Shown here piece after piece: positions 1 through 64,000 of a DNA stretch of 64,000 nt. The notes under the pieces were generated by a model, which saw nothing but the letters and a program-made list of their open reading frames with translations, was not told the origin of the DNA and did no database searches. The first letter of the stretch is position 1. Every line of letters starts with the position of its first letter. The translations under genes and the position numbers were made by a program. The stretch covers positions 2,294,001 to 2,358,000 of the forward strand of contig JAVHKY010000024.1 of assembly GCA_035079385.1 (NCBI GenBank), read 5' to 3'. This DNA comes from Aspidiotus rigidus (Eukaryota > Arthropoda > Insecta > Hemiptera > Diaspididae).

Positions 1-661
1 TCTCTTTCCTACGAAATCTTCGAACCTTTGACACGGGGAGCTTCCCAACATGGTCTGAAATTAGTGTGACTGGTTGGTTATCTATCCACATAACAATTGT
101 TATAGGAATCTTCTTGAAAACCGCCATTCGTTCAAATGTTGTTCCTCGTTTGGCCTTACTTCTGATAGCCTTCTTTGGGAGACGGTTGTTAGGAACTCGA
201 TCTGTACGTAATGTGCCGACTGAATGGATTCCATGACGTGCTAAAAAATGAACAAGAGGCAGACTACTGAACCAATTATCGAAAAAAATACGATGATTCT
301 TGTGACGAGGCACCTTGCGAACCATTCGAATTACAGAATTACTACTAGCACCTAGGTCTGGTTCATCAGCTAATCTGAATCTACTTTCATTCTCTTGTCC
401 GGAGTACACTTCTGAGTTATAAATAAATCCGTCTGTCCCACTCATCATGAATAACTTGAAACCCCACTTATGTGTTTTTTTGGGATTGTACTGTCGTAAG
501 GTACTTTTCATTTTTGTTGCGCAAATATTTTCGTCCACTGATAGATCTCGCGGATGAGGTATGGCAGCTGAAACTCTATTGAATTGATCGATGATGGTTC
601 TTACTTTATAAAGGCGGTCAAAATTTGGATCCGTACAATTATTTTTACCTGAATTCTTTTC
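1..661 (-). pseudogene. piggyBac-type transposase fragment, cut by the window edge
   Basis: The minus strand is open from 661 to the window edge. It encodes the core of a piggyBac (DDE_Tnp_1_7) transposase, which cuts and pastes DNA at TTAA sites. I see SVDE, where the first catalytic Asp falls, then KTHKWGFKLFMMSGTDGF, and FFDNWFSSLPL, where the second catalytic Asp falls. The third Asp would lie beyond base 1. An in-frame TGA at 662-664 separates this block from an acidic N-terminal stretch (DDDLEEYDEIDDND) read upstream to about 735, so the copy looks inactive unless an intron or sequencing error explains the stop. Family assignment is firm; the state of the copy is inferred. Confidence 0.85.
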
Positions 662-664
662 TCA

Positions 665-1190
665 AAATTCTTTGTTCTCTTCGTCATTATCATCTATTTC
701 ATCATATTCTTCCAGGTCGTCGTCTTGTTGTCGTTATTGTGACCATTCTGCATCACACGCGCAATAAAAATACACAATAAACCAGACGAGACGGCGCGCG
801 CCTCGCATGTATTGAGTTTTTATCCGTACGAGTCTGTTATATTTGCATTTGTAGATCCATTTACGTCCCTATAAATCCATTAACGGCATATAATGATTGC
901 CATTTACATAAAAAAAAAATTTATAATTTACGATGGAGAACTTTGTTCTTCTCTAAATACACATTTTATAATTGACTATTCTTTACTCACGTCAATTGAG
1001 GGCGGATTGTGTATTATTGAAGATCTTCTTTAAAAATGAATAATCATCTGGTTCTGCTTTCGTGAGTCCTTTTTGTCTCCTGATGGACGCTTAAGAAGAA
1101 ATACTGAACAATTGAGAAGGAACAACAGTAGATTGAGAAATGCCCAAATCCATATTCACATCCGCAGTCACATCCATGGGAGGCAATGGC
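665..1190. other. Spacer without recognised gene
   Basis: Apart from the acidic N-terminal piece of the piggyBac ORF (about 665-735, minus), I see no gene here. The sequence is moderately AT-rich. No terminal repeat that would close the piggyBac element was found. Confidence 0.4.
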
Positions 1191-2127
1191 TCAACAGAGA
1201 GAGGCTGAGAATTGAGAGGAGTAGTATGGGAAAGAAGAGAAATGGAATAGCAAGAGTCTGAAGGAGCAACGAAGTTGAGTAAAAGAATTAAGATCAGGAG
1301 CAGAAGAACTGACATTATTCAAATAAGAGGCAAAAGCATTGAAGCAGCCAAGAAAGGAAGAAGGTAGGCCTCTCAAACGCTCAGCCTCAATTTTGAGAGC
1401 AGATAAAGACTTATCATTCATGAAAGAAACGTTCTCCTCATGAGTACGAGTCGACATTAAAATTCCAAAGGTTTGACACGTACGTTTCCTATTATTACTA
1501 AAATGAAGACTTGCTAGTGCGATTCCCTGGTCCACTCTAGATGTTCCTATTTGACCAGGAGATGGCAGGTCCTGCATTAGTCTTGCCCGTTGCTGGTGTC
1601 GAGTCGGCCACCTTCTTTATATCCGTAACTATCTTGTCGACTTTCTTATCTAATGAGGTGACAATGCAGGTAAGATTTGCCATCTGTGTACTCAGTGTTC
1701 CGATGTCGTTTCGAAGTTGCCGAACTAGATCGTCGTCTACCTTCGGCAATCCTACCCTGGTGACTGCTGGTGCAACTCAGAGCACAAGGTCCTCCCTGTC
1801 GATTGTCCTACGCGGAACAGGCTCCTCCACATCAGAGCCTACACCGCCGCAGCGACATCCTCTATTCCCTGCCCTAGGACCTCGCTTTCCATCAGTACCG
1901 CGTGAAGTAGCAGTCTTGGACCTTGTACGGTACGTAGACAAGCTATACTCCTGCACTACAGGAACTGGGATTCCAGTGCGTGTTCCCCCTTGTACACCGC
2001 TTGTGCTTGGAACCTGGCTTGCAACATCCTGAGTCTGAACAAATGACTCACTAACGAATGACGTAGAGTCGACGCTCATCTGGTCATAATACTCGTTTGC
2101 GATATCTTGTTCCTTGTTACCTGCCAT
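1191..2127 (-). pseudogene. Broken retroelement-like ORF (coiled coil, gag/ORF1-like)
   Basis: An ATG at 2125-2127 opens a frame beginning MAGNKEQD that continues as Ser/Thr/Arg-rich sequence to an in-frame TGA at 1774-1776. The same frame then resumes with a predicted coiled coil (LRNDIGTLSTQMANLTCIV, then heptads to IKKV) and ends with TAG near 1538. A third block in another frame (1191-1577) carries KIEAERLRGLPSSFLGCFNA. One stop and one frameshift therefore break a protein of roughly 300 residues. A basic, coiled-coil protein without enzyme motifs fits ORF1/gag proteins of retroelements, but I do not recognise the family. It could instead be an exon-containing gene. Confidence 0.35.
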
Positions 2128-2857
2128 CTTTATCAACAGCCCAACGTATCTTGACAAACAAATTATCAAGTAGAGTAATCGTTCTGATAAAAATCTTACT
2201 ACCTTAAACACCAATCTGAGCACCCGGACGTGGAACGGCTTAAACATAAATAATGTCCACACACTAACAGAAATTTTGTTTGTTACTGAATATATTCGAG
2301 GTATTTGGTAGTCTCTTTTCAATGAGATTGCTTCAACGCTATTAGCAATTAGTAATTCAAAGGTGAGGAACAATTTTTCTCGACCTTGGACTCATCCAAA
2401 ACGTCACTGATAAGAATCCACTGCGCGCTGGTATCATTTTCTACATTCTGGCCTTGTATAGAGTAGGCCGTGACTGTCCTCAACTGACATTACAGCTCAG
2501 CTCAAAAAAACGATCCCCCAAGAATACAAAATTATGCAGACTTGCACAAGGTATGCAAACTACTTCTTGAAATAACATCAATTTAAGAATAATTTTCATC
2601 AATTTTCGCAGTTCTTTTCACTACTAGTGTCCCGTGGGTCTTAGGGGCTTTCTCATGTCCTTGACTATCGGCTCGCTCCGGTACCTTTGCCATCGTGACC
2701 GGTTTCTTTAGTTGTCGTCAAGTAATTTCTTGTCTGCTGATTGACACTTTGGTTTTTTCTTTCTTGAAAGGTGATGTTTGTGAATCAAAGACTTCTACGA
2801 TCCCTGTGTTTGCCTTCATAATCTGAAAAAATCAAATAAATGGCAAAAGATGCTGTA

Positions 2858-3103
2858 TTTAGGAATGTTTCTTAGTGTCTCACAAATGGAAAAGTTGAAA
2901 TAAATAAAAATAAGTTTGAGAAATCACATGCTTGAGTTGGATAGGACGGCGTTGAGTGCGCGGTCTGCGACCACGAAGACGTGGATGGTGTTGCCGGCAG
3001 GCACAAGGACGTAGAGGACCTCCAGGATATTAAGTGGCCGGAGGACGACCCCTGTGTTCGCCTTCTAAATCTAAAAAAATCAAGAAAATGACAAAAAACG
3101 CTT
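2858..3103 (+). repeat. Direct repeat unit 1 of 3
   Basis: A unit of about 240 bp that recurs at 3104-3330 and, in part, at 4083-4275. The shared core includes GTGGATGGTGTTGCCGGCAG, followed by a block ending CGACCCC(T/C)GT(G/C)TTCG. The first two copies are adjacent head to tail. Confidence 0.8.
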
Positions 3104-3330
3104 TATTTAGGAATGTTTCTTGGTGTCTCAGAAATGGAAAAGTTGAAATGAATAAGAATAAGTTTAAGAAAATACATGCTTGAGTTGAATAGGAAGGCAA
3201 GAAGTGCGCCTCCTGCGACTACGACGACGTGGATGGTGTTGCCGGCAGGCACAAGGACGTGGAGGGCCTCTAGGATGTTGAGTGGCTGGAGGACGACCCC
3301 CGTCTTCGCAAGAAACATGGAGAAATACTC
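3104..3330 (+). repeat. Direct repeat unit 2 of 3
   Basis: Second copy, directly after unit 1. It shares the opening block (GGAATGTTTCTTGGTGTCTC) and the GC-rich core. A LINE fragment begins at its right edge. Confidence 0.8.
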
Positions 3331-3650
3331 CTCCATAAAAATGGAAATTGAAGAAAAGAGGGTAGAACTAAGAAGAAACATTTTAAAAGCCAAAACAGCA
3401 AAGTGGAGAGAATTTACTGGTCTTTCCCATCCCTGGGGAAGACCATATAAGCTCATGGTCAAGGGACGAGGGCGCTCCGGAATACACCCACATCTGAAGA
3501 AGGTGGTTGGGAGTGTAACGAGAACGACTGAGGCGGCTGAACTGTACCTTCTACGAACAAAATTTCCAACTGTAGCTCCTGCCATAAATGCAACAACAGA
3601 AATGGACTTTGATGAATGGAAAATACACAATTTTTCTCTAATCGCAAATT
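3331..3650 (+). pseudogene. Non-LTR retrotransposon (LINE) fragment, linker before RT
   Basis: The plus strand reads AKTAKWREFTGLSHPWGRPY followed by KLMVKGR. The W-x-x-F ... PWGRPYK block is the hallmark of the linker between endonuclease and reverse transcriptase in R1/Jockey-type LINE proteins. The open frame is 3176-3712, but the N-terminal part overlaps the direct repeat and is probably not coding. No RT catalytic motif follows, so this is a truncated scrap. Confidence 0.6.
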
Positions 3651-4082
3651 TTAAGGAGCTTCTCTCCAAAATTTTATTTTTGCATCAACTCATCAGGCCT
3701 GGATTACATTAGCTGCCAGGGGCAAGAATGGCAATTTCACAATTTTTTTTCAATTCTTTGAAATTTTTCATTTGTTTTATTTATTAGCCGCTTTAGGGGT
3801 CGGCCTCTTGCATAATCCAGGCCTGAATTACTACCATATCAATCAACGTTCATGGTTCTTATCACTTTTTGCAGTCCACCGGGAGCTTGGACGCGGTATG
3901 AGAAATTCAGGATGACTTGTCACGAAATGAAATTTAATGTGAAAGAAGGAAATTGCAAGCCGTCACAACCGGAAAAAGAATTATACTTACAGATTTAGAA
4001 CGAAAAGTAATGGTGTCCACCACCACATGACTAAAACGACCACGACTTCAACGAACAATCAAAATAGAACAGAGCCCCGCGA

Positions 4083-4275
4083 AAGCTGATTGAGTTGAGT
4101 AGGACGGCGTTGAGTGCGCGGTCTGCGACCACGAAGACGTGGATGGTGTTGCCGGCAGGCACAAGGACGTAGAGGACCTCCAGGATATTAAGTGGCTGGA
4201 GGACGACCCCTGTGTTCGCCTTCTAAATCTAAAAAAATCAAGAAAATGACAAAAAGACGCTGTATTTAGGAATGT
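4083..4275 (+). repeat. Direct repeat unit 3 of 3
   Basis: Third, shorter copy, separated from unit 2 by about 750 bp. The GC-rich core is nearly identical to unit 1. The opening block is absent, and the right end returns to the GGAATGTT motif before diverging. Confidence 0.75.
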
Positions 4276-4643
4276 TGACATGTTTCATGTCTCTTACCCT
4301 GATTTCAAAATTTGCGTGCGTGCGTGCAGATGACCTTGGGACTTGAGTAGTAAAACTCTTTTTCGCCTCAACTTGTTCGTCGTGTCGTTGACTAATAATT
4401 CTGAAACAATAGCATGATTTCAAACAATTAATTACAGGCAAACAAGAACAGTCGAGTCGTTCGGTTAAATGAAAAAAAAATTATCTAGAATTTATAATCA
4501 TCGATGATATGACACTCACTTCATCAATTTTTTTGCCAACGTCGTACGAAATTGTTTTTTATAAATTCTTTCCCGACATTTATTCTCTCCCCTCGACCAT
4601 ATTGGACGTACACATTGACTTCAAAAAACTGAAATATAATAAT

Positions 4644-5810
4644 TAGAGCAAGGAATCCTCGGCATTTATAACTTTGTTCGAGAAGCAACTAGAGAAGTGC
4701 TGATAAGAAATGAGTACGAATCAGGGGAGGGAGGGGCTGTAGTTAAATTTTTATTTTGCCGAAAAGTGCCGAAAGTGGCTATAAGAGCCGAAAATGCGAA
4801 TAAATGCCGAAAACGGGTCAAAAGGTTAAAAATTGCAGAAAATGGGAAGGAAGAGGAAACAGAGAATAATGAACGAGAAAAAAAATTGAACTTTATTAGA
4901 TGAAATGATGGAGATTCTCTCACGTTACGTGTATCGCACACGGTGTTCACCGTATTTGTGAGAAGATAAGAGAAACCTTTTCCGATATCAATCATCTCAT
5001 CAGCTGGTCACGTAAAATTTTACTGAAGTGCCCCTCTCGTATACTTCTGTATAAAGAGAAGGTTAATTGCGCCCTCCCACCTGATGTCGTGATCACTCGA
5101 TGGGGGACGTGGATCAAAGCAGCAATTTTTTTTGCGAATATATTTGAAAAGTTCTCTGATTTCGTTTCCGAACTACCTGCGGATTCTCAACATGTAGTGA
5201 AATTACAGACGCTTATTCGGGAAAAGAAGAACTTACCTGTCGACTTGGCGTTCATAAAATCATACTGTACTTACTTTCCTGAGGCCCTCAATAATTTAGA
5301 AACTCGTGGTCTTTCACTACATGCGCAGGTGAACATTATTGAGCATTTGCGTATGCAAATAGCGAACATTCCAGGGCAAAGAGGTGCACAATTGAGAAAG
5401 AAAAGCGACGAGGTGTTCGCAAAAAATGAAGGGTTCCTCGCGCTACAAGACTTGAGTTATGCATTGACTAACGAGAACACTCACTCAGACATCTCACTAG
5501 ATCCCAGCATTTTAAGTGCGTACACGAATGCTCCGCTAGTATCCGTCGATGTAGAAAGATCTTTCTCGGAATATAAATACTTGCTGAGCGATCGTCGCCA
5601 GAGTTTCACACAAGATAACATTGAAAAACATCTTATAGTTATGCACAACTCAAAATTTCTGTAATCAATCATAATTTATATAAATTTATAATTTTATGCG
5701 GAATAAACTTTTTTTTTTTGAGCATTTTTTTGTAACTGCCGGATAATGCCGAAAATTTGATTTTCAGAGCCGAAAAGAGTCTCTATTAATGCCGAAAATT
5801 CCTTGCTCTA
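4644..5810 (+). mobile_element. Small hAT element with terminal and subterminal repeats
   Basis: The ends are inverted: TAGAGCAAGGAAT at 4644 and its complement ending at 5810, both continuing with CTCGGCAT or TTCGGCAT. The motif GCCGAAAA (or close variants) recurs inside both ends (about 4757-4815 and 5738-5800), as expected of hAT subterminal transposase-binding sites. TAGAG-type tips are usual for hAT. Flanking 8-bp sequences do not match, so the target duplication has decayed or my boundary is slightly off. At 1.17 kb it is too short for a full transposase. Confidence 0.75.
4906..5664 (+). pseudogene. hAT transposase, C-terminal part only
   Basis: The frame is open from just after a TGA at 4903-4905 to TAA at 5662-5664, about 252 codons. 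It reads RFSHVTCIAHGVHRICEKIR, then KILLKCPSRI, then VVITRWGTWIKA, and ends with the hAT dimerisation region (PLVSVDVERSFSEYKYLLSD, then NIEKHLIVMHN). hAT transposases are usually 600 residues or more, so the N-terminal BED finger and first catalytic Asp are missing. The copy is a truncated relic inside its own terminal repeats and would need a transposase in trans to move. Confidence 0.8.
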
Positions 5811-6600
5811 CTCATTAATCAAGAAATTGGAAAATAAAAGTGTTGATTATTGATTTTTTTGTAAAGGAAAGTTGATATATGAGTTACACAAGCCATATCA
5901 GGCATTCAGCCCACTTCATTACATCTTGAGGTGGGGGCAGAGTGTTTTTATAATGTGATTAACCATGACGTGGAAATTCTTCGTCGTGGCTCATGAAAAC
6001 CAGGCCATGACGAGGAAATTCCTGGTCATGGCTTATAAAATCAGACGTTAGTGAGCATATTTTACTGGCTCAAAAAATGTGATATTAGTCATGAAAATTT
6101 TAGGAACGTGAAAATTTACCCATCAAATCCATCACAATGTGAGTACTATATATACCTACGAAGTACTTTCCTGAAAAATGTGTTTGTCAGATATTAAATT
6201 CCAGGAAATGGTTCTACAGATGAATAGTGCAGCGTCCACAATTTCGAGTCGGTTTCTTGGTCGTATGGATCCGTAAATATGCAGTAAAGTTAAATTCATG
6301 ACTATTCAGGTAATACATTACATGAAATTAAAACAACATTCAAACGCCTAGATTCAGTTTCTATGAGATTATCAAGATTTGGATCCTCAATGATTTTCAA
6401 TCTTCTCAATTGATTGTACGTAGATCAAAAATGCATTCGAGCACGTAATGCATATACAGAACGATTGACCACCCAGAATGGACGCATTTTACAAAAATTG
6501 GTGTACGACATACGATAGGAATGCTTCTAGATGAATTTTTTGTGAAAATATTTCATGGTATTTCTCAAAAAACGTTTCTGTTTTTTGATTTCATTTTTTA
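5811..6600. other. Spacer without recognised feature
   Basis: AT-rich sequence. One imperfect local duplication around CATGACG(T/A)GGAAATTC is visible (about 5965-6025). I see no gene. Confidence 0.3.
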
Positions 6601-6869
6601 CAATCTAGTCATTTTTTGATGGACTCAGGGTTGTCACTGTGTCGCCTTCAAAACACTTGAGAATTTCTACGTAGCGTTTTCTTTCTGCGAAATCCGATTG
6701 ATACAGAGGCTCTGTTTTCCTCTTCGACGAACTTTGAATGCTTTAAAGAGAAAAAAATGGTGTAATGTGGGTCTGAAATTTATATTTCTTGATAAAATTA
6801 AATTTCATCTTATCAGCAATTTGTTTTTTTTCATTTGTACTTCGAACTTCATGCATTTACTTACATCCG

Positions 6870-7275
6870 TCATGACAGATTCTTCTCACTCGCGGACTGA
6901 CCTTCTCTCGATTTTTTTCAAGTTGTCGATACAATATCGCTCTAGGAGATGTAGAATCATGCGACATGGTCTGGCGAAGCCGATAATTTTGCATTTTTAT
7001 ACCTTAAAGCTGCCTTTTCCCACGTTTCAGTTGTCTTCTTCTGCTTCTGCATCAATTTATATCGTTGTACTCGTTGAACTTCTAATTGACTCAGCTCGTG
7101 TCGACTCTTTCACTTCGTTCAATTACTGCCAGACTTTGCTGTCAAGTGCTGATGGTGATCTTTTCTGACTAACCTTGCCTGGTCAGACTTTTTGTACATT
7201 TCCGCTTTTGTGGTCAGCCATTTGATGATGTCGTCCTTCAAGAACTTATCGGAGTTTCGAAAGAGATGACATCTG
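6870..7275 (-). other. Coding-like islands, possible exons of an unidentified gene
   Basis: On the minus strand, a segment starting after an acceptor-like AG near 7276 reads NSDKFLKDDIIKWLTTKAEM. A second reads QRVQRYKLMQKQKKTTETW, and a third after a pyrimidine-rich AG reads AILYRQLEKNREKVSPRVRR and ends at GAT|GTAAGT. Plausible splice sites join them in phase (2/1, 2/1). The composition is charged and helical. I recognise no family, and one proposed acceptor has a poor pyrimidine tract, so this may be a chance reading or a decayed gene. Confidence 0.25.
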
Positions 7276-8141
7276 AAATTTGGCAGACATGAAAATTATG
7301 TACATCATTATTATACACATGGAAGAGTCAATGATTTGGTCGAGATAACTTTGAAATTTATTGTGAAAGGTATTTCTAGAACACCGATGAGTTCAACGGG
7401 GTTTTTCATATTTTATTATTTCGTAAATTGTTGCAGAATGTAATGAAGATTGATGAATTTTGATAAGTATCTACCTACTTTTATCTTCATACATTTTTTT
7501 TTTTAAATGCAAGCATAAATTGAAAAATTCAGAAAAATGACAATATGTATCCAAATTGAAAAATAAAAAGAAAAAAAAATGAAATCAGCATTGATAATAT
7601 ATTTCAAGGACACCTGCAAGTTTAAAAAAATTACCGGTGGGGGGCGAAATATGGGGGCTCCGGCTCCGTTTCCTTTCGATGACAGTTTAGATATCGTACA
7701 GCGGTTCCTTTTGATTAACGGGTCCATAGCTATAGAGAGATGCGAATACCTTCAACAATGACTTGTTCTTCTGAGTCTTTCTTTTACGTGTCAGTGAAGA
7801 ATGCGGGGGCTCTGGATTTCCGAGATTTTGCGTTCGACTCGCGGGAGTCTCACAGCACTGGATAGTGTCTCGCCTCAGGGCGATTGGCTGAGGCTGGCAA
7901 CGGATTGTCAGCCATGTTCCACATTGTAGCGATGGACGGTGCAGTTACCAGGGGTAGTTCTGGGCAGTCCTCTTTGAGAACATCATTGATATCCTCCTCA
8001 CGAGTGAAATCTTTTTTAACATCGTTTGTTGATGAAGTTAAATTTCTAGATAAGAAATCTTTACGGTCGAATCAGAGGATTATCAACTTCTCCGTTAAAA
8101 AAAATTCTTACAAGATTTTTTGATGGTATCACTCTTCAAAA

Positions 8142-8147
8142 TTTATT
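8142..8147 (-). terminator. Possible polyadenylation signal of the receptor gene
   Basis: The plus strand TTTATT reads AATAAA on the minus strand, about 490 bp downstream of the proposed stop codon of the LDL-receptor-family gene. Context alone supports it. Confidence 0.3.
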
Positions 8148-8636
8148 CAACTCACGCTCTGTCTCGTTTTCATGAACTTCTCTATGACTTGATCCGAGCA
8201 TACCATACAATCCTTCCCTACAAATCCTATTTACAATGCTATAACAATATCATACATACTTTTATACAAATTAACACAAAAATAAAAAATTGAAAATCCT
8301 TAAAACGAAGCCTTAGATTAAATAACAAAATAATATAAAACGAAGATTTCTTCACTCTGAAGAGGTCTGACTCCACATCCTCCTCTCGGTTTTGGTTAGA
8401 CATTCCCATTCTTCGTTCGAAACCTGTCAATTAAATTTTAATAAAAAAATTAGAAACTGATCGGAGTCGACTTCGCGTATTGGAAGTAAATTTGGAAAGG
8501 TATTCAAAAATTAAGTAACGATTGTAAATTATTGAAAATTTAATTGATTTTTTGTTCTCTTTCGAAGAAGGTGATCTTCAATACCCTCCTGAACACATTT
8601 TGCTCTTACCTTCTCGGCTATCGTCTTCCTGTTACC

Positions 8637-8667
8637 TCATCCTAGTCCGAAAACGTTTGGACGAAAC
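8637..8667 (-). CDS. LDLR-family receptor, terminal coding exon
   Basis: An acceptor (GATTACCAG) precedes this exon. Joined to the two bases left by the previous exon it reads R-FRPNVFGLG and then TGA at 8637-8639. It ends a cytoplasmic tail of about 23 residues with no NPxY internalisation motif, unlike most LDLR-family tails. A similar acceptor plus GGTTTCG start occurs at about 8417, reading FRTKNGNV-stop in the same phase, so alternative or duplicated last exons are possible. Confidence 0.5.
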
Positions 8668-8996
8668 CTGGTAATCAAATTTAGAGCATATAAATTAGCA
8701 ACCTGTTGAATTATGTGAGAAATTCATTACACCAAGATATTATTACAGTTGAAGCGTAACAAAATGGACTTTTAATTGGTCAGGTAGAAGACCATCTTTG
8801 TGTATTTTTGGCAATAGTTGTCAATTATTTCAGTCGATGTCAATTCATTGTCGTGTGGTTCTAAGTTCTATTTCCAGCACTTCTTGAAGAAAACTGACAA
8901 TTTTTGTACAATATTTTTCCTATTCATTTGTACCTATAGAGGACTTTGCGTATGGAAGCGTAGCGATACTCTATATTGACTAGCTTAGTAACTCAC

Positions 8997-9283
8997 CTTA
9001 TCCAGAAATTATTGACTAGTTCCAAAAAGTTTCCGCGGGCCACCATGAGTCCGAACAACGAGACGAGTAGGAGGACTAAGATGATGCCAAGTGCCCTCGA
9101 ACCTCTCTGAGGGGTTTCAGTATTTTTGGACGCAGACTGCCTCGTTTTAGTCGAAGTTCGGTCTCCGGGTCCTGGGCTCGTATTGAACCCGACGAACTTC
9201 GAACCTGCTCTGGAGGTTGTCTTTGATACCTTCTGGCAGGACGTGCCGTTCAGAAGTATTTCACCTTCCGCGCAGGTGCATTT
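8997..9283 (-). CDS. LDLR-family receptor, exon with EGF end, linker and TM helix
   Basis: The exon lies between CTTTCAG and AAG|GTGAGT. It opens with KCTCAEGEILLNGTSC, which completes the EGF module begun in the 16319-16479 exon. A Ser/Thr-rich linker of about 45 residues follows, typical of O-glycosylated stems in LDL-receptor relatives. Next comes one membrane helix, LGIILVLLLVSLFGLMV, and then RGNFLELVNNFW on the cytoplasmic side. The EGF-stem-TM order marks the C-terminus of an LDLR/LRP/vitellogenin-receptor type protein, which binds ligands at the cell surface and carries them into endosomes. Confidence 0.85.
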
Positions 9284-9759
9284 CTGAAAGAAGAAAAGAA
9301 TGAATACATGATAGTTAGGGCAGTTTTGGGAAATTTCTTAGAAAGTTATCGGTACAGAGATCCAACCAAGTGTGATAGCGATTGTAAAGGATTTTATGAA
9401 GTACTCCGGAGAGAGGGGTGAAATCGGGTACTAGACAAGAGACACCCAGTTAATCTCTTCCCCCTTAAAAAAAATTCCACAGAAATAGCCTCTACTCCTT
9501 TCGAAGAAGAAGGGAGAGTATTATGAACTACCTACTGACTATAATTTCAAAATCCTGAAACCTATGTAAACAAAACTCGCAGCTCGCGGGGTTTTTTTCA
9601 TCGACCGCCTTACTTGAAGCGAGTAGGAGACCCGTTTCATGATTGGTTTTTCGATTTCGACAGTTCGTAATCGAAATTTCTCCTAATCCTTCCCTTTCCC
9701 CGGCATCCTTAGTACAATGGTCTCCAGATGTATTAGTAAGTAAGGAGAATCAGATAGAA

Positions 9760-12700
9760 CAAGGAATTTGCGGAGAGGAGAGGGGTCAATTTTGAATAAA
9801 TTGTACACCGCAGAGAGATACTTGGTAATATTTTAGATAGTTTCAGCTCTCCGAGTGGTAGGGACTCTAAAATATTTTGACTGTCAAGCAATATCCATGA
9901 AAAGAGTTTGAAAATTCTTCCGCTGATCATCCGGTGAATTATATTTTGGAGTAGAGTAAGGGCTCTGGCCCATTTTGGGACTTATTGTTCGAAAAGGTGG
10001 CATAGATGTAGTCGGGGGCCATGGAAAAAACGACCCTACGTTTATTTCTTAAAAAAACAATACTGTGTCGAACGAAATTGCGTAAGATATCCATGTGTAG
10101 TGTATTATTAATTAGCTGTGTAATTACGTTGCACGTTTTCCGTAGGCACGCCTTTCCGTATTATGCACCAATGACGATGCGACAAGTCTACACAACAGCA
10201 TTTTGGCATTCCGATATCGACTTTGTGACAACACGTTATCAAATCCATCATGTTATCATGAGTATCACGCATTCACGAGTCACTCGATCTCCTGCCAGCT
10301 GTCTGCTGCAGCTGCTGTAGTAATTTTCTTGGATGCGTATCGACGAAGGACGTCAGATAACGATAAGTAGTTCACAAGAATAACTTTTTATAATATTTTA
10401 TTGTACAAAATACTTTGGGACATTTTCTTAAAGAAAATGGATTCGAAAAAGGAAAACAAGAACGTAATATTCGTAACGAGCGAAAAATCCGTTAACACAT
10501 CTTAAACTCGTAAAATCGCGGGAAGAAATCGATCACAGAACGTGAACAAGAAACTCGTGAGTGTGCTTTCACAGCATTTCAGTATCCTTCATAATGGGAG
10601 AAAGTGGTTTAGAAAATTTCTGCTGTTCCCCTCTAATTTTTTTTTTTTTTTTTCATTAAATTAACGAGTCTTGTAACTAGACTTAAGGTTATGGGCTCAG
10701 AGCGGAGAGGTGGTGACGATAAGGATTAGGTAGCGAAATCGGAGGTAGCTTATCGAGCTGATGATTGGCTCATGGTCGTTTGAGAGGGAGTTTGTAATGC
10801 AAAGAGAGACAGAATGGTAAAGAGGCATTTTCTGAAGAGCTGCGGGCAATAGAAAAGCGTAAAGCAGATAAATTGTCAACATTGCAGTATAGACATGAAG
10901 GGGGGGGGGGGGGATGAGAAAAATACAGGTTGGGCTTGGGATGATTTCATCGCATAGCAAAGGGGATTTGAGGTAGACCAAATATTTGGAGCTTTCTCAA
11001 AAATCATTGGAGGACCAGAAATCTTGTTGAGGGGAGCGGATGAGGGAGCAGTAACATGATTCGAGATCTTACGAGAGCAAGAGATCAGTCATGAAAGGTG
11101 AACGCAGTGATTGCTTTGCGGCAAGGTCCTCCAGGTCGAGTTGTCCCGATATCCACAGAAAGAAGGTAGAGGAAGATTTAACCGAGTGTACAAGAATGCG
11201 GACGATAGAATTAGGCAGGGAAAAGGGAAGTGGAAACAGGATGAGATGCGTTTCCCTAAATGGAGGCTGTATATTCTGTTCTTGGTCCCGATTTGGACTG
11301 TTCCACCTTGCAGGGAGAGTGAGAGGGAAATTCTAAAGAAATTATTTTGTTGATGTGTTGTGTGTACATAAAATAGCTCCTGTTTTGGAAATTCTTGTAA
11401 AATCGATAGTAGAGGGCTAAGTCTGAAATGAGTGCCTTGATGGCATTGAACTGATAGAAGAAGTGAGTGAACCACGTGAGCTGAGAGCATTGGAAGTGAT
11501 TGGAAGATTTCGGTAGTGAGCTGTTGAGACCAGGAAGTTAGCAGCGAGTAAAAGAGTGCGGTAGTGGAGAGGAGGAAGGAACACCTGCCTAGGCGCATAG
11601 GCTTAGTAAAGGGCTGGTGCGTAGTGTAACAAGGACCAGAAGAAGCCCGGAAGATTGAATGGAGTCCAGCGATTTTCAGGTTGTGCTGTGGGAGGGGGGA
11701 GGGGGAAATTGGAGAAACGTATTAAAGTTAAGTACGTATTAGAATTCTGCAGAGTTGTGGAAGGCGTTCGTGGTTATGGACGGTTCAAGAATATGATAGA
11801 TATTTGAGCAATACTTCCCACTGAACGAAGCTTTATATGACATTGTATGAATGTCTCCGGAGATTAGATGATACCCTCTAGCAATCAACTCAGCAAAACG
11901 TTCAAACGCATACAACCCAACAATTTTTTTCCTTATATCATCTACATCGAACTCCGAAGTGCTATTTCGAGGAATTCAGGCATTTCGCTCTCAAGATTTT
12001 ATAAGGGGGTCATTGTAGTCGAAGGTGAGACCACGATCTTTAGCAGAGGCTTGGTTGGTGAAGGTGAGGTTCTGTAGACGCAGAGAGAAGGAAGAGGCGA
12101 AGGGCGTGAGTATCTCTTTGGAACACTACCTTGACTGTTTTCTTGTTTGAAAATCAGAATTCACGGCTCGATGACCACTCTTGCTGCTCGTTAGGGGTTA
12201 GATGTTTGTATAGAGATAATGAAGTGACCTGCAAAATGCTGACACTGTCCGGTAGGTCATTACTAGCGAGTAGGTAAAGAGGAACACTCCATACTTCTCC
12301 CTGTGAGACACCGTTTTGGATAGGTTGGTTTAAAGAGTATTGGTCTTGAATTTTAATCATTAGAGACCTGTCATAGAGGAGGTATTAAGAGAGCTGAGGT
12401 AAGCTGCTCTGGAGGCCGATATCTTATCATTTGAAAGGGTTAGTGACTTAGACCTGGACAAGTAAAGGTTGAAGAAAATGGTGTAGAATACTGAGTTTGA
12501 ACGGAGAACTTTTTCAATTTCGAAATTCAAGCGATTTGGCTTGGAAGATGTTGCGGCCTTTGCAGAAGCCAGAGGATGTTATTTGGTTTAACGAACCAGA
12601 ATAATCTTTTGTACGGTATTCTTTGGAACAGTTGGCCAAGGGCAGAAGTTAGAGATATAGGTCGCTCGGTGAGATGTGGGGGGACCGAGGATTTCTTAGT

Positions 12701-12910
12701 AGCTTTTGGTAAGGATGATAGCCAATTTCTAGATGGAAGAGTAAGGGAGGAGATGATGAAGAGAGTTGAAGTGGAGGATTTTTGAAATTGAAGCGTGTGT
12801 GTTGTAGGGGTTAGGGGCTGCGTGTCGAAGGTTTTTAGAGAGGGGCAAATGATTTCATTGACTAATTCAAATAATGTATAAAACCTGTTACACCAGGGAT
12901 TTTTCAATTC
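9760..12910 (-). mobile_element. Degenerate LINE copy A (minus strand, intronic)
   Basis: Minus-strand fragments match a jockey-like non-LTR RT: RPISLTSALGQLFQRIPYKR near 12,660, and GVSQGEVWSVPLYLL ... NDLP near 12,290 (a decayed PQGS-LSPLLF-NDLP motif). The left part (9780-10020 and 10565-11700) parallels 33,930-34,600 and 36,300-37,140, which is LINE copy B. Relative to copy B, this copy has about 530 extra bases at 10,036-10,562. Stops and frameshifts break every frame, so it is dead. It lies within an intron of the receptor gene. Confidence 0.6.
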
Positions 12911-13429
12911 TGTGATCGATTACGATCATTTACTTGGTCACAATGTTTCTAACCAACCACTTAATCAAAAAATAAAAAGGCAAAACAATATTTATAACAC
13001 GAACCTTACGAGTGACACCAGTTTGTGACCGACCACTAAATTATCAAAAAATCGAAAATTGAAATTTCTCCGTCAATATCATAATTACTATATGAAAATT
13101 TCTTGAAGTATTTTCCCCTCACGCATATAACATGATGGCTGGAATGTTTCCAAGTCCTATCCCTTTCACAAAATTCACACGCACACAAAGTTATTGGAGT
13201 CATTATGCGCTTTCGGATAAAAACCCATCGACGGGCAAGAACATACTGACAGAAATGAGTGAACCCGTAAAGAAATAAATCCCAAATTGAGTACATCATA
13301 ATTCATTCAAGTACCTAATTTCTTGTAAACTCTATCAGCGAGGTATGGAGTATAGATATTTTAAATTACGACTCGTGAATTTTATGAATTTATGTGTCGT
13401 AACATGGAACGGTTCCCTCATACAAACCT

Positions 13430-15260
13430 TAAACGTAAACCTTAGACGTTCCCAAAGTAGGCCAAAACCCCCCTTCTCGGAACCACGATTCATTCTTTAC
13501 TGAAATTAGTTTATTAAAATTGCAAACCACCCAAAATTTATTTATGAACAATATTATGGACATATACTGGTTGAGTAAGAAGACATGAAGATCGGCACCA
13601 TGGCGAGCTATTTCTAGGATCTCAAGGGCAATACGATTTCGATACGAATTTTCAAAATGGAGAAAGGTCTCGCTCCCCCTCAGGAAGGAGTGATCAGACT
13701 CAAGGAGATGAGCAGCAAATATGGATTTTTTGAGGAGTTTTTTGGCAGCAGCATCAACATGCTCGGAGATTCTGAGTCTAACAGCCTCCCCGTCTCTCCG
13801 AGGGCAATTGGAACAGTGCAACCTATGAATTCCACTTTTTTGGAGGTCAGGGATCGGGTCTTTTTGTCGGCACAATAGAGTGCCAATTTGTTGATCCTAT
13901 AGTAAACAAGGTGGAGCCCTATGGGACGGAGGATACGATTCAGAGCCTTTGAAAGCCTGCCAAGGAAAGGGAGGCGTATTTACTGCTCTTTGGGCGTTGC
14001 AGGGTCGCGGGGCAATGAAGGGGTGGCGTCAAAAGCTCCGCGCACTAGCTTCCTGCGGATAGTACCATCGATATCAATCTTAACAGAGTTGGCCTGGGCG
14101 ATCTGCTGAATGGTGTTCACTTCATTATAGAACGCATCAGGGGTAAGAGGGATGGCAAGAAGGCGATGGATCATGCTGTTGTAAGCAGCATACTTATAGG
14201 CCGTAGGGCAAGAAGAGGACCAAGCAATAGTAGAGTCCGTCGCCGTAGGTTTACGAAAATAGGCAAATTCATACACTCCTCTTCTATGGAGATGGTAAGA
14301 TTCAATGGAACTGCCCCCTACCTCAATAGTAAACGATATAGTGTCAAACTGTGAATTGAGAAAGTTTGAGAAATCCTGGAGGAGGGGGGGCTTTCCAGAG
14401 GTGAAGCACATCATCAACGTATCGATACCAGTAGACCAAATGCTGAACAATATGCTCTCAAATAGGTCCACGAAAATGATAGAAATGGGGGAGCCTAACG
14501 GCGAGCCAGGAGATTCCAACACCGTCAGGGAAGGCAAACATTTTATCGTTACAAAAGTTAGGTGACAGACAACTCTGTAATAAAGTGAGGAACCGGGGAC
14601 GATAGCATCTTGTAATTTAGATTTAATTCTCTCAAAAGTGTTCGAGAGCTATGTGGGGGACAGGCCAACAACATCGAAAGAGACCAGGACGGAGCCGAGA
14701 GACGGAAGTGTGTCCTTTATGTTCTTCACTAATTCAACCGAGTTCTTGACAGAATAGGGAGATCTTATGCCGAGAATCCAGGAATCTGGCCAAAAAATAT
14801 GTAGTGGATGAAATAAAAGACATTGTGATTTTGGGTAGCCCGTACAACCGCGGTGGAACGGGATTGGGGACTAAAATCAGAAGTTCACTATCATTAGCGT
14901 GACGGGAAAGTGAAGTAAGAGCGATGAACGGCGGCACTTGAGTCCAAAAAGTCATTCACTTTAGCGTTGTAGTCACCTCGTTTCATTATGGTAACGGCAT
15001 TCCCTTTATCTGCTTTGGGGATGATTAATTCGTGGTCTTTGGCTTTCTTCTTTATGCTCCGGAGTGTAGAACGATACCTGTTCCCATATCCTCCGAGGGG
15101 GATTTACTGACGAGTTCAGCGCACTTTGCTTTTACATCACTGTTGCTTCTTAGCTGAACGACCAAATTTGCAATGAGGCAATCCCTGGCCTTCCCTCTAT
15201 GGATAGAAGAAAGGGAATGATTCAGACCATCCTGTCTCCCTAGCGTCGCTGTACTTCTCC
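13430..15260 (-). mobile_element. Penelope-like element relic (RT plus GIY-YIG), minus strand
   Basis: Reading the minus strand, I see ADKGNAVTIMKRGDYNAK, PPRLYGLPKIT, VSFDVVGLSPT, then SPGSPLGSPISIIFVDLFE, which is the RT G-SPLSP motif. Next come EFAYFRKPTATDSTI and NSMIHRLLAIPLTPDAF. A GIY-YIG-type block follows (LQKSGIHRLHCSNC, RLRISEHVDAAAK, FAAHLLESDHSF). This order, RT then GIY-YIG, defines Penelope-like elements. The coding region is spread over several frames (open parts 13,980-14,537 and 13,429-13,875), so the copy is inactive. It lies within an intron. Confidence 0.8.
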
Positions 15261-16318
15261 GTCCATAGTTGTGCCGAAAGCATGTCTCAATTTCGTACCA
15301 TACATTAGGATACCTTTAAATAAATTTTGTGCGGTTTGCAATTTTCATAAACTAATTTCATAATGGTTCATTCCTTCTCACTCTTCATATATAACTCACT
15401 GTTGTGGAATATTCTTCAAGTCTCCTCCTGATATACTTATAGCTCGATGGTCAGATGTATCTCAAGTTGCTTTCCCTTAAAACTTTTCCTAGTTTCTAAA
15501 GTACGTTAGAGCTCTTGTCCGCCAAAAAATCACAGTTTGTCTAAAAAGTCGAAAATTTTCCGAATCCTCTTTTTGATAATAATTATAGTTTGATGGCGAT
15601 CGAATTTTCCAAGGCTTTCTCCTCCTCCCAGTACCAAAGGTATTGCTCGAAGATCGAATCCCCCCCTCCCCGCTCGTAGGTTGAAATTTCCCACGCGTCT
15701 GAAGTAGCTAGGTTAGAACCCTCGGCAAAAGAGGATTGTGAACGTGTTACTAATACGCCCCATAAAACGGGTTCCAGCTGAAAGAAAAAGAAAAAAATTT
15801 GGAAAAAAAATTTTTTTATTTTTACATTCCTCTGTAGACACTTTGGTTCATCATCTCAACTGATCGTCACTTCAATCATCGTCATAAAAGAATGAGAACT
15901 CGTTGGTTACCGACACATAATTCAACCGAGTTACTCGTGCACACGAACGTTATTTCATTGCAAAGAAAGAAATGGGAAGATCAACAAATTTCGGCAGCGT
16001 CGGCAGTAGTCTCATTTTGACAGTAGGACCATGTTGAAACTGGCTTACGGCTCACATGGGAATTACCAAAATCTTACGGAGAACTTCTATACTTGAAAAA
16101 TCCCCGAATTGCGTCGATCGCGTCTCTTGTAAACGTCTTGTGTATGAGACAGGTCTACAAAATTAATTTTTATAAAGCTAAAGATATTTTATGATTAAGA
16201 CTCGCCAAACTACTATTGATTCTATTTTTGTACCGAAGAATCGTTGTACAATTTGATTTGATCTGATATTTTACCATGCACCTTTAATATCTTGAAAAAA
16301 TGAGCGTAGAGAACTTAC
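15261..16318. other. Intron sequence without recognised feature
   Basis: Intron between two receptor exons. Apart from short homopolymer runs near 15,800, I see nothing to assign. Confidence 0.4.
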
Positions 16319-16479
16319 AGAACGAGTGCCTGTGTCCGATGTTAAACACAGACCTGAACAGCCCCCATTATCGAAGTTACACAATTTAACCGGGTTTATA
16401 TTCAGAAATGAGCTTGAAGTCAGTGAAGGTCTCGAGACAGACGTCATACTCAAAACGCTATCGTTGCGCATTTTCAAAC
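16319..16479 (-). CDS. LDLR-family receptor, exon with EGF start
   Basis: The exon lies between CTGTACAG and TCT|GTAAGT. It contributes LNINPVKLCNFDNGGCSGLC and then LTSDTGTRS. With the next exon it makes a complete six-Cys EGF module (C-x5-GGC-x2-LC ... C-x-C ... C), which closes the second propeller. The phase is 1 in and 0 out, matching its neighbours. Confidence 0.85.
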
Positions 16480-16561
16480 CTGTACAGAGAGAAAAATATC
16501 ATCTTCGTCAGTTCAGTATACCTTCTTCTTCTTCTTATGAAGCGGAATTGACCGCACTAAC

Positions 16562-16723
16562 CGAGCGATATATTTTGCGCTTTCTTCACAGATGCAGCTA
16601 CGTCATCATCGAACATTCCTCGACGTATGATCAAATTATCCTCCGCCCATATCAAGGATTCGTCGAGCGAGGTTAGGCTTTCTATTTTTCCCGGCTCACC
16701 ATCTGCTAATGCGTCCTGGAATC
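16562..16723 (-). CDS. LDLR-family receptor, last blade of propeller 2
   Basis: The exon starts after TTTTGCAG and ends at CTCG|GTTAGT. It reads GEPGKIESLTSLDESLIWAE then DNLIIRRG. LIWAE stands where YWTD would be, so this is a divergent YWTD blade. The phase (1 base in hand from the previous exon, 1 base out) fits both neighbours. Confidence 0.75.
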
Positions 16724-16949
16724 CTGCAAAACAAATTCTCAAAATTATGCTGTTATCTTTCGATGTATTTTGTATCTATAGGCTACCCCTCCCTTGTCGA
16801 ATTCCTGATCTGGCGTCCGTGCATTCGACCATGGAACTAAAAAACTTTCACGTACGTTCGACGTCGGTCAGAACTTAGTAACTCTCATTTTATTGATAAA
16901 TTTACGGGCTCACCCGGAACTTAATGATGCTCTCATAGAAAATGTCGAC

Positions 16950-18180
16950 GTTTGCTACTTTGGGACGTATATCCGAAGACTTCATTGTACTAGGCAATAC
17001 TGGGGGCCTATCAATAGCCTTTCTTATGGATAAATCGAGTATATTCCATTAGGTGCGTGTAGATAGGGGGAATAGGCCTAAATTCGAGGTAGTGGTCTAG
17101 ATATAGAATTTTAATGAAAGAATTAGTGAGTTTCGGGAGCGGAGGGAAGAGAGAAAGTCAAAGAGTTGGGGAAACTAGGCTGCAGCCGCAAGCAAATTGG
17201 CGGTAACCCGTAAGCGATAATGAACTAAATTAGAATACCAGCCTCAGCGCATAGGCTGAGCGTGGGCACCAAGAGCTAAACGTAAGGCAGCAGATTATAT
17301 TCCATCCAGGGATTTTAAGAGGATTTGTCAACCTGCCTAAGATTGTGAACCGGTAGGCCAATTAGGATCGGATTAAAGAATTATATAGTTGAAGGAGAAG
17401 CTTGCTATTGCAACCAATGCGAGTGTGGGATAGATATTTGAAGACATTCAGTGAGTTTAGGCATTTGGCTCTTAGAAGTTTGATGTGAGGAGTCCAAGAG
17501 TATTTGGTACCGAATGTAAAGTCGAAGAATTTATTAGAGGATTGGGAGCTGACCTTGAAGTGTTATAGGAGCAGTTAAGGAGGACCGGAGAGATGTAAGT
17601 GACTTTTATGGAATATGAGCGACCCGAAGCCCACGCGAGGAGTTGGAGTAAAAATGCGGCTCTTTGAGGTTTTTCAGAAGGGAGGGAAACGCTGTAAATA
17701 TCTGCAAAAAGTCGTTTACAGGAGGGGGGGGGCACAGTTTATTAGATCGCTTATGGCAATTGAAACAGAAGAACAATCCAAAACTCTTCTTGTGGAACGT
17801 TATTTTGTATGGAGGGAAAAGAGCGGTGGTTATGAATTCCGACTGATGTGGATATGTCATGAAGAAAGGACTGCAGAAGGGAGGGTAAATTGCCCCAAAG
17901 ATCTATTTTGAATAATTTAGAGGGGACGTAGTCTCGTCAAACACGAGGAAATGCTTCCTGTTGATTTGGAGGTTTAGGTCGGAGATTTTGACCGTTACGG
18001 AAGCCGTCGTTAGATTTGAGAAACCAGAATTGTCTTTTGTTGACGAGTTTTTGAAAGAGTGTACCTAGAACGGAAGTTAGGGCGATAAGGTGAAAGGATG
18101 GCGGAAGGAAGATTAGAATTGGGAGAGTGGTGGCTAGTTTCCAGGCTGGAGGGTACAAGCCTTAAAGTAGGATGTAGGCC
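16950..18180 (-). mobile_element. Degenerate LINE fragment (minus strand, intronic)
   Basis: Minus-strand pieces read LIALTSVLGTLFQKLVNKRQ and FWFLKSN near 18,060 (RT fingers of jockey-like LINEs), and TKYSWTPHIKLLRAKCLNSL ... LLLQLYNSLIRS near 17,400-17,570 (LINE region after RT). The block around 17,240-17,310 parallels 11,590 and 37,050, so it belongs with LINE copies A and B. All frames are broken. Confidence 0.6.
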
Positions 18181-19256
18181 TAGTTGAAGAAATATGAACT
18201 TAAATACGGATAAATTATTTTCGAACAGGCTTCCATAGTGTTCATGAAATCATATATTTATATTTCATCATATTACATCGTTCGAAGGCAGCGCCGTATC
18301 GCTCGGCGTGGTCGGTGGTAAATCGCACGTGTTACATTTTCATTTTTTGTTGGTCCATATTGCGTCGTCAATCTGCTTAAAATAATGCTCCAGAGCATTC
18401 GTCATGCAATCAGCTAAACTGCTGAAGACGAGAATTTAACCGACTTCCTGCCAGCCATTGAGTCTTACTATCGCATTTTTAATATTACAAAAAAAAAAAA
18501 AAAAAAAAAACATTGACGCGACCAACTACCCACACATTTACACCGAACCTAATCTCTGGGAATTTGCGGCAAACTTCATAGAACTCCTCGATATCAGCGG
18601 AATTCTGCGTAAAAACAAAAGCTAGAGAAGTGCTCGATGGTGTTTAATAATTATTTCTTTTGTCTTGCCTCATAAAGCCTAAACATTTTATTACCTTGCA
18701 GCTGTTTTTTAAAATCGCGACCCTGACATTCGCTGATACTCCTTTTCTCAGAATTCTGTCGGAGACATTACGTCATTTTGTTGGCACTACCGAGGCCTTC
18801 AATAGTTCATTTATGGTTTTACTATAACTATACCTAGTAACTACATCGTGGCGACTTTTGAACTACAGCGACTTATTAATCAGTATATTTTCGCCTTTTT
18901 GTACGTGACGAGAAGTTAATCCGAATTTGTACCTATTCAAAGCAGTTTATTGGCTCTTTCAAGATTTGTTTTTCTCATCGGACGAGCGTCTGTCGTGTTC
19001 GAGTGCGTCCAGCGCCGGGCCAAGCTGTCCTGGCGCCCTGCGCAAAATTTAGGCCGAACGACCCTTTTGAAAAGCTGCGTTCCTCTGAGGCACTTGTCAC
19101 AGGTAAGGTAAGCAGGATCCAAAGGGCCACACATGTATTCGGCGCATAGTTATCGTTTTGAAGAAGTGCGTTCGAGGATTTCAGATATGGTTTTTTCCCT
19201 CAACAATGACTTCTCGTAGTGCCACCAATTCTTCGAACAATTCGTCTCCATCAATA
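18181..19256. other. Intron sequence without recognised feature
   Basis: Contains a poly-A run of about 23 bases at 18,489-18,511. I see no coding motif. Confidence 0.4.
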
Positions 19257-21993
19257 TAGTGTAGGCAGAAAAGAAAAAAAAAAATATTCCGCTGGAGCAA
19301 ACTTTTCTTTGCTGAAAATGGTTCAGGATGTGGTCCTGAACAACATACTGATAATCCGCGTTTTCCCCGAGGAGCTTCTTTTTTTATGGGGGTTCGCACC
19401 CCCCAAAAATTAGTTTTTCGCCTATCTCGCGTGAAATTGAAATTTTATTAAGAAATGTTTCGAACAAAAGTTGTTTTTCGTGAAATTTCCTACTAAATAA
19501 CGTATTTAAGTTTCAGCCTATGCCAATTAGTGCCTTTGCAAAGGGCGTTCAAAAGAGTCCCAAAATCAATTTTTCCATGTTTCTCAAAAAATTGAAACTT
19601 TATTAAAATGTTTCAAACAAAAGTTATTTCTCGTTAAATTTGCTATACAATGAGCTATTCTTCCTTTAGGACTTTCTGTTTTAATAGGGATTCTAACACC
19701 CCCCCACACAGATTTAGTCTTTTGCTGATATCTTGTCTAATAGAAATTTTATTGAAAAATGTTTCAAACAAAAGTTGTTCCTTGTTAAATTTCCTACCAA
19801 ATAACGCATTCAAGGTTCAGCCTAGGTCAATTAGTGCCGTGGCAAGGCCTTAAAAGGCCGTTCAAAAGGGGACCAAAATCAGTTTTCCATATAACTCACT
19901 AAATTGAAATTTTATGAAAAAACGTTTAAAATAAAAGTTGTTCTCCGTTGAATTTTCCATCAAATGTGCTATTCAGCTTTCAGGATAGACACTAGTCTGT
20001 AAAAAAGGGTTTTCAATATTAAAGATAAGAGGATGTGCTATTATTTTTTTTTAAATTCAGATGGTTTTGGTGCTGATTTATGGAAGTCATGCATCATTAC
20101 AGATTGTAAAGACATTCTTTTTACCAGTGATAGAAATATTGAAAAGATGGAAATTAAATAAATACTTTTCTCATATTCGTGACTCACATGGTACCTAGGT
20201 ATGAAATAAAAACAATTGAAGTCGCGTCGTAATAAAGACTCTAAGGCAGCTGCAATACTCTCTGATCTACGGTAGTACAAGAGACAAGCTATTGAACAAA
20301 CGTCAGTGTCAAACGAAAAAAGGCCGTCCGAAAGTACTTGACCTCTCTACCTCCCACTGAAGACGCTGCGCGGTTTCATTTATACAGAGTGTGCCACCGA
20401 GTACATTCATGGCCTGGTCATGAAAAAGATCCACTGGAATGTAGATGGAAGCAAATTGATGGAATATTGGAGCCTATAATAATAAACAAAGCACCAGCCT
20501 CAGCGCCGCGCCAGACCATCTCCTTCAACTTATTTTTAGTGAGTGCGCTAAAAGTAGTAGAAATGCTTGTAGCTGCCGAAAAGCAGGTGAACAATGGATA
20601 TTCCATAGATAAATGAGGGTAATTTGGCACTTTCATCGAAGAAAAAAGGTGTATTTTAGTCATTCCGACCTCGATGATGAAGAGGCGTCTACACTATACT
20701 TCTCAAATAACATAGGTTCATGCCTGAACCATAAGTAGTCTATTGTTTGAATTTTTGTTGAAAATAGTTGTTTTTTTTTTTCTTCCTAGGATTAAAATGT
20801 TTCCCAACGTGTCTTGAGCAGATTCGCCTCAATGCTGGTCGAGTATTAGAGGTAGTAGACGACATTGAGGACGACTTGCAGGATGTATTAAGTCAGGACG
20901 AAGAAGCTGACCATGAGTCCAGTACTGATGACGATTCTTTAGTAATCATAGGGGAAGAGTATGACGCGAGCGAATAACATCGAGTCCCTCCATCCCGAAT
21001 ATAAGACTACTGTAAGTCGGCAGGCTAATGTACACTGCTCCTATTATGAAGCCTAGAAAACTGGTGGGCAGGACATAGGACGGATGGCGGAGCTCAAGTC
21101 ATGTGCGAGAAACGACCTGTCTCCTCGCGCTTTGTTATAGAATTATGTGTATATATTACCTGTAATATACTAGCCTCATGGAGTAAGATTCAGTTGAGGA
21201 ACCTACAGGAAAAGTGTACCTAACACACTTTTTTTAATAGACGAATTACTCTATTCTGAAAGCTGAGTACCTCATTTAATAGGAAATTCAACGATGAACA
21301 ACTTTTATTTGAAATATTCACAAAATTTCAATTTTGTGAGATATATGGAAAACTGATTTTGGTTCTCTTTTGAACGGCCTTTAAAGGCTTTGACGGGGCA
21401 CTAATTGACCTAGGCTGAACCTTGAATGCGTTATTTGGTAGGAAATTGAACGAGGAACAACTTTTGTTTGAAACATTTTTTAATAAAATTTCTATTAGAC
21501 AAGATATAAGCAACGGACTAAATCTTGGGGGGTTGAAACCCCTATCAAAACAGAACGTCCTGAACGATGAATAGCTCATTTTATAGCAAATTTAACAAGG
21601 AACAACTTTTGTATGGAACATTTTTTAATAAAGTTCAAATTTTGTGAGATATAATTATGGAAAAACTAATTTTGGGACTCTTTTGAACGCCCTTTGCAAA
21701 GGCACTAATTGGCATAGGCTGAAAGTTGAATACATTATTTAGTAGGAAATTTAATGAGGAACAACTTTTGTTTGAAACATTTTTTACGAAAATTTCAAAT
21801 TCACACGATATAGGCGAATAACTAATTTTGGGGGTGTTCGAACCCCCATGAAAGAAGAAGCTCCAGGGGGAAATCGCGGGATTCTTGGTATGTTGTCCAG
21901 AACCACATCCTGAACCATTTTCAGCAAAGAAACGTTTGCTCCAGCAAAATGTTTTTTTTTTTTTCAATATGGTTCCAATTTGTTTACCTACCA
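19257..21993. mobile_element. Foldback-type element, copy 1
   Basis: Long inverted arms flank a core. The left arm (about 19,257-20,035) reappears reverse-complemented at 21,236-21,993, both starting near GTGTAGG or GGTAGG and running through GGAGCAAAC and GCTGAAAATGGTTCAGGATG. Each arm is built from tandem units of about 150-165 bp, for example starts at 19,431, 19,589, 19,738 and 19,900. They carry the blocks CCTATGCCAATTAGTGCC and CAAAGTTG- or AAAAGTTGTT-like motifs. Arms made of tandem direct repeats define Foldback elements. A second copy lies at 41,810-45,128. The right end abuts a hAT-like gene scrap. Confidence 0.75.
20300..20985 (+). pseudogene. Core gene of Foldback copy 1 (Cys-rich protein remnant)
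   Basis: The plus strand reads RKYLTSLPPTEDAARFHLYR, then HEKDPLECRWKQIDGILEPI. After a frame change near 20,515 it gives LLQLIFSECAKSSRNACSCR then KAG. Further on it reads FLGLKCFPTCLE and an acidic end (VVDDIEDDLQDVLSQDEEAD). The motif LPPT-AA--H--R-Y--V--W-G ... CSCRKAG-C belongs to a Cys-rich protein family that I recall as common in arthropod and hydra repeats but of unknown biochemical role. The frameshift and missing cysteines mark decay. Confidence 0.5.
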
Positions 21994-22029
21994 AGTCAGT
22001 TAGTGATGATTCCAATTTCATACAATCTT

Positions 22030-22460
22030 CCAACAATGTTTCCTGCTATATCTTTTTTTTTTACAATATTATATAGGGAGTGGAAAGTATCATTATAACT
22101 TTTAAGTTGACAAAATCTTTCTTCAATGATTGATGAAATTGCGGAATCCAGTAGGTGCTGTGAAAAAACATTGAACCTTGAATTTTTGTTTTGGTTCAAG
22201 TATCGGTTCATCAAGTGATTCATAATCAAACATTCTCTTCTTTTTCCGTAGACGTGTTGTTCCATTTTCTGAAAAATTTTTATTTTCAATTTCCAGTGTC
22301 AGCGAGTACTTCTTCTTTCAAGGTTTCTTCAAACCTTAAATCTGAGCGATATTGTTTCAAATAATTCAATGCTTCGTCCAGGAGATTTATAGCCTCAGGA
22401 ATATCCACATTAATATTCTGCAAATCTTTACAGACTAAATTAATCTGGCTCAAGATGAAT
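22030..22460 (-). pseudogene. hAT/ZMYM1-like transposase scrap
   Basis: The minus strand reads FNVFSQHLLDSAISSIIEER then FCQLKSYNDTFHSLYNI. Upstream are pieces resembling the helical region of hAT-derived ZMYM1-like proteins. The frame is broken near 22,300, and the left side is cut by the Foldback arm end. It is probably the sequence into which that element inserted. Confidence 0.45.
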
Positions 22461-24107
22461 CGTAAGCGCTAGCTTTTCAGCTTCCTGTAAACGTTCTTCC
22501 CTTTTCTTTTTTTCAATTAGCAGAACCAGAAGACATGATTGATAATTATTTTTGGTTAAATTATAGAATGAGAAAATAGCACTTATTCTCTTCGCTCAAA
22601 AGAAGCACGAGGAAATCAACTCCAGATTTTTTTTCTCAAGTTCGTTTCAAATTAAAATGCATGTCATAACTGGGCGAATGGTCAGGCACAGGCCTTGTCA
22701 GATAGATAATAAAGAGTCTATAAGGTACATAATACGTATAAATATCATACATTGAGCTGTAAGACCATAGTACATGTAGAGATAAGAAAGTAATCAAAGA
22801 TAAATTCCTTCCACATACACATATAAAATCGGAATATTCTCATAAACCTTTCAAAATTTTATGTATTTTGTTTGTGAAAATTCCCTACATCTTAGGCGTC
22901 CCGGCAACTTGCTCAGTTCGCCGTATGGTAGGCCCGGCTCTGAGTGCGTCTAGTTACGTTCTCTACCTCGTGAAATTTCGTCCTCATTTTAATCTAATTA
23001 TTAATTATTTGGACTCTACACGACGATGGCGCGCTAGCGTCGTTATATACTGCCTGTACCCCGCAATCTACCGCACGTTACAATTTCTTATCAGGGTTAG
23101 GACAAAATCCCCCACGTATCCTAACATTGATATAGAAATGTTGAGTGATGTTCTGATGTAAAGTCCGATGATATCAAAATTTTTATCAGTTTGTCTGATC
23201 ACTTCACCTCGCTATCTTTGCGTGTGTGCCCTCTTCCCAGGTGGCACTTCGTACGTCGCGTTCTCTCGTACCGTATTTCGTATTTTTTATTGATCAAAAT
23301 TCCACTTGGTCCTGTGGTAGTAAGTTATCTGTGATCATCATTTTTTACTTGTGTCTGGAATACTGTAAGTCGATTTTATCTGATATTTTATTAACATTAT
23401 ATTCGTGCATCATCATTATACGAGTATTTCATAATTTTACGGTCCCGGGTGATTCCATTTGTTTTCATTTGAAACTATTAATATTGGAAATATTATCAGA
23501 AAAGCGACCCACTTTCGATTAAATCATCATTAGTTTGCTCATACGTATATTCCCACTACGTCAATTTACACTCAGTAAGTTCTGATTACCCCTGAATAAT
23601 ATTTCACCCCATCATCATCAAAGAGCTTATCACATTTTTACTTGTTTTAATTCTTATCATAAATTTTTGAAGAATGGGCAGCAAGACGTTAATAAGTATC
23701 CTGGGGTCGGAAATCGATAGTGGAGTGAGATTCGGATTCACAGGATGCAAGATAGAATGAAACACGGATTTACCTGCTAGCCACCCTGTATCCCCTCTAC
23801 GTCTAGGGGAGGAGGAAGTGGGCTTGTCGATACCCGCAACAAATAAGCTCAAAGCTTGTACAATAGAAAAGAATTTCACTCTTCTTTTAACATTCCAAAC
23901 AATTTTCTTGAGGAACAGAAAATCGAGAGTATAAAAATAAATTACCTACTCAAATTTCATCGCTGCACCCTCATTAGATTTTTTGCCCATAATGGAGTTT
24001 CAATAATGAATACAAAAAAAAAAAAAAAAAAAGTATTTTTAGCTAAAAAATATCATTTTGATGATTAATATTTTAAGTTTAGTATTTTCTTGAAAGAAAA
24101 AACTTAC
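22461..24107. other. Intron sequence without recognised feature
   Basis: Part of the intron between receptor exons at 16,723 and 24,108. It has a poly-A run at about 24,015-24,031. The longest open stretches carry no recognisable motif. Confidence 0.4.
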
Positions 24108-24328
24108 GATCTGTTAGCTTGTTTCGAAGGAAGTATTTGATTTTATTCATCTGTTTGTCCAACACGAAAATAAATCCCAGAGAATCCATGAAGTGCAATG
24201 ATAAGTGTCCAACATCCTCAACTTCTTCATCTTGATGAAGAATTTTCCGCGTCTCTGATGATCCGTCCATTGAGATTTGTTCCATCACGACGCTTGAATT
24301 ATTTCTAATGAATAAGACGATCATATGT
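24108..24328 (-). CDS. LDLR-family receptor, propeller 2 exon
   Basis: The exon lies between CTACCCGCAG and GATC|GTAAGT. It reads HMIVLFIRNNSSVVMEQISM then DGSSETRKIL, the GS...R-I-L pattern of YWTD blades, and later FIFVLDKQMNKIKYF. The phase is 2 in and 1 out, and it joins VTHG to H cleanly. Confidence 0.8.
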
Positions 24329-24598
24329 CTGCGGGTAGTGCAAATAAAACAGATTTTTACGTTATCATCAATAATTCATGACTTTCAAGGACAACAAAAC
24401 TTACGTCAACTCGTTAATCCTACTATCTAGCTACCCAAGTTGAAGGATGGACGCTCGTCTTCCAAGGAAAAAGAAGATTGTATTAATTACATACAAGTTC
24501 ACTTTCCTCTTATAATTTGAGCATCCATCAGTTTCAGTTTGGGTATTTCTTCACGTGTGCATCGATTATAAAATAAAATCATCAAAAGCTTCACGTAC

Positions 24599-24860
24599 CC
24601 GTGAGTCACAACCAATGCTAAGTCGATCGGAACGTAACTTGAATTTCCAGCGATGAGATTGATCTTTATTCGATTGTCTAAATTCATCACTTTTATCGTT
24701 CGAGTCACCGGATCTACCCAGTACAAATTATTGGCTGCCGCGTCGTACTTCATGCACTTGATAGTCCCCGCACCATCTTGAACCAATGACTGCAATTCTC
24801 TAGTACGCGGCACCCACGAGTAGATGTTTCGCTGCCCGATTTCAGCGAGAAGAACATTTC
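24599..24860 (-). CDS. LDLR-family receptor, propeller 2 exon with YWVD
   Basis: The exon starts after TTCTATAG and ends at CACGG|GTACGT. It reads NVLLAEIGQRNIYSWVPRT, then AANNLYWVDPVTRTIKVMNL. LYWVD with the following R-IKV is a canonical blade motif. It is separated from the preceding exon by an intron of only 80 bp (24,861-24,940), typical of insect short introns. Confidence 0.85.
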
Positions 24861-24940
24861 CTATAGAATCCGCATCGAATATTGATGAAATTTCATTTTG
24901 TTGGGTTTGCGTATGTTGATGAGAGATAAGCACACTTTAC

Positions 24941-25208
24941 CTGCTTCCGAGTTATACGCGAGTGTTGAAATAGAGGTGATGTTCATTTCAATTTTATGGA
25001 CTATAGGAGGTTTCGAGTCGTCATCCAGGAAGCCAACAGTGAATAAATCATTGTGGTACGCGACCAATAAGGTATTGTCTTCGCAATAACCGTTATTTTT
25101 TTTGTCCGGAACGGGGTAATTGGAAAATCCGCAGTAACATTTAATGGTGGTCGCCTCGTTGAGCACACACAAGTGGCTGCAAATGGAAGTATTGCAAGCG
25201 TTCTTGAT
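24941..25208 (-). CDS. LDLR-family receptor, EGF module and start of propeller 2
   Basis: The exon lies between TATTGCAG and GCAG|GTAAAG. It opens with KNACNTSICSHLCVLNEATT and KCYCGFSN, then GYCED: the six-Cys EGF module between the two propellers. It then enters propeller 2 with LLVAYHNDLFTVGFLDDD and ISTLAYNSEA. Phase 0 in, 1 out. Confidence 0.88.
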
Positions 25209-25467
25209 CTGCAATAAATGGATTAAAATAATTAAGAGACTTCAACTCTGCCTAGGGACACAATCGTAACCCTTGCCCGGATGATGAGAAGACGAGCCCA
25301 AAGAAAAAAGAGGAAAAAGTATCAATTGTGTTTCCCAATCTAGTGGGTTCAGCCTAACCCGAGAGGTATGGCCCAGACTTCAGTGGTTCGGTCTGAGCCA
25401 AAAATAGCGTGCTTTAGGTCTAGAGTATATTGGGTTTGAACTTTTCTAAATTTTATCGCTGTCTTAC

Positions 25468-25704
25468 CTTGTTCACACTCTTCGGATGGTAGTCAATTTT
25501 CAAACCATTAATTAGAAATTTATCCTTGGATATATTCTTCGCATCGCTGTGTTGCGGGTGATTTATGTACACAACTGGCTGGTCGCATCTCACCGCCGGA
25601 CATGTCCATATTTTTCTTTGTTCCGAGTCGGGCCAGTATATATTTTCGTCGAAAACCTCGAATACCGACGTACTGTTCGAGATTGGTGTTCCAGGTGACG
25701 TAAC
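25468..25704 (-). CDS. LDLR-family receptor, end of propeller 1
   Basis: The exon lies between TATTTGCAG and AACAAG|GTAAGA and is 79 codons, phase 0 at both ends. It reads SVFEVFDENIYWPDSEQRKI then WTCPA: SLTVFED-YWTD-type sequence with IYWPD. It ends INGLKIDYHPKSVNK, which is the usual entry into the following EGF. Confidence 0.88.
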
Positions 25705-26574
25705 CTGCAAATATGTCGTTAGAGTTATACATCAATTAAATCTACAAATAGACAAAATTTTTGGTTTCTTCAATACAAAAACAATTCGCTCGATACATCG
25801 GCTTGGTAATGTCCTGCTCCACCAGTATTTCTTACCTAGTATTCTGTATGTTTGGCCTACTAGTATGGCCTAGTATGAGTTTGGTATTTTGTGTGTTAGG
25901 CTGATCAGCTCACTTGCTCCACTCATTCCTCTGAACAGCCCGGTGTATAGGCTTATGACGTCATAAAAAGCCCCGCCTCTTTCTGGCCCTAAATTACTAC
26001 ATATCAGGAGTATGTTGAGCTAAAGAGCTGAATTAAAATTTCCTAAATCAGGAAAGTGAACAGGTCTCAAAGGGGTGAAAACCGGATTCGCCCCAGCCCC
26101 TGAAATACGTCAAGGTCACTGATAACGTCATCAAGCGTAACAAGAAACTCGCAACTTACTTCGTTAGATGCTCAGGATTGCTTTCATCAATTGCGTTAAT
26201 CAAGGCACACAGGAAACCTGTTTTGGGGGGTCTTTTCGATTATACCCTTCTAAATAAAGAGTAAACCTTGTTCCTCTCCACCTTGTGAGTTCGGGCTCGA
26301 AAATCCATAAAACAGGTTCTTGTTGAAACCGAAAACCGCTACGGTTTTTCGTACAATTTTTTTAGGAGCAGTCTTAGTCAACCCTTACTGTTTGTTATGC
26401 TAATTAGCTGAAGGGCCGACCAACGTAAATGCTGCTATTAGTCTAGTGCAAGACTATTACAGGCCTAGTTTAAGCTTAGTTGGAACTAGCCACAAGATCA
26501 GACATCTAGTATAGAGCCTGGTATGCATACTGTACGGTAGGCCTAGCACAATGAAAGTATAGTGAAGGTCGAAA
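25705..26574. other. Intron sequence, weak repeats
   Basis: The right-hand end of a 7.2-kb intron of the minus-strand gene. Scattered TAGGCCTAG/CTAGTAT motifs resemble 37,640-37,990. From about 26,100 faint versions of the downstream array unit begin (GATAACGTCATCAAGCGT). No gene seen. Confidence 0.35.
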
Positions 26575-28410
26575 TTTTCCAAGATCATTGAGTATATCAA
26601 GGTCGTTGATGACGTCACCAAACGTGGCAAAAAGCCCGTCTCGGTTTTTTGTTACAATTTTCCCAGAAATAATCCCGGTCAAAAACCTTCAAAAAATCGT
26701 CACGATTTCTTGTAATAGTTTTACCAGGAGGAAAATAAGTCAAGGTTACTAATGACGTCATCAAGCGTGATAAAAGACCGTTGACAATCTTCCCAGAATT
26801 AGTCCCGGTCATAAATGTTCAGAAAAGCGTGAAAATTTTTTGTGATTGTAAAATGCTAAAAAATGGGGGAAAAAACTCGCACCATCGATGATTCAAGCGA
26901 GCAAAAAACTGGTTTCGATTTTTCGATTTCGATAATCGATTAGGATAGGTTATTTGGTCCTAATTTTTCTGAGTTTCCTTCCTTTTTGTATAACTCGAAA
27001 GCTTGTATTCATCCAAGTACCATTCCCTTATGTACAAGTATGGCTGAATGATAAGAATTTTCCGAAGCTCCTTCTCCTTCATACACAGACACCTAGTATA
27101 GGGCTTAAGGACTAATATAGTCTAATATACTGTAAATGAAATCGTGAGAGCATTTTTGTGAATTTTCTCAGTATTAGTCTTAGTGCTCCTGGTCAAAAAC
27201 TCAATCTGTGAACAAACCGTGACGGTTTTTCCTGAGTTGTTTGTGATGACTTTCTGTGGCGATTTTGTGTAACAGTTTTGCCAAGAGTAAAGTAGGTAGA
27301 GGTCACTGACGACGTCATGATAAAAAAAACGTGACGGTATTCTGTGACAATTTTCTCAGAATCAGTACAAGTCAAAAACCTTTGAAAAACAGTCAAAAAG
27401 CCCGTCACGGTTTTTTGAAACAGTTTTGTCAAGAGTAAAGAAAGTCGAGATTATTGATAAAGTCATGACAAGTAAAATGTGACGTCGAGTTTTCACACTT
27501 TTCTCAGAGCCCGAAGTCAAAAACCTTTGAAAAACGGTCAAAAAGCCGTAAAGGTTTTTTGTGTGTTCTTTGTGACGGTTTTTTGTAACGGTTTTTTCGA
27601 GGATAAAGTAGGTCGAACCTATTGATGAGCTCATGGCCAAAAAACCGTGACGGTATTCTGAGTCAATTTTCCCAAAGTCAGCACAAGTCAAAAACCTTTG
27701 AAAAACCGTCAAAAAACCTTAATGTTTATTGGGAGTTCTTTGTGAAGGTTTTTTGTAACGGTTTTTCCGAGGGTAAAGTAGGTTGAAGCTATTGATGACC
27801 TTATGGCAAAAATACCCTCAATTTTCCCAAAATCAGTACAAGTCAAAAACCGTTGAAAAACAGTCAAAAAGCCGGGACAGTTTTTTGAAACAGTTCTTTG
27901 TAACAGTTTTGTCAAGAGTGAAGAAAGTCAAGGTTATTGATAAAGTCATGACAAGTCAAGTGTGACGTCGAGTTTTCACACTTTTCTCAGAGCCCGAAGT
28001 CAAAAACCTTTGAAAAACGGTCAAAAAGCCGTAAAGGTTTTTTGTGTGTTCTTTGTGACGGTTTTTGGTAACGGTTTTTTCGAGGATGAAGTAGGTCGAA
28101 CCTATTGATGAGCTCATGGTCAAAAAACCGTGACGGTATTCTCAGTCGATTTTCCAAAAATCAGCACAAGTCAAAAACCTTTGAAAACCCGTCAAAAAAC
28201 CTTAATCGTTTCTTGTGAGTTCTTTGTGACGATTTTTCGTAACGGTTTTTCCGTGGGTAAAGAAGGTTGAAGCTATTGATGACCTTATGGCAAAAACCCT
28301 TAATTTTTCCAAAATCAGTACAAGTCAAAAACCTTTGAAAAACAGTCAAAAAGCCGTCACGGTTTTTTGAAACAGTTTTGTCAAGAGTGAAGAAAGTCAA
28401 GGTTATTGAT

Positions 28411-28820
28411 GTTGAGTAACTCGCGCAGTTTCATGTTGTTGCCACGGAACGTGAATGTTGAGCGCTGGCGTAGCATTGCTCACGAGTTTTTTTGGAAATA
28501 GCTGGCTGACAATGGAGAAAATGTATTTTTCAAATTTTAATTTCTAAAATTCTAATGAACCGTTTATATTCATGTACGGCTTAAAAAAAAGCTGGAAGCC
28601 TCGTCTTTAATATTCAAAAGAAAAAATAGGTAGGTGTCGATCGATTTTTGGAGATAACACGCAGTTTCTAAACATACTTTTTACATGTATTTCTCCCATA
28701 AGAGCATAAGCAATGCGACGCTGCGCGCGTATAGTGATAAATTTCGTTACATTTTTTTGTATTCATTGCGTATATAGGAAGATGCACAACTTGTTACGTT
28801 AGTAATATATATGACTTTGG
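28411..28820. mobile_element. 410-bp insertion in the tandem array
   Basis: The array phrase GGTTATTGAT/AAAGTCATGACAAG is split here. The inserted sequence has inward-facing related segments (GCGTAGCATTGCT near 28,462 and the reverse complement of GCGTCGCATTGCT near 28,715). No clear terminal repeats or duplication; class unknown. Confidence 0.45.
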
Positions 28821-28973
28821 ATAAAGTCATGACAAGTAAAGTGTGACGTCGATTTTTGATACTTTTCTTGGAGCCCCAAGTCAAAAACCTTTGAAAAATG
28901 GTCAAAAAGCCGTAAAGGTTTTCTGTGTGTTCTTTGTGACGGTTTTTTGTAACGGCTTTTTCGAGGATAAGTA

Positions 28974-29108
28974 CAGTCGGTTCCACGAGAGTTTGGTATT
29001 ATAAACGATAGGCAACCCACATCACTCACGCTTATTTTACGTTACGGAATGCGAATGGAATGTGGGTTCCCCGTGATTTATAATACCAAACTCTCGTGGA
29101 ACAGACTG
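28974..29108. mobile_element. 135-bp Tc1/mariner-type MITE
   Basis: The ends are inverted repeats of about 32 bp, beginning CAGTC(G/T)GTTCCACGAGAGT. They are flanked by TA on both sides (28,972-28,973 and 29,109-29,110), and the array sequence resumes directly after. CAGT tips and a TA duplication are diagnostic of Tc1/mariner-derived MITEs. An inner inverted pair (AACCCACAT / ATGTGGGTT) adds a second stem. Confidence 0.88.
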
Positions 29109-31479
29109 TAGATTGAAGCTATTGATGACCTCATGGCCAAAAAACCGTGACGGTTTTCTGAGTCAATTTTTCCAAAATCAGCACAAGTCAAAAACCTTTG
29201 AAAAACCGTCAAAAAACCTTAATGTTTTTTGTGATTTCTTTGTGACGGTTTTTCGTAACGATTTTTTCGAGGATAAAGTAGGTTGAAGCTTTGATGACCT
29301 TATGAAAAAAAAACACTCAATTTTCCCAAAATCAGTATAAGTCAAAAACCTTTGAAAAACAGTCGAAAAGCCGTCACGGTTTTTTGAAACAGTTTTTTGT
29401 AACAGTTTTGTCAAGAGTGAAGAAAGTCAAGGTTATTGATAAAGTCATGACAAGTCAAGTGTGACGTTGGTTTTTGACACTTTCTCAGAGCCCGAAGTCA
29501 AAAACCTTTGAAAAACGGTCAAAAAGCTGTAATGGTTTTTGTGTGTTCTTTGTGACGGTTTTTTGTAACGTTTTTTTTGAGGATAAAGTAGGTCGAACCT
29601 ATTGATGAGCTCATGGCCAAAAAACCGTGACGGTATTCTGAGTCAATTTTCCCAAAATCAGCACAAGGCAAAAACCGTCAAAAAACCTTAATGGTTTTTA
29701 GTGAGTTCTTTGTATCTGTTTTTCGTATCGGTTTTTCCGAGGGTAAAGTAGGTCGAAGCTATTAATGACCTCATGGCAAAAAAACCCTCAATTTTCCCAA
29801 AATCAGTACAAGTCCATAAACCCTTCCAAAAACCGTCAATAAACCTTAATGGCTTTTTGTAAGTTCTATGTGACGGCTTTTATAACGGTTTTGCCAAGAG
29901 TAATGTAGGTCGAGGTCACTGATGATGTCATAGCAAAAAAAACGTGACGGTATTCTGTGTCAATTTTCCCAAAATCAGTACAAGTCAAAAACCGTTGAAA
30001 AACCGTAAAAAAACCGTAATGGTTTTTTGTAATAGTTTTGCCAAAAGTAAAGTTGGTCGAGGCTATTGATGATGTCATAGCGAGAAAAGCGTGACGGTAT
30101 TCTGTGTCAATTTTCCCGAAATCAGTAAAATCAAAAACCTTTGAAAACCCGTCAAAAAACCTTAACGGTTTTTTGTGTGTTCTTTGCGGCGGTTTTCGTA
30201 ACGGTTTTTCCTTGAGTAATGTAGGTCGAGGTCACTGGTGACGTCATGGCAAAAAAACTGTGACGCTATCTGTGACAATTTTCTCAAAATCAGTACAAGT
30301 CAAAACCTTTGAAAAACATCCGAAGAAAGTCGCGCGACGGTTTTGGTGAGTTTTTTGTGACGGTTTTTCGAAACTGTTTTTTGTAACAGTTTTTCCAAGA
30401 GTGAAGACTGTAAAGGAGGTCGAGGTTATTGATGACGTCATGACAAATAAAGTGTGAGGTTATTTTGTGGAACTTTTCTCAGAGTTAGTACAAGTGTAAA
30501 ACCTTTAGGAAACTGTCAAAAAACCGTGATAGTTTCCCAAGAGCAGTCCCAGTCTTGGAAGCATAATTATAAAAATGCTATAAGTCAACTAGACCCAACG
30601 GAGTTTTATTAAACCAGATTTTATGGGCCAAGTGTTTCCTTTTAACAAAACGAACATCCCTGAGATTGAAAAAATTTTCTTCTTCCATTCAAACTACAAA
30701 CTCAAACTGAGAGAGAGAGAAACGACCGTATGTAAAAATTACATGCTCGTAAAATTTTGATACTACGACCGGTTTTAGAACGATCAACGTTCCGTTTTCC
30801 TCACGAAAAGAGTCATGAGATCGGATGTTGATATCATAATTTTGTAAGTTTGCCAAAATCCAGAGAGAAATACTGAAAAAGAAAAGACGCCGCGCTGCAA
30901 AGTCCAATTTAATGAACACGTTGTTAATTTGTACGGGATCCAGAAGTCCAAAGACTCGCCAAGGGTTAAAAATCTTCTTTCCCTCCTGCCCGTCGCGTCG
31001 GAACTGTGACAATTGAAAACGATCGTACTGGCAAATATCGCTGCTGGTAATGGTAATAGATTGCATTCTCATCTTTCTGAGGTCAAACACATTTTGGATA
31101 ACCTCCTCTCAGGCATTCCTGGGCGAACTAGGGTGCTGCTTCTGTAGTCCTCCCTGAAACTGATTATTTCTGTTGTGACCTTCCTTTCTCAGAGCGATAC
31201 GGTAGTCACCATTACTGTTCTGTTAGAAAAGAGGGTCACGAGATCACTCGACGAGTTTTGAACTCTTGGTTCTATAGAAATGCTACACAGCATGGTGTAG
31301 AACCATAAGAGAGGCTATCAAACTCATGAATCCACATGTACCTTAGCTGTACGGATTAGTTCAGACTCTCAAAGAAAGCTGCCGTAACAGGCCGATGGTT
31401 TCGTCGTAGCCGTTACCTTACAGTCTGGTTAGAGCAAACCACGGGCTTCGCTCTTGGGTACACAGTAATGAATTTGTAT

Positions 31480-32590
31480 GACCTAGGAAGAAAATTGAAC
31501 TATGAGCACTCTCCTCTACATTCTTCTTGTAGGCTGATCTCAATATTGATATCAAGGACATGGAAGAGTCAATCGAGTACATGTGTAACATACTAAGTGG
31601 TTCTAAGTACCGTCTATGAGTTCAAGGGTCTCACCACCGTGCGTCTGTGAACTACAATAATTATCAGTTTCCGGATGGTCTACCTACGGGTGGCGCCCTG
31701 TCCTCTTTAATGTGTCTGAGGTGCTCATGAATATGATGGAGGTATTACTTTTTGACCTCGCCGTCACCTGCAGTTTTCCAACTTTGCCGCAAACATCCAT
31801 CAATGGTTCAGATATGTGAATGATATCTGGTGGATAATGAGGACTCTCCATACGCTTTTAAAGAACCCTTAAATAATTAAGAGTTTCACTGCGGAGTTCT
31901 GAAGTCTTCCTTGACTGCCTGAAACTCAAAATCTTCCTTCCTTCCTAATTCTATGGGTTTGATACTTTTCATAGGATTGCTTATACTGGGCAAACCGGGC
32001 ACTGGAATGCTCTTCACCATGTCTCTCGTAAAAGCGTGGCTTGTATGGCGATAGCGCATAGGTTGGACAGCCTTTTTTGTACTCCTTGCAACCTCTAGAA
32101 AGAAGTCAGTACTACCATTTCCCATATTCTACTATCCAACAATATTAATATCTATGTTCGCAAAATCGTGCGCAAAAAGAAGAAAGGCATCGCCCTACAG
32201 AGAAGCACCTCCCTTCAAGACCTCAGTGGTGCTAGATAGGACATTTTGGGTTCGGGTGCCCTATCTGGGCAATTTTTCACACAAAATACAAAAACTTTAC
32301 TGTTTTTGGCAGCTCTTACATCCTTCGGCACCTCGTCAACAGTAAAGATCCCACTTCCTCCTCTAAAGAACAGAGATATACAAAAATAGCTGTGACGATA
32401 GTAATGCCGTATATACGGGTCAGGGTAGAGCTATGGAGGATCGTATAAATGAGTACGAATCAGCAGTTCAGAATTCACAGCATCGCAAAACTGCCTTCGC
32501 TCGGCACATCCTATCTACGGGCCACTCCTCCCAAAAATAAGAAGACATTTTTTCTTCACAGCTCGCCGAATAGCAGAACTTTCAATTAGT
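31480..32590 (+). pseudogene. Penelope-like element relic (RT and GIY-YIG), plus strand
   Basis: The plus strand reads DGLPTGGALSSL and, after frame changes, HQWFRYVNDIWWIM, a decayed RT active-site motif (usually Y-DD). Near 32,390 it gives CDDSNAVYTGQGRAMEDRIN and HRKTAFARHILSTGHSS, the GIY-YIG endonuclease end. Stops and shifts break it. A hammerhead ribozyme core follows about 160 bp downstream, as in several described Penelope-like elements. Confidence 0.65.
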
Positions 32591-32749
32591 TGGAAGAAGT
32601 AGATAAAACATGAAAACTAATTGCAAATTAGAGTACGTTCTATTTGGAAATTTTGTGACGTACATTTTCAAATTGGTGCCCGAGTGGTGACGATATCTTT
32701 TTCAGTATTTCTCTCTTCTTTTCGTTCGATTTTCTTCAATTGCGATAAC

Positions 32750-32787
32750 CTGATGATGGGACGTTGACCGTTCTGAAACCCTCGGTC
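32750..32787 (+). ncRNA. Hammerhead ribozyme core
   Basis: CTGATGA (32,750-32,756) is followed by a stem II that pairs GGGACG with CGTTCT around a TTGAC loop, then GAAA (32,775-32,778). A very short stem III (CC-CTC-GG) follows, ending in T-C at 32,786-32,787, where cleavage would occur. All conserved core bases are present, and A15.1-U16.1 can pair. Stem I pairing beyond the first two bases is weak in the monomer, which is usual for short-stem-III hammerheads that act as dimers. It trails the Penelope-like relic. Confidence 0.6.
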
Positions 32788-32873
32788 GTACGTGCTCGCT
32801 CTCAAAATATCTTGGAACAATAATCGTTAAACCGTAAAATCGAATGGATATTAGTTTATTCATGATCACTTAC

Positions 32874-33090
32874 TTCTATATTCGAGCCGCTGAATGTAGC
32901 CGAGTATATAAAAAGAGCGTCGTTATCTCCTGCGTCCATCCAGTAAACGCGATCCTTCAACCGATCAATCGTTAGCCACCTGGGAGATTTTATATTTCGA
33001 ACTATACACGTCGCCTTCGACATATTATCGAGCGGATATTTGTAAATCTGGAATTGCGTCGGACTCTTCTGTTCCATCCAGAACAATAGT
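32874..33090 (-). CDS. LDLR-family receptor, propeller 1 exon with YWMD
   Basis: The exon lies between TACGGTTCAG and TAGAA|GTAAGT. It reads LLFWMEQKSPTQFQIYKYPL, then PRWLTIDRLKDRVYWMDAGD, two consecutive blades (LFWME and VYWMD). It ends ATFSGSNIE, which runs straight into the 25,468-25,704 exon despite a 7.2-kb intron. Confidence 0.88.
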
Positions 33091-33165
33091 CTGAACCGTA
33101 ATAAAATCATTTTAGAATGTCACCACGTGTACTAAAGTACGGCGTATAGAACATTTTATCCTCAC

Positions 33166-33361
33166 CTGTGCTCTTGAGAGATTGTGAGCAGAACCGGAGT
33201 TTCGATAAATTTGCTCGGCAAAGTGATGCATACCGAAAAACTTTTTTCGCAAACTTTGATTTGCGATTGCAATATAGCATACACATTGGACGTTACAAGA
33301 TCGAATGCTAGATTTTTGGAGGTGAAGCGAGTCATTTTGAAGGAGTTTTCTTTTCTCAGCG
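33166..33361 (-). CDS. LDLR-family receptor, propeller 1 exon
   Basis: The exon lies between CTTTCCAG and CACAG|GTGAGG. It reads FTSKNLAFDLVTSNVYAILQ then IKVCEKSFSVC. LAFD...N-VY is the blade pattern of vitellogenin receptors, with a Cys pair after the I-VC strand. The last two bases join the next exon to give SQEHRLLFW. Confidence 0.82.
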
Positions 33362-33390
33362 CTGGAAAGGAAAATGAAACCCACAATATT

Positions 33391-33929
33391 TAATCATTAT
33401 CGAAATTAAAGTACGAAAAATATTACACCAAATTCTCACGAAAGCGACAGACGGAAGTAAAATTTGTTCCGACATTTCAGGGCCTTCATTGCGAGATTTG
33501 AAATCTATTTTAAGGAGGGACGCACGGGATCTGAGCTATTTTAGAGACTTGGAAAATTTCGACTTCCAAGCGATACAAGAAAAGCAAGTTGTAGTTCCAA
33601 TTGATCTAGTTTCAGAACTTGAGAAGAGTTTTAAAATGGTCAACTGGTATTTGTCGAAAAAATCTGAATTCTATGGGAGGGAAAGACTCCGAACTACTTT
33701 AGGTAGATGAAATTGAAGAAATTTTCCTCCATAAAAGGTGGAGACAGAGCCGACATTACAAACCAGATGTTATGAGCAAGAAAGAAAAATTGAAATCTTG
33801 AAAAGGTTTTCGAAGGTGTCGGGAGAGAGGGCTCTGACATACTTAAAAAGAAAAAAATTAAATTCTACATTAATATTTTCAAATGACGGTTTTCCATATG
33901 CGCATTCTGAATAAAGGATGAATTTCAAA
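33391..33929. other. Intron sequence without recognised feature
   Basis: A 73-codon plus-strand ORF (33,489-33,710) is charged but matches no family I know and is probably chance. Confidence 0.3.
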
Positions 33930-34609
33930 GAAGAAATTTTAAATGAATTGTACACTGCACTGCGAAGAAATACTTGAGAACATTTTCAAAGCAGTAATGC
34001 AGCTCTTCTAGTAGTAGGGAATTCTGCTCTTGTTCAAGGACTTGGAAATATTTTAACTGTCACAAGCGATATCCATAAAACTTTTTTCGCTGTCCTTTCA
34101 GTGAATTGTGTTTTCGAGGAGAGTAAGGCCTCTGGCCCATTTTGAGACGTATATTCTTGAAATGGCTAAAGTCCTTCGAGAAGGAGGATGTCATGGAAAA
34201 AACGCTCTCACTGCTCTTTAGAGCATTTTTGTATCCTACATAATGGGACGAAGTAGTTGAGAGAATATTTGCTGTTTCGGTGTAATTTTTTTCTTTTCTT
34301 TTCATAAAATTAATGGACCTTTCCAGCTAAATTTGGAGTTATAGGACGGAAACGACGAATGGTGGCAATATGGATATGAATTGCATTGTGTTCTAGAAGT
34401 ATGCGGATTAGAGGTAATTCATTGTGCTATAATGGATATCTAATGATTGCTTAAGAGGGAGTTTGCGATGCCAGGAGAGACAGAATGGTAAAGTCGGATG
34501 TTCAGAAGAGCCGGGAAAGAAAAATGTATTGATCGGATAAATTGTCAACATTGGAGTGCAGACGTGAAGAGGGTGGGAGGTATAAAGAGTGGGGAGAGTG
34601 GGTGAGTAA

Positions 34610-35775
34610 TTTTATTTATGATATTTTATTTAATAAAATCAGATTTTATGTATTATTATTTATATTTTTAAGTATAATTCATAATTATATTTCAATTAAA
34701 TATAATTTTGAAAATTTCATTAATATTCTTATTTTTTTAAATTCAATTTCTTTTTTTTTCTTTTTTTTATTGAAGGACTTAATGCCATAATAGAATGGCT
34801 ATACTCATCAATTTCTTTATTATTCATAAAGAAACCGAATAATAAATTTTCGAATTCATAAAAATAATAATAAAAAATATTAAATTGGAAATTTCTCTGA
34901 AACTATTATAAAAAAATATTAAAAGTGTTGAATTAATAAAATATATTATATATAAATTTATTATTCAAATAATACCAAATAATTGATTTATTTACAATAT
35001 TATGTTTATTATTTTATTCATTACCTAAATTAAAATTAGGTAATAAAAAAATGTTTATAGAAAAGTTTCAAACAATAGAAACTAAATAAAACTTTTATTT
35101 CAGCTAATAGCTATTCAGCTCATGATTTAAAAATTTAATTTTTCAAGAAATAAAGAAATTTAAAATTTAATTTCAAATCCAAAAATTAATGTCCTTGGTG
35201 ATGAAATTATTGAATAAAAATGACTATATTCTACTAAAAATTAAAAATTAAAAAATTAATCAAATAAAATTTATTATAAATAATTTAATTATTGATCATA
35301 ATTGAATATTAATAAAAATGAAATTGAAATAAAATTAAATATCAAAATATTTGTCATTTTTTATAACGGATGAAGATGTTTTTATTTTTTTTTTCAGTAA
35401 CTTGAATAATATAAAGTATTGATTTTTTAAATAATTAAGAATTAATTTCCTTAAAATTTATTTTTATTTTAATCAATTAAATCGAAATAAAAGTTTTATT
35501 TAGTTTCAATTTATTAAATTTTTTTGTAAAATTTTTTTTTATTAATTCGAATTTAAAAAATTGATAAAATAATGATATTAATAATAAGGTAAATAATTGA
35601 TCATTTATTTTTAGTATTATTTGAATAATTATTATTTATAAATTTATGAATTTTAAATTTGAAATAAATTATTTTGAAAATAATTGATTAAAAATACTTT
35701 TATTATTTCAGAACAATATTTTTAGATTGAATTTTAAATTTAAAAATTGAATAATGTATTCTTAAATCAGCGGAT
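34610..35775. repeat. AT-rich quasi-palindrome (1.1 kb)
   Basis: This block is far more AT-rich than its surroundings. Inverted segments are nested about a centre near 35,293: GAAACTAAATAAAACTTTTA at about 35,077 against its complement at about 35,507, and the AATTGATTTATT-type segment at about 34,980 against 35,610. It interrupts LINE copy B. I see no coding content; the 82-codon ORF at its left edge is low-complexity Phe/Ile. Confidence 0.6.
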
Positions 35776-35896
35776 CTGACCTACTTTGAGACAGCTTAGG
35801 ATACTCATCTTCTTCGCGAGAGTACGGGCAAATTTGGAGCTTTCTTAAAGATCAATAATTTAGGTGCGGATTTGTGGGAGACTAGGGTGATATATC

Positions 35897-35950
35897 TAAG
35901 ATGGATGGTATCCTCATAGGTACGAGCCATACTGATTTGAATGAAAAAAA

Positions 35951-35981
<31 letters not shown>

Positions 35982-36169
35982 CATTTCTACTTCAATTAAT
36001 TTGGCTTTGTTGTTTTTCACTTTTATACCGGTTTCTTTGCTTAGTTTTCTGTCCGACGCCTGTCGATGAACACCTTCGCGTGTTCGAAACCGGTCGCGTA
36101 TGAACTTGTTTCATTAAATGATTGTTACGTGCCTCAGTATCTTCTTCATTCAAAAAAAAACAAAAAAAA
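35897..36169 (+). mobile_element. Short polyA-tailed retroelement with hammerhead-like motif
   Basis: The segment ends in an A-rich tail (36,152-36,169) and is flanked by a perfect 12-bp duplication, GGGTGATATATC, at 35,885-35,896 and 36,170-36,181. Near its 3' end, CTGTCGATGAACACC...GGTGTTC-like sequence forms a perfect GAACAC/GTGTTC stem (36,067-36,085) followed by GAAAC-CGG-TC. That is a hammerhead core with a small insertion in the CTGATGA box. Confidence 0.6.
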
Positions 36170-38800
36170 GGGTGATATATCCCCTCTCAAAATCTAAAAA
36201 AAACTCTGTGCAAATTGAGCATATTTTTCGAGCGGAGCGAAGAAAACATTTTCGAACCATGTATTACCCCCCCAATTTGTACCCCTAAATCCGCGCCTGA
36301 TGGTTATTGGAAGATGCAGTAATAGAACTCGAAATCTTACGAGGGAGAGTGATTAGTTATGAAAGGTTAAAGCAGTGACTGCTCTGCGGTAAGGTCCAAT
36401 GCGTTACGTTCCTTGAAATCAAGGTATCCCAATATCCATAGAAAGGATATAGTGGATGAGGAAGACCTTAACGACTGCATAAAAATTAGGATTCATTGAC
36501 CGATAGGTTTGGTAGAATGAGGGTCTTGGACAGAAAATAAGGATGAGAGAGAATTAGCTGGGTAAGGAGTTTGCGAGAAGGAGAGAAACGGGTGAGAAAA
36601 GAGAGGCAGGTGAATATAGCGGTAAGTTCAGTAGGGAATGTGGAAGTGAAGTTTCTCATACGGAAGCATGAGATGTTACTCTGAATAGAGACTGCATATC
36701 CGGTTCTGATTCACGATTTAAACCCGTCTTTGTAGCAGAGAAGACGGAAGGGGGATTCTGAAGAAATTATTTTGTTGATGTGCTGTTTGTACATAAAGTT
36801 CGCTGTTTCTGGGAATTTCAGTCAAATCGAGAAGGATATTAGAGGTAGTGGTTAAACAAGAGAGAGTTGACAAAAAATAAAAATAAAAATAGGAGTACGG
36901 CCTAAGTTTGAGTTCAGTGCCCAGATGGGATTGAAGTGATAGAAGGAGAGAATTAAGTGGGTTGAGCGTATTTTAAAAGATAGGAAGATTTGGGTATTGA
37001 GTTGTTGAGGCCAGAAAGTTAGCAGTGAGTAGAAGAGGGGAAACACCTGCCGCAGCGCATAAGCTGAGTGAGGGGCTGGGGTATAGTGCGCTAATAGCCA
37101 GTCCCAGCCGGGAAGAATCTAGCAATTTGAAGGTCGTTTTGCTGGAGGGGATGTAAATTGAAGAACCGTTTAGAGTTGGCTAAGGGGTGATAGGTATTTA
37201 AGTACGTTGTAGGAATTCAGGAATTTGTCTTTCAAGATTTCGATATGGAAGATCTAGAAAGTTTCGCAGTCGAAGCTGAGAGCGAGGAACTTGGAACAGG
37301 ATTGGATACACAGAGAAGGGAGAAGCGTTGCGTGTGAATATCTCTTTTGGAACACAATCAGGACTGTTTTCTGGTCTGAAAATCGAAATCTATGGTTTTA
37401 CGACTATTATTTTGAAGATTTGGTCGTGGGTCAACCGGAGTAGTCTTGCTATCCGTATTCAGGCAAGCTAAGGAAACAACGCTTTGCTATAAGGCTCTTC
37501 CCGCATCTTATTGGATACTCGTTTGCCTGATTCTTATCGTAATTATACTTGCTTTATATAATGGTCTCATGGCCGGGACCAATGTAAAGTAAGTACTATC
37601 ACGATGGGAATCAGACAAATGAGTATGCATTATGACATAGGGGAGGAACCTCATACTAGTACTAGATTCGTATGCTAGTCTAATATTAGACTTGAAGTAG
37701 GTGCCCGAGTTCGTGGCGAGAATTTCAACCTAACATACAGTGTACTGAAGTCATACTAGGCCGCCGAATGCTACTGAGCCCAACATACACTATATAACTC
37801 TTACTAGGCTAAGCGCGAGTAAGCCCATGAGCCACTAAAAACTGGTCAGTCTGACGTACAGTACATCAGACCTATTTCAAACTAAAAATGGAGGAAAACG
37901 AGCAGGGCGATGAGCCGGGAGCTATCCAGCCAAACATACCGTTTACTAGGCTTATACCGGGCAAAGAATGGAGGGGAACGAGGGGAACAAGTGCGCTTAT
38001 GCGCCTCTCAATCTAATGGTTTACTAAAGAGGTACTACAATAAATCAACTACCTCATTTCGTGCGACCAGTATTCCATGAAGTGGACAACAATAAGCCTG
38101 TCAACCATTTAAATAAGCAGAGATCCTTGATGTTACAGAGCTCGCTGATCTTTATTTTTTACTTTTTTCGGGAATTTCAATAAGATCCAGACGGATGTCA
38201 GAGATACTCTTCAACCAAGCGGGAGTAAATGGAGAAATAGGGATACAGGGCCTTAGTTGAGTGAGTGCCTAGATGGGACATAGAGAGAGTGAATTACTGG
38301 GCTGAGAGTATTTAAAAAGATGGCTAGATTTGGGTGTTGGACTGTCGAGGTGAGAAAGTTAGTAGTGCGGTAATGAAGGGGAGGAACACCTGTCTCAGCG
38401 CATCGGCTGGACGAAACACTGGTAGAGCTACTCGAAGCCCGGAAGATCGAATTGAGCTCAGCAATTTTGTGGTTGTCTCATTGGAGTGGGTGCAAAAAGC
38501 CGAATCGTAATCAAGTTTTGAACGGATTAGACTATTGTAGAGTCAGAGGTAGAGCTTGCGGTTGCAGCGGGTACGGGGTTGTGATGCGTGTTCGGAAACG
38601 TTCAAGGAATTCAGGTACCTCGCTCCTAAGACTTTGATATTGAGGATGCCGAAGGTGAGACTGGGGAACTTGACAACCTAACCTTGAATGGTAATTTTTA
38701 AGTTCTCTTGATACAGAGAAGGAAGAGGACGTGAGTATCTCTCTTGGAATACGACCATGACAGTTTTCTTGTTTGAAAATTGAGATATATCTTCTCAAAG

Positions 38801-39185
38801 ATGTGAAACATTTGGAAATCCTGACCATAAAACTTCCTCCACTCCGCCTCATTGCTTCATATATAGGTTACAGCTCGAAAACCAAAATTTGTTCAAGTTC
38901 CCCCTCTGATGTGTAGCTCGATGGTCGGAGTCCCTGCCTGTCTATCAGTGAAAGAAACCCTTTGAGCCCCATATTTTTTATTCAACTGATCATGCGTGGT
39001 GGGTGTGTGGGGGTGTTATCGTTCTTTCTGCTGTTGTTCGATTATTCCCTACATTTTTCAATCAACACAGCCGAAAAGTTATTACTCTCTAACCTTCCGT
39101 ATGTTCCACGCTCTACGCCGCGCCATCTTACGAAGTCTCGTTCGACGTTTGCAATTGAAAAATTATAATCTTAGCTCACCCTTAC
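38801..39185. other. Intron sequence without recognised feature
   Basis: Intron between LINE copy B and the next receptor exon. Nothing assigned. Confidence 0.3.
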
Positions 39186-39668
39186 CTAAAGTAGAAGAGT
39201 CACTTCGGAAGTTGTCTCTTGTAAGACCGATGTATTTCATTTTCGTGTGATACATGTAGGTCATTTCTTTATGATCGTTGAATTGAGTGATGTAGAAACT
39301 AGGGTCGTCGTCGTCCGTTATTGTTTTGATAGTGACACTACGTTTGAAGATATGATACCAAGGTGACGCTCTAACCTCTCGAAGGTATTCGGAATAATAC
39401 ACGTCGAATTCGAACCCGCGCGGATAAATTTGAACATTTTTCAATGAGAGACCCTTTTGAGGTACCATACGTTCTGCTCCGGAAGTTTCGTTCAGGACTA
39501 CGACTGAGAATCGTTTTCGATTGTTGAGATAAATCGCGGAAACGTTTAGATAGCGATAACCGGAATTATTTGCTGAACACAACAAATAATTGGTGACGGG
39601 ATAAGTCATGGTGTCGCAATTGAAGAATTCCTCTTCGTACGTGTAATAAAATAGAACGGCTACTTTTT
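39186..39668 (-). CDS. LDLR-family receptor, start of propeller 1 (large exon)
   Basis: The exon lies between TTCCTTCCAG and CTTTAG|GTAAGG and encodes about 161 residues. It starts KVAVLFYYTYEEEFFNC, includes NVSAIYLNNRKRFSVVVLN and FEFDVYYSEYLREV, and ends RDNFRSDSSTL. The hydrophobic strands and the YYSE where YWTD is expected make it a divergent run of blades. The EGF pair usually found between LDLa repeats and a propeller is absent at this point. Phase is 1 base in hand and 1 base out. Confidence 0.78.
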
Positions 39669-40056
39669 CTGGAAGGAAAATACAAAGATTTTATTAAGTT
39701 GGCTGCTCTTATTAAATAATTTCAAATTTTGTTCGTTTGTCTGAAAATTCTCGCTGTATAACCAACCCGAATGAAACCATTGTTTCGTTTTTGAACTTTA
39801 ACACGAGGAAAATGTAAATATTTCCAAAAGAGTACGCGGAGTTTTAAAGAAAAGAGAGAGTAGGTCGCAAAAAAGTTTTGAACTTGACACGGTTTCAATA
39901 TAAACTTTATTGCAGTTGAACTTTTTAATTAAATTTTAAAAATTGTGTTGCCTTCAAAATTTTATATTACTCTTTAAAGAACATTAATACAAATTAGATG
40001 AGAATACTCCAAAGAGTCGAAAATCTTAGCATTTTAAAAAATATTTAATACATTAC

Positions 40057-40159
40057 CGCACGCGTTTTCGTCCACTCCACCGCTGCAGTCTGTTATTCCG
40101 TCACATGTTCGAGCATAATTTTTATCTGTTATATGGCACCAGGGAACGGTCGAACCATC
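40057..40159 (-). CDS. LDLR-family receptor, LDLa repeat exon
   Basis: The exon lies between TATACAG and TGCG|GTAATG. It reads CHITDKNYARTCDGITDCSG then GVDENAC, the second half of an LDLa repeat with the calcium-binding D-C-x-G-x-DE motif. These repeats bind lipoprotein or yolk ligands. The first half (two Cys and F) must come from an upstream exon I could not find to the right. From here the 12 exons join in phase to 875 codons plus stop. Confidence 0.85.
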
Positions 40160-40429
40160 CTGTATATTATAATTTCATGATCGGTATGAATATAATAATC
40201 AAAATTTCTAAATCTAGAATCGGTCGTATCGAATTTGCGTCAAATTGAGGAGTTGGAAGAATTGAACTCAGCTTGAGCTTGATCGTCAGTAAATATTAAG
40301 AGTCACCGTGAGAGATATCGGACTCGTAGTTTGAACCACTGATAGGAGAATATTCGAACCCTGGAGTTTGACTTGATAACTTGATAAGACCTGATCAATA
40401 ATTATCTGGTACATCCAAGTAGTGTAATT

Positions 40430-40790
40430 ACCGATAGGCAGGCTCAACCTCTCACTCTCTTCCTAACGTTTGGGAAACTGCTTGAGAAATGTATGATTGA
40501 CGGGATTAGTGAAAGCGCCTAACCATTGCAATCTAACAAGTGGTTTGGATCCCCTTGGAAAAAAAAAGGATTTAAAGACTGTATCCTCCAAATGTGCAAG
40601 GAAATAAGAAGAATGATGTTCCTCAACCAAATTAAATAATGGCGGGGAACTTGACTGTATCATCAGTGAAGTAGAAAAAGCCAACGTTTCTGACCATTTG
40701 ATTGACATGATGAAGTTCTGTTTCACCAATCGTACAGTCAAATAACGGCCAGCTAATGAGGTACAGTTCAAAAAATATTGACCACAATTC
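40430..40790 (+). pseudogene. LINE reverse-transcriptase scrap
   Basis: The plus strand reads QPLTLFLTFGKLLEKCMIDG, like the YRPISLL---GK--EK motif of LINE RT fingers. Downstream KFCFTNRTVK resembles the later SYL--R block. Heavily frameshifted. Confidence 0.35.
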
Positions 40791-42719
40791 CATTCTAACA
40801 GAGCTTCAGGTAAAAATGCTTACACAGCTGCGTAAACAACACACGACTTTTCACCTCAACCTGAAATTAGGTATTGAGCATGAATCCGATCTCAGAATGT
40901 TCCACCCTCTATCTTATTCTAAATCGTTCTGTTGAAATAACTTCGCCACTCTTCTCTCCTTTCCTCTCATAGGTCCATTCTTGATCATTTCCGACTCCCT
41001 CGCATCACTTTATGCTGTCTCTAGCGGATCTTCTTCCCGTCCACCCATAAATTGTCTTCACGCTCTCATCACCATCACCATCTTCTTTGCAAATTTCATC
41101 CTAATATTCTTCATCTGGGAACGCAGGAAGAAAATTGAGAATAAAGCCGAGCAAGCTGCCAATCACCCATAAGTCAACCCCTCTTTCCTTCCCTCACGTT
41201 CCGACCTCTCCAGACACATTTCTTACGTCCCTAATTCAGATCCAATCTAATGCAGACAACTAAGCGGGCTTTCCTAAGAGACTCACGACTTTTCAGTTCA
41301 CCAATTTTAGGGAGATTCCCGTACTAAGATCATCAATACTTGCCACTGCCAGGGCGGCGTTCTCTCCCTTTTAGGGTGCACTCGACCGTCCACCGGATTC
41401 TTGAGTTACCGTCCTAAAAGATCACGTACGGCTATGCGTGATGCACAGTCCCTCCTTTCCACGAGGTCAAAAAATTATTACTTCTCCTTGTTTTGGGCGT
41501 ATAGTAACTGGTCAACGATCTTTCATTTCTTTTACTCGAGTATTTTCGAGTATTCGTCTTCATTATTTTTCGTACGTAGTACATTGAAAAATACATGACC
41601 CATACCGGATTCGCTCATTGGTCCAACCCCAAATCTTATTCAAACTAGTTGACCTAAATCAAAAATAATATTCCCATTCCTTGAGAATCCTCGAATCAAC
41701 TCACTCGGAGAGAAGAAATAATAATCACTCTCCGCAGAGTCGGTCAAACTAGACTCATATAAACCCATCTCATCACTTATCTTGTACCTCTTTCATGCCC
41801 TTATTTAGTGTAGGCAAATGGGGGAAAAAAAAAATTTGCTGAAGCAAACGTTTCATGACTGCAAATTTTTCAGGATATGATCCTGAAAAACATACTACAA
41901 ATCCCGCGTTTTTCCCCTGGAGCTTCGTTTTTCATGGGGTTTGAACCCCCCAAAAATTAGTTTTTAGCCTATATTGCGTGAAATTGAAATTTTATTAAAA
42001 AATGTTTCAAACAGAAGTTGTTCCTCGTTAAATTTCCTACGAAATAACGTATTCAACTTTCAGCCTATGCCAATTAGTGCCTTTGCAAAGGGCGTTCTAA
42101 AGAGTCCCAAAATCAGTTTTTCCATATATCTCCCAAAATTGAAATTTTATGAAAAAATTTTTCAAACAAAAGTTGTTCCTCGTTAAATTTTCTACCAAAT
42201 AACGTACTCACAGTTCAGCCTAGGTCAATTAGTACCCCGGCAAAACCTAAAAGAGGACCAAAATCATTTTTTCCATATATCTCACAAAATTGAAATTTTA
42301 TGAAAAAATGTTTCAATTAAAAGTTGTTCTTCGTTGAATTTTCTATCAAATGAGCTATTCAGCTTTCAGGATAGAGCAACTAGTCTGTAAAAAAGGGTTT
42401 TCAATATTAAAGATAAAAGGATGTGCTATGTTTTTTTTTTATTCAGATGGTTTTGGTGCTGATTTATGGAAGTCTTGCATCATTACAGATTGTAAAGACT
42501 ATTTTTTTTACCAGTGATAGAAATATTGAAAAGATGGAAATTAAATAAATATTTTTCTCATATTCATGACTCACATGGTACCTAGGTATTGAAATAAAAA
42601 GAATTGAAGTCGCGTCGTAATAAAGACTATAAGGCAGCTGCAATACTCTCTGATCTACGGTAGTACAAGAGACAAGCCATTGAACAGAAGTCAGTGTCAA
42701 GCGAAAAAAGGCCGTCCGA

Positions 42720-43433
42720 AAGTACTTGACCTCTCTACCTCCCACTGAAGACGCTGCGCGGTTTCATGTATACAGAGTGTACCACCGAGTACATTTGTGG
42801 CTTGGTCATGAAAAAGATCCCTTGAAATGGAGATAGAAGCAAATTGATGGAATATTGTAGCCTATAATAATAAACAAAGCCCCAGCCCCATAGCCGCGCC
42901 AGACCATCTCCTACAACTTATTTTTAGTGGGTGCGCTAAAAGTTGTAGGAATGCTTGTAGCTGCCGAAAAGCAGGTGAACAATGGATATTCCATAGATAA
43001 AAGAGGGTAATTTGGCAACTTCAGCGAAGAAAAAACGTGTATTTTAGTCATTCCGACCTCGATGATGAAGAGGCGTCTACACTATACTTCTCAAATAACA
43101 TAGTATTATGCCTCAACCATAAGTAGCCCATTGTTTGAATTTTTATTGAAATTAGTTGTTTTTTTTTTCTTCCTAGGATTAAAATGTTTCCCAACGTGTC
43201 TTGAGCAGATTCGCCTCAATGCTGGTGGTGTATTAGAGGTAGTAGACGACATTGAGGACGACTTGCAGGATGTATTAAGTCAGGACGCGGAACCTGACCA
43301 TGAGCCCAGAACTGATGACGATTCCTCAGTAATCATGGGAAAGAGTATAACGAGAGCGAATAATATCAAGTCCCTCCATCCCGAATATAAGACTACTGTA
43401 AGTCGGCAGGCTAACGTACACTGTTCCTTTTAG
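42720..43433 (+). pseudogene. Core gene of Foldback copy 2 (Cys-rich protein remnant)
   Basis: Plus-strand segments match the core gene of copy 1, including LPPTEDAARF near 42,738 and LGLKCFPTCLEQIRLNAGG then VVDDIEDDLQDVLSQD near 43,175-43,290. The frame is broken in the middle as in copy 1, so decay probably preceded amplification or happened in the shared ancestor. Confidence 0.5.
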
Positions 43434-43585
43434 AAAGAGTAGAAGACTGGTGGGCGAGACATAGGACGGATGGTGGAGCTCAAGTCATGTGCAAGAAACG
43501 ACCTCTCCCCTCGGGCTGTGATAGAGAATTATGTGTATATATTACCTGTAATATACTAGCCTCATGGAGTAAGATTCATTTCAGG

Positions 43586-44326
43586 GGTATACCCCCAAAA
43601 GTTCCAATCCGAAAGTTCCAGAACCAAAAGTTCCAAACTAATAGAAGTTCCAATGTCATATATTGCGAACTGTTACGACCAAAATTTTGGAAGTCATTTT
43701 TCCAATTTAATGAGTAAGATAATTATCACATGGGTGAATAGTGAATAGGATTTAGGAGAATGACGAAGTGTATAATCATATAACCCTCGTTATGGAACCA
43801 ATATAACGCAGTTATTGAACGGGCATCACGTACGAATAACAACTCAGAGGGATGGCACCATCGTTTCCAAACCGTTGTGGGGCGTCACCATCCAAGCCTG
43901 TATGCCTTCATCAAAGAACTTCAAAAGGAACAAGGCGACACCGAATGCATGCTGAAGCAAATTGCCCTCGGCCAAAAGATCAGAAAATCAATGTCCCAGC
44001 GTCGTCGGCACGCAGAGGACTGCATATTCAACTTGGTTACACGTTACAATACGTACGAGGATGCTAATAACATTTTGCACTATTTAAAAGCTGTAGGCTA
44101 CAATTTACACTTCTAAGGAAGAAACTGCAAATGTTATGATTTTTTATCACTTACATGATTTAATTTACTTATTTGGAAATTTTTGGACGTTTTCGTATAC
44201 ATGTATTGAAATATTTTGGAACTTTCAATCTTTTGGAACTTTTAGATTTTGGCACTTTTGACTTTGGAACTTCATTTTGGCTATTTCGGTTTTGGAACTT
44301 TCAGATTGGAACTTATGGGGTATAAT
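43586..44326. mobile_element. Mutator-like element (MULE) with 9-bp target duplication
   Basis: CATTTCAGG occurs at 43,577-43,585 and again at 44,327-44,335. The empty site in Foldback copy 1 (near 21,195) reads CAGTTGAGG. Terminal inverted repeats of about 33 bp share TATACCCC and AAGTTCCAATC. The tips carry repeated GGAACTTT. A 9-bp duplication is characteristic of Mutator transposons. Confidence 0.85.
43800..44116 (+). pseudogene. MULE transposase C-terminal fragment
   Basis: The frame reads SEGWHHRFQTVVGRHHPSLY then AFIKELQKEQGDTECMLKQI. W-HHRF----G--HP--Y-FI--L--EQ is the conserved end of MULE transposases. The catalytic core is missing, so the element is non-autonomous. Confidence 0.7.
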
Positions 44327-45889
44327 CATTTCAGGAACCTACAGGAAAAATGTACCTAACACACTTTTTTTATAGACGAATTACTCTATTCTGAAAGCTG
44401 AGTATCTCATTTGATAGGAAATTCAACGAGGAACAACTTTTATTTGAAATATTTTTTAATAAAATTTTAATTTTGTGAGATATATGGAAAACTTATTTTG
44501 GTCCTCTTTTGAACGGCCTTTTAAGGCTTTGACGGGGTACTAATTGACCTAGGCTAAACCTTGAATACGTTATTTGGTAGGAAATTGAACGAGGAACAAC
44601 TTTTGTTTGAAGCTTTTTTTAATAAAATTCCAATTTTGTGAGATATATGGAAAAGCTCATTTTGGGACTCTTTAGAACGCCCTTTGCAAAGGCACTAATT
44701 GGCATAGGCTGAAACTTGAATAAGTTATTTGATAGGAAATTTAACGAGGAACAACTTTTGTTTGAAACATTTTTTAATAAAATTCCAATTTTGTGAGATA
44801 TATGGAAAAACTCATTTTGGGACTCTTTAGAACGCCCTTTGCAAAGGCACTAATTGGCATAGGCTGAAAATTGAATACGTTATTTCGTAGGAAATTTAAC
44901 GAGGAACAACTTTTGTTTGAAACATGTTTTAATAAAGTTTCAATTTCACGCGATATAAGCGAAAAACTAATTTTTCGGGTGTTCGAACCCCCACAAAAAA
45001 AGAAGCTCCGGGGGGAAAACGCAGGATTTTTAGTATGTTGTTCAGGATCACATCTTGAACCATTCTTAGCAAAGAAACTCTAGCTTGAGCAAATTTTTTT
45101 TTTTCAATATGTTTAATTTCCCTACACCATTATTGTGAAACGGAACCCTCCTTCTATCTATTCAACACATCTCTTACTTACCCAATTATTAGCCTCATTC
45201 CGCAACTCTTTACTCACCCGTCACAATCATACAGACGCAATATCAGACGATTCTCCATCCATCCTCCGCTGTCGTTCAATTCCTCCAACAATCAAATGTC
45301 ATCTCTCGTATCTAAACTCAATAACACTGCTGAGCTCATAGCTTAGAAACTACTCAGCTGACTATGATAATTTGAGACTCATTCATGAACCCAACAAGCA
45401 ACTCTTTCCTTTCCTCACACTTCGGTTTCTCAGAACACATTAACAAACAAATATATCACCCGAGCCTGGTTCTCAAATCTCACTCAAAGCAGATAGCCTA
45501 TATCGAAAATAATATTCCCATCTCGTGAGACACCTTAAATTAACTATGAACTACTATCAATTATGTAAACAAGAAAAACTGATATATAAATTGGTATTAA
45601 ATTAAGAGTGCAGTCGCCAAGATAGTCTCGCAGAGCACTTTATGAAGCCCAAAATCGTAGTCCATCATAGATGTACGAATTTTCGAACTCAAGGTTTTCA
45701 CAATTGAGTACGACTGATAATAGAAGAAAGACAGATAACGAAAGGGTGGGAAAATCGAATTTCCATGACGTAAGGAGTTGCGAGTGGTTTGAATAGCCCT
45801 AATTAGTTTGCTGCTGCTTGCTTTATCTAGCCTAGACAAATTTTCAACAATCAAGGTCGAATCCAGATCAAGAAAATTCTAGGCCCTGG

Positions 45890-46200
45890 ACTATTTCCTG
45901 AAAATGATGACATCACAAATGAACGGACGCGGACATTTTCTGAAAATGACCCTTCAAGAAAAGAAAAGTTCCAATAACCAGACATAGATTTATTGCTATT
46001 ATCTATAGCCTGGACAAATCCTATATATATATATATATATAGCGTAACCTAAGATAACGATTGATGACGTCATCCAATTCGATTGCAAATATTCTAATTC
46101 CTAGACATTCCCTCGAAAATGATGACGTCACAAATGAGCGGACGCGGATGTTTACTGAACGTGACCGCCCAGTAAAAGGAGTATTGGGAACCCCGATAAA
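45890..46200. repeat. Imperfect direct repeat pair with TA microsatellite
   Basis: The block GAAAATGATGACATCACAAA ... CGGACGCGGA at about 45,899 recurs with a few changes at about 46,115. Between them lies (TA)n at 46,021-46,041. Confidence 0.6.
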
Positions 46201-46327
46201 AAATTGCAGGTGCACAACTTCAGATGTAATACTATAACTTGACCAAGTTTCGAGGAAATCTATCCATTAGTCTCAGATGAGATGCGCGGAGAAATTTTGA
46301 TCCATATATATTCTAAATATATGTATG

Positions 46328-47660
46328 TTACGCTCAATTCACGTAATTATTGCTCATTACGCGTATTGAGCATCCTTATGAACCAATCCGAATTGGTTCG
46401 GCTTGGTACAGTTGGACCTGGAAGGGATATCGTCGGTGTGTCAAAGCAATCGATAAACATGCGTAAAGAATGACATAGTATGCAATTCTGCCTGCCATGC
46501 AGGCCGCATAGACAGGCAGACTTTTTCTTGAAATGCATCTCTCTATTCTTGAGATATTTTGGCAACTATCGGTTATAAGGGTAAAAACACTCGCTGAATA
46601 CGAATTCATGGTTGACAATTCGAATTTTGCCTCTTTATGGGCGAAACCCAAGATGGCGACCAACCTCATTTCATTTCTGTTTCAAGGTAAAACAGAAAAT
46701 CGTAATTTTTTTTTTTTTTGGGGGGGGGGGGAGTTGCTGGTGTACAGAATTGGATCTTCAAACTCTACTCGAGATATTGGGATCACATACAGGCAAGATG
46801 AGGACCCAAATTTCTTGACAATATAATACCAGAGTGTGGGGTATTGTTTCTATAGTTTTTGACCCGGGAAAATCAAAAACGACCACCATGAGCTTGCGTG
46901 CGAATCAAAAGTCGAGATACTTGGGTCCTGTGGTTATGTCCTCACAAACATGCTTGTCTGTTATTAGTTCTTCTTCCTTTTTTCCTTTAAGAATTATGAT
47001 TCTTTATCAATAAAGTTATTTGAGCTACAATTTTAAATAATCCTCCCTATTTTACAGTTCATCTTATTTCTACGGACTAATTTTAAGGTACACATACTTT
47101 GTTTTGATAGTGTATAATGCAATTGAGAGAAAGCTCTGTGATTTTAACCTGACCAATTTCCAATATCTCAAGTAGAGTTTGCAGATCCAATTCTGTACAC
47201 CAGCAACCCCTCCCCCTCCCCCCAAAAAATTAGAACTTTCTGTTTTACCTTGAACAGAAATGAAATGAGTTTAGCCGCCATCTTGGATTTGGGCCATAAG
47301 GAGGCAAAATTTGACTTGGCAACCATGGAATTCGAATTCAGCGAGTGTTTTTACCCTCATAAGCGATGGTTGCCCAAATATCTCAAGAAATATTGTTGGA
47401 ATGAAAAAATTAGCCATTTTCATGATTTTTCCAGCAGTCTAGAAGTTGCGACAATCACGATAAATAATAGAATAAGATTTTGAATTTAGAAAGTAATGAC
47501 GATCTCCTTGAGTGATAATAGAAAGTAATTTACATAATGATTTTTTTGAAGTATTCCAAGTAAAATGAAAGTACCATTATTTTACAATCAAATCAGCTTC
47601 TCATCGGTCAATTCCACCTGCTCATTACGCGTCATGAGGAATTACGTGAATTGAGCGTAA
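46328..47660. mobile_element. 1.33-kb long-TIR element
   Basis: The tips read TTACGCTCAATTCACGTAAT in opposite orientation. Inside, about 270 bp at 46,530-46,800 recurs reverse-complemented at 47,160-47,430, including an oligo-T/oligo-G block in the left arm and its oligo-C/oligo-A counterpart. There is no transposase. Target duplication not resolved. Confidence 0.7.
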
Positions 47661-50600
47661 AATATATACTCATAAAAAAATCTGAAAATTTTTTGATGAC
47701 GTACTACGACCTCTAAAACGTTGAAAAAATGTATTTCCCCCTCCCTCTGGTACAAATGTTACGGGTGTAGAGCACGCTTTTCTACAAAAAGTCGGTAAAC
47801 AAAATTTTCCACGTTTCAAAATTTTTCCAATTTACTATCCCATGATGATCAAAGCCACTAAAGATTTAATTTTCATTGTAAATTTTCCTCAGCGCGTCAG
47901 ACTTTCAACCCTGGCCAGACGTCCTCTCGAAGGTACGATCGCTAATTTCTCAACAAAACATTTTAAACATAATAGGTAAGTAATAAATTGGACATCTGAC
48001 TAACCACGTAGTCGAATCCTGCAGGTATCAAACTTTCGGTACAGCATACGAGTGAGGTCAAAAATACGAGCACAACGTTTCGAATCTACGAATAAAAGGA
48101 TAAATAAGAGGGCTAATTCAATTGAATCAACGATTTTTAATATGAAAAGAAATTCTATAATTTCACTCACTTTAGCCATTGTCAATTCGAAAATATATTT
48201 CCACAATAGTATTCAACTTTTCTATCTATCCTTAAACTTGATCACAATTCGACAAAAATGATGAACACTTCTGAAAACTTTTAAAATCAATTTCATTCGG
48301 GCGCATAAACGTATCACGGCTACTTCCGCTGAATAAATGAAGTGGTGTAATGACGTGACTTACGCTCATGTCTGTCGTTGAGTCTTCTCTATCAGAATAG
48401 TAATCAGGGATTCCAAATATATTCATAGCTACACTGTACTAAAATTCAAAGTCCTCGAGAACTGATCAGCGTACGCAAATATTTATAGATTGTACCTTGA
48501 TAGTTCATTATCCATCATTTATTTCAACAATTACGTCTTTTGATTTAACGAACGAGTGCAGAGTTCGTGCTGGAATAAAGGTCACAACCTGTTTTAAATG
48601 GAAATCTCGCATTGCATTGCAGAAGTTGCGAAATATGTTTATGGGGTTATTTCATCTTTCTTCCACGGAAGATGCAAATCGTAGACCAAGTAAATTTGAC
48701 TGTGTAGACAGACGACATTATTTATTTCAAGCTTGCACAAAAAATTGGAGGATGAACTGATGCCTGTTCGGAGACAAACTGCAAGTAAGAGAGGATAATG
48801 AATTTCACTATATACTTGGAGCAATACGAAGTACGCTCTACTTCCTTATGTCAAACTCAACGGCCCTCTTCATATAGAAGATCCGAAAATCCTTCAAATC
48901 GAGAACGTGAGATTAAAAATTTGGCTTAGTCCTATCTTTACTCGACTGCACTGGTCAGTAAAATCCTCACGCCACAGAGTTCCTGTCTTCTTTGAGAGGA
49001 AAGGGAAAGCACGCGTAAAATATTAGGAATTTATTTTTCATTCATATTATTGGCAGCACTACACGGCTAACAATACGAGACGCACACCCATTTTGGTGGT
49101 CGTCACTTTGTACAAGGTACCGACGCTGATATCGTCGTGAATTCCCAATACCTAACTGATAAAGTCGATTTGGTTATCACGTTCATATTTGTAATACGAT
49201 TAAACAGATGGTGCGACCAGAATAAACTAGATTTAGGAATTGTTTTCGACGATTTTGTCTATTATATCGCTCTCTGTACCGTAAATTGTTTACAAAGATA
49301 AACCAGATTTTGACAAGAGGACAAAGAACGGTGATTCCGTATACAAATTATGCGACTAGCGATTGCTTGTTTCTAAAGTTATTATTTATAAGATCATGTG
49401 TATCCTCTTTACCGCCATCTCCTCCAAAATTAAACCCAGTATTATCTTGTTTCAACTTATCGACTCTTTTTCTTTCTAGAATTGTACACCTTTTTCAATT
49501 GAACCTGAGTAAAGGATATTAATGATGATGAAATTGACGTGTAGACTGCAGGAGAGGAACAGATGACTTTTTGGCGTTGGAGGGAGGAGAAATGGAGCCA
49601 GGAAAGGAAGCATTATAAAGTCAACGTCGATATTTATTGTTCTGATGATGGGTGCATTTTGACTCTCAATCAACTCGAAACATATCAGAATCTTCAATGC
49701 CATCTTTGCATTGATATTGAGTCGACTTCATTTTCACTTGTTTGTCATGTCAATCTGTGCTCTTCCCTCGTTTCCATTGCTTGGCGGACTTGCAGCAACC
49801 TCTCGGAATATCTAATGTATGTAGCTGAAACTCGAAAAGTACTTCAGAAAATCGATTTGAGATATTATGTGTGTACCAAAACCAGTCGAAGACTCTTTTA
49901 TAACGAGGATACCTGGTTGATAACAATGCTAGTAAACCTTCTGAATAGGCGTCTCCAAGACGGTTCTTGCCCCCTGCCTCCCCTCTCAATTGAATTCTGC
50001 GACGAGAGGGTGCCGTCGAGTTTTTCCTTTGTTTTGTTCTCCTTCCCCTGTAACCGTTTAAAGGGTCTATAAATATGCGAGGCCCTCTCCTATTCAATTT
50101 TTGACCTGAAAACGGGCTGAATTGTATTATGCTGTTGAGTTTGTTTGTGAAGGCTCCTTTCCCCTCCTAATCTTGGGGAGATGGAGACATGTTTAGAATC
50201 ATATTGGATGGACACGTTTATGCTATGTTTGTTCCGGTGCCCTTGTCCTCCAATCGTTGCCTTCTGTTATAGGCTCGCGGGGAGAGGTTGGCTAAGGCCA
50301 CTGGTCGAACGTGTGGCAATTCTGGGAATGTTACCAAAGGGCACGTTTCTTCTCGCGTTCTGAAGGTGAAAGATCGAATGAAGCGGGCGAATATATGGAA
50401 TTCCTGTTCATCCTAGTAAAGGAGGAAATTTTACCGATAAGATTATCTCCTATCGTGAATCACTGTCAGAGACCAGTTACAACCGCGTATTCTATCGAGC
50501 TGGGAAAATGCGAAAAAACTCACCTTCTTTCAGGCGATGGAGAGAAAGTTACCGAGAAGTTCGTCTCCCGCAACGAATAAATAAACCTTAGCTCCAGCCT

Positions 50601-52072
50601 AAGTCCAAATCAAAGAGGGAAAGAGCCACAACATTTTGGTTGTGATAATTTACCTAGAAAGTCTCTTTTACTATGAATTGCTAGCAAGAAATCAGTTTCG
50701 TCCCCAGTTCATCTCAAAAAAGCTAAATTCGCGGCCATTCTCGTTATGCTAGGCCAGGAAATAAAATTTTCCGACGTCTCATTACATTCACATTCTTCTA
50801 CCTAGAGGAACGAGAATTTGCGTCTGATTTAAAAAGCACCGGCGAAACTGGTTTTTGGGTCACGAGAAAGCTTTGTAAATTCACACAACGAGAATTGTCG
50901 CATATTTGCCCGGTCCAATCGAACACGGGGCCGTACCCGATCTCTCTTCGCGAGTCCACGAGAAAAGATAAGCTTCTCCATGAATTTCCGCGCCTTTGTT
51001 GAGCCTGTCCGCAGGAATGAGGTTGCTCTCAGCAATTTTCATTCAACCCGCAACATTTACAAGTGGCAACCTCTCAAAAACGAACCATCAAGGACTGAGA
51101 GGGAGAAACAAGACTAGGATACATTCACACGATAGTTTGAAGCTACTACTGCTTGCGAGAAGAGAGAATGGGTTTGGCTGCTTCCAAGGGTCATTCCGAG
51201 TGACGGTGAAAAAACTCGGCGCTTCGCGCCTCGCCAGGGGGGCGCTGAACCCCCCCAATTATCTTTCTTTCAGTAGAACTAAATAGTTTAGTTTATAAGT
51301 TTTTTATTAAGCGGCACTGCCGTCGATATAATGGTTAAACGAAAAATTACCGACGCGTCGGTAATGAGGATAATTCGAATTCTACATTATACATGTATTT
51401 TATCACTTAGAATTAGCTCTTAAACTCTCAAACATTATAATAGTTACTTACCAGACTTTCATTGAAGAGTACTGTATGTTATTTAACATTTTGCCGTGGA
51501 AATTCGTTCTAGTCTTGACTGGTATACGACCCTTCGAAAGGGTCCTCGTCTACCCTATAGAGCAGTTGAAAAGAAAAGAATATACCTACACCATTATATT
51601 TTTTGAATTTCAAACATTTTGTTCTTTTTATGATGTAGAATAAGTATTCAGTCCAGTCCACCAGGAAAGCGGAGTGAAAAAACTTTATTACAAGTTTTTT
51701 CGGAAATTCAAGTCCAAACGCTGTGGGAGATTCGCACACTAAGGTTAGCACTCAGGTTCGTTTCTCAACTTCTAAGGGTGGTGGGGTGTGGAAATCGATA
51801 AGGACGATATAAAATAAATATTCAAATCCTTCTACCAAGATATCATAGTCAAAAAAAGAAATTGAAATTTTTTCAAAAATATTTCAGTCCGAAATGGTTG
51901 TAAATTATGAATTCTCTGTATGGATATCTGAGACTGTATTGCGTTTCGAGGGTGAAATTTTTTCTCCGGTACTTGATGTTCAAAATTTTTGCATAGACTG
52001 GTTCTATAGCCTCTCCACATATGCTGGTATGAATTTCCAGAGAGTGAGGTAAGTAGAACGCTCGAAGTGGAG
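47661..52072. other. Long stretch without recognised gene
   Basis: Several ORFs of 60-170 codons occur on both strands, the longest at 49,563-50,072 (plus). None shows a domain I recognise, and overlapping opposite-strand ORFs suggest chance. If the receptor gene continues rightwards, this may be intron or 5' flank. Confidence 0.35.
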
Positions 52073-52115
52073 CTTAGTGTTGACCTTAGTCTCGCAGAGT
52101 AAGGTCAACACTAAG
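52073..52115. repeat. Perfect 16-bp inverted repeat, 11-base loop
   Basis: CTTAGTGTTGACCTTA is followed after 11 bases by its exact complement. Related CACTAAGGTT segments lie at about 51,738 and 52,132. Confidence 0.8.
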
Positions 52116-52227
52116 GAAGCAATCAGGACTGCACTAAGGTTCATTATTCAACTTCTAAGGAAGGTATGACAGTGTTTCTTGTTTTTATTACATGGTTTAT
52201 GTACAATGATAATGTTTACAGAAGTAC

Positions 52228-52350
52228 GAGTAGACAAATCCGGGTTCACTAAATGCATGACAATGTTTCTTAATCACTCTCCAAGTACGAATAGACGATC
52301 CGGGTTCGCTACATGCATGATAATGTTTCTTAATCACTCGCCAAGTCTGA
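52228..52350 (+). repeat. Two-copy tandem repeat of about 61 bp
   Basis: Two adjacent units share ATCCGGGTTC, TGCATGA and AATGTTTCTTAATCACTC. Confidence 0.75.
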
Positions 52351-52995
52351 AAAGAATACAAGATAGAACAAAAATGTGTTAAAATCACTATCGTAAAATT
52401 GTGTCAAAGAACAATCAGTTCAATGCCTATTTTCCATCGCTTTCGATCGTTGCGATATTCTAATCTTTCGACAGGTCTGCACTCAGGGCGATTATTCGGC
52501 TGCGAAAGGTTGAAACGAACAAAAACGATGTAAATCAGTGTATGGTTCTACTTCTCGTTTTCTGTCTGAACTTACCTTCTGGGAGATCAATTCGCTCATT
52601 TTCTATCAACTTTAGAACGCTGCTCGTTCTGTATGGATGGCTACATCGCCGTGTGCACGGTTTCAAAACGAACACCATTATAGATTTAAAAATCAAACGA
52701 TTACTTTTATCGTTGGGCAGTTGTCTGAAATGAAATGAAATGTATGAATAGAATACTAGTTATATGCTGAATTGTGTTAGAGGATAATGTTACTTACCTT
52801 TTTAAAGATTTGATAAAATATTCGTCGACTATCCCAAACGCAGGTTGGATAAGTTCAAGGGCTATCGCCTTTAATGTTGAGGTGGTTACCTCCGACGACG
52901 TGTTCTCTATTCTCGTCCGAAATTCGTTCGATAGGTATTCGAGCTGTGACATGGATATTGTAATTAGTTTATTTCGAAGATAGGAGTAGTAAGGT

Positions 52996-53457
52996 CCCCC
53001 CTTCGGTACACCTGTACCGAAAGGGTGACTGTATGGAAAAAAAATATTTGGAAAAAAAAATTGAAAAAAAAAATAATAAAAAAAAATTGAAAAAAAAATA
53101 AAAATAAAAATAAAAAATAATTATATTATTTCAACCTTCGCCACGAGCCTAGAACTGTACCGAAAGGGGGACTGTATAAAAAAATAAAATAATAAAAAAA
53201 TTAAAAATTAAAAAAAAAAATAAATAAAATAAAATATAAATATATTTTTTTATATGTAAGTGTGAGTCTAGAACTGTACCGAAAGGGTGACTGGATGAAA
53301 AAAGTATATCTAATAAGTCTATAAGTGTACCGAAAGGGTGACTGAATAAATAAATAAAAATAAATTAATTAATTAATTAATTTAAAAAATAAAATAAAAA
53401 TAAAAATATATTATTTCAAACACCCAATGAGTCTAGAAGTGTACTGAAAGGGGGACT
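52996..53457 (+). repeat. Iterated GTACCGAAAGGG motif at the left flank of the viral module
   Basis: GTACCGAAAGGGTGACTG or a close variant occurs at 53,014, 53,157, 53,276, 53,327 and 53,441, each of the last four preceded by (G/C)(T/C)CTA(G/T)AA. A head-to-head inverted copy at 52,996-53,009 makes a hairpin with the first. The spacers are almost pure A/T. This sits at the transition from host-like DNA to the viral genes and could be a replication or terminal region, or a host satellite. Confidence 0.7.
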
Positions 53458-53678
53458 ACATGGAAAAAGATGTTTTTCTTTTTTTAGACCTACCTACCTA
53501 CCTCTATCAGTGAACCATGTTTATAGGATAAGCTTTCAAAAACAAATGAATACTTTTTTCAGGATACACCTACTTATATACCTACTTTTTGATGAAAATT
53601 ATCCACTCTGATTTTATTAAAGGACAGTAATCTTCCAGTTTTCATGACCTCTGTAAAAACCTACAACTCTTTATATAG

Positions 53679-54032
53679 TCAATAATGTGATATAAACATG
53701 ATTTTAGCTGTTGGGTGGTAACTCATTACATCCCATCTACCCCAAAACTTGGCCTTAAAAAATAGATCTTGATCGTCGTCATCAATTGACATACATGTGT
53801 AGAGTATGGTTCTTTTTTTAATTTCTTGCAAAAGTTCTACAAAATATTCTCTGTTTCTATAACTATATTTTATTAATTTTCTGTATTTTCTCGAGCTCAC
53901 ATTCTCTGAATCATAAAAGGTGAGCATATATTTATCATTTTCTGTCATTCTTCCTAAAACACAACTAGCTTCTAATTTATCATCTATATAGAGAAGACAG
54001 AGATGTTTCCAAAACTCAAATCTTTTCCCCAT
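53679..54032 (-). CDS. Unrecognised 117-residue protein, leftward gene of viral module
   Basis: The ATG at 54,030-54,032 starts MGKRFEFWKHLCLLYIDDKL; the protein ends HPTAKIMFISHY. The frame is open upstream to a TAG at about 54,118, immediately after an acceptor-like CTGTAG, so the true protein may be longer and spliced from the 54,170-54,358 ORF through a donor at AGG|GTAGGC in matching phase. It is rich in aromatic and charged residues, with no membrane segment. I do not recognise it. It runs away from the polymerase gene and may share its control region. Confidence 0.5.
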   Translation of the reverse strand: MGKRFEFWKHLCLLYIDDKLEASCVLGRMTENDKYMLTFYDSENVSSRKYRKLIKYSYRNREYFVELLQEIKKRTILYTCMSIDDDDQDLFFKAKFWGRWDVMSYHPTAKIMFISHY

Positions 54033-54169
54033 GATGTTTTGATCAGAAATGACTAGATTTACTTCCTCCCTCTGATTATATTCAGAAAAATGTCCAGCTA
54101 CACGAGTATAGGTCTACAGCTAGTACTTCTTTTCAATAACTCGACCTATGATGAAGTGACCCAATGCAG

Positions 54170-54358
54170 CTAGAGTGTCTTACTTTTATAATGTTCTATT
54201 CGTTTTTTACGTTCTTCCAATTCTTCCCAATAAGTTTGTAATTTTTCTTTTTGTATTTCTCGTTCACGTTGTTCCTGTAAAGAATTATATTTCCCAGAGC
54301 CTACCCTTTTGAACGAGCATTCTTCAATCTCTTCGTGTTTACGTTTTTTATTCTCCAT
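54170..54358 (-). CDS. Small charged coiled-coil protein, leftward gene
   Basis: The 62-residue ORF starts MENKKRKHEEIEECSFKRV and ends in a Glu/Lys/Arg-rich helix (YWEELEERKKRIEHYKSKTL). KKRK could be a nuclear localisation signal. It begins about 620 bp from the polymerase start in a divergent arrangement. It may stand alone or be the first exon of the next leftward ORF. Function unknown. Confidence 0.45.
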   Translation of the reverse strand: MENKKRKHEEIEECSFKRVGSGKYNSLQEQREREIQKEKLQTYWEELEERKKRIEHYKSKTL

Positions 54359-54890
54359 AATGTAAGTGCGAAAATAACGAGCAGAAACGATAGCCTATTT
54401 ACATGTGTCGTGACGGAAAGAAATTGACATCGAAGCTTCCGAGAAGTGTGAAATACAGTTACGTATTACGACTGAAACCTATGTCATACGGACGAATGAG
54501 GGAAAAAAAACACAGTTACTTATTGTCGGGAAACAGTATATCTAGTATAACGAATTTATTGATTCAGAATACAGTCGAGTTTTTGTCGACATTGTTGCTT
54601 ACGATAACTATAATAAAAGTATCTCTTTATGGTAATATAGAGTTCGTCAAAATGATCGCTGAAACAGAAGAAAAAAAAACATTGGAATGTAAAAAAAAAA
54701 GGTATTCAGTTATAGAATGTGAACGCTTCCACAGCGCTCGAGCACACGTGCCGACGACGAATTCTCAGTAATTAACGCTTCCGCGACATTCGATACACCT
54801 GTGGTGTCCGACAAAACTGTTTTGACAGTCGTGAAAATAATATTCGGACAACGACGAATATATGAGACTCCGCCCACTCGACCAAAAAAT

Positions 54891-54944
54891 TATAAATTGA
54901 ATCGACGACTAATTATTTTCTCATTGTCTTTCGACAGCTCAGTC
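54891..54944 (+). promoter_or_regulatory. Putative core promoter of the polymerase gene
   Basis: TATAAATT starts at 54,891. TCATTG places an initiator A at 54,923, 32 bases downstream, and a canonical arthropod-type TCAGTC lies at 54,939-54,944. The start codon follows at 54,974, giving a 5' leader of 30-50 bases. Confidence 0.5.
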
Positions 54945-54973
54945 TACTTACACACTGCACTGCACTGCGTACG

Positions 54974-57900
54974 ATGACACAAGCTTTCGTTTCCGCAATT
55001 AATAACAGTTCTTTTAAGAACTTATGTGTGAAAGAATTGCGCGAGCAAGCTCGCGAAAATAGAATTAAATATTATTATAAGTTAAAAAAAATAGATTTAA
55101 TTATAGCGTTAGAAAAAATTAACCCCAAAAAAATTAACTACTTAGTCGTAGAGAATAGTTTAGATTTAAGTACTAACAATTTAATTACTTTAAAACACAT
55201 CGCAGCCGGTTACGGCATCGCGAAATATTATAAATTTAGGAAAGGTGAACTTATCGCGGCGATTATCGACGCTGATTTAAATTTAGAAAATAATAATTTT
55301 GTACTTTCTTCAAAAAAACAGCAAATAACATTTCAAATCCCGTCCCCTATCAAACCCCTACCATCTCCTAGAACAATGGAAATGTACTTAGGTATTCAAG
55401 AAGACAAGAAGGAAAAAACTGTACCAGTGTCCATTCCATGGGAGAAAATTCTCAACGTTCCTGAACAAAATGATGAAGAAGAAGAAGATAATCATTTCCA
55501 GAATATGGTGCACCAGCGTAAGAAGGACATCCTTTCAGATGACGATGAAAAAATTGTAAGTCCGAAACCGGAAAAAGTGGTAAGTCGAAGAAAGAAAACT
55601 ATTTGTAAAAATAAGAAAAATAGACCTGAAAATGTAGTTCCTTCTTCCCTTTTTAAATTAGGTTCTCGTACAGATGTAAAATGTAGTGTCGGTGATAAAA
55701 AACTATATGAATTAGAAAATATTTCCCCCCTTGTTTCAAAAAATAGTGATAATAACGACGATATATTCGAACAGCTCTTATGTACACGAAAAAGAACTGC
55801 TCCTCTCCCTCTCGCGAAATATTTCCCGAAAAAATTAGAGGAGAAAAATATATTAGAACAAGATCTATTTCTCTCATCATCAGATGATGAAGAGGACGAA
55901 CCTGTAAATATTTTAAACGATGATCTATTTTTAAGCGATGATGAACAGGCCGAACCTGTAAATATTTTAAACAATGATGATCCAGAATGGGACGAATTAG
56001 AGGTTAGGATGGATAATTTTTTAAGTTGTAGTAAAAATATGCCCGTATATGTGTCGGATGAAGAGCTCGAAAAATTGTCAGAGGACCCATGTTACGTGAA
56101 TAGTGAAAATTTTATTATTGACGATGAGGAAAATACGAATTTCATTTTGGAACAAGACCTGGCTTGCAATGAGCAAATGTTAAGACAAGAAAATATTTTA
56201 AATAATAATATTTTAGATTTATTTGATCCTGACGCTGCGGCCGCGGCATTATTTTCCAATACTAATGAACTCGTAAACAATTTAGATAATTATTTACTTA
56301 TTGATAGTGACTTGAACAATTTACTTACTAAGGAGGTAGTGCAAAATTTTATGAGTGAAGAGAATCTAATTAATGACGAAATGTTAGAAGATTTTGAAAA
56401 TGATAGTTTTCAGATCCCAGTCTGCGAAAATTTTATGAGTGATTTGAATAATTTACTCACTAACGAGGTAGTGCAAAATTTTATGAGTGAAGAGAATCTA
56501 ATTAATGACGAAATATTAGAAGATTTTGAAAATGATAGTTTTCAGATCCCAGTCTGTGAAAATGTGAATAATTTTAACGATTTAACAACTGACGAAAACA
56601 TGAATGGTGTGCACATAGAAGTTACACTTCCTGATACAGGATATACGTTCTCTTCCTATTTCCCCAATTTAAACCTAGCAGAATTCAAGCAAAAATGCGC
56701 GATGTTTTGGAATGAGGCGAATATCGAGACAAGAAATGGTTTATGGATTAACTTGGCGAGATTCGACAAAAAGAAGAAAGAAATGGAAAAAAAGTTGAAA
56801 CCTTTTTTAGACTCAAAATTTCGTAAACGGATGTATAAGAGTAGGTTTGAAAAAAAAGTGAGATTTTCCGAACAAAATAGCGTACATTTCTTAGACTCTA
56901 GAGAAGAAAGTTTTGACCCAGTAAGAAGCTTCAATTTTCGTGATCACATGAGAATGAAACGTAGAATTAAAGAGTTGAAAACAGTGATCGATCCCGTTTT
57001 AGACAATGTTCATCGAGAAAAAATTTATAATGAACGTTTTAATCGAATATATTACGGCGGAGGTGGTCTTAACTCGTATATTAAAATTATAGAATTACCC
57101 GGTACTACTAGTCATGTAAAATTCGGTACCCGTGAAAAACGTTTTCAAATAACTTTGAAGAAAAATATACCACGTATAACAGAAGGTAACATTGTTCGAG
57201 CATGTATGAATAAATTGTTCAGATACGCGAAAAGCACAACAAGTTGGGAAGAGGGTGACAAAATCAATCTTTGCATCCAAAATTCAAAATTTACTCGGGG
57301 TTATATTTCCACGGGAATTCTGTCTTCCTTTGATGATATTCTCGACAAATTGAGCGAAAAACTTATACAAATTTTAGAATCTGACGACGCGGTTGACCTC
57401 TTGGATTGTATTTTCCACTTTCAATTTATTTCTATGCCCAAGGGATCATCGAATGCGCGTAAAATAATTAATTTAAGTAAAGACAAACGTACAAAAAAAT
57501 GTATAATACAGATAAGAAACTCGGACTCATTATGTTGTCCACGTGCTATACTGGTGGGATTAACTTATTATACGAATGTAATCTTGGGTAGGGAATTAAC
57601 TTCTAGTCAGATTAAAATGGTTCGCATAGGTCGAAGACTTCAAACTGAGCTCGCGGAAGAGCTATGTTCTAGATTAGATGATTATAACGAGCAAGGGTTC
57701 ACACTTGAAGATATTCGTAATGTAGAAGAATTACTCGATATTCAAATTAAAGTTGTTTGCGCTGAAAGTCTGAATAAAGTAATTTACGATGGCGCTCGCG
57801 AACAGGATATAAAAATATATTTGTACAAAAACGGTAATCATTTCGATTGTATATCATCAATGACGGCTTTTTTCGGTGAGTCATTCTTTTGTCACAGATG

Positions 57901-60900
57901 CAACACCCCGTATCATAAAAAAAATAAACATAACTGTAAAAAAAGGAAGCCAGTATGTGCACTTTGTATGAAGGAGGTGCACGATATCTCCACTAAAAAT
58001 AAGATTTTCTGTCACGATTGTAATCGGTATTGTTTTAATGAAGAATGCTACAAAGAGCATCAGACTAGTGTTTGCTTAGTTTCTTTTAAATGTAAAAAAT
58101 GTGCCAAGATTTGTACTCGAAATGAGAAGCATAACTGTGGTATGGAAAAATGTTTCAACTGTAAGGAGACTGTAGAAATCTCTAGTCACAAATGTTATAT
58201 GTTGAGAAAACCCGCAAAAGGAGGCCGCTGCAAGTTTGGTTGTACAAAATGTGCGCCAGCTAAATATATTGAAGTTGAAGAGGAAACCGTAAGAGATGTG
58301 AGTGAACACGTGTGCGTAGATAATGAAAATATAGAAAAAAATGTAAAACAAAATTATAAAAAATTAATTTTAAAAAATCATCCTGATAAAGGAGGTAGGC
58401 ATGAAACGTGTATAAAATTGAATGCGGCCTATGACGAGGCGAAAGAGGTTATAAAAAAGACTCTATCTTATCAAACTTTTCACGAGCATGAGGAAACATT
58501 TAGAATTTTAGGAATTGAATGTGATAATTACAAGGGACCGAGAATTGAAATAAGGAAAAGAAAAATTCAACTCCCGCAGAGGGAAAATAAAAAATGTACC
58601 TACACCGAAAAATACATCTTCTTTGATTACGAATGTCAACAGGAAACAGGTACTCATATTCCTAATCTAATAATTGCTCACGATTTTGAGGGGAACAAGT
58701 ATATTTTTAAGACGAATGATGAATTTTGCTCGTGGTTAATTTCTGATAATCATAGAGGTTATACAGCCATTGCGCACTATGCCAAAGGTTATGATAGTCA
58801 ATTTATTATACAGTACTGCGTTCAAAATACTATAAAACCATATACAATTTATAATGGAACCAAATTGATGCTTCTAGAAGTCCCCAATTTACGTTTAAAA
58901 ATTATCGATAGTTTTAATTTCATCGCCACTCCTCTGTCTACGTTTCCCAAAACTTTTGGTTTAAACGAGCTTAAAAAAGGTTATTTCCCTCACTATTTCA
59001 ACACTAAAGAAAATATAAATTATATCGGTCCTCTTCCTAATAAAAAATACTACGGTTACGCTACCATGAAATCAGAGGCCAGGAAAGCTTTTCTAGAATG
59101 GTATGTAGAAAAAATACGTAAAAATTATATTTTCAACCTTAAAAAAGAATTAATCGACTATTGTAATTCCGACGTAGATATTTTAAGACGTTCGTGTTTG
59201 AAACTACGAGAAGAATTTTTAGAAATAGCAAATATCGATATCTTTCAATATATAACTCTTCCTTCTGTTTGTATGGCTATTTTTAGATCGAAATATTTGA
59301 AAGCTAATACGATAGGTGTTTTTAACGAAGATTTCAAAGATCAATACTCAAAATCCTCAATTGCGTGGTTAAAATCTTTTGAAAATGAACATATTCAACA
59401 CGCTTTGAATGGTGGGGAGGTGAACATTTGTGGTTTTAAAGTGGATGGTTTTGATTCGACAACAAACACAGTCTACCAATACCATGGGTGTTTCTGGCAC
59501 GGATGTCTAGCATGTTACGACGAAGAAACTCTAAATAATGTCAAAAAAGAAAGGATGGGTGACCTACTCGAAAAGACTAATGAACGTACCAAAGAAATTC
59601 AACTTGCTGGTTATAATTTAGTAGAAATTTGGGAATGTGAATGGAGAAAATCTCAACTGTATAGAAAATTTAAGAACAGTTTTAATTTTGTAGAACCTCT
59701 GAACCCGAGGGATGCGTACTTTGGTGGACGAACTGAAGTAATTAAATTGAAAGCTAATTCAGATGAGAGTAAAAAGGTTAAATTCTACGACATTTGCTCG
59801 TTGTACCCCTCCGTCCTTTTTTTGGAAAAATTTCCACTTGGTCATAAAACTAAGATCTTTAATCCTGACATATATGATAAGAATTGGTTTGGTCTGGTGA
59901 AATGTAAAATCTTGCCTCCTCAAAATTTGTATATTCCCACATTACCAGCTAAGATTAAAATGAATAAGTCTGAAAAATTGGTTTTTGCTCTGTGTAGAAT
60001 GTGCGCCGAAACACAGTCTCGTAAATGTATTCATTCTGTTGAGAAACGCGCCTTTGTAGGTACTTGGACAACTGAAGAGATGAATGTAGCAATATCTGAG
60101 GGATATAAAATTCTAGAGATTTACGAAGTATGGCACTTTGAAAGTTGTACCAATATTTTCAAGGCTTATATTCAAGAATTTATGAAAATAAAATTAGAAT
60201 CTAGTCCTCATTCTTATTCGTCAAATGAAGCCTATATGGATGATGTAGAAAAGAGACAAGGTATAAAATTGAATTTAGCCAATATAAAACCTAATCCTGT
60301 GAGAAGAACATTAGCAAAACTTGCCATGAATTCGTTGTACGGAAAATTTGGTCAACGTAATAATATGTCGCAAAATGAATTTGTTACCGATGTTGCCAGA
60401 TTTTACGAACTTTTACTCGATACCAGATTAACCGACGTAAATTTGATTTTCATTAACGATAATATGGTACAAATTACCTACAAGTTCAAAGAATATTACG
60501 TTAAAAATAACTACAATACAAACATTCTCCTCGCCCTTTTTACCACAAGTCACGCACGTCTCAGACTATATGAAACAATTTCCAAGTTGGGAGGGGCTGC
60601 CATCTATATGGACACGGATTCTATTATGTATTACGACGACGGATTAAATAGTATTCCATCGGGTGATCTTCTTGGGGAATGGACTGATGAGTTGGATGGT
60701 GGACATATTACAAAAATGCTAGCTTCAGGTCCAAAATCCTATTATTATAAAACTAATAAAAATAAAGACTGTACAAAAATAAAAGGTTTCACTCTTCACC
60801 ATAAAAATGCTGAGAAATTAAATGCGGAAGCTTTGGAGAAGTTAATTGACAGGGAAATTGACCATATAAAGGTGACTAATAATCGGATATTTAGGAATAA

Positions 60901-61012
60901 AGAAACCAAACAACTTGTGAATAAAGATGAGACAAAAACTCTTTCTTTCAATTTTGATAAACGTATTATTGTAGAAAATTACAACACTGTACCTTACGGT
61001 TATAAGGGTTAG
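54974..61012 (+). CDS. Multidomain family-B (probably protein-primed) DNA polymerase
   Basis: An intact 2012-codon ORF. Two SAP/Rho-N-like motifs come first (about residues 10-48 and 65-105; KELREQARENRIKYYYKLKK and the similar KHIAAGYGIAKYYKFRK). A long acidic region to about 570 contains a 44-residue duplication. A conserved block with CCPRAILVGLTYY (854 on) and YLYKNGNHFDCI follows, then a CxxC/CxxH zinc cluster (about 974-1075). HPDKGG at 1136 marks a DnaJ-like helix pair. The DEDD exonuclease shows FFDYECQ (D1218, E1220), GYDSQF (D1274) and Y1396-D1400. An insert with VDGFD and YHGCFWHGC (about 1490-1557) resembles a restriction-endonuclease-like fold. The palm has DICSLYPS (D1606), K1782-MNSLYG (N1786), DTDS (D1880, D1882) and K1921-SY. 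These are the motifs of Polinton- and adintovirus-type polymerases. Length is about twice that of a bare protein-primed polymerase. Every catalytic residue I checked is present. Confidence 0.92.
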   Translation: MTQAFVSAINNSSFKNLCVKELREQARENRIKYYYKLKKIDLIIALEKINPKKINYLVVENSLDLSTNNLITLKHIAAGYGIAKYYKFRKGELIAAIIDADLNLENNNFVLSSKKQQITFQIPSPIKPLPSPRTMEMYLGIQEDKKEKTVPVSIPWEKILNVPEQNDEEEEDNHFQNMVHQRKKDILSDDDEKIVSPKPEKVVSRRKKTICKNKKNRPENVVPSSLFKLGSRTDVKCSVGDKKLYELENISPLVSKNSDNNDDIFEQLLCTRKRTAPLPLAKYFPKKLEEKNILEQDLFLSSSDDEEDEPVNILNDDLFLSDDEQAEPVNILNNDDPEWDELEVRMDNFLSCSKNMPVYVSDEELEKLSEDPCYVNSENFIIDDEENTNFILEQDLACNEQMLRQENILNNNILDLFDPDAAAAALFSNTNELVNNLDNYLLIDSDLNNLLTKEVVQNFMSEENLINDEMLEDFENDSFQIPVCENFMSDLNNLLTNEVVQNFMSEENLINDEILEDFENDSFQIPVCENVNNFNDLTTDENMNGVHIEVTLPDTGYTFSSYFPNLNLAEFKQKCAMFWNEANIETRNGLWINLARFDKKKKEMEKKLKPFLDSKFRKRMYKSRFEKKVRFSEQNSVHFLDSREESFDPVRSFNFRDHMRMKRRIKELKTVIDPVLDNVHREKIYNERFNRIYYGGGGLNSYIKIIELPGTTSHVKFGTREKRFQITLKKNIPRITEGNIVRACMNKLFRYAKSTTSWEEGDKINLCIQNSKFTRGYISTGILSSFDDILDKLSEKLIQILESDDAVDLLDCIFHFQFISMPKGSSNARKIINLSKDKRTKKCIIQIRNSDSLCCPRAILVGLTYYTNVILGRELTSSQIKMVRIGRRLQTELAEELCSRLDDYNEQGFTLEDIRNVEELLDIQIKVVCAESLNKVIYDGAREQDIKIYLYKNGNHFDCISSMTAFFGESFFCHRCNTPYHKKNKHNCKKRKPVCALCMKEVHDISTKNKIFCHDCNRYCFNEECYKEHQTSVCLVSFKCKKCAKICTRNEKHNCGMEKCFNCKETVEISSHKCYMLRKPAKGGRCKFGCTKCAPAKYIEVEEETVRDVSEHVCVDNENIEKNVKQNYKKLILKNHPDKGGRHETCIKLNAAYDEAKEVIKKTLSYQTFHEHEETFRILGIECDNYKGPRIEIRKRKIQLPQRENKKCTYTEKYIFFDYECQQETGTHIPNLIIAHDFEGNKYIFKTNDEFCSWLISDNHRGYTAIAHYAKGYDSQFIIQYCVQNTIKPYTIYNGTKLMLLEVPNLRLKIIDSFNFIATPLSTFPKTFGLNELKKGYFPHYFNTKENINYIGPLPNKKYYGYATMKSEARKAFLEWYVEKIRKNYIFNLKKELIDYCNSDVDILRRSCLKLREEFLEIANIDIFQYITLPSVCMAIFRSKYLKANTIGVFNEDFKDQYSKSSIAWLKSFENEHIQHALNGGEVNICGFKVDGFDSTTNTVYQYHGCFWHGCLACYDEETLNNVKKERMGDLLEKTNERTKEIQLAGYNLVEIWECEWRKSQLYRKFKNSFNFVEPLNPRDAYFGGRTEVIKLKANSDESKKVKFYDICSLYPSVLFLEKFPLGHKTKIFNPDIYDKNWFGLVKCKILPPQNLYIPTLPAKIKMNKSEKLVFALCRMCAETQSRKCIHSVEKRAFVGTWTTEEMNVAISEGYKILEIYEVWHFESCTNIFKAYIQEFMKIKLESSPHSYSSNEAYMDDVEKRQGIKLNLANIKPNPVRRTLAKLAMNSLYGKFGQRNNMSQNEFVTDVARFYELLLDTRLTDVNLIFINDNMVQITYKFKEYYVKNNYNTNILLALFTTSHARLRLYETISKLGGAAIYMDTDSIMYYDDGLNSIPSGDLLGEWTDELDGGHITKMLASGPKSYYYKTNKNKDCTKIKGFTLHHKNAEKLNAEALEKLIDREIDHIKVTNNRIFRNKETKQLVNKDETKTLSFNFDKRIIVENYNTVPYGYKG
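56309..56563 (+). repeat. In-frame 132-bp tandem duplication within the polymerase ORF
   Basis: A segment starting at 56,309 is repeated from 56,441 with few changes, exactly 44 codons apart. The repeated peptide includes EVVQNFMSEENLINDE and EDFENDSFQIPVCEN. The frame is kept, so it lengthens the acidic linker. Confidence 0.9.
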
Positions 61013-61020
61013 TATAAATA
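61013..61020 (+). promoter_or_regulatory. TATA box directly after the polymerase stop codon
   Basis: TATAAATA begins one base after the TAG at 61,010-61,012 and lies 36 bases before the ATG at 61,049. A start site about 30 bases downstream would give a leader of only a few bases. Confidence 0.45.
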
Positions 61021-61048
61021 ATGGGTGTATTAAACAAGAAAAAACTGA

Positions 61049-61474
61049 ATGATGGACGAAGTGAAAAAACCTCTCGTCTGTTTCGATGATTTACAAAGAG
61101 ACGTGATACATACAATTCAAAATAAAAAATATACGGGAGCTTACTGCACCCTCGCGTTGGAAAACGTGAGAATTAAAGTACCTATACATAGAATTTCTTT
61201 ACAGAGAGATTTTGTTCGATTTACTGGTCGAGAAATTGAATTTTTACGTCCCAATTATATGTACTGTTTCTGTGAGAAAAATTGTACAGAGTGTAAATGT
61301 ACCGATAGTTTAACGTACGAATTTAAACCATGTAGATGTGTATATAAGATTTATAATTTTGCAAAATTTGTAGAGCGAGTTGATAAATTATTAGATAATC
61401 CTAATATTTGGTGCCGAGAGTGTCGAAACTATAGTTGGTACTGGGACTTTGAACATATAGAGTGTGGTGTATAA
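61049..61474 (+). CDS. Cys-rich 141-residue protein, unrecognised
   Basis: ATG at 61,049 (MMDEVKKPLVCFDD), 37 bases after the polymerase stop. The middle has CFCEKNCTECKC then a CRC pair, and the end has WCRECRNYSWYW. This is enough for two or more zinc sites, with a CxxC pair in each half. It has no signal peptide or membrane segment, so a nuclear or cytoplasmic zinc protein is likely. Its stop codon overlaps the start of the TBP-like gene by one base, so both probably come from one mRNA. That coupling suggests they work together, perhaps in transcription, but I have no family match. Confidence 0.7.
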   Translation: MMDEVKKPLVCFDDLQRDVIHTIQNKKYTGAYCTLALENVRIKVPIHRISLQRDFVRFTGREIEFLRPNYMYCFCEKNCTECKCTDSLTYEFKPCRCVYKIYNFAKFVERVDKLLDNPNIWCRECRNYSWYWDFEHIECGV

Positions 61475-62007
61475 TGGAAATTCAGAATATAATGTGCACT
61501 TTTGACCTAGGTTGTCGACTAAATTTAGCTTACATTGCCGAGCACTGTCCGACTGTAAAATATAATCCTGAGAAATTTAATCCGGTAATAATACGTACAA
61601 AAGAACCAAAGAGTACCGCTTTGATTTTTACCTCGGGAAAAGTAGTTGTGACTGGTACTAAAAATGAGGAAAGTTCAGAGATTGCTGCATATAGTTATGC
61701 GTGTAAGATACGCGAACTTGGTTTTCCTAAGTGTCGTTTCCTAAATTTTAGAATAACAAACATCGTCGCTAGTGGTCGGCTACCTTTTCGACCACCTTTA
61801 TTTAATAAAGATTTTTTACCGCACGAAAAAATGAAATTTGTACAGTATGAGCCCGAATTATTTCCAGGTTTAATTTATCGAAGTGATGTAACCATAATAG
61901 TTTTTCGCTCGGGTAAAGTGAACATAACAAATGCGAAAACGAGACAACAAATTTTCGATGCTTTTGAAGAATTCAAAAAGAGTATAAATAGAAATGTCGA
62001 GAGGTAA
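61474..62007 (+). CDS. TATA-binding-protein (TBP) core encoded by the viral element
   Basis: ATG at 61,474 shares its A with the preceding TAA. The 177 residues are a complete two-repeat TBP saddle with no N-terminal domain. Repeat 1 has QNIMCTFDLGCRLNL, YNPEKFNPVIIR and TALIFTSGKVVVTGTK. Repeat 2 has TNIVASG, YEPELFPGLIYR and IIVFRSGKVNITNAK. The four Phe that wedge into TATA DNA (F35, F52, F130, F144) and the two central Asn (N5, N96) are present. Repeat 2 is three residues shorter between F130 and F144 than in cellular TBP. TBP nucleates RNA polymerase I, II and III initiation. Cellular TBP cores are far more conserved than this one, so it is a diverged, captured gene rather than the host's own. 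Open, compact and flanked by viral genes, it looks functional. Confidence 0.93.
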   Translation: MEIQNIMCTFDLGCRLNLAYIAEHCPTVKYNPEKFNPVIIRTKEPKSTALIFTSGKVVVTGTKNEESSEIAAYSYACKIRELGFPKCRFLNFRITNIVASGRLPFRPPLFNKDFLPHEKMKFVQYEPELFPGLIYRSDVTIIVFRSGKVNITNAKTRQQIFDAFEEFKKSINRNVER

Positions 62008-62047
62008 CATTCTCATTGTTATTCAGACTGTCAAACTGTGAAGAGCA

Positions 62048-62536
62048 ATGGCTTACATCCTTGATTTTCAAGCATTTAAATCGCTATCCAATCAGTTTAT
62101 TTTGAAAGAGTTGGCTATAGTGAGCGTGGATAGAGGAATTTCTCATCATTTCTTCATCAAATCTCCGGTATCGTCACTTATAGTGTGTAAAAAGTTGAAA
62201 GCGCGAGCAGACTATCTCACAAAAAACATTCATAATATCCCTTGGGAATATGGACACATTACGATAGATGAGGCTAAAACAATTATGAGAGAAGTTTTGA
62301 AAGATGCTAATACTGTGTACGTGAAAGGTTTGGAACGAGTTAGTTTCTTGAAAAAATTCATTTTTCTTTGGGGAACAAATATAATCGATCTAGATACGTT
62401 AGGATGTCCTCGAGCGAGCTTGTTGCCCTCACCCATGTTCGAAATGTGTATGTACGATGGACATTACAAGAATGAGTTTAATTGCGCTATAAAACACGCT
62501 CAAAAATATAAACAATGGTTACTCCGTAGATCCTAA
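62048..62536 (+). CDS. 162-residue protein found beside Polinton-type polymerases
   Basis: ATG at 62,048, 41 bases after the TBP stop. It begins MAYILDFQAFKSLSNQFILK, continues VKGLERVSFLKKFIF, then NIIDLDTLGCPRASLL, and ends FNCAIKHAQKYKQWLLRR. I recognise this pattern (ILD-Q-F, KELA-V, Y-KG-EK--FL, DL--LGCP, C-YH or CMYD, C---HA-K---WL) from uncharacterised animal proteins linked to such elements. The spacing of acidic residues and the C-terminal HA---K-W helix suggest a degenerate RNase-H/DEDD-like fold, but the catalytic set is not obvious. Function unknown. The stop lies inside a block that is duplicated downstream. Confidence 0.7.
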   Translation: MAYILDFQAFKSLSNQFILKELAIVSVDRGISHHFFIKSPVSSLIVCKKLKARADYLTKNIHNIPWEYGHITIDEAKTIMREVLKDANTVYVKGLERVSFLKKFIFLWGTNIIDLDTLGCPRASLLPSPMFEMCMYDGHYKNEFNCAIKHAQKYKQWLLRRS

Positions 62537-62678
62537 AGTAGACTCTACTCTGTTTTTAATAAAAAAATAGAAGTTGGATGTTGAAACGGGATTTTCCTTC
62601 ACGTATAAGACTTCTTGTATATTTCTCTCGTTAGAAATATATCAACGAGGTTTTAAATGCGTCTTCTTCTTTCCTATT
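62521..62678 (+). repeat. Promoter-like repeat, copy A
   Basis: A block of about 155 bp repeated 183 bases downstream (62,704-62,852). It shares ACTCCGT-AATCC, CTAAAGTAGACTCTACTCTG, GATTTTCCTTCACGTATAA and AAATATATCAACGAGG. This copy includes the last codons and stop of the upstream ORF and has TATAAG. Confidence 0.85.
62558..62563 (+). terminator. Polyadenylation signal AATAAA
   Basis: AATAAA begins 22 bases after the stop at 62,534-62,536. A second AATAAA lies at 62,692-62,697, before repeat copy B. Copy B lacks the first signal, as expected if it serves as a promoter. Confidence 0.5.
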
Positions 62679-62703
62679 ATTCCAAGTAATCAATAAATAG
62701 ACT

Positions 62704-62852
62704 ACTCCGTGAATCCTAAAGTAGACTCTACTCTGTTTTAGTCAAATAGAAGTTTGACGTTGAAACGGGATTTTCCTTCACGTATAAACACTTCTTATAT
62801 ATCTCTCACGTAAGAAATATATCAACGAGGTTTTAAATACGTCTTCTTTCCT
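62704..62852 (+). promoter_or_regulatory. Promoter-like repeat, copy B, ahead of the capsid gene
   Basis: The second copy of the 155-bp block ends 12 bases before the capsid-gene ATG. It has TATAAA at 62,783-62,788, about 77 bases before that ATG, plus the shared TATAT and hairpin-like AAGAAATATAT segments. Probably the late-gene promoter. Confidence 0.5.
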
Positions 62853-62864
62853 ACCTTGAAAAAA

Positions 62865-63569
62865 ATGTCGTTCCAAATTTCTTTAAACAGTTATACCTCA
62901 GAATTTTCACGCGCATATCACGAAAGTATAAAATTAGGAAAACAGTATGAAGTATGTTTGAAGAGTTTTGTTACTTTTAATAGTATACCCAACATTTCGG
63001 AAGAAAATGAAAACAACGAACTCGTATTAATTAATGAAGCTGATCATTCCGACGATCATTTTCGGATAGTTATTCCTACAGGTTCTTACGAATTGCAAGA
63101 TATTTTTGAATTTATCGAAAATTATAAAGACGTACCGGAAATTTCGTTTATTTTAAATAAAAATACGCTAAAGGTTCGAGTTCAAAGTCGATGGGTTATA
63201 GATTTTTCTAAAAGAAACTCGGTTGGAAAAATTTTAGGATTTAGTCCTCAAACAATTAGACCTTTCGCAGTCGCATATTCGGACCTACCGATAGATATTT
63301 TCAAAGTAAATACTATAAAAATAAAGTGTAATATAGTTCACAGTAATTTTCACGATCTGAAACGATACGATAATACACTCTACGAATTTCCTTTGGATGC
63401 TAGGATCGGTGAAAAAATAATCGAACGACCTCATACTTTATCATATTACCCTGTGAATACAGATGAAATTCACGATCTAGTAATTAAAATTGTCGATCAA
63501 GACGATCGTTTACTTGATTTTCGAGGTGAAAAAATTTGTATGACGCTCAACTTTCGACCATGTGTATAA
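62865..63569 (+). CDS. Probable jelly-roll minor capsid (penton-like) protein
   Basis: ATG at 62,865 (MSFQISLNSYTSEF); 234 residues. Recognisable blocks: YEVCLKSFVTFNSIPNI; IPTGSYELQDIFEFI (about residue 70); IDFSKRNSVGKILGFSP (about 115-127); IKIKCNIVHSNF; and VIKIVDQDDRLLDFRGEKI near the C-terminus. The GSYE-I-DI ... NS-G-LLGFS ... I-CNI ... DQ-G-L-DFRGE series belongs to a protein that I know from animal Polinton/Maverick-like elements beside polymerase genes, usually read as the minor capsid or penton component. Mostly beta-strand pattern, no membrane segment, which fits a virion surface protein. The capsid role is inference. Confidence 0.72.
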   Translation: MSFQISLNSYTSEFSRAYHESIKLGKQYEVCLKSFVTFNSIPNISEENENNELVLINEADHSDDHFRIVIPTGSYELQDIFEFIENYKDVPEISFILNKNTLKVRVQSRWVIDFSKRNSVGKILGFSPQTIRPFAVAYSDLPIDIFKVNTIKIKCNIVHSNFHDLKRYDNTLYEFPLDARIGEKIIERPHTLSYYPVNTDEIHDLVIKIVDQDDRLLDFRGEKICMTLNFRPCV

Positions 63570-63847
63570 AAAAAATCGACGAAAAACGACGAAAAACGAC
63601 CAAAAAGAGCCAATTTCGACTAAAAACGACCAAAAAGAGCCAGAATCGACTAAAATCGACCAAAAGGAGCCAGATTCATTTAAAATCGGCCAAAAAGAGC
63701 CAGAATCGACCAAAATCGACCAAAAAGAGCCAATTTCGACTAAAATCGACCAAAAAGAGCCAATTTCGACTAAAATCGACTAGAATCGACGAAAAACGAC
63801 TAGATTCACTTTTACAGACGGTGAGAAAATTTGTGGAAGCGTTCTGA
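63560..63847 (+). CDS. Lysine-rich 95-residue repeat ORF overlapping the capsid gene end
   Basis: ATG at 63,560 in the +1 frame overlaps the last 10 bases of the capsid ORF. The product repeats K-(S/T)-T-K-K-S-Q-(F/N)-R-L about seven times and ends DSLLQTVRKFVEAF. A very basic, repetitive protein could condense DNA or act in packaging. Because the 30-bp repeat leaves other frames open too, it could also be non-coding DNA. Confidence 0.4.
   Translation: MCIKKIDEKRRKTTKKSQFRLKTTKKSQNRLKSTKRSQIHLKSAKKSQNRPKSTKKSQFRLKSTKKSQFRLKSTRIDEKRLDSLLQTVRKFVEAF
63590..63800 (+). repeat. 30-bp minisatellite
   Basis: A unit of CGACCAAAAAGAGCCAATTT plus CGACTAAAAT is repeated about seven times with point changes. 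The period is 30, a multiple of three, so reading frames persist through it. Confidence 0.9.
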
Positions 63848-63871
63848 GTAGGTAATTGAAAGAAAAAAAAC

Positions 63872-63934
63872 TTACATTTTGTCTTCTTCTTCCGCCTCAA
63901 ATTCAACTTCGTCTTCGTCGACTTCTTCTCGCAT
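63872..63934 (-). other. Short acidic ORF or first exon, leftward
   Basis: The minus strand reads MREEVDEDEVEFEAEEEDKM then TAA. The end is also a good donor (AAAAT|GTAAGT), so it could be a first exon. It converges on the repeat ORF. Too short to classify. Confidence 0.3.
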
Positions 63935-64000
63935 TGCACCACTATTTCATTAAAAAAAAAAAAACTTGTTAAAAAAATAGAGAACATTTCTGAGTAGGTA

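What the first reader, a model, noticed from the sequence alone, without database searches (positions are those of the whole stretch)
61474..62007. A Polinton/Maverick-like element encodes its own TATA-binding protein
The 177-codon ORF is an unmistakable TBP saddle that keeps all four DNA-wedging Phe and both central Asn, yet it is clearly diverged from cellular TBP and has a shorter second stirrup. It is flanked by virus-type polymerase and capsid genes. I know of TBP homologues in large nucleocytoplasmic viruses, but not in an element of this size class. It may direct transcription of the element's own TATA promoters or compete with host TBP.
Basis: partly seen in the sequence, partly recalled or inferred. 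Interest (0 to 1): 0.95.

Follow-up and report, generated by a model that had tools for sequence, protein, structure and literature searches.

The report
Virus-like transposon carrying its own TBP
A family of virus-like jumping DNA elements in this genome carries its own version of TBP, the protein that marks where genes start, and the element in the window may be one half of a two-part team in which another element carries the missing shell and insertion genes.

Summary
The TBP is real and belongs to the element. ORF 61474-62007 matches Pfam TBP (E 2e-44) and keeps the four intercalating Phe and both central Asn. It lies in a 13,542-bp element (52985-66526; the window cuts its right end) with AG...CT inverted ends; perfect, differing 6-bp target duplications flank 8 of 8 copies with both ends read. 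All 9 copies found have an intact TBP. Four other element lineages there carry related TBPs beside double-jelly-roll capsid or integrase genes. Element TBPs branch apart from cellular ones; grouping with host TBP is rejected. TATA motifs precede 19 of 28 element ORFs (4.8 expected). Likeliest role: an element-specific factor that brings host Pol II to its own promoters; no function was shown. Unexpectedly, in the window element I found polymerase, TBP and penton but no integrase, capsid or packaging ATPase. A second family with identical 28-bp ends and 98-99% identical blocks has those; the 7.5 kb read of one 12.7-kb copy shows no TBP and no polymerase palm. None of 35 paired-end elements has TBP together with capsid or integrase. 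They may be two parts of a split Polinton. My searches found neither in print.

The parts
52979..52984 (.). 6-bp target site duplication GATAGG (left copy; the right copy follows 66526, outside the window)
52985..53050 (.). outer part of the left terminal inverted repeat, 5'-AGTAGTAAGGTCCCCCC...; the full TIR length was not determined
53679..54032 (-). 117-aa ORF of unknown function; 96-97% identical homologues beside the TBP of family E
54170..54358 (-). 62-aa ORF, unknown
54974..61012 (+). 2012-aa family-B DNA polymerase (DNA_pol_B_2) with two N-terminal Rho_N stretches and a weak DnaJ match below the cut-off
61049..61474 (+). 141-aa Cys-rich ORF; homologue (34% identity) precedes TBP in family B; the 204-aa ORF near the right end is a 36% paralogue
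61474..62007 (+). TATA-binding protein, 177 aa
62048..62536 (+). 162-aa ORF, DEDD 3'-5' exonuclease-like fold (weak); homologue (31%) follows TBP in family B; the ORFs in that place in C and D align at only 17-22% and were not found by tblastn with this query
62520..62848 (+). tandem duplicate of about 180 bp upstream of the penton, holding TATA motifs
62865..63569 (+). 234-aa penton
63570..64000 (+). remaining part of the element inside the window; it continues to 66526 with ORFs of 106, 193 and 204 aa and the right TIR (read in L015)

Best explanation
The ORF is an element-encoded TBP, an old gene of one group of Polinton/Maverick-type elements. Most likely it is made in the nucleus, binds the TATA boxes in front of the element's own genes and, through its conserved TFIIB-facing second stirrup, brings host TFIIB and RNA polymerase II to them. 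The element then depends less on how much host TFIID reaches its promoters. Shown: TBP identity, element membership, several lineages, constraint in family B, TATA enrichment. Inferred: nuclear expression, TATA binding, use of host TFIIB and Pol II, preference for element promoters. The window copy looks like the polymerase + TBP + penton half of a two-type set whose other type carries ATPase, capsid and integrase behind the same ends.
For: TBP fold and DNA-contact residues. Element ends: perfect 6-bp duplications in 8 of 8 copies with both ends read. Intact TBP in 9 of 9 family-A copies, 6 of 7 family B, 1 of 1 C, 1 of 1 D, 3 of 4 E. MCP within 13 kb of 12 of 27 non-host TBP matches, including 7 of 7 family B at 0.8-1.5 kb. 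Integrase beside TBP in C (Pfam rve) and D (73% identical). Family B dN/dS 0.19-0.23 for L026 against five other copies; Fisher p 1.6e-5 and 2.9e-7 in the two pairs tested, counts rounded. TATAWA 25-125 nt upstream of 19 of 28 element ORFs against 4.8 expected, 0 of 1000 shuffles. EPELFPGLIYR kept; its role in TFIIB binding is recalled.
Against: No expression, binding or localisation data. The helix-2 basic patch (R231, K232, R235, K239; roles in TFIIA and other contacts recalled) is Y, S, C, E in the window protein though kept in several relatives, so some contacts may be lost. The opposite strand of the same upstream regions also has more TATA (8 of 28) than the shuffle mean, and random PolB coding positions score 0.18. 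The TBP ORFs of families A and C have no such motif in that range. Element TATA boxes would also suit host TBP. Only 11 of 93 MCP clusters in this genome have a TBP match within 15 kb, so most capsid-bearing clusters do without one.
Confidence: 0.65

Rival explanations
1. The TBP is a decoy: it competes with host TBP for TFIIB, TFIIA or TATA DNA and lowers host transcription rather than driving element genes.
For: DNA- and TFIIB-facing residues kept while the helix-2 basic patch is changed in the window protein.
Against: Strong TATA enrichment in front of element ORFs points to cis use. Several relatives keep the basic patch.
Confidence: 0.17
2. A host TBP or TRF messenger was retro-copied into the element by chance and has no role.
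For: The gene is intronless while the host TBP gene appears to have introns.
Against: Own clade, 100/100 without families C-E; grouping with host TBP rejected; purifying selection in family B; five lineages in the genome, with the 141-aa and 162-aa neighbours conserved between A and B; 23 close relatives in the protein collection, three with a Rho_N-like N-terminus.
Confidence: 0.03
3. The protein is a DNA-bending factor for replication, packaging or TIR handling rather than transcription.
For: It sits beside a polymerase and an exonuclease-like ORF, and the terminal regions are AT-rich.
Against: Conservation of the TFIIB-facing stirrup is not expected for a pure bender.
Confidence: 0.1

Closest known systems
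Polinton/Maverick elements
   Same: AG...CT inverted ends, 6-bp duplications, family-B polymerase, penton in the window type; double-jelly-roll capsid, A32-like ATPase or integrase in related families of this genome. That these features define Polintons is recalled.
   Different: They carry a TBP, which my searches met in no Polinton paper; in the window type no integrase, capsid or ATPase was found.
Adintoviruses (defined in PMC11071296, passages)
   Same: PolB and penton; one structure match of the penton to a Drosophila-associated adintovirus 2 protein, E 2.6e-6.
   Different: OTU domain, hexon BLAST match and chromodomain were not tested; 'TATA' and 'TBP' do not occur in that text.
TBPs of giant viruses and mirusviruses
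   Same: Virus-encoded TBP. Two TBPs from IMG/VR contigs that look like giant virus (L043, L044) were placed in the tree. Mirusvirus TBPs are reported as core (PMC12768974, passage). For the giant virus CpV-BQ1, its TBP and TFIIBs are proposed to redirect RNA polymerase to viral genes (PMC12085832, passages).
   Different: The two giant-virus-like TBPs branch with cellular TBPs, weakly placed, not with the element TBPs; here the element is 13.5 kb.
Beta/gamma-herpesvirus late pre-initiation complex with a viral TBP mimic (PMC4893493, search listing only; details recalled)
   Same: Would work alike: a viral factor takes TBP's place to bring host Pol II to viral promoters.
   Different: The herpesvirus protein is recalled as a mimic, not a plain TBP; here the sequence is a full TBP.

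Membership tests
TATA-binding protein | two-repeat TBP domain above the Pfam cut-off | tested here: met
   PF00352, 149.6 bits, 2 stretches
TATA-binding protein | four intercalating Phe and two central Asn | tested here: met
   (residue numbers recalled)
TATA-binding protein | binds and bends TATA DNA | not testable with these tools
   needs purified protein
Polinton/Maverick (window element) | terminal inverted repeats with AG...CT ends and 6-bp target duplication | tested here: met
   8 of 8 family-A copies with both ends read; 3 of 3 F copies looked at. Ends of families B-E were not looked at.
Polinton/Maverick (window element) | family-B DNA polymerase; protein-priming not tested | tested here: met
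   PF03175 E 8.8e-58
Polinton/Maverick (window element) | rve-type integrase | tested here: not met
   no tblastn hit of the family-C integrase in the element's pieces at E 0.01; no match at the A copies, which scored only 130 of 840 candidates; present in C, D and F
Polinton/Maverick (window element) | double-jelly-roll capsid and packaging ATPase | tested here: not met
   nearest MCP match 47 kb or more from each of 9 A copies; no tblastn hit of B/E capsid or B ATPase in the element's pieces; both present in B
Polinton/Maverick (window element) | penton | tested here: met
   mavirus penton 6g42, Foldseek E 2.7e-11, TM 0.44, rmsd 9.0; BFVD best E 8.9e-15, TM 0.75
Polinton/Maverick (window element) | capsid maturation protease | not tested
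   no search was made for it
Adintovirus | OTU-like PolB domain, hexon BLAST match, chromodomain integrase | not tested
   definition from PMC11071296 passages; the founding paper is not held

The most novel reading that the evidence does not exclude
A bipartite Polinton. Type A (the window; 9 copies found) carries polymerase, TBP, an exonuclease-like protein and penton. Type F carries capsid and integrase and, in the copy read, ATPase and penton. They share identical 28-bp outer ends and blocks 98-99% alike, and both were inserted with 6-bp duplications. They multiply by helping each other, and the TBP on type A may switch on genes of both.
Probability: 0.45. Interest if true: 0.93.

Novelty: new variant of a known kind. 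Interest (0 to 1): 0.86.

Why it matters
A TBP in a 13.5-kb transposon would show that taking over the first step of Pol II transcription is not limited to large viruses. If the split between types A and F is real, it would be a two-part virus-like transposon with mutual dependence, and the origin of multipartite genomes becomes testable in an endogenous DNA element.

Tried and rejected
Rejected: chance retrocopy (tree, AU tests, dN/dS); misassembly (nine dispersed copies); the 29-nt inverted pair 54705/63832 as the element's ends (the true ends were found); a larger set of TBP carriers (PF00352 added only one fragment, C25:5344633).

Led nowhere: IMG/VR scans for TBP relatives, penton and capsid gave no confirmed locus; the cellular-TBP scan gave two giant-virus-like loci. 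Telomere motifs at 16 contig ends gave no telomere array, so the host was not identified. The genome-wide PolB palm search did not complete.

Results against my reading: most capsid clusters in this genome have no TBP nearby. The C6 copy has a broken polymerase and a broken 141-aa ORF though its TBP is intact; the C52:12.06M copy has its polymerase and penton, and the C15 copy its penton, in two open frames; the C21:0.895M copy has lost the penton. The neighbours of TBP in C and D are not clear homologues of those in A. The DEDD match is weak (no E below 1e-3). Support for one clade of all element TBPs is only 90/66 when rooted, with long branches and odd composition in family E.

Full report
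WHAT IS THERE. The ORF at 61474-62007 encodes 177 aa and matches Pfam TBP at E 2.2e-44. Its best solved relative is the human TBP core (E 1.3e-42). All four intercalating Phe and both central Asn are kept, as is the EPELFPGLIYR stirrup; the second stirrup is 3 residues shorter (human residue numbers recalled). The helix-2 basic patch is changed in this protein but kept in several relatives.

THE ELEMENT. Comparing nine copies, and a scan for the terminal 28-mer, fixed the ends at 52985 and 66526, 13,542 bp; the window cuts off the right 2.5 kb. The ends read AGTAGTAAGG...CCTTACTACT. All 8 copies with both ends read have perfect 6-bp duplications, each different (read by eye); the left end of the ninth (C6) was not in the fetched stretch. 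Genes, left to right: two small minus-strand ORFs, a 2012-aa family-B polymerase, a 141-aa Cys-rich ORF, TBP, a 162-aa ORF, a 234-aa protein, and ORFs of 106, 193 and 204 aa. The 234-aa model (pLDDT 88.5) best matches the mavirus penton among solved structures (E 2.7e-11, TM 0.44, rmsd 9.0) and then adenovirus penton bases; BFVD matches reach TM 0.75 and include a 'putative penton' of a MELD virus. The 162-aa model (pLDDT 70) matches DEDD exonucleases weakly (best E 1.9e-3). tblastn of the integrase, ATPase and capsids of the other families against the element in pieces gave no hit at E 0.01. The 106-, 193- and 204-aa ORFs were not scanned against Pfam.

OTHER TBP CARRIERS IN THE SAME GENOME. 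G000 has 441 Mb in 102 contigs and no name. A protein search gave 30 TBP matches. I sort them as 3 host genes (TBP, apparently with introns, and TRF1-like and TRF2-like ORFs, my labels), 9 family A, 7 family B, 1 C, 1 D, 4 E and 5 fragments. The Pfam profile added one fragment. Counts are lower bounds by the tool's own note. Family B reads polymerase, A32-like ATPase, double-jelly-roll capsid, 140-aa ORF, TBP, 193-aa ORF..., penton. C has an rve integrase next to TBP, D one 73% identical to it. In E the capsid lies next to TBP and one copy has an integrase C-terminus nearby (L037); E shares the window's 117-aa ORF at 96-97% and the 204-aa ORF at 81-88%, with one separate piece at 56%. The 141- and 162-aa ORFs have clear homologues around TBP in B only; those in the same place in C and D align at 17-22% or are not found by tblastn. 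The capsid lies within 13 kb of 12 of 27 non-host TBP matches. The ends of B to E were not looked at.

RELATIVES ELSEWHERE. The protein search returned 805 hits, 120 listed. The best 23 (47-69% identity, 143-241 aa; source codes lgn, ena, jgi, ncbi) are TBPs; two carry only the label 'TFIID TATA-box-binding protein', the rest no name. Their genomic context is unknown. Three (P0015, P0018, P0022) have an N-terminal extension resembling the Rho_N part of the window's polymerase (Pfam Rho_N is listed for P0022; for the other two by eye).

TREE AND SELECTION. Unrooted, 32 element and unnamed relatives' TBPs (two partial) separate from 18 cellular, host and giant-virus-like TBPs at 99/98. Rooted on three archaeal TBPs, with the two partial rows and host TRF2 left out, the element side has 90/66; without C, D and E it has 100/100. 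The window TBP with host TBP, host TRF1-like and human TBP is rejected at p 9e-106, and inside the cell/giant-virus clade at p 0.011. Family A differs by 0-6 nt in 531, 9 of 9 open. Family B dN/dS is about 0.2 for L026 against five other copies; among those five near-identical copies the ratios run 0.22-0.60 on few changes, one pair undefined. A against B gives about 0.2 at dS 1.5-1.6, near saturation.

TATA BOXES. TATAWA lies 25-125 nt upstream of 19 of 28 ORFs that I chose from five families (A 10, B 8, C 4, D 4, E 2); shuffles average 4.8 and never reach 19 in 1000. The opposite strand of the same stretches gives 8 of 28, random polymerase coding positions 0.18, host flank 0.087. Of the TBP ORFs those of B, D and E have one in that range, those of A and C do not; in A the nearest is at -133.

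AN UNEXPECTED SPLIT. Locus L061 (C12:478500-486000) has a penton 99.6% identical to the window's and shares window stretches 55608-57467 (99.5%) and 62503-63576 (98.0%). Between them it has a shortened polymerase ORF, ATPase and capsid; in the 7.5 kb read of this 12.7-kb element no polymerase palm was found, and the genome-wide profile lists no TBP in it. Its integrase and ends are known from coordinates and short reads. The 28-bp outer end (up to 3 mismatches) occurs at 169 places with 0 in the reversed control. From the 100 listed, 35 convergent pairs form: 8 hold TBP only, 9 capsid and integrase, 3 capsid only, 1 integrase only, 14 none; 0 hold TBP with capsid or integrase (gene lists subset; checked by eye against the lists with the same result, but one search scored only 130 of 840 candidates). 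Three F copies looked at have 6-bp duplications too: AAAGTA, AAAATG, GCTTTA. Relative to the family-B gene order, A lacks ATPase and capsid, and the F copy read lacks the polymerase palm and the 141-aa/TBP/162-aa block. Mutual help and mere deletion derivatives mobilised in trans are both open.

MECHANISM. Best reading: the element TBP binds element TATA boxes and brings host TFIIB and Pol II. Analogues: mirusviruses, predicted to reproduce in nuclei, list TBPs among core functions (PMC12768974, passage); a giant alga virus has a TBP and TFIIBs proposed to redirect RNA polymerase to viral genes (PMC12085832, passages); herpesvirus late genes use a viral TBP mimic (PMC4893493, listing only; details recalled).

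PRINT. No paper reporting a TBP in a Polinton or adintovirus was found (several of these list only the top of longer hit lists, and most subscription papers are not held). Papers that hold both words: PMC7786948, a vertebrate transposon review (listing only); PMC11464507 and PMC12085832, whose passages speak of giant-virus TBPs. In five papers searched for passages, TATA and TBP do not occur: PMC11071308, PMC10120064, PMC4028283, PMC11071296, PMC12721341; in PMC12220804 the two 'tata' matches are an author's name. A search for segmented, bipartite or non-autonomous Polintons showed 10 of 1,867 papers; by title none reports a segmented Polinton. The founding adintovirus paper is not held.

Noticed in passing
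C12:475898-488635 and 8 other TIR pairs: Second element type (F) with the same ends as the window element, carrying capsid and integrase, and in the copy read ATPase and penton; complementary in gene content to the window type.
   Followed up: partly
C41:5402423-5403058 and C47:898094-898730: Mini-elements of 636-637 bp with the same terminal repeats.
   Followed up: no
window 54974-61012: The polymerase N-terminus has two Rho_N stretches, and there is a weak J-domain-like stretch (HPDKGG) before the exonuclease part.
   Followed up: no
G000: 107 double-jelly-roll capsid matches in one genome, several as groups of identical score and length.
   Followed up: partly
window 62520-62848: Tandem duplication of about 180 bp with TATA motifs upstream of the penton.
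   Followed up: partly
L025:1404-4075: The C6 copy of the element carries about 2.1 kb of extra sequence, with ORFs that look to me (by eye only) like another transposon.
   Followed up: no
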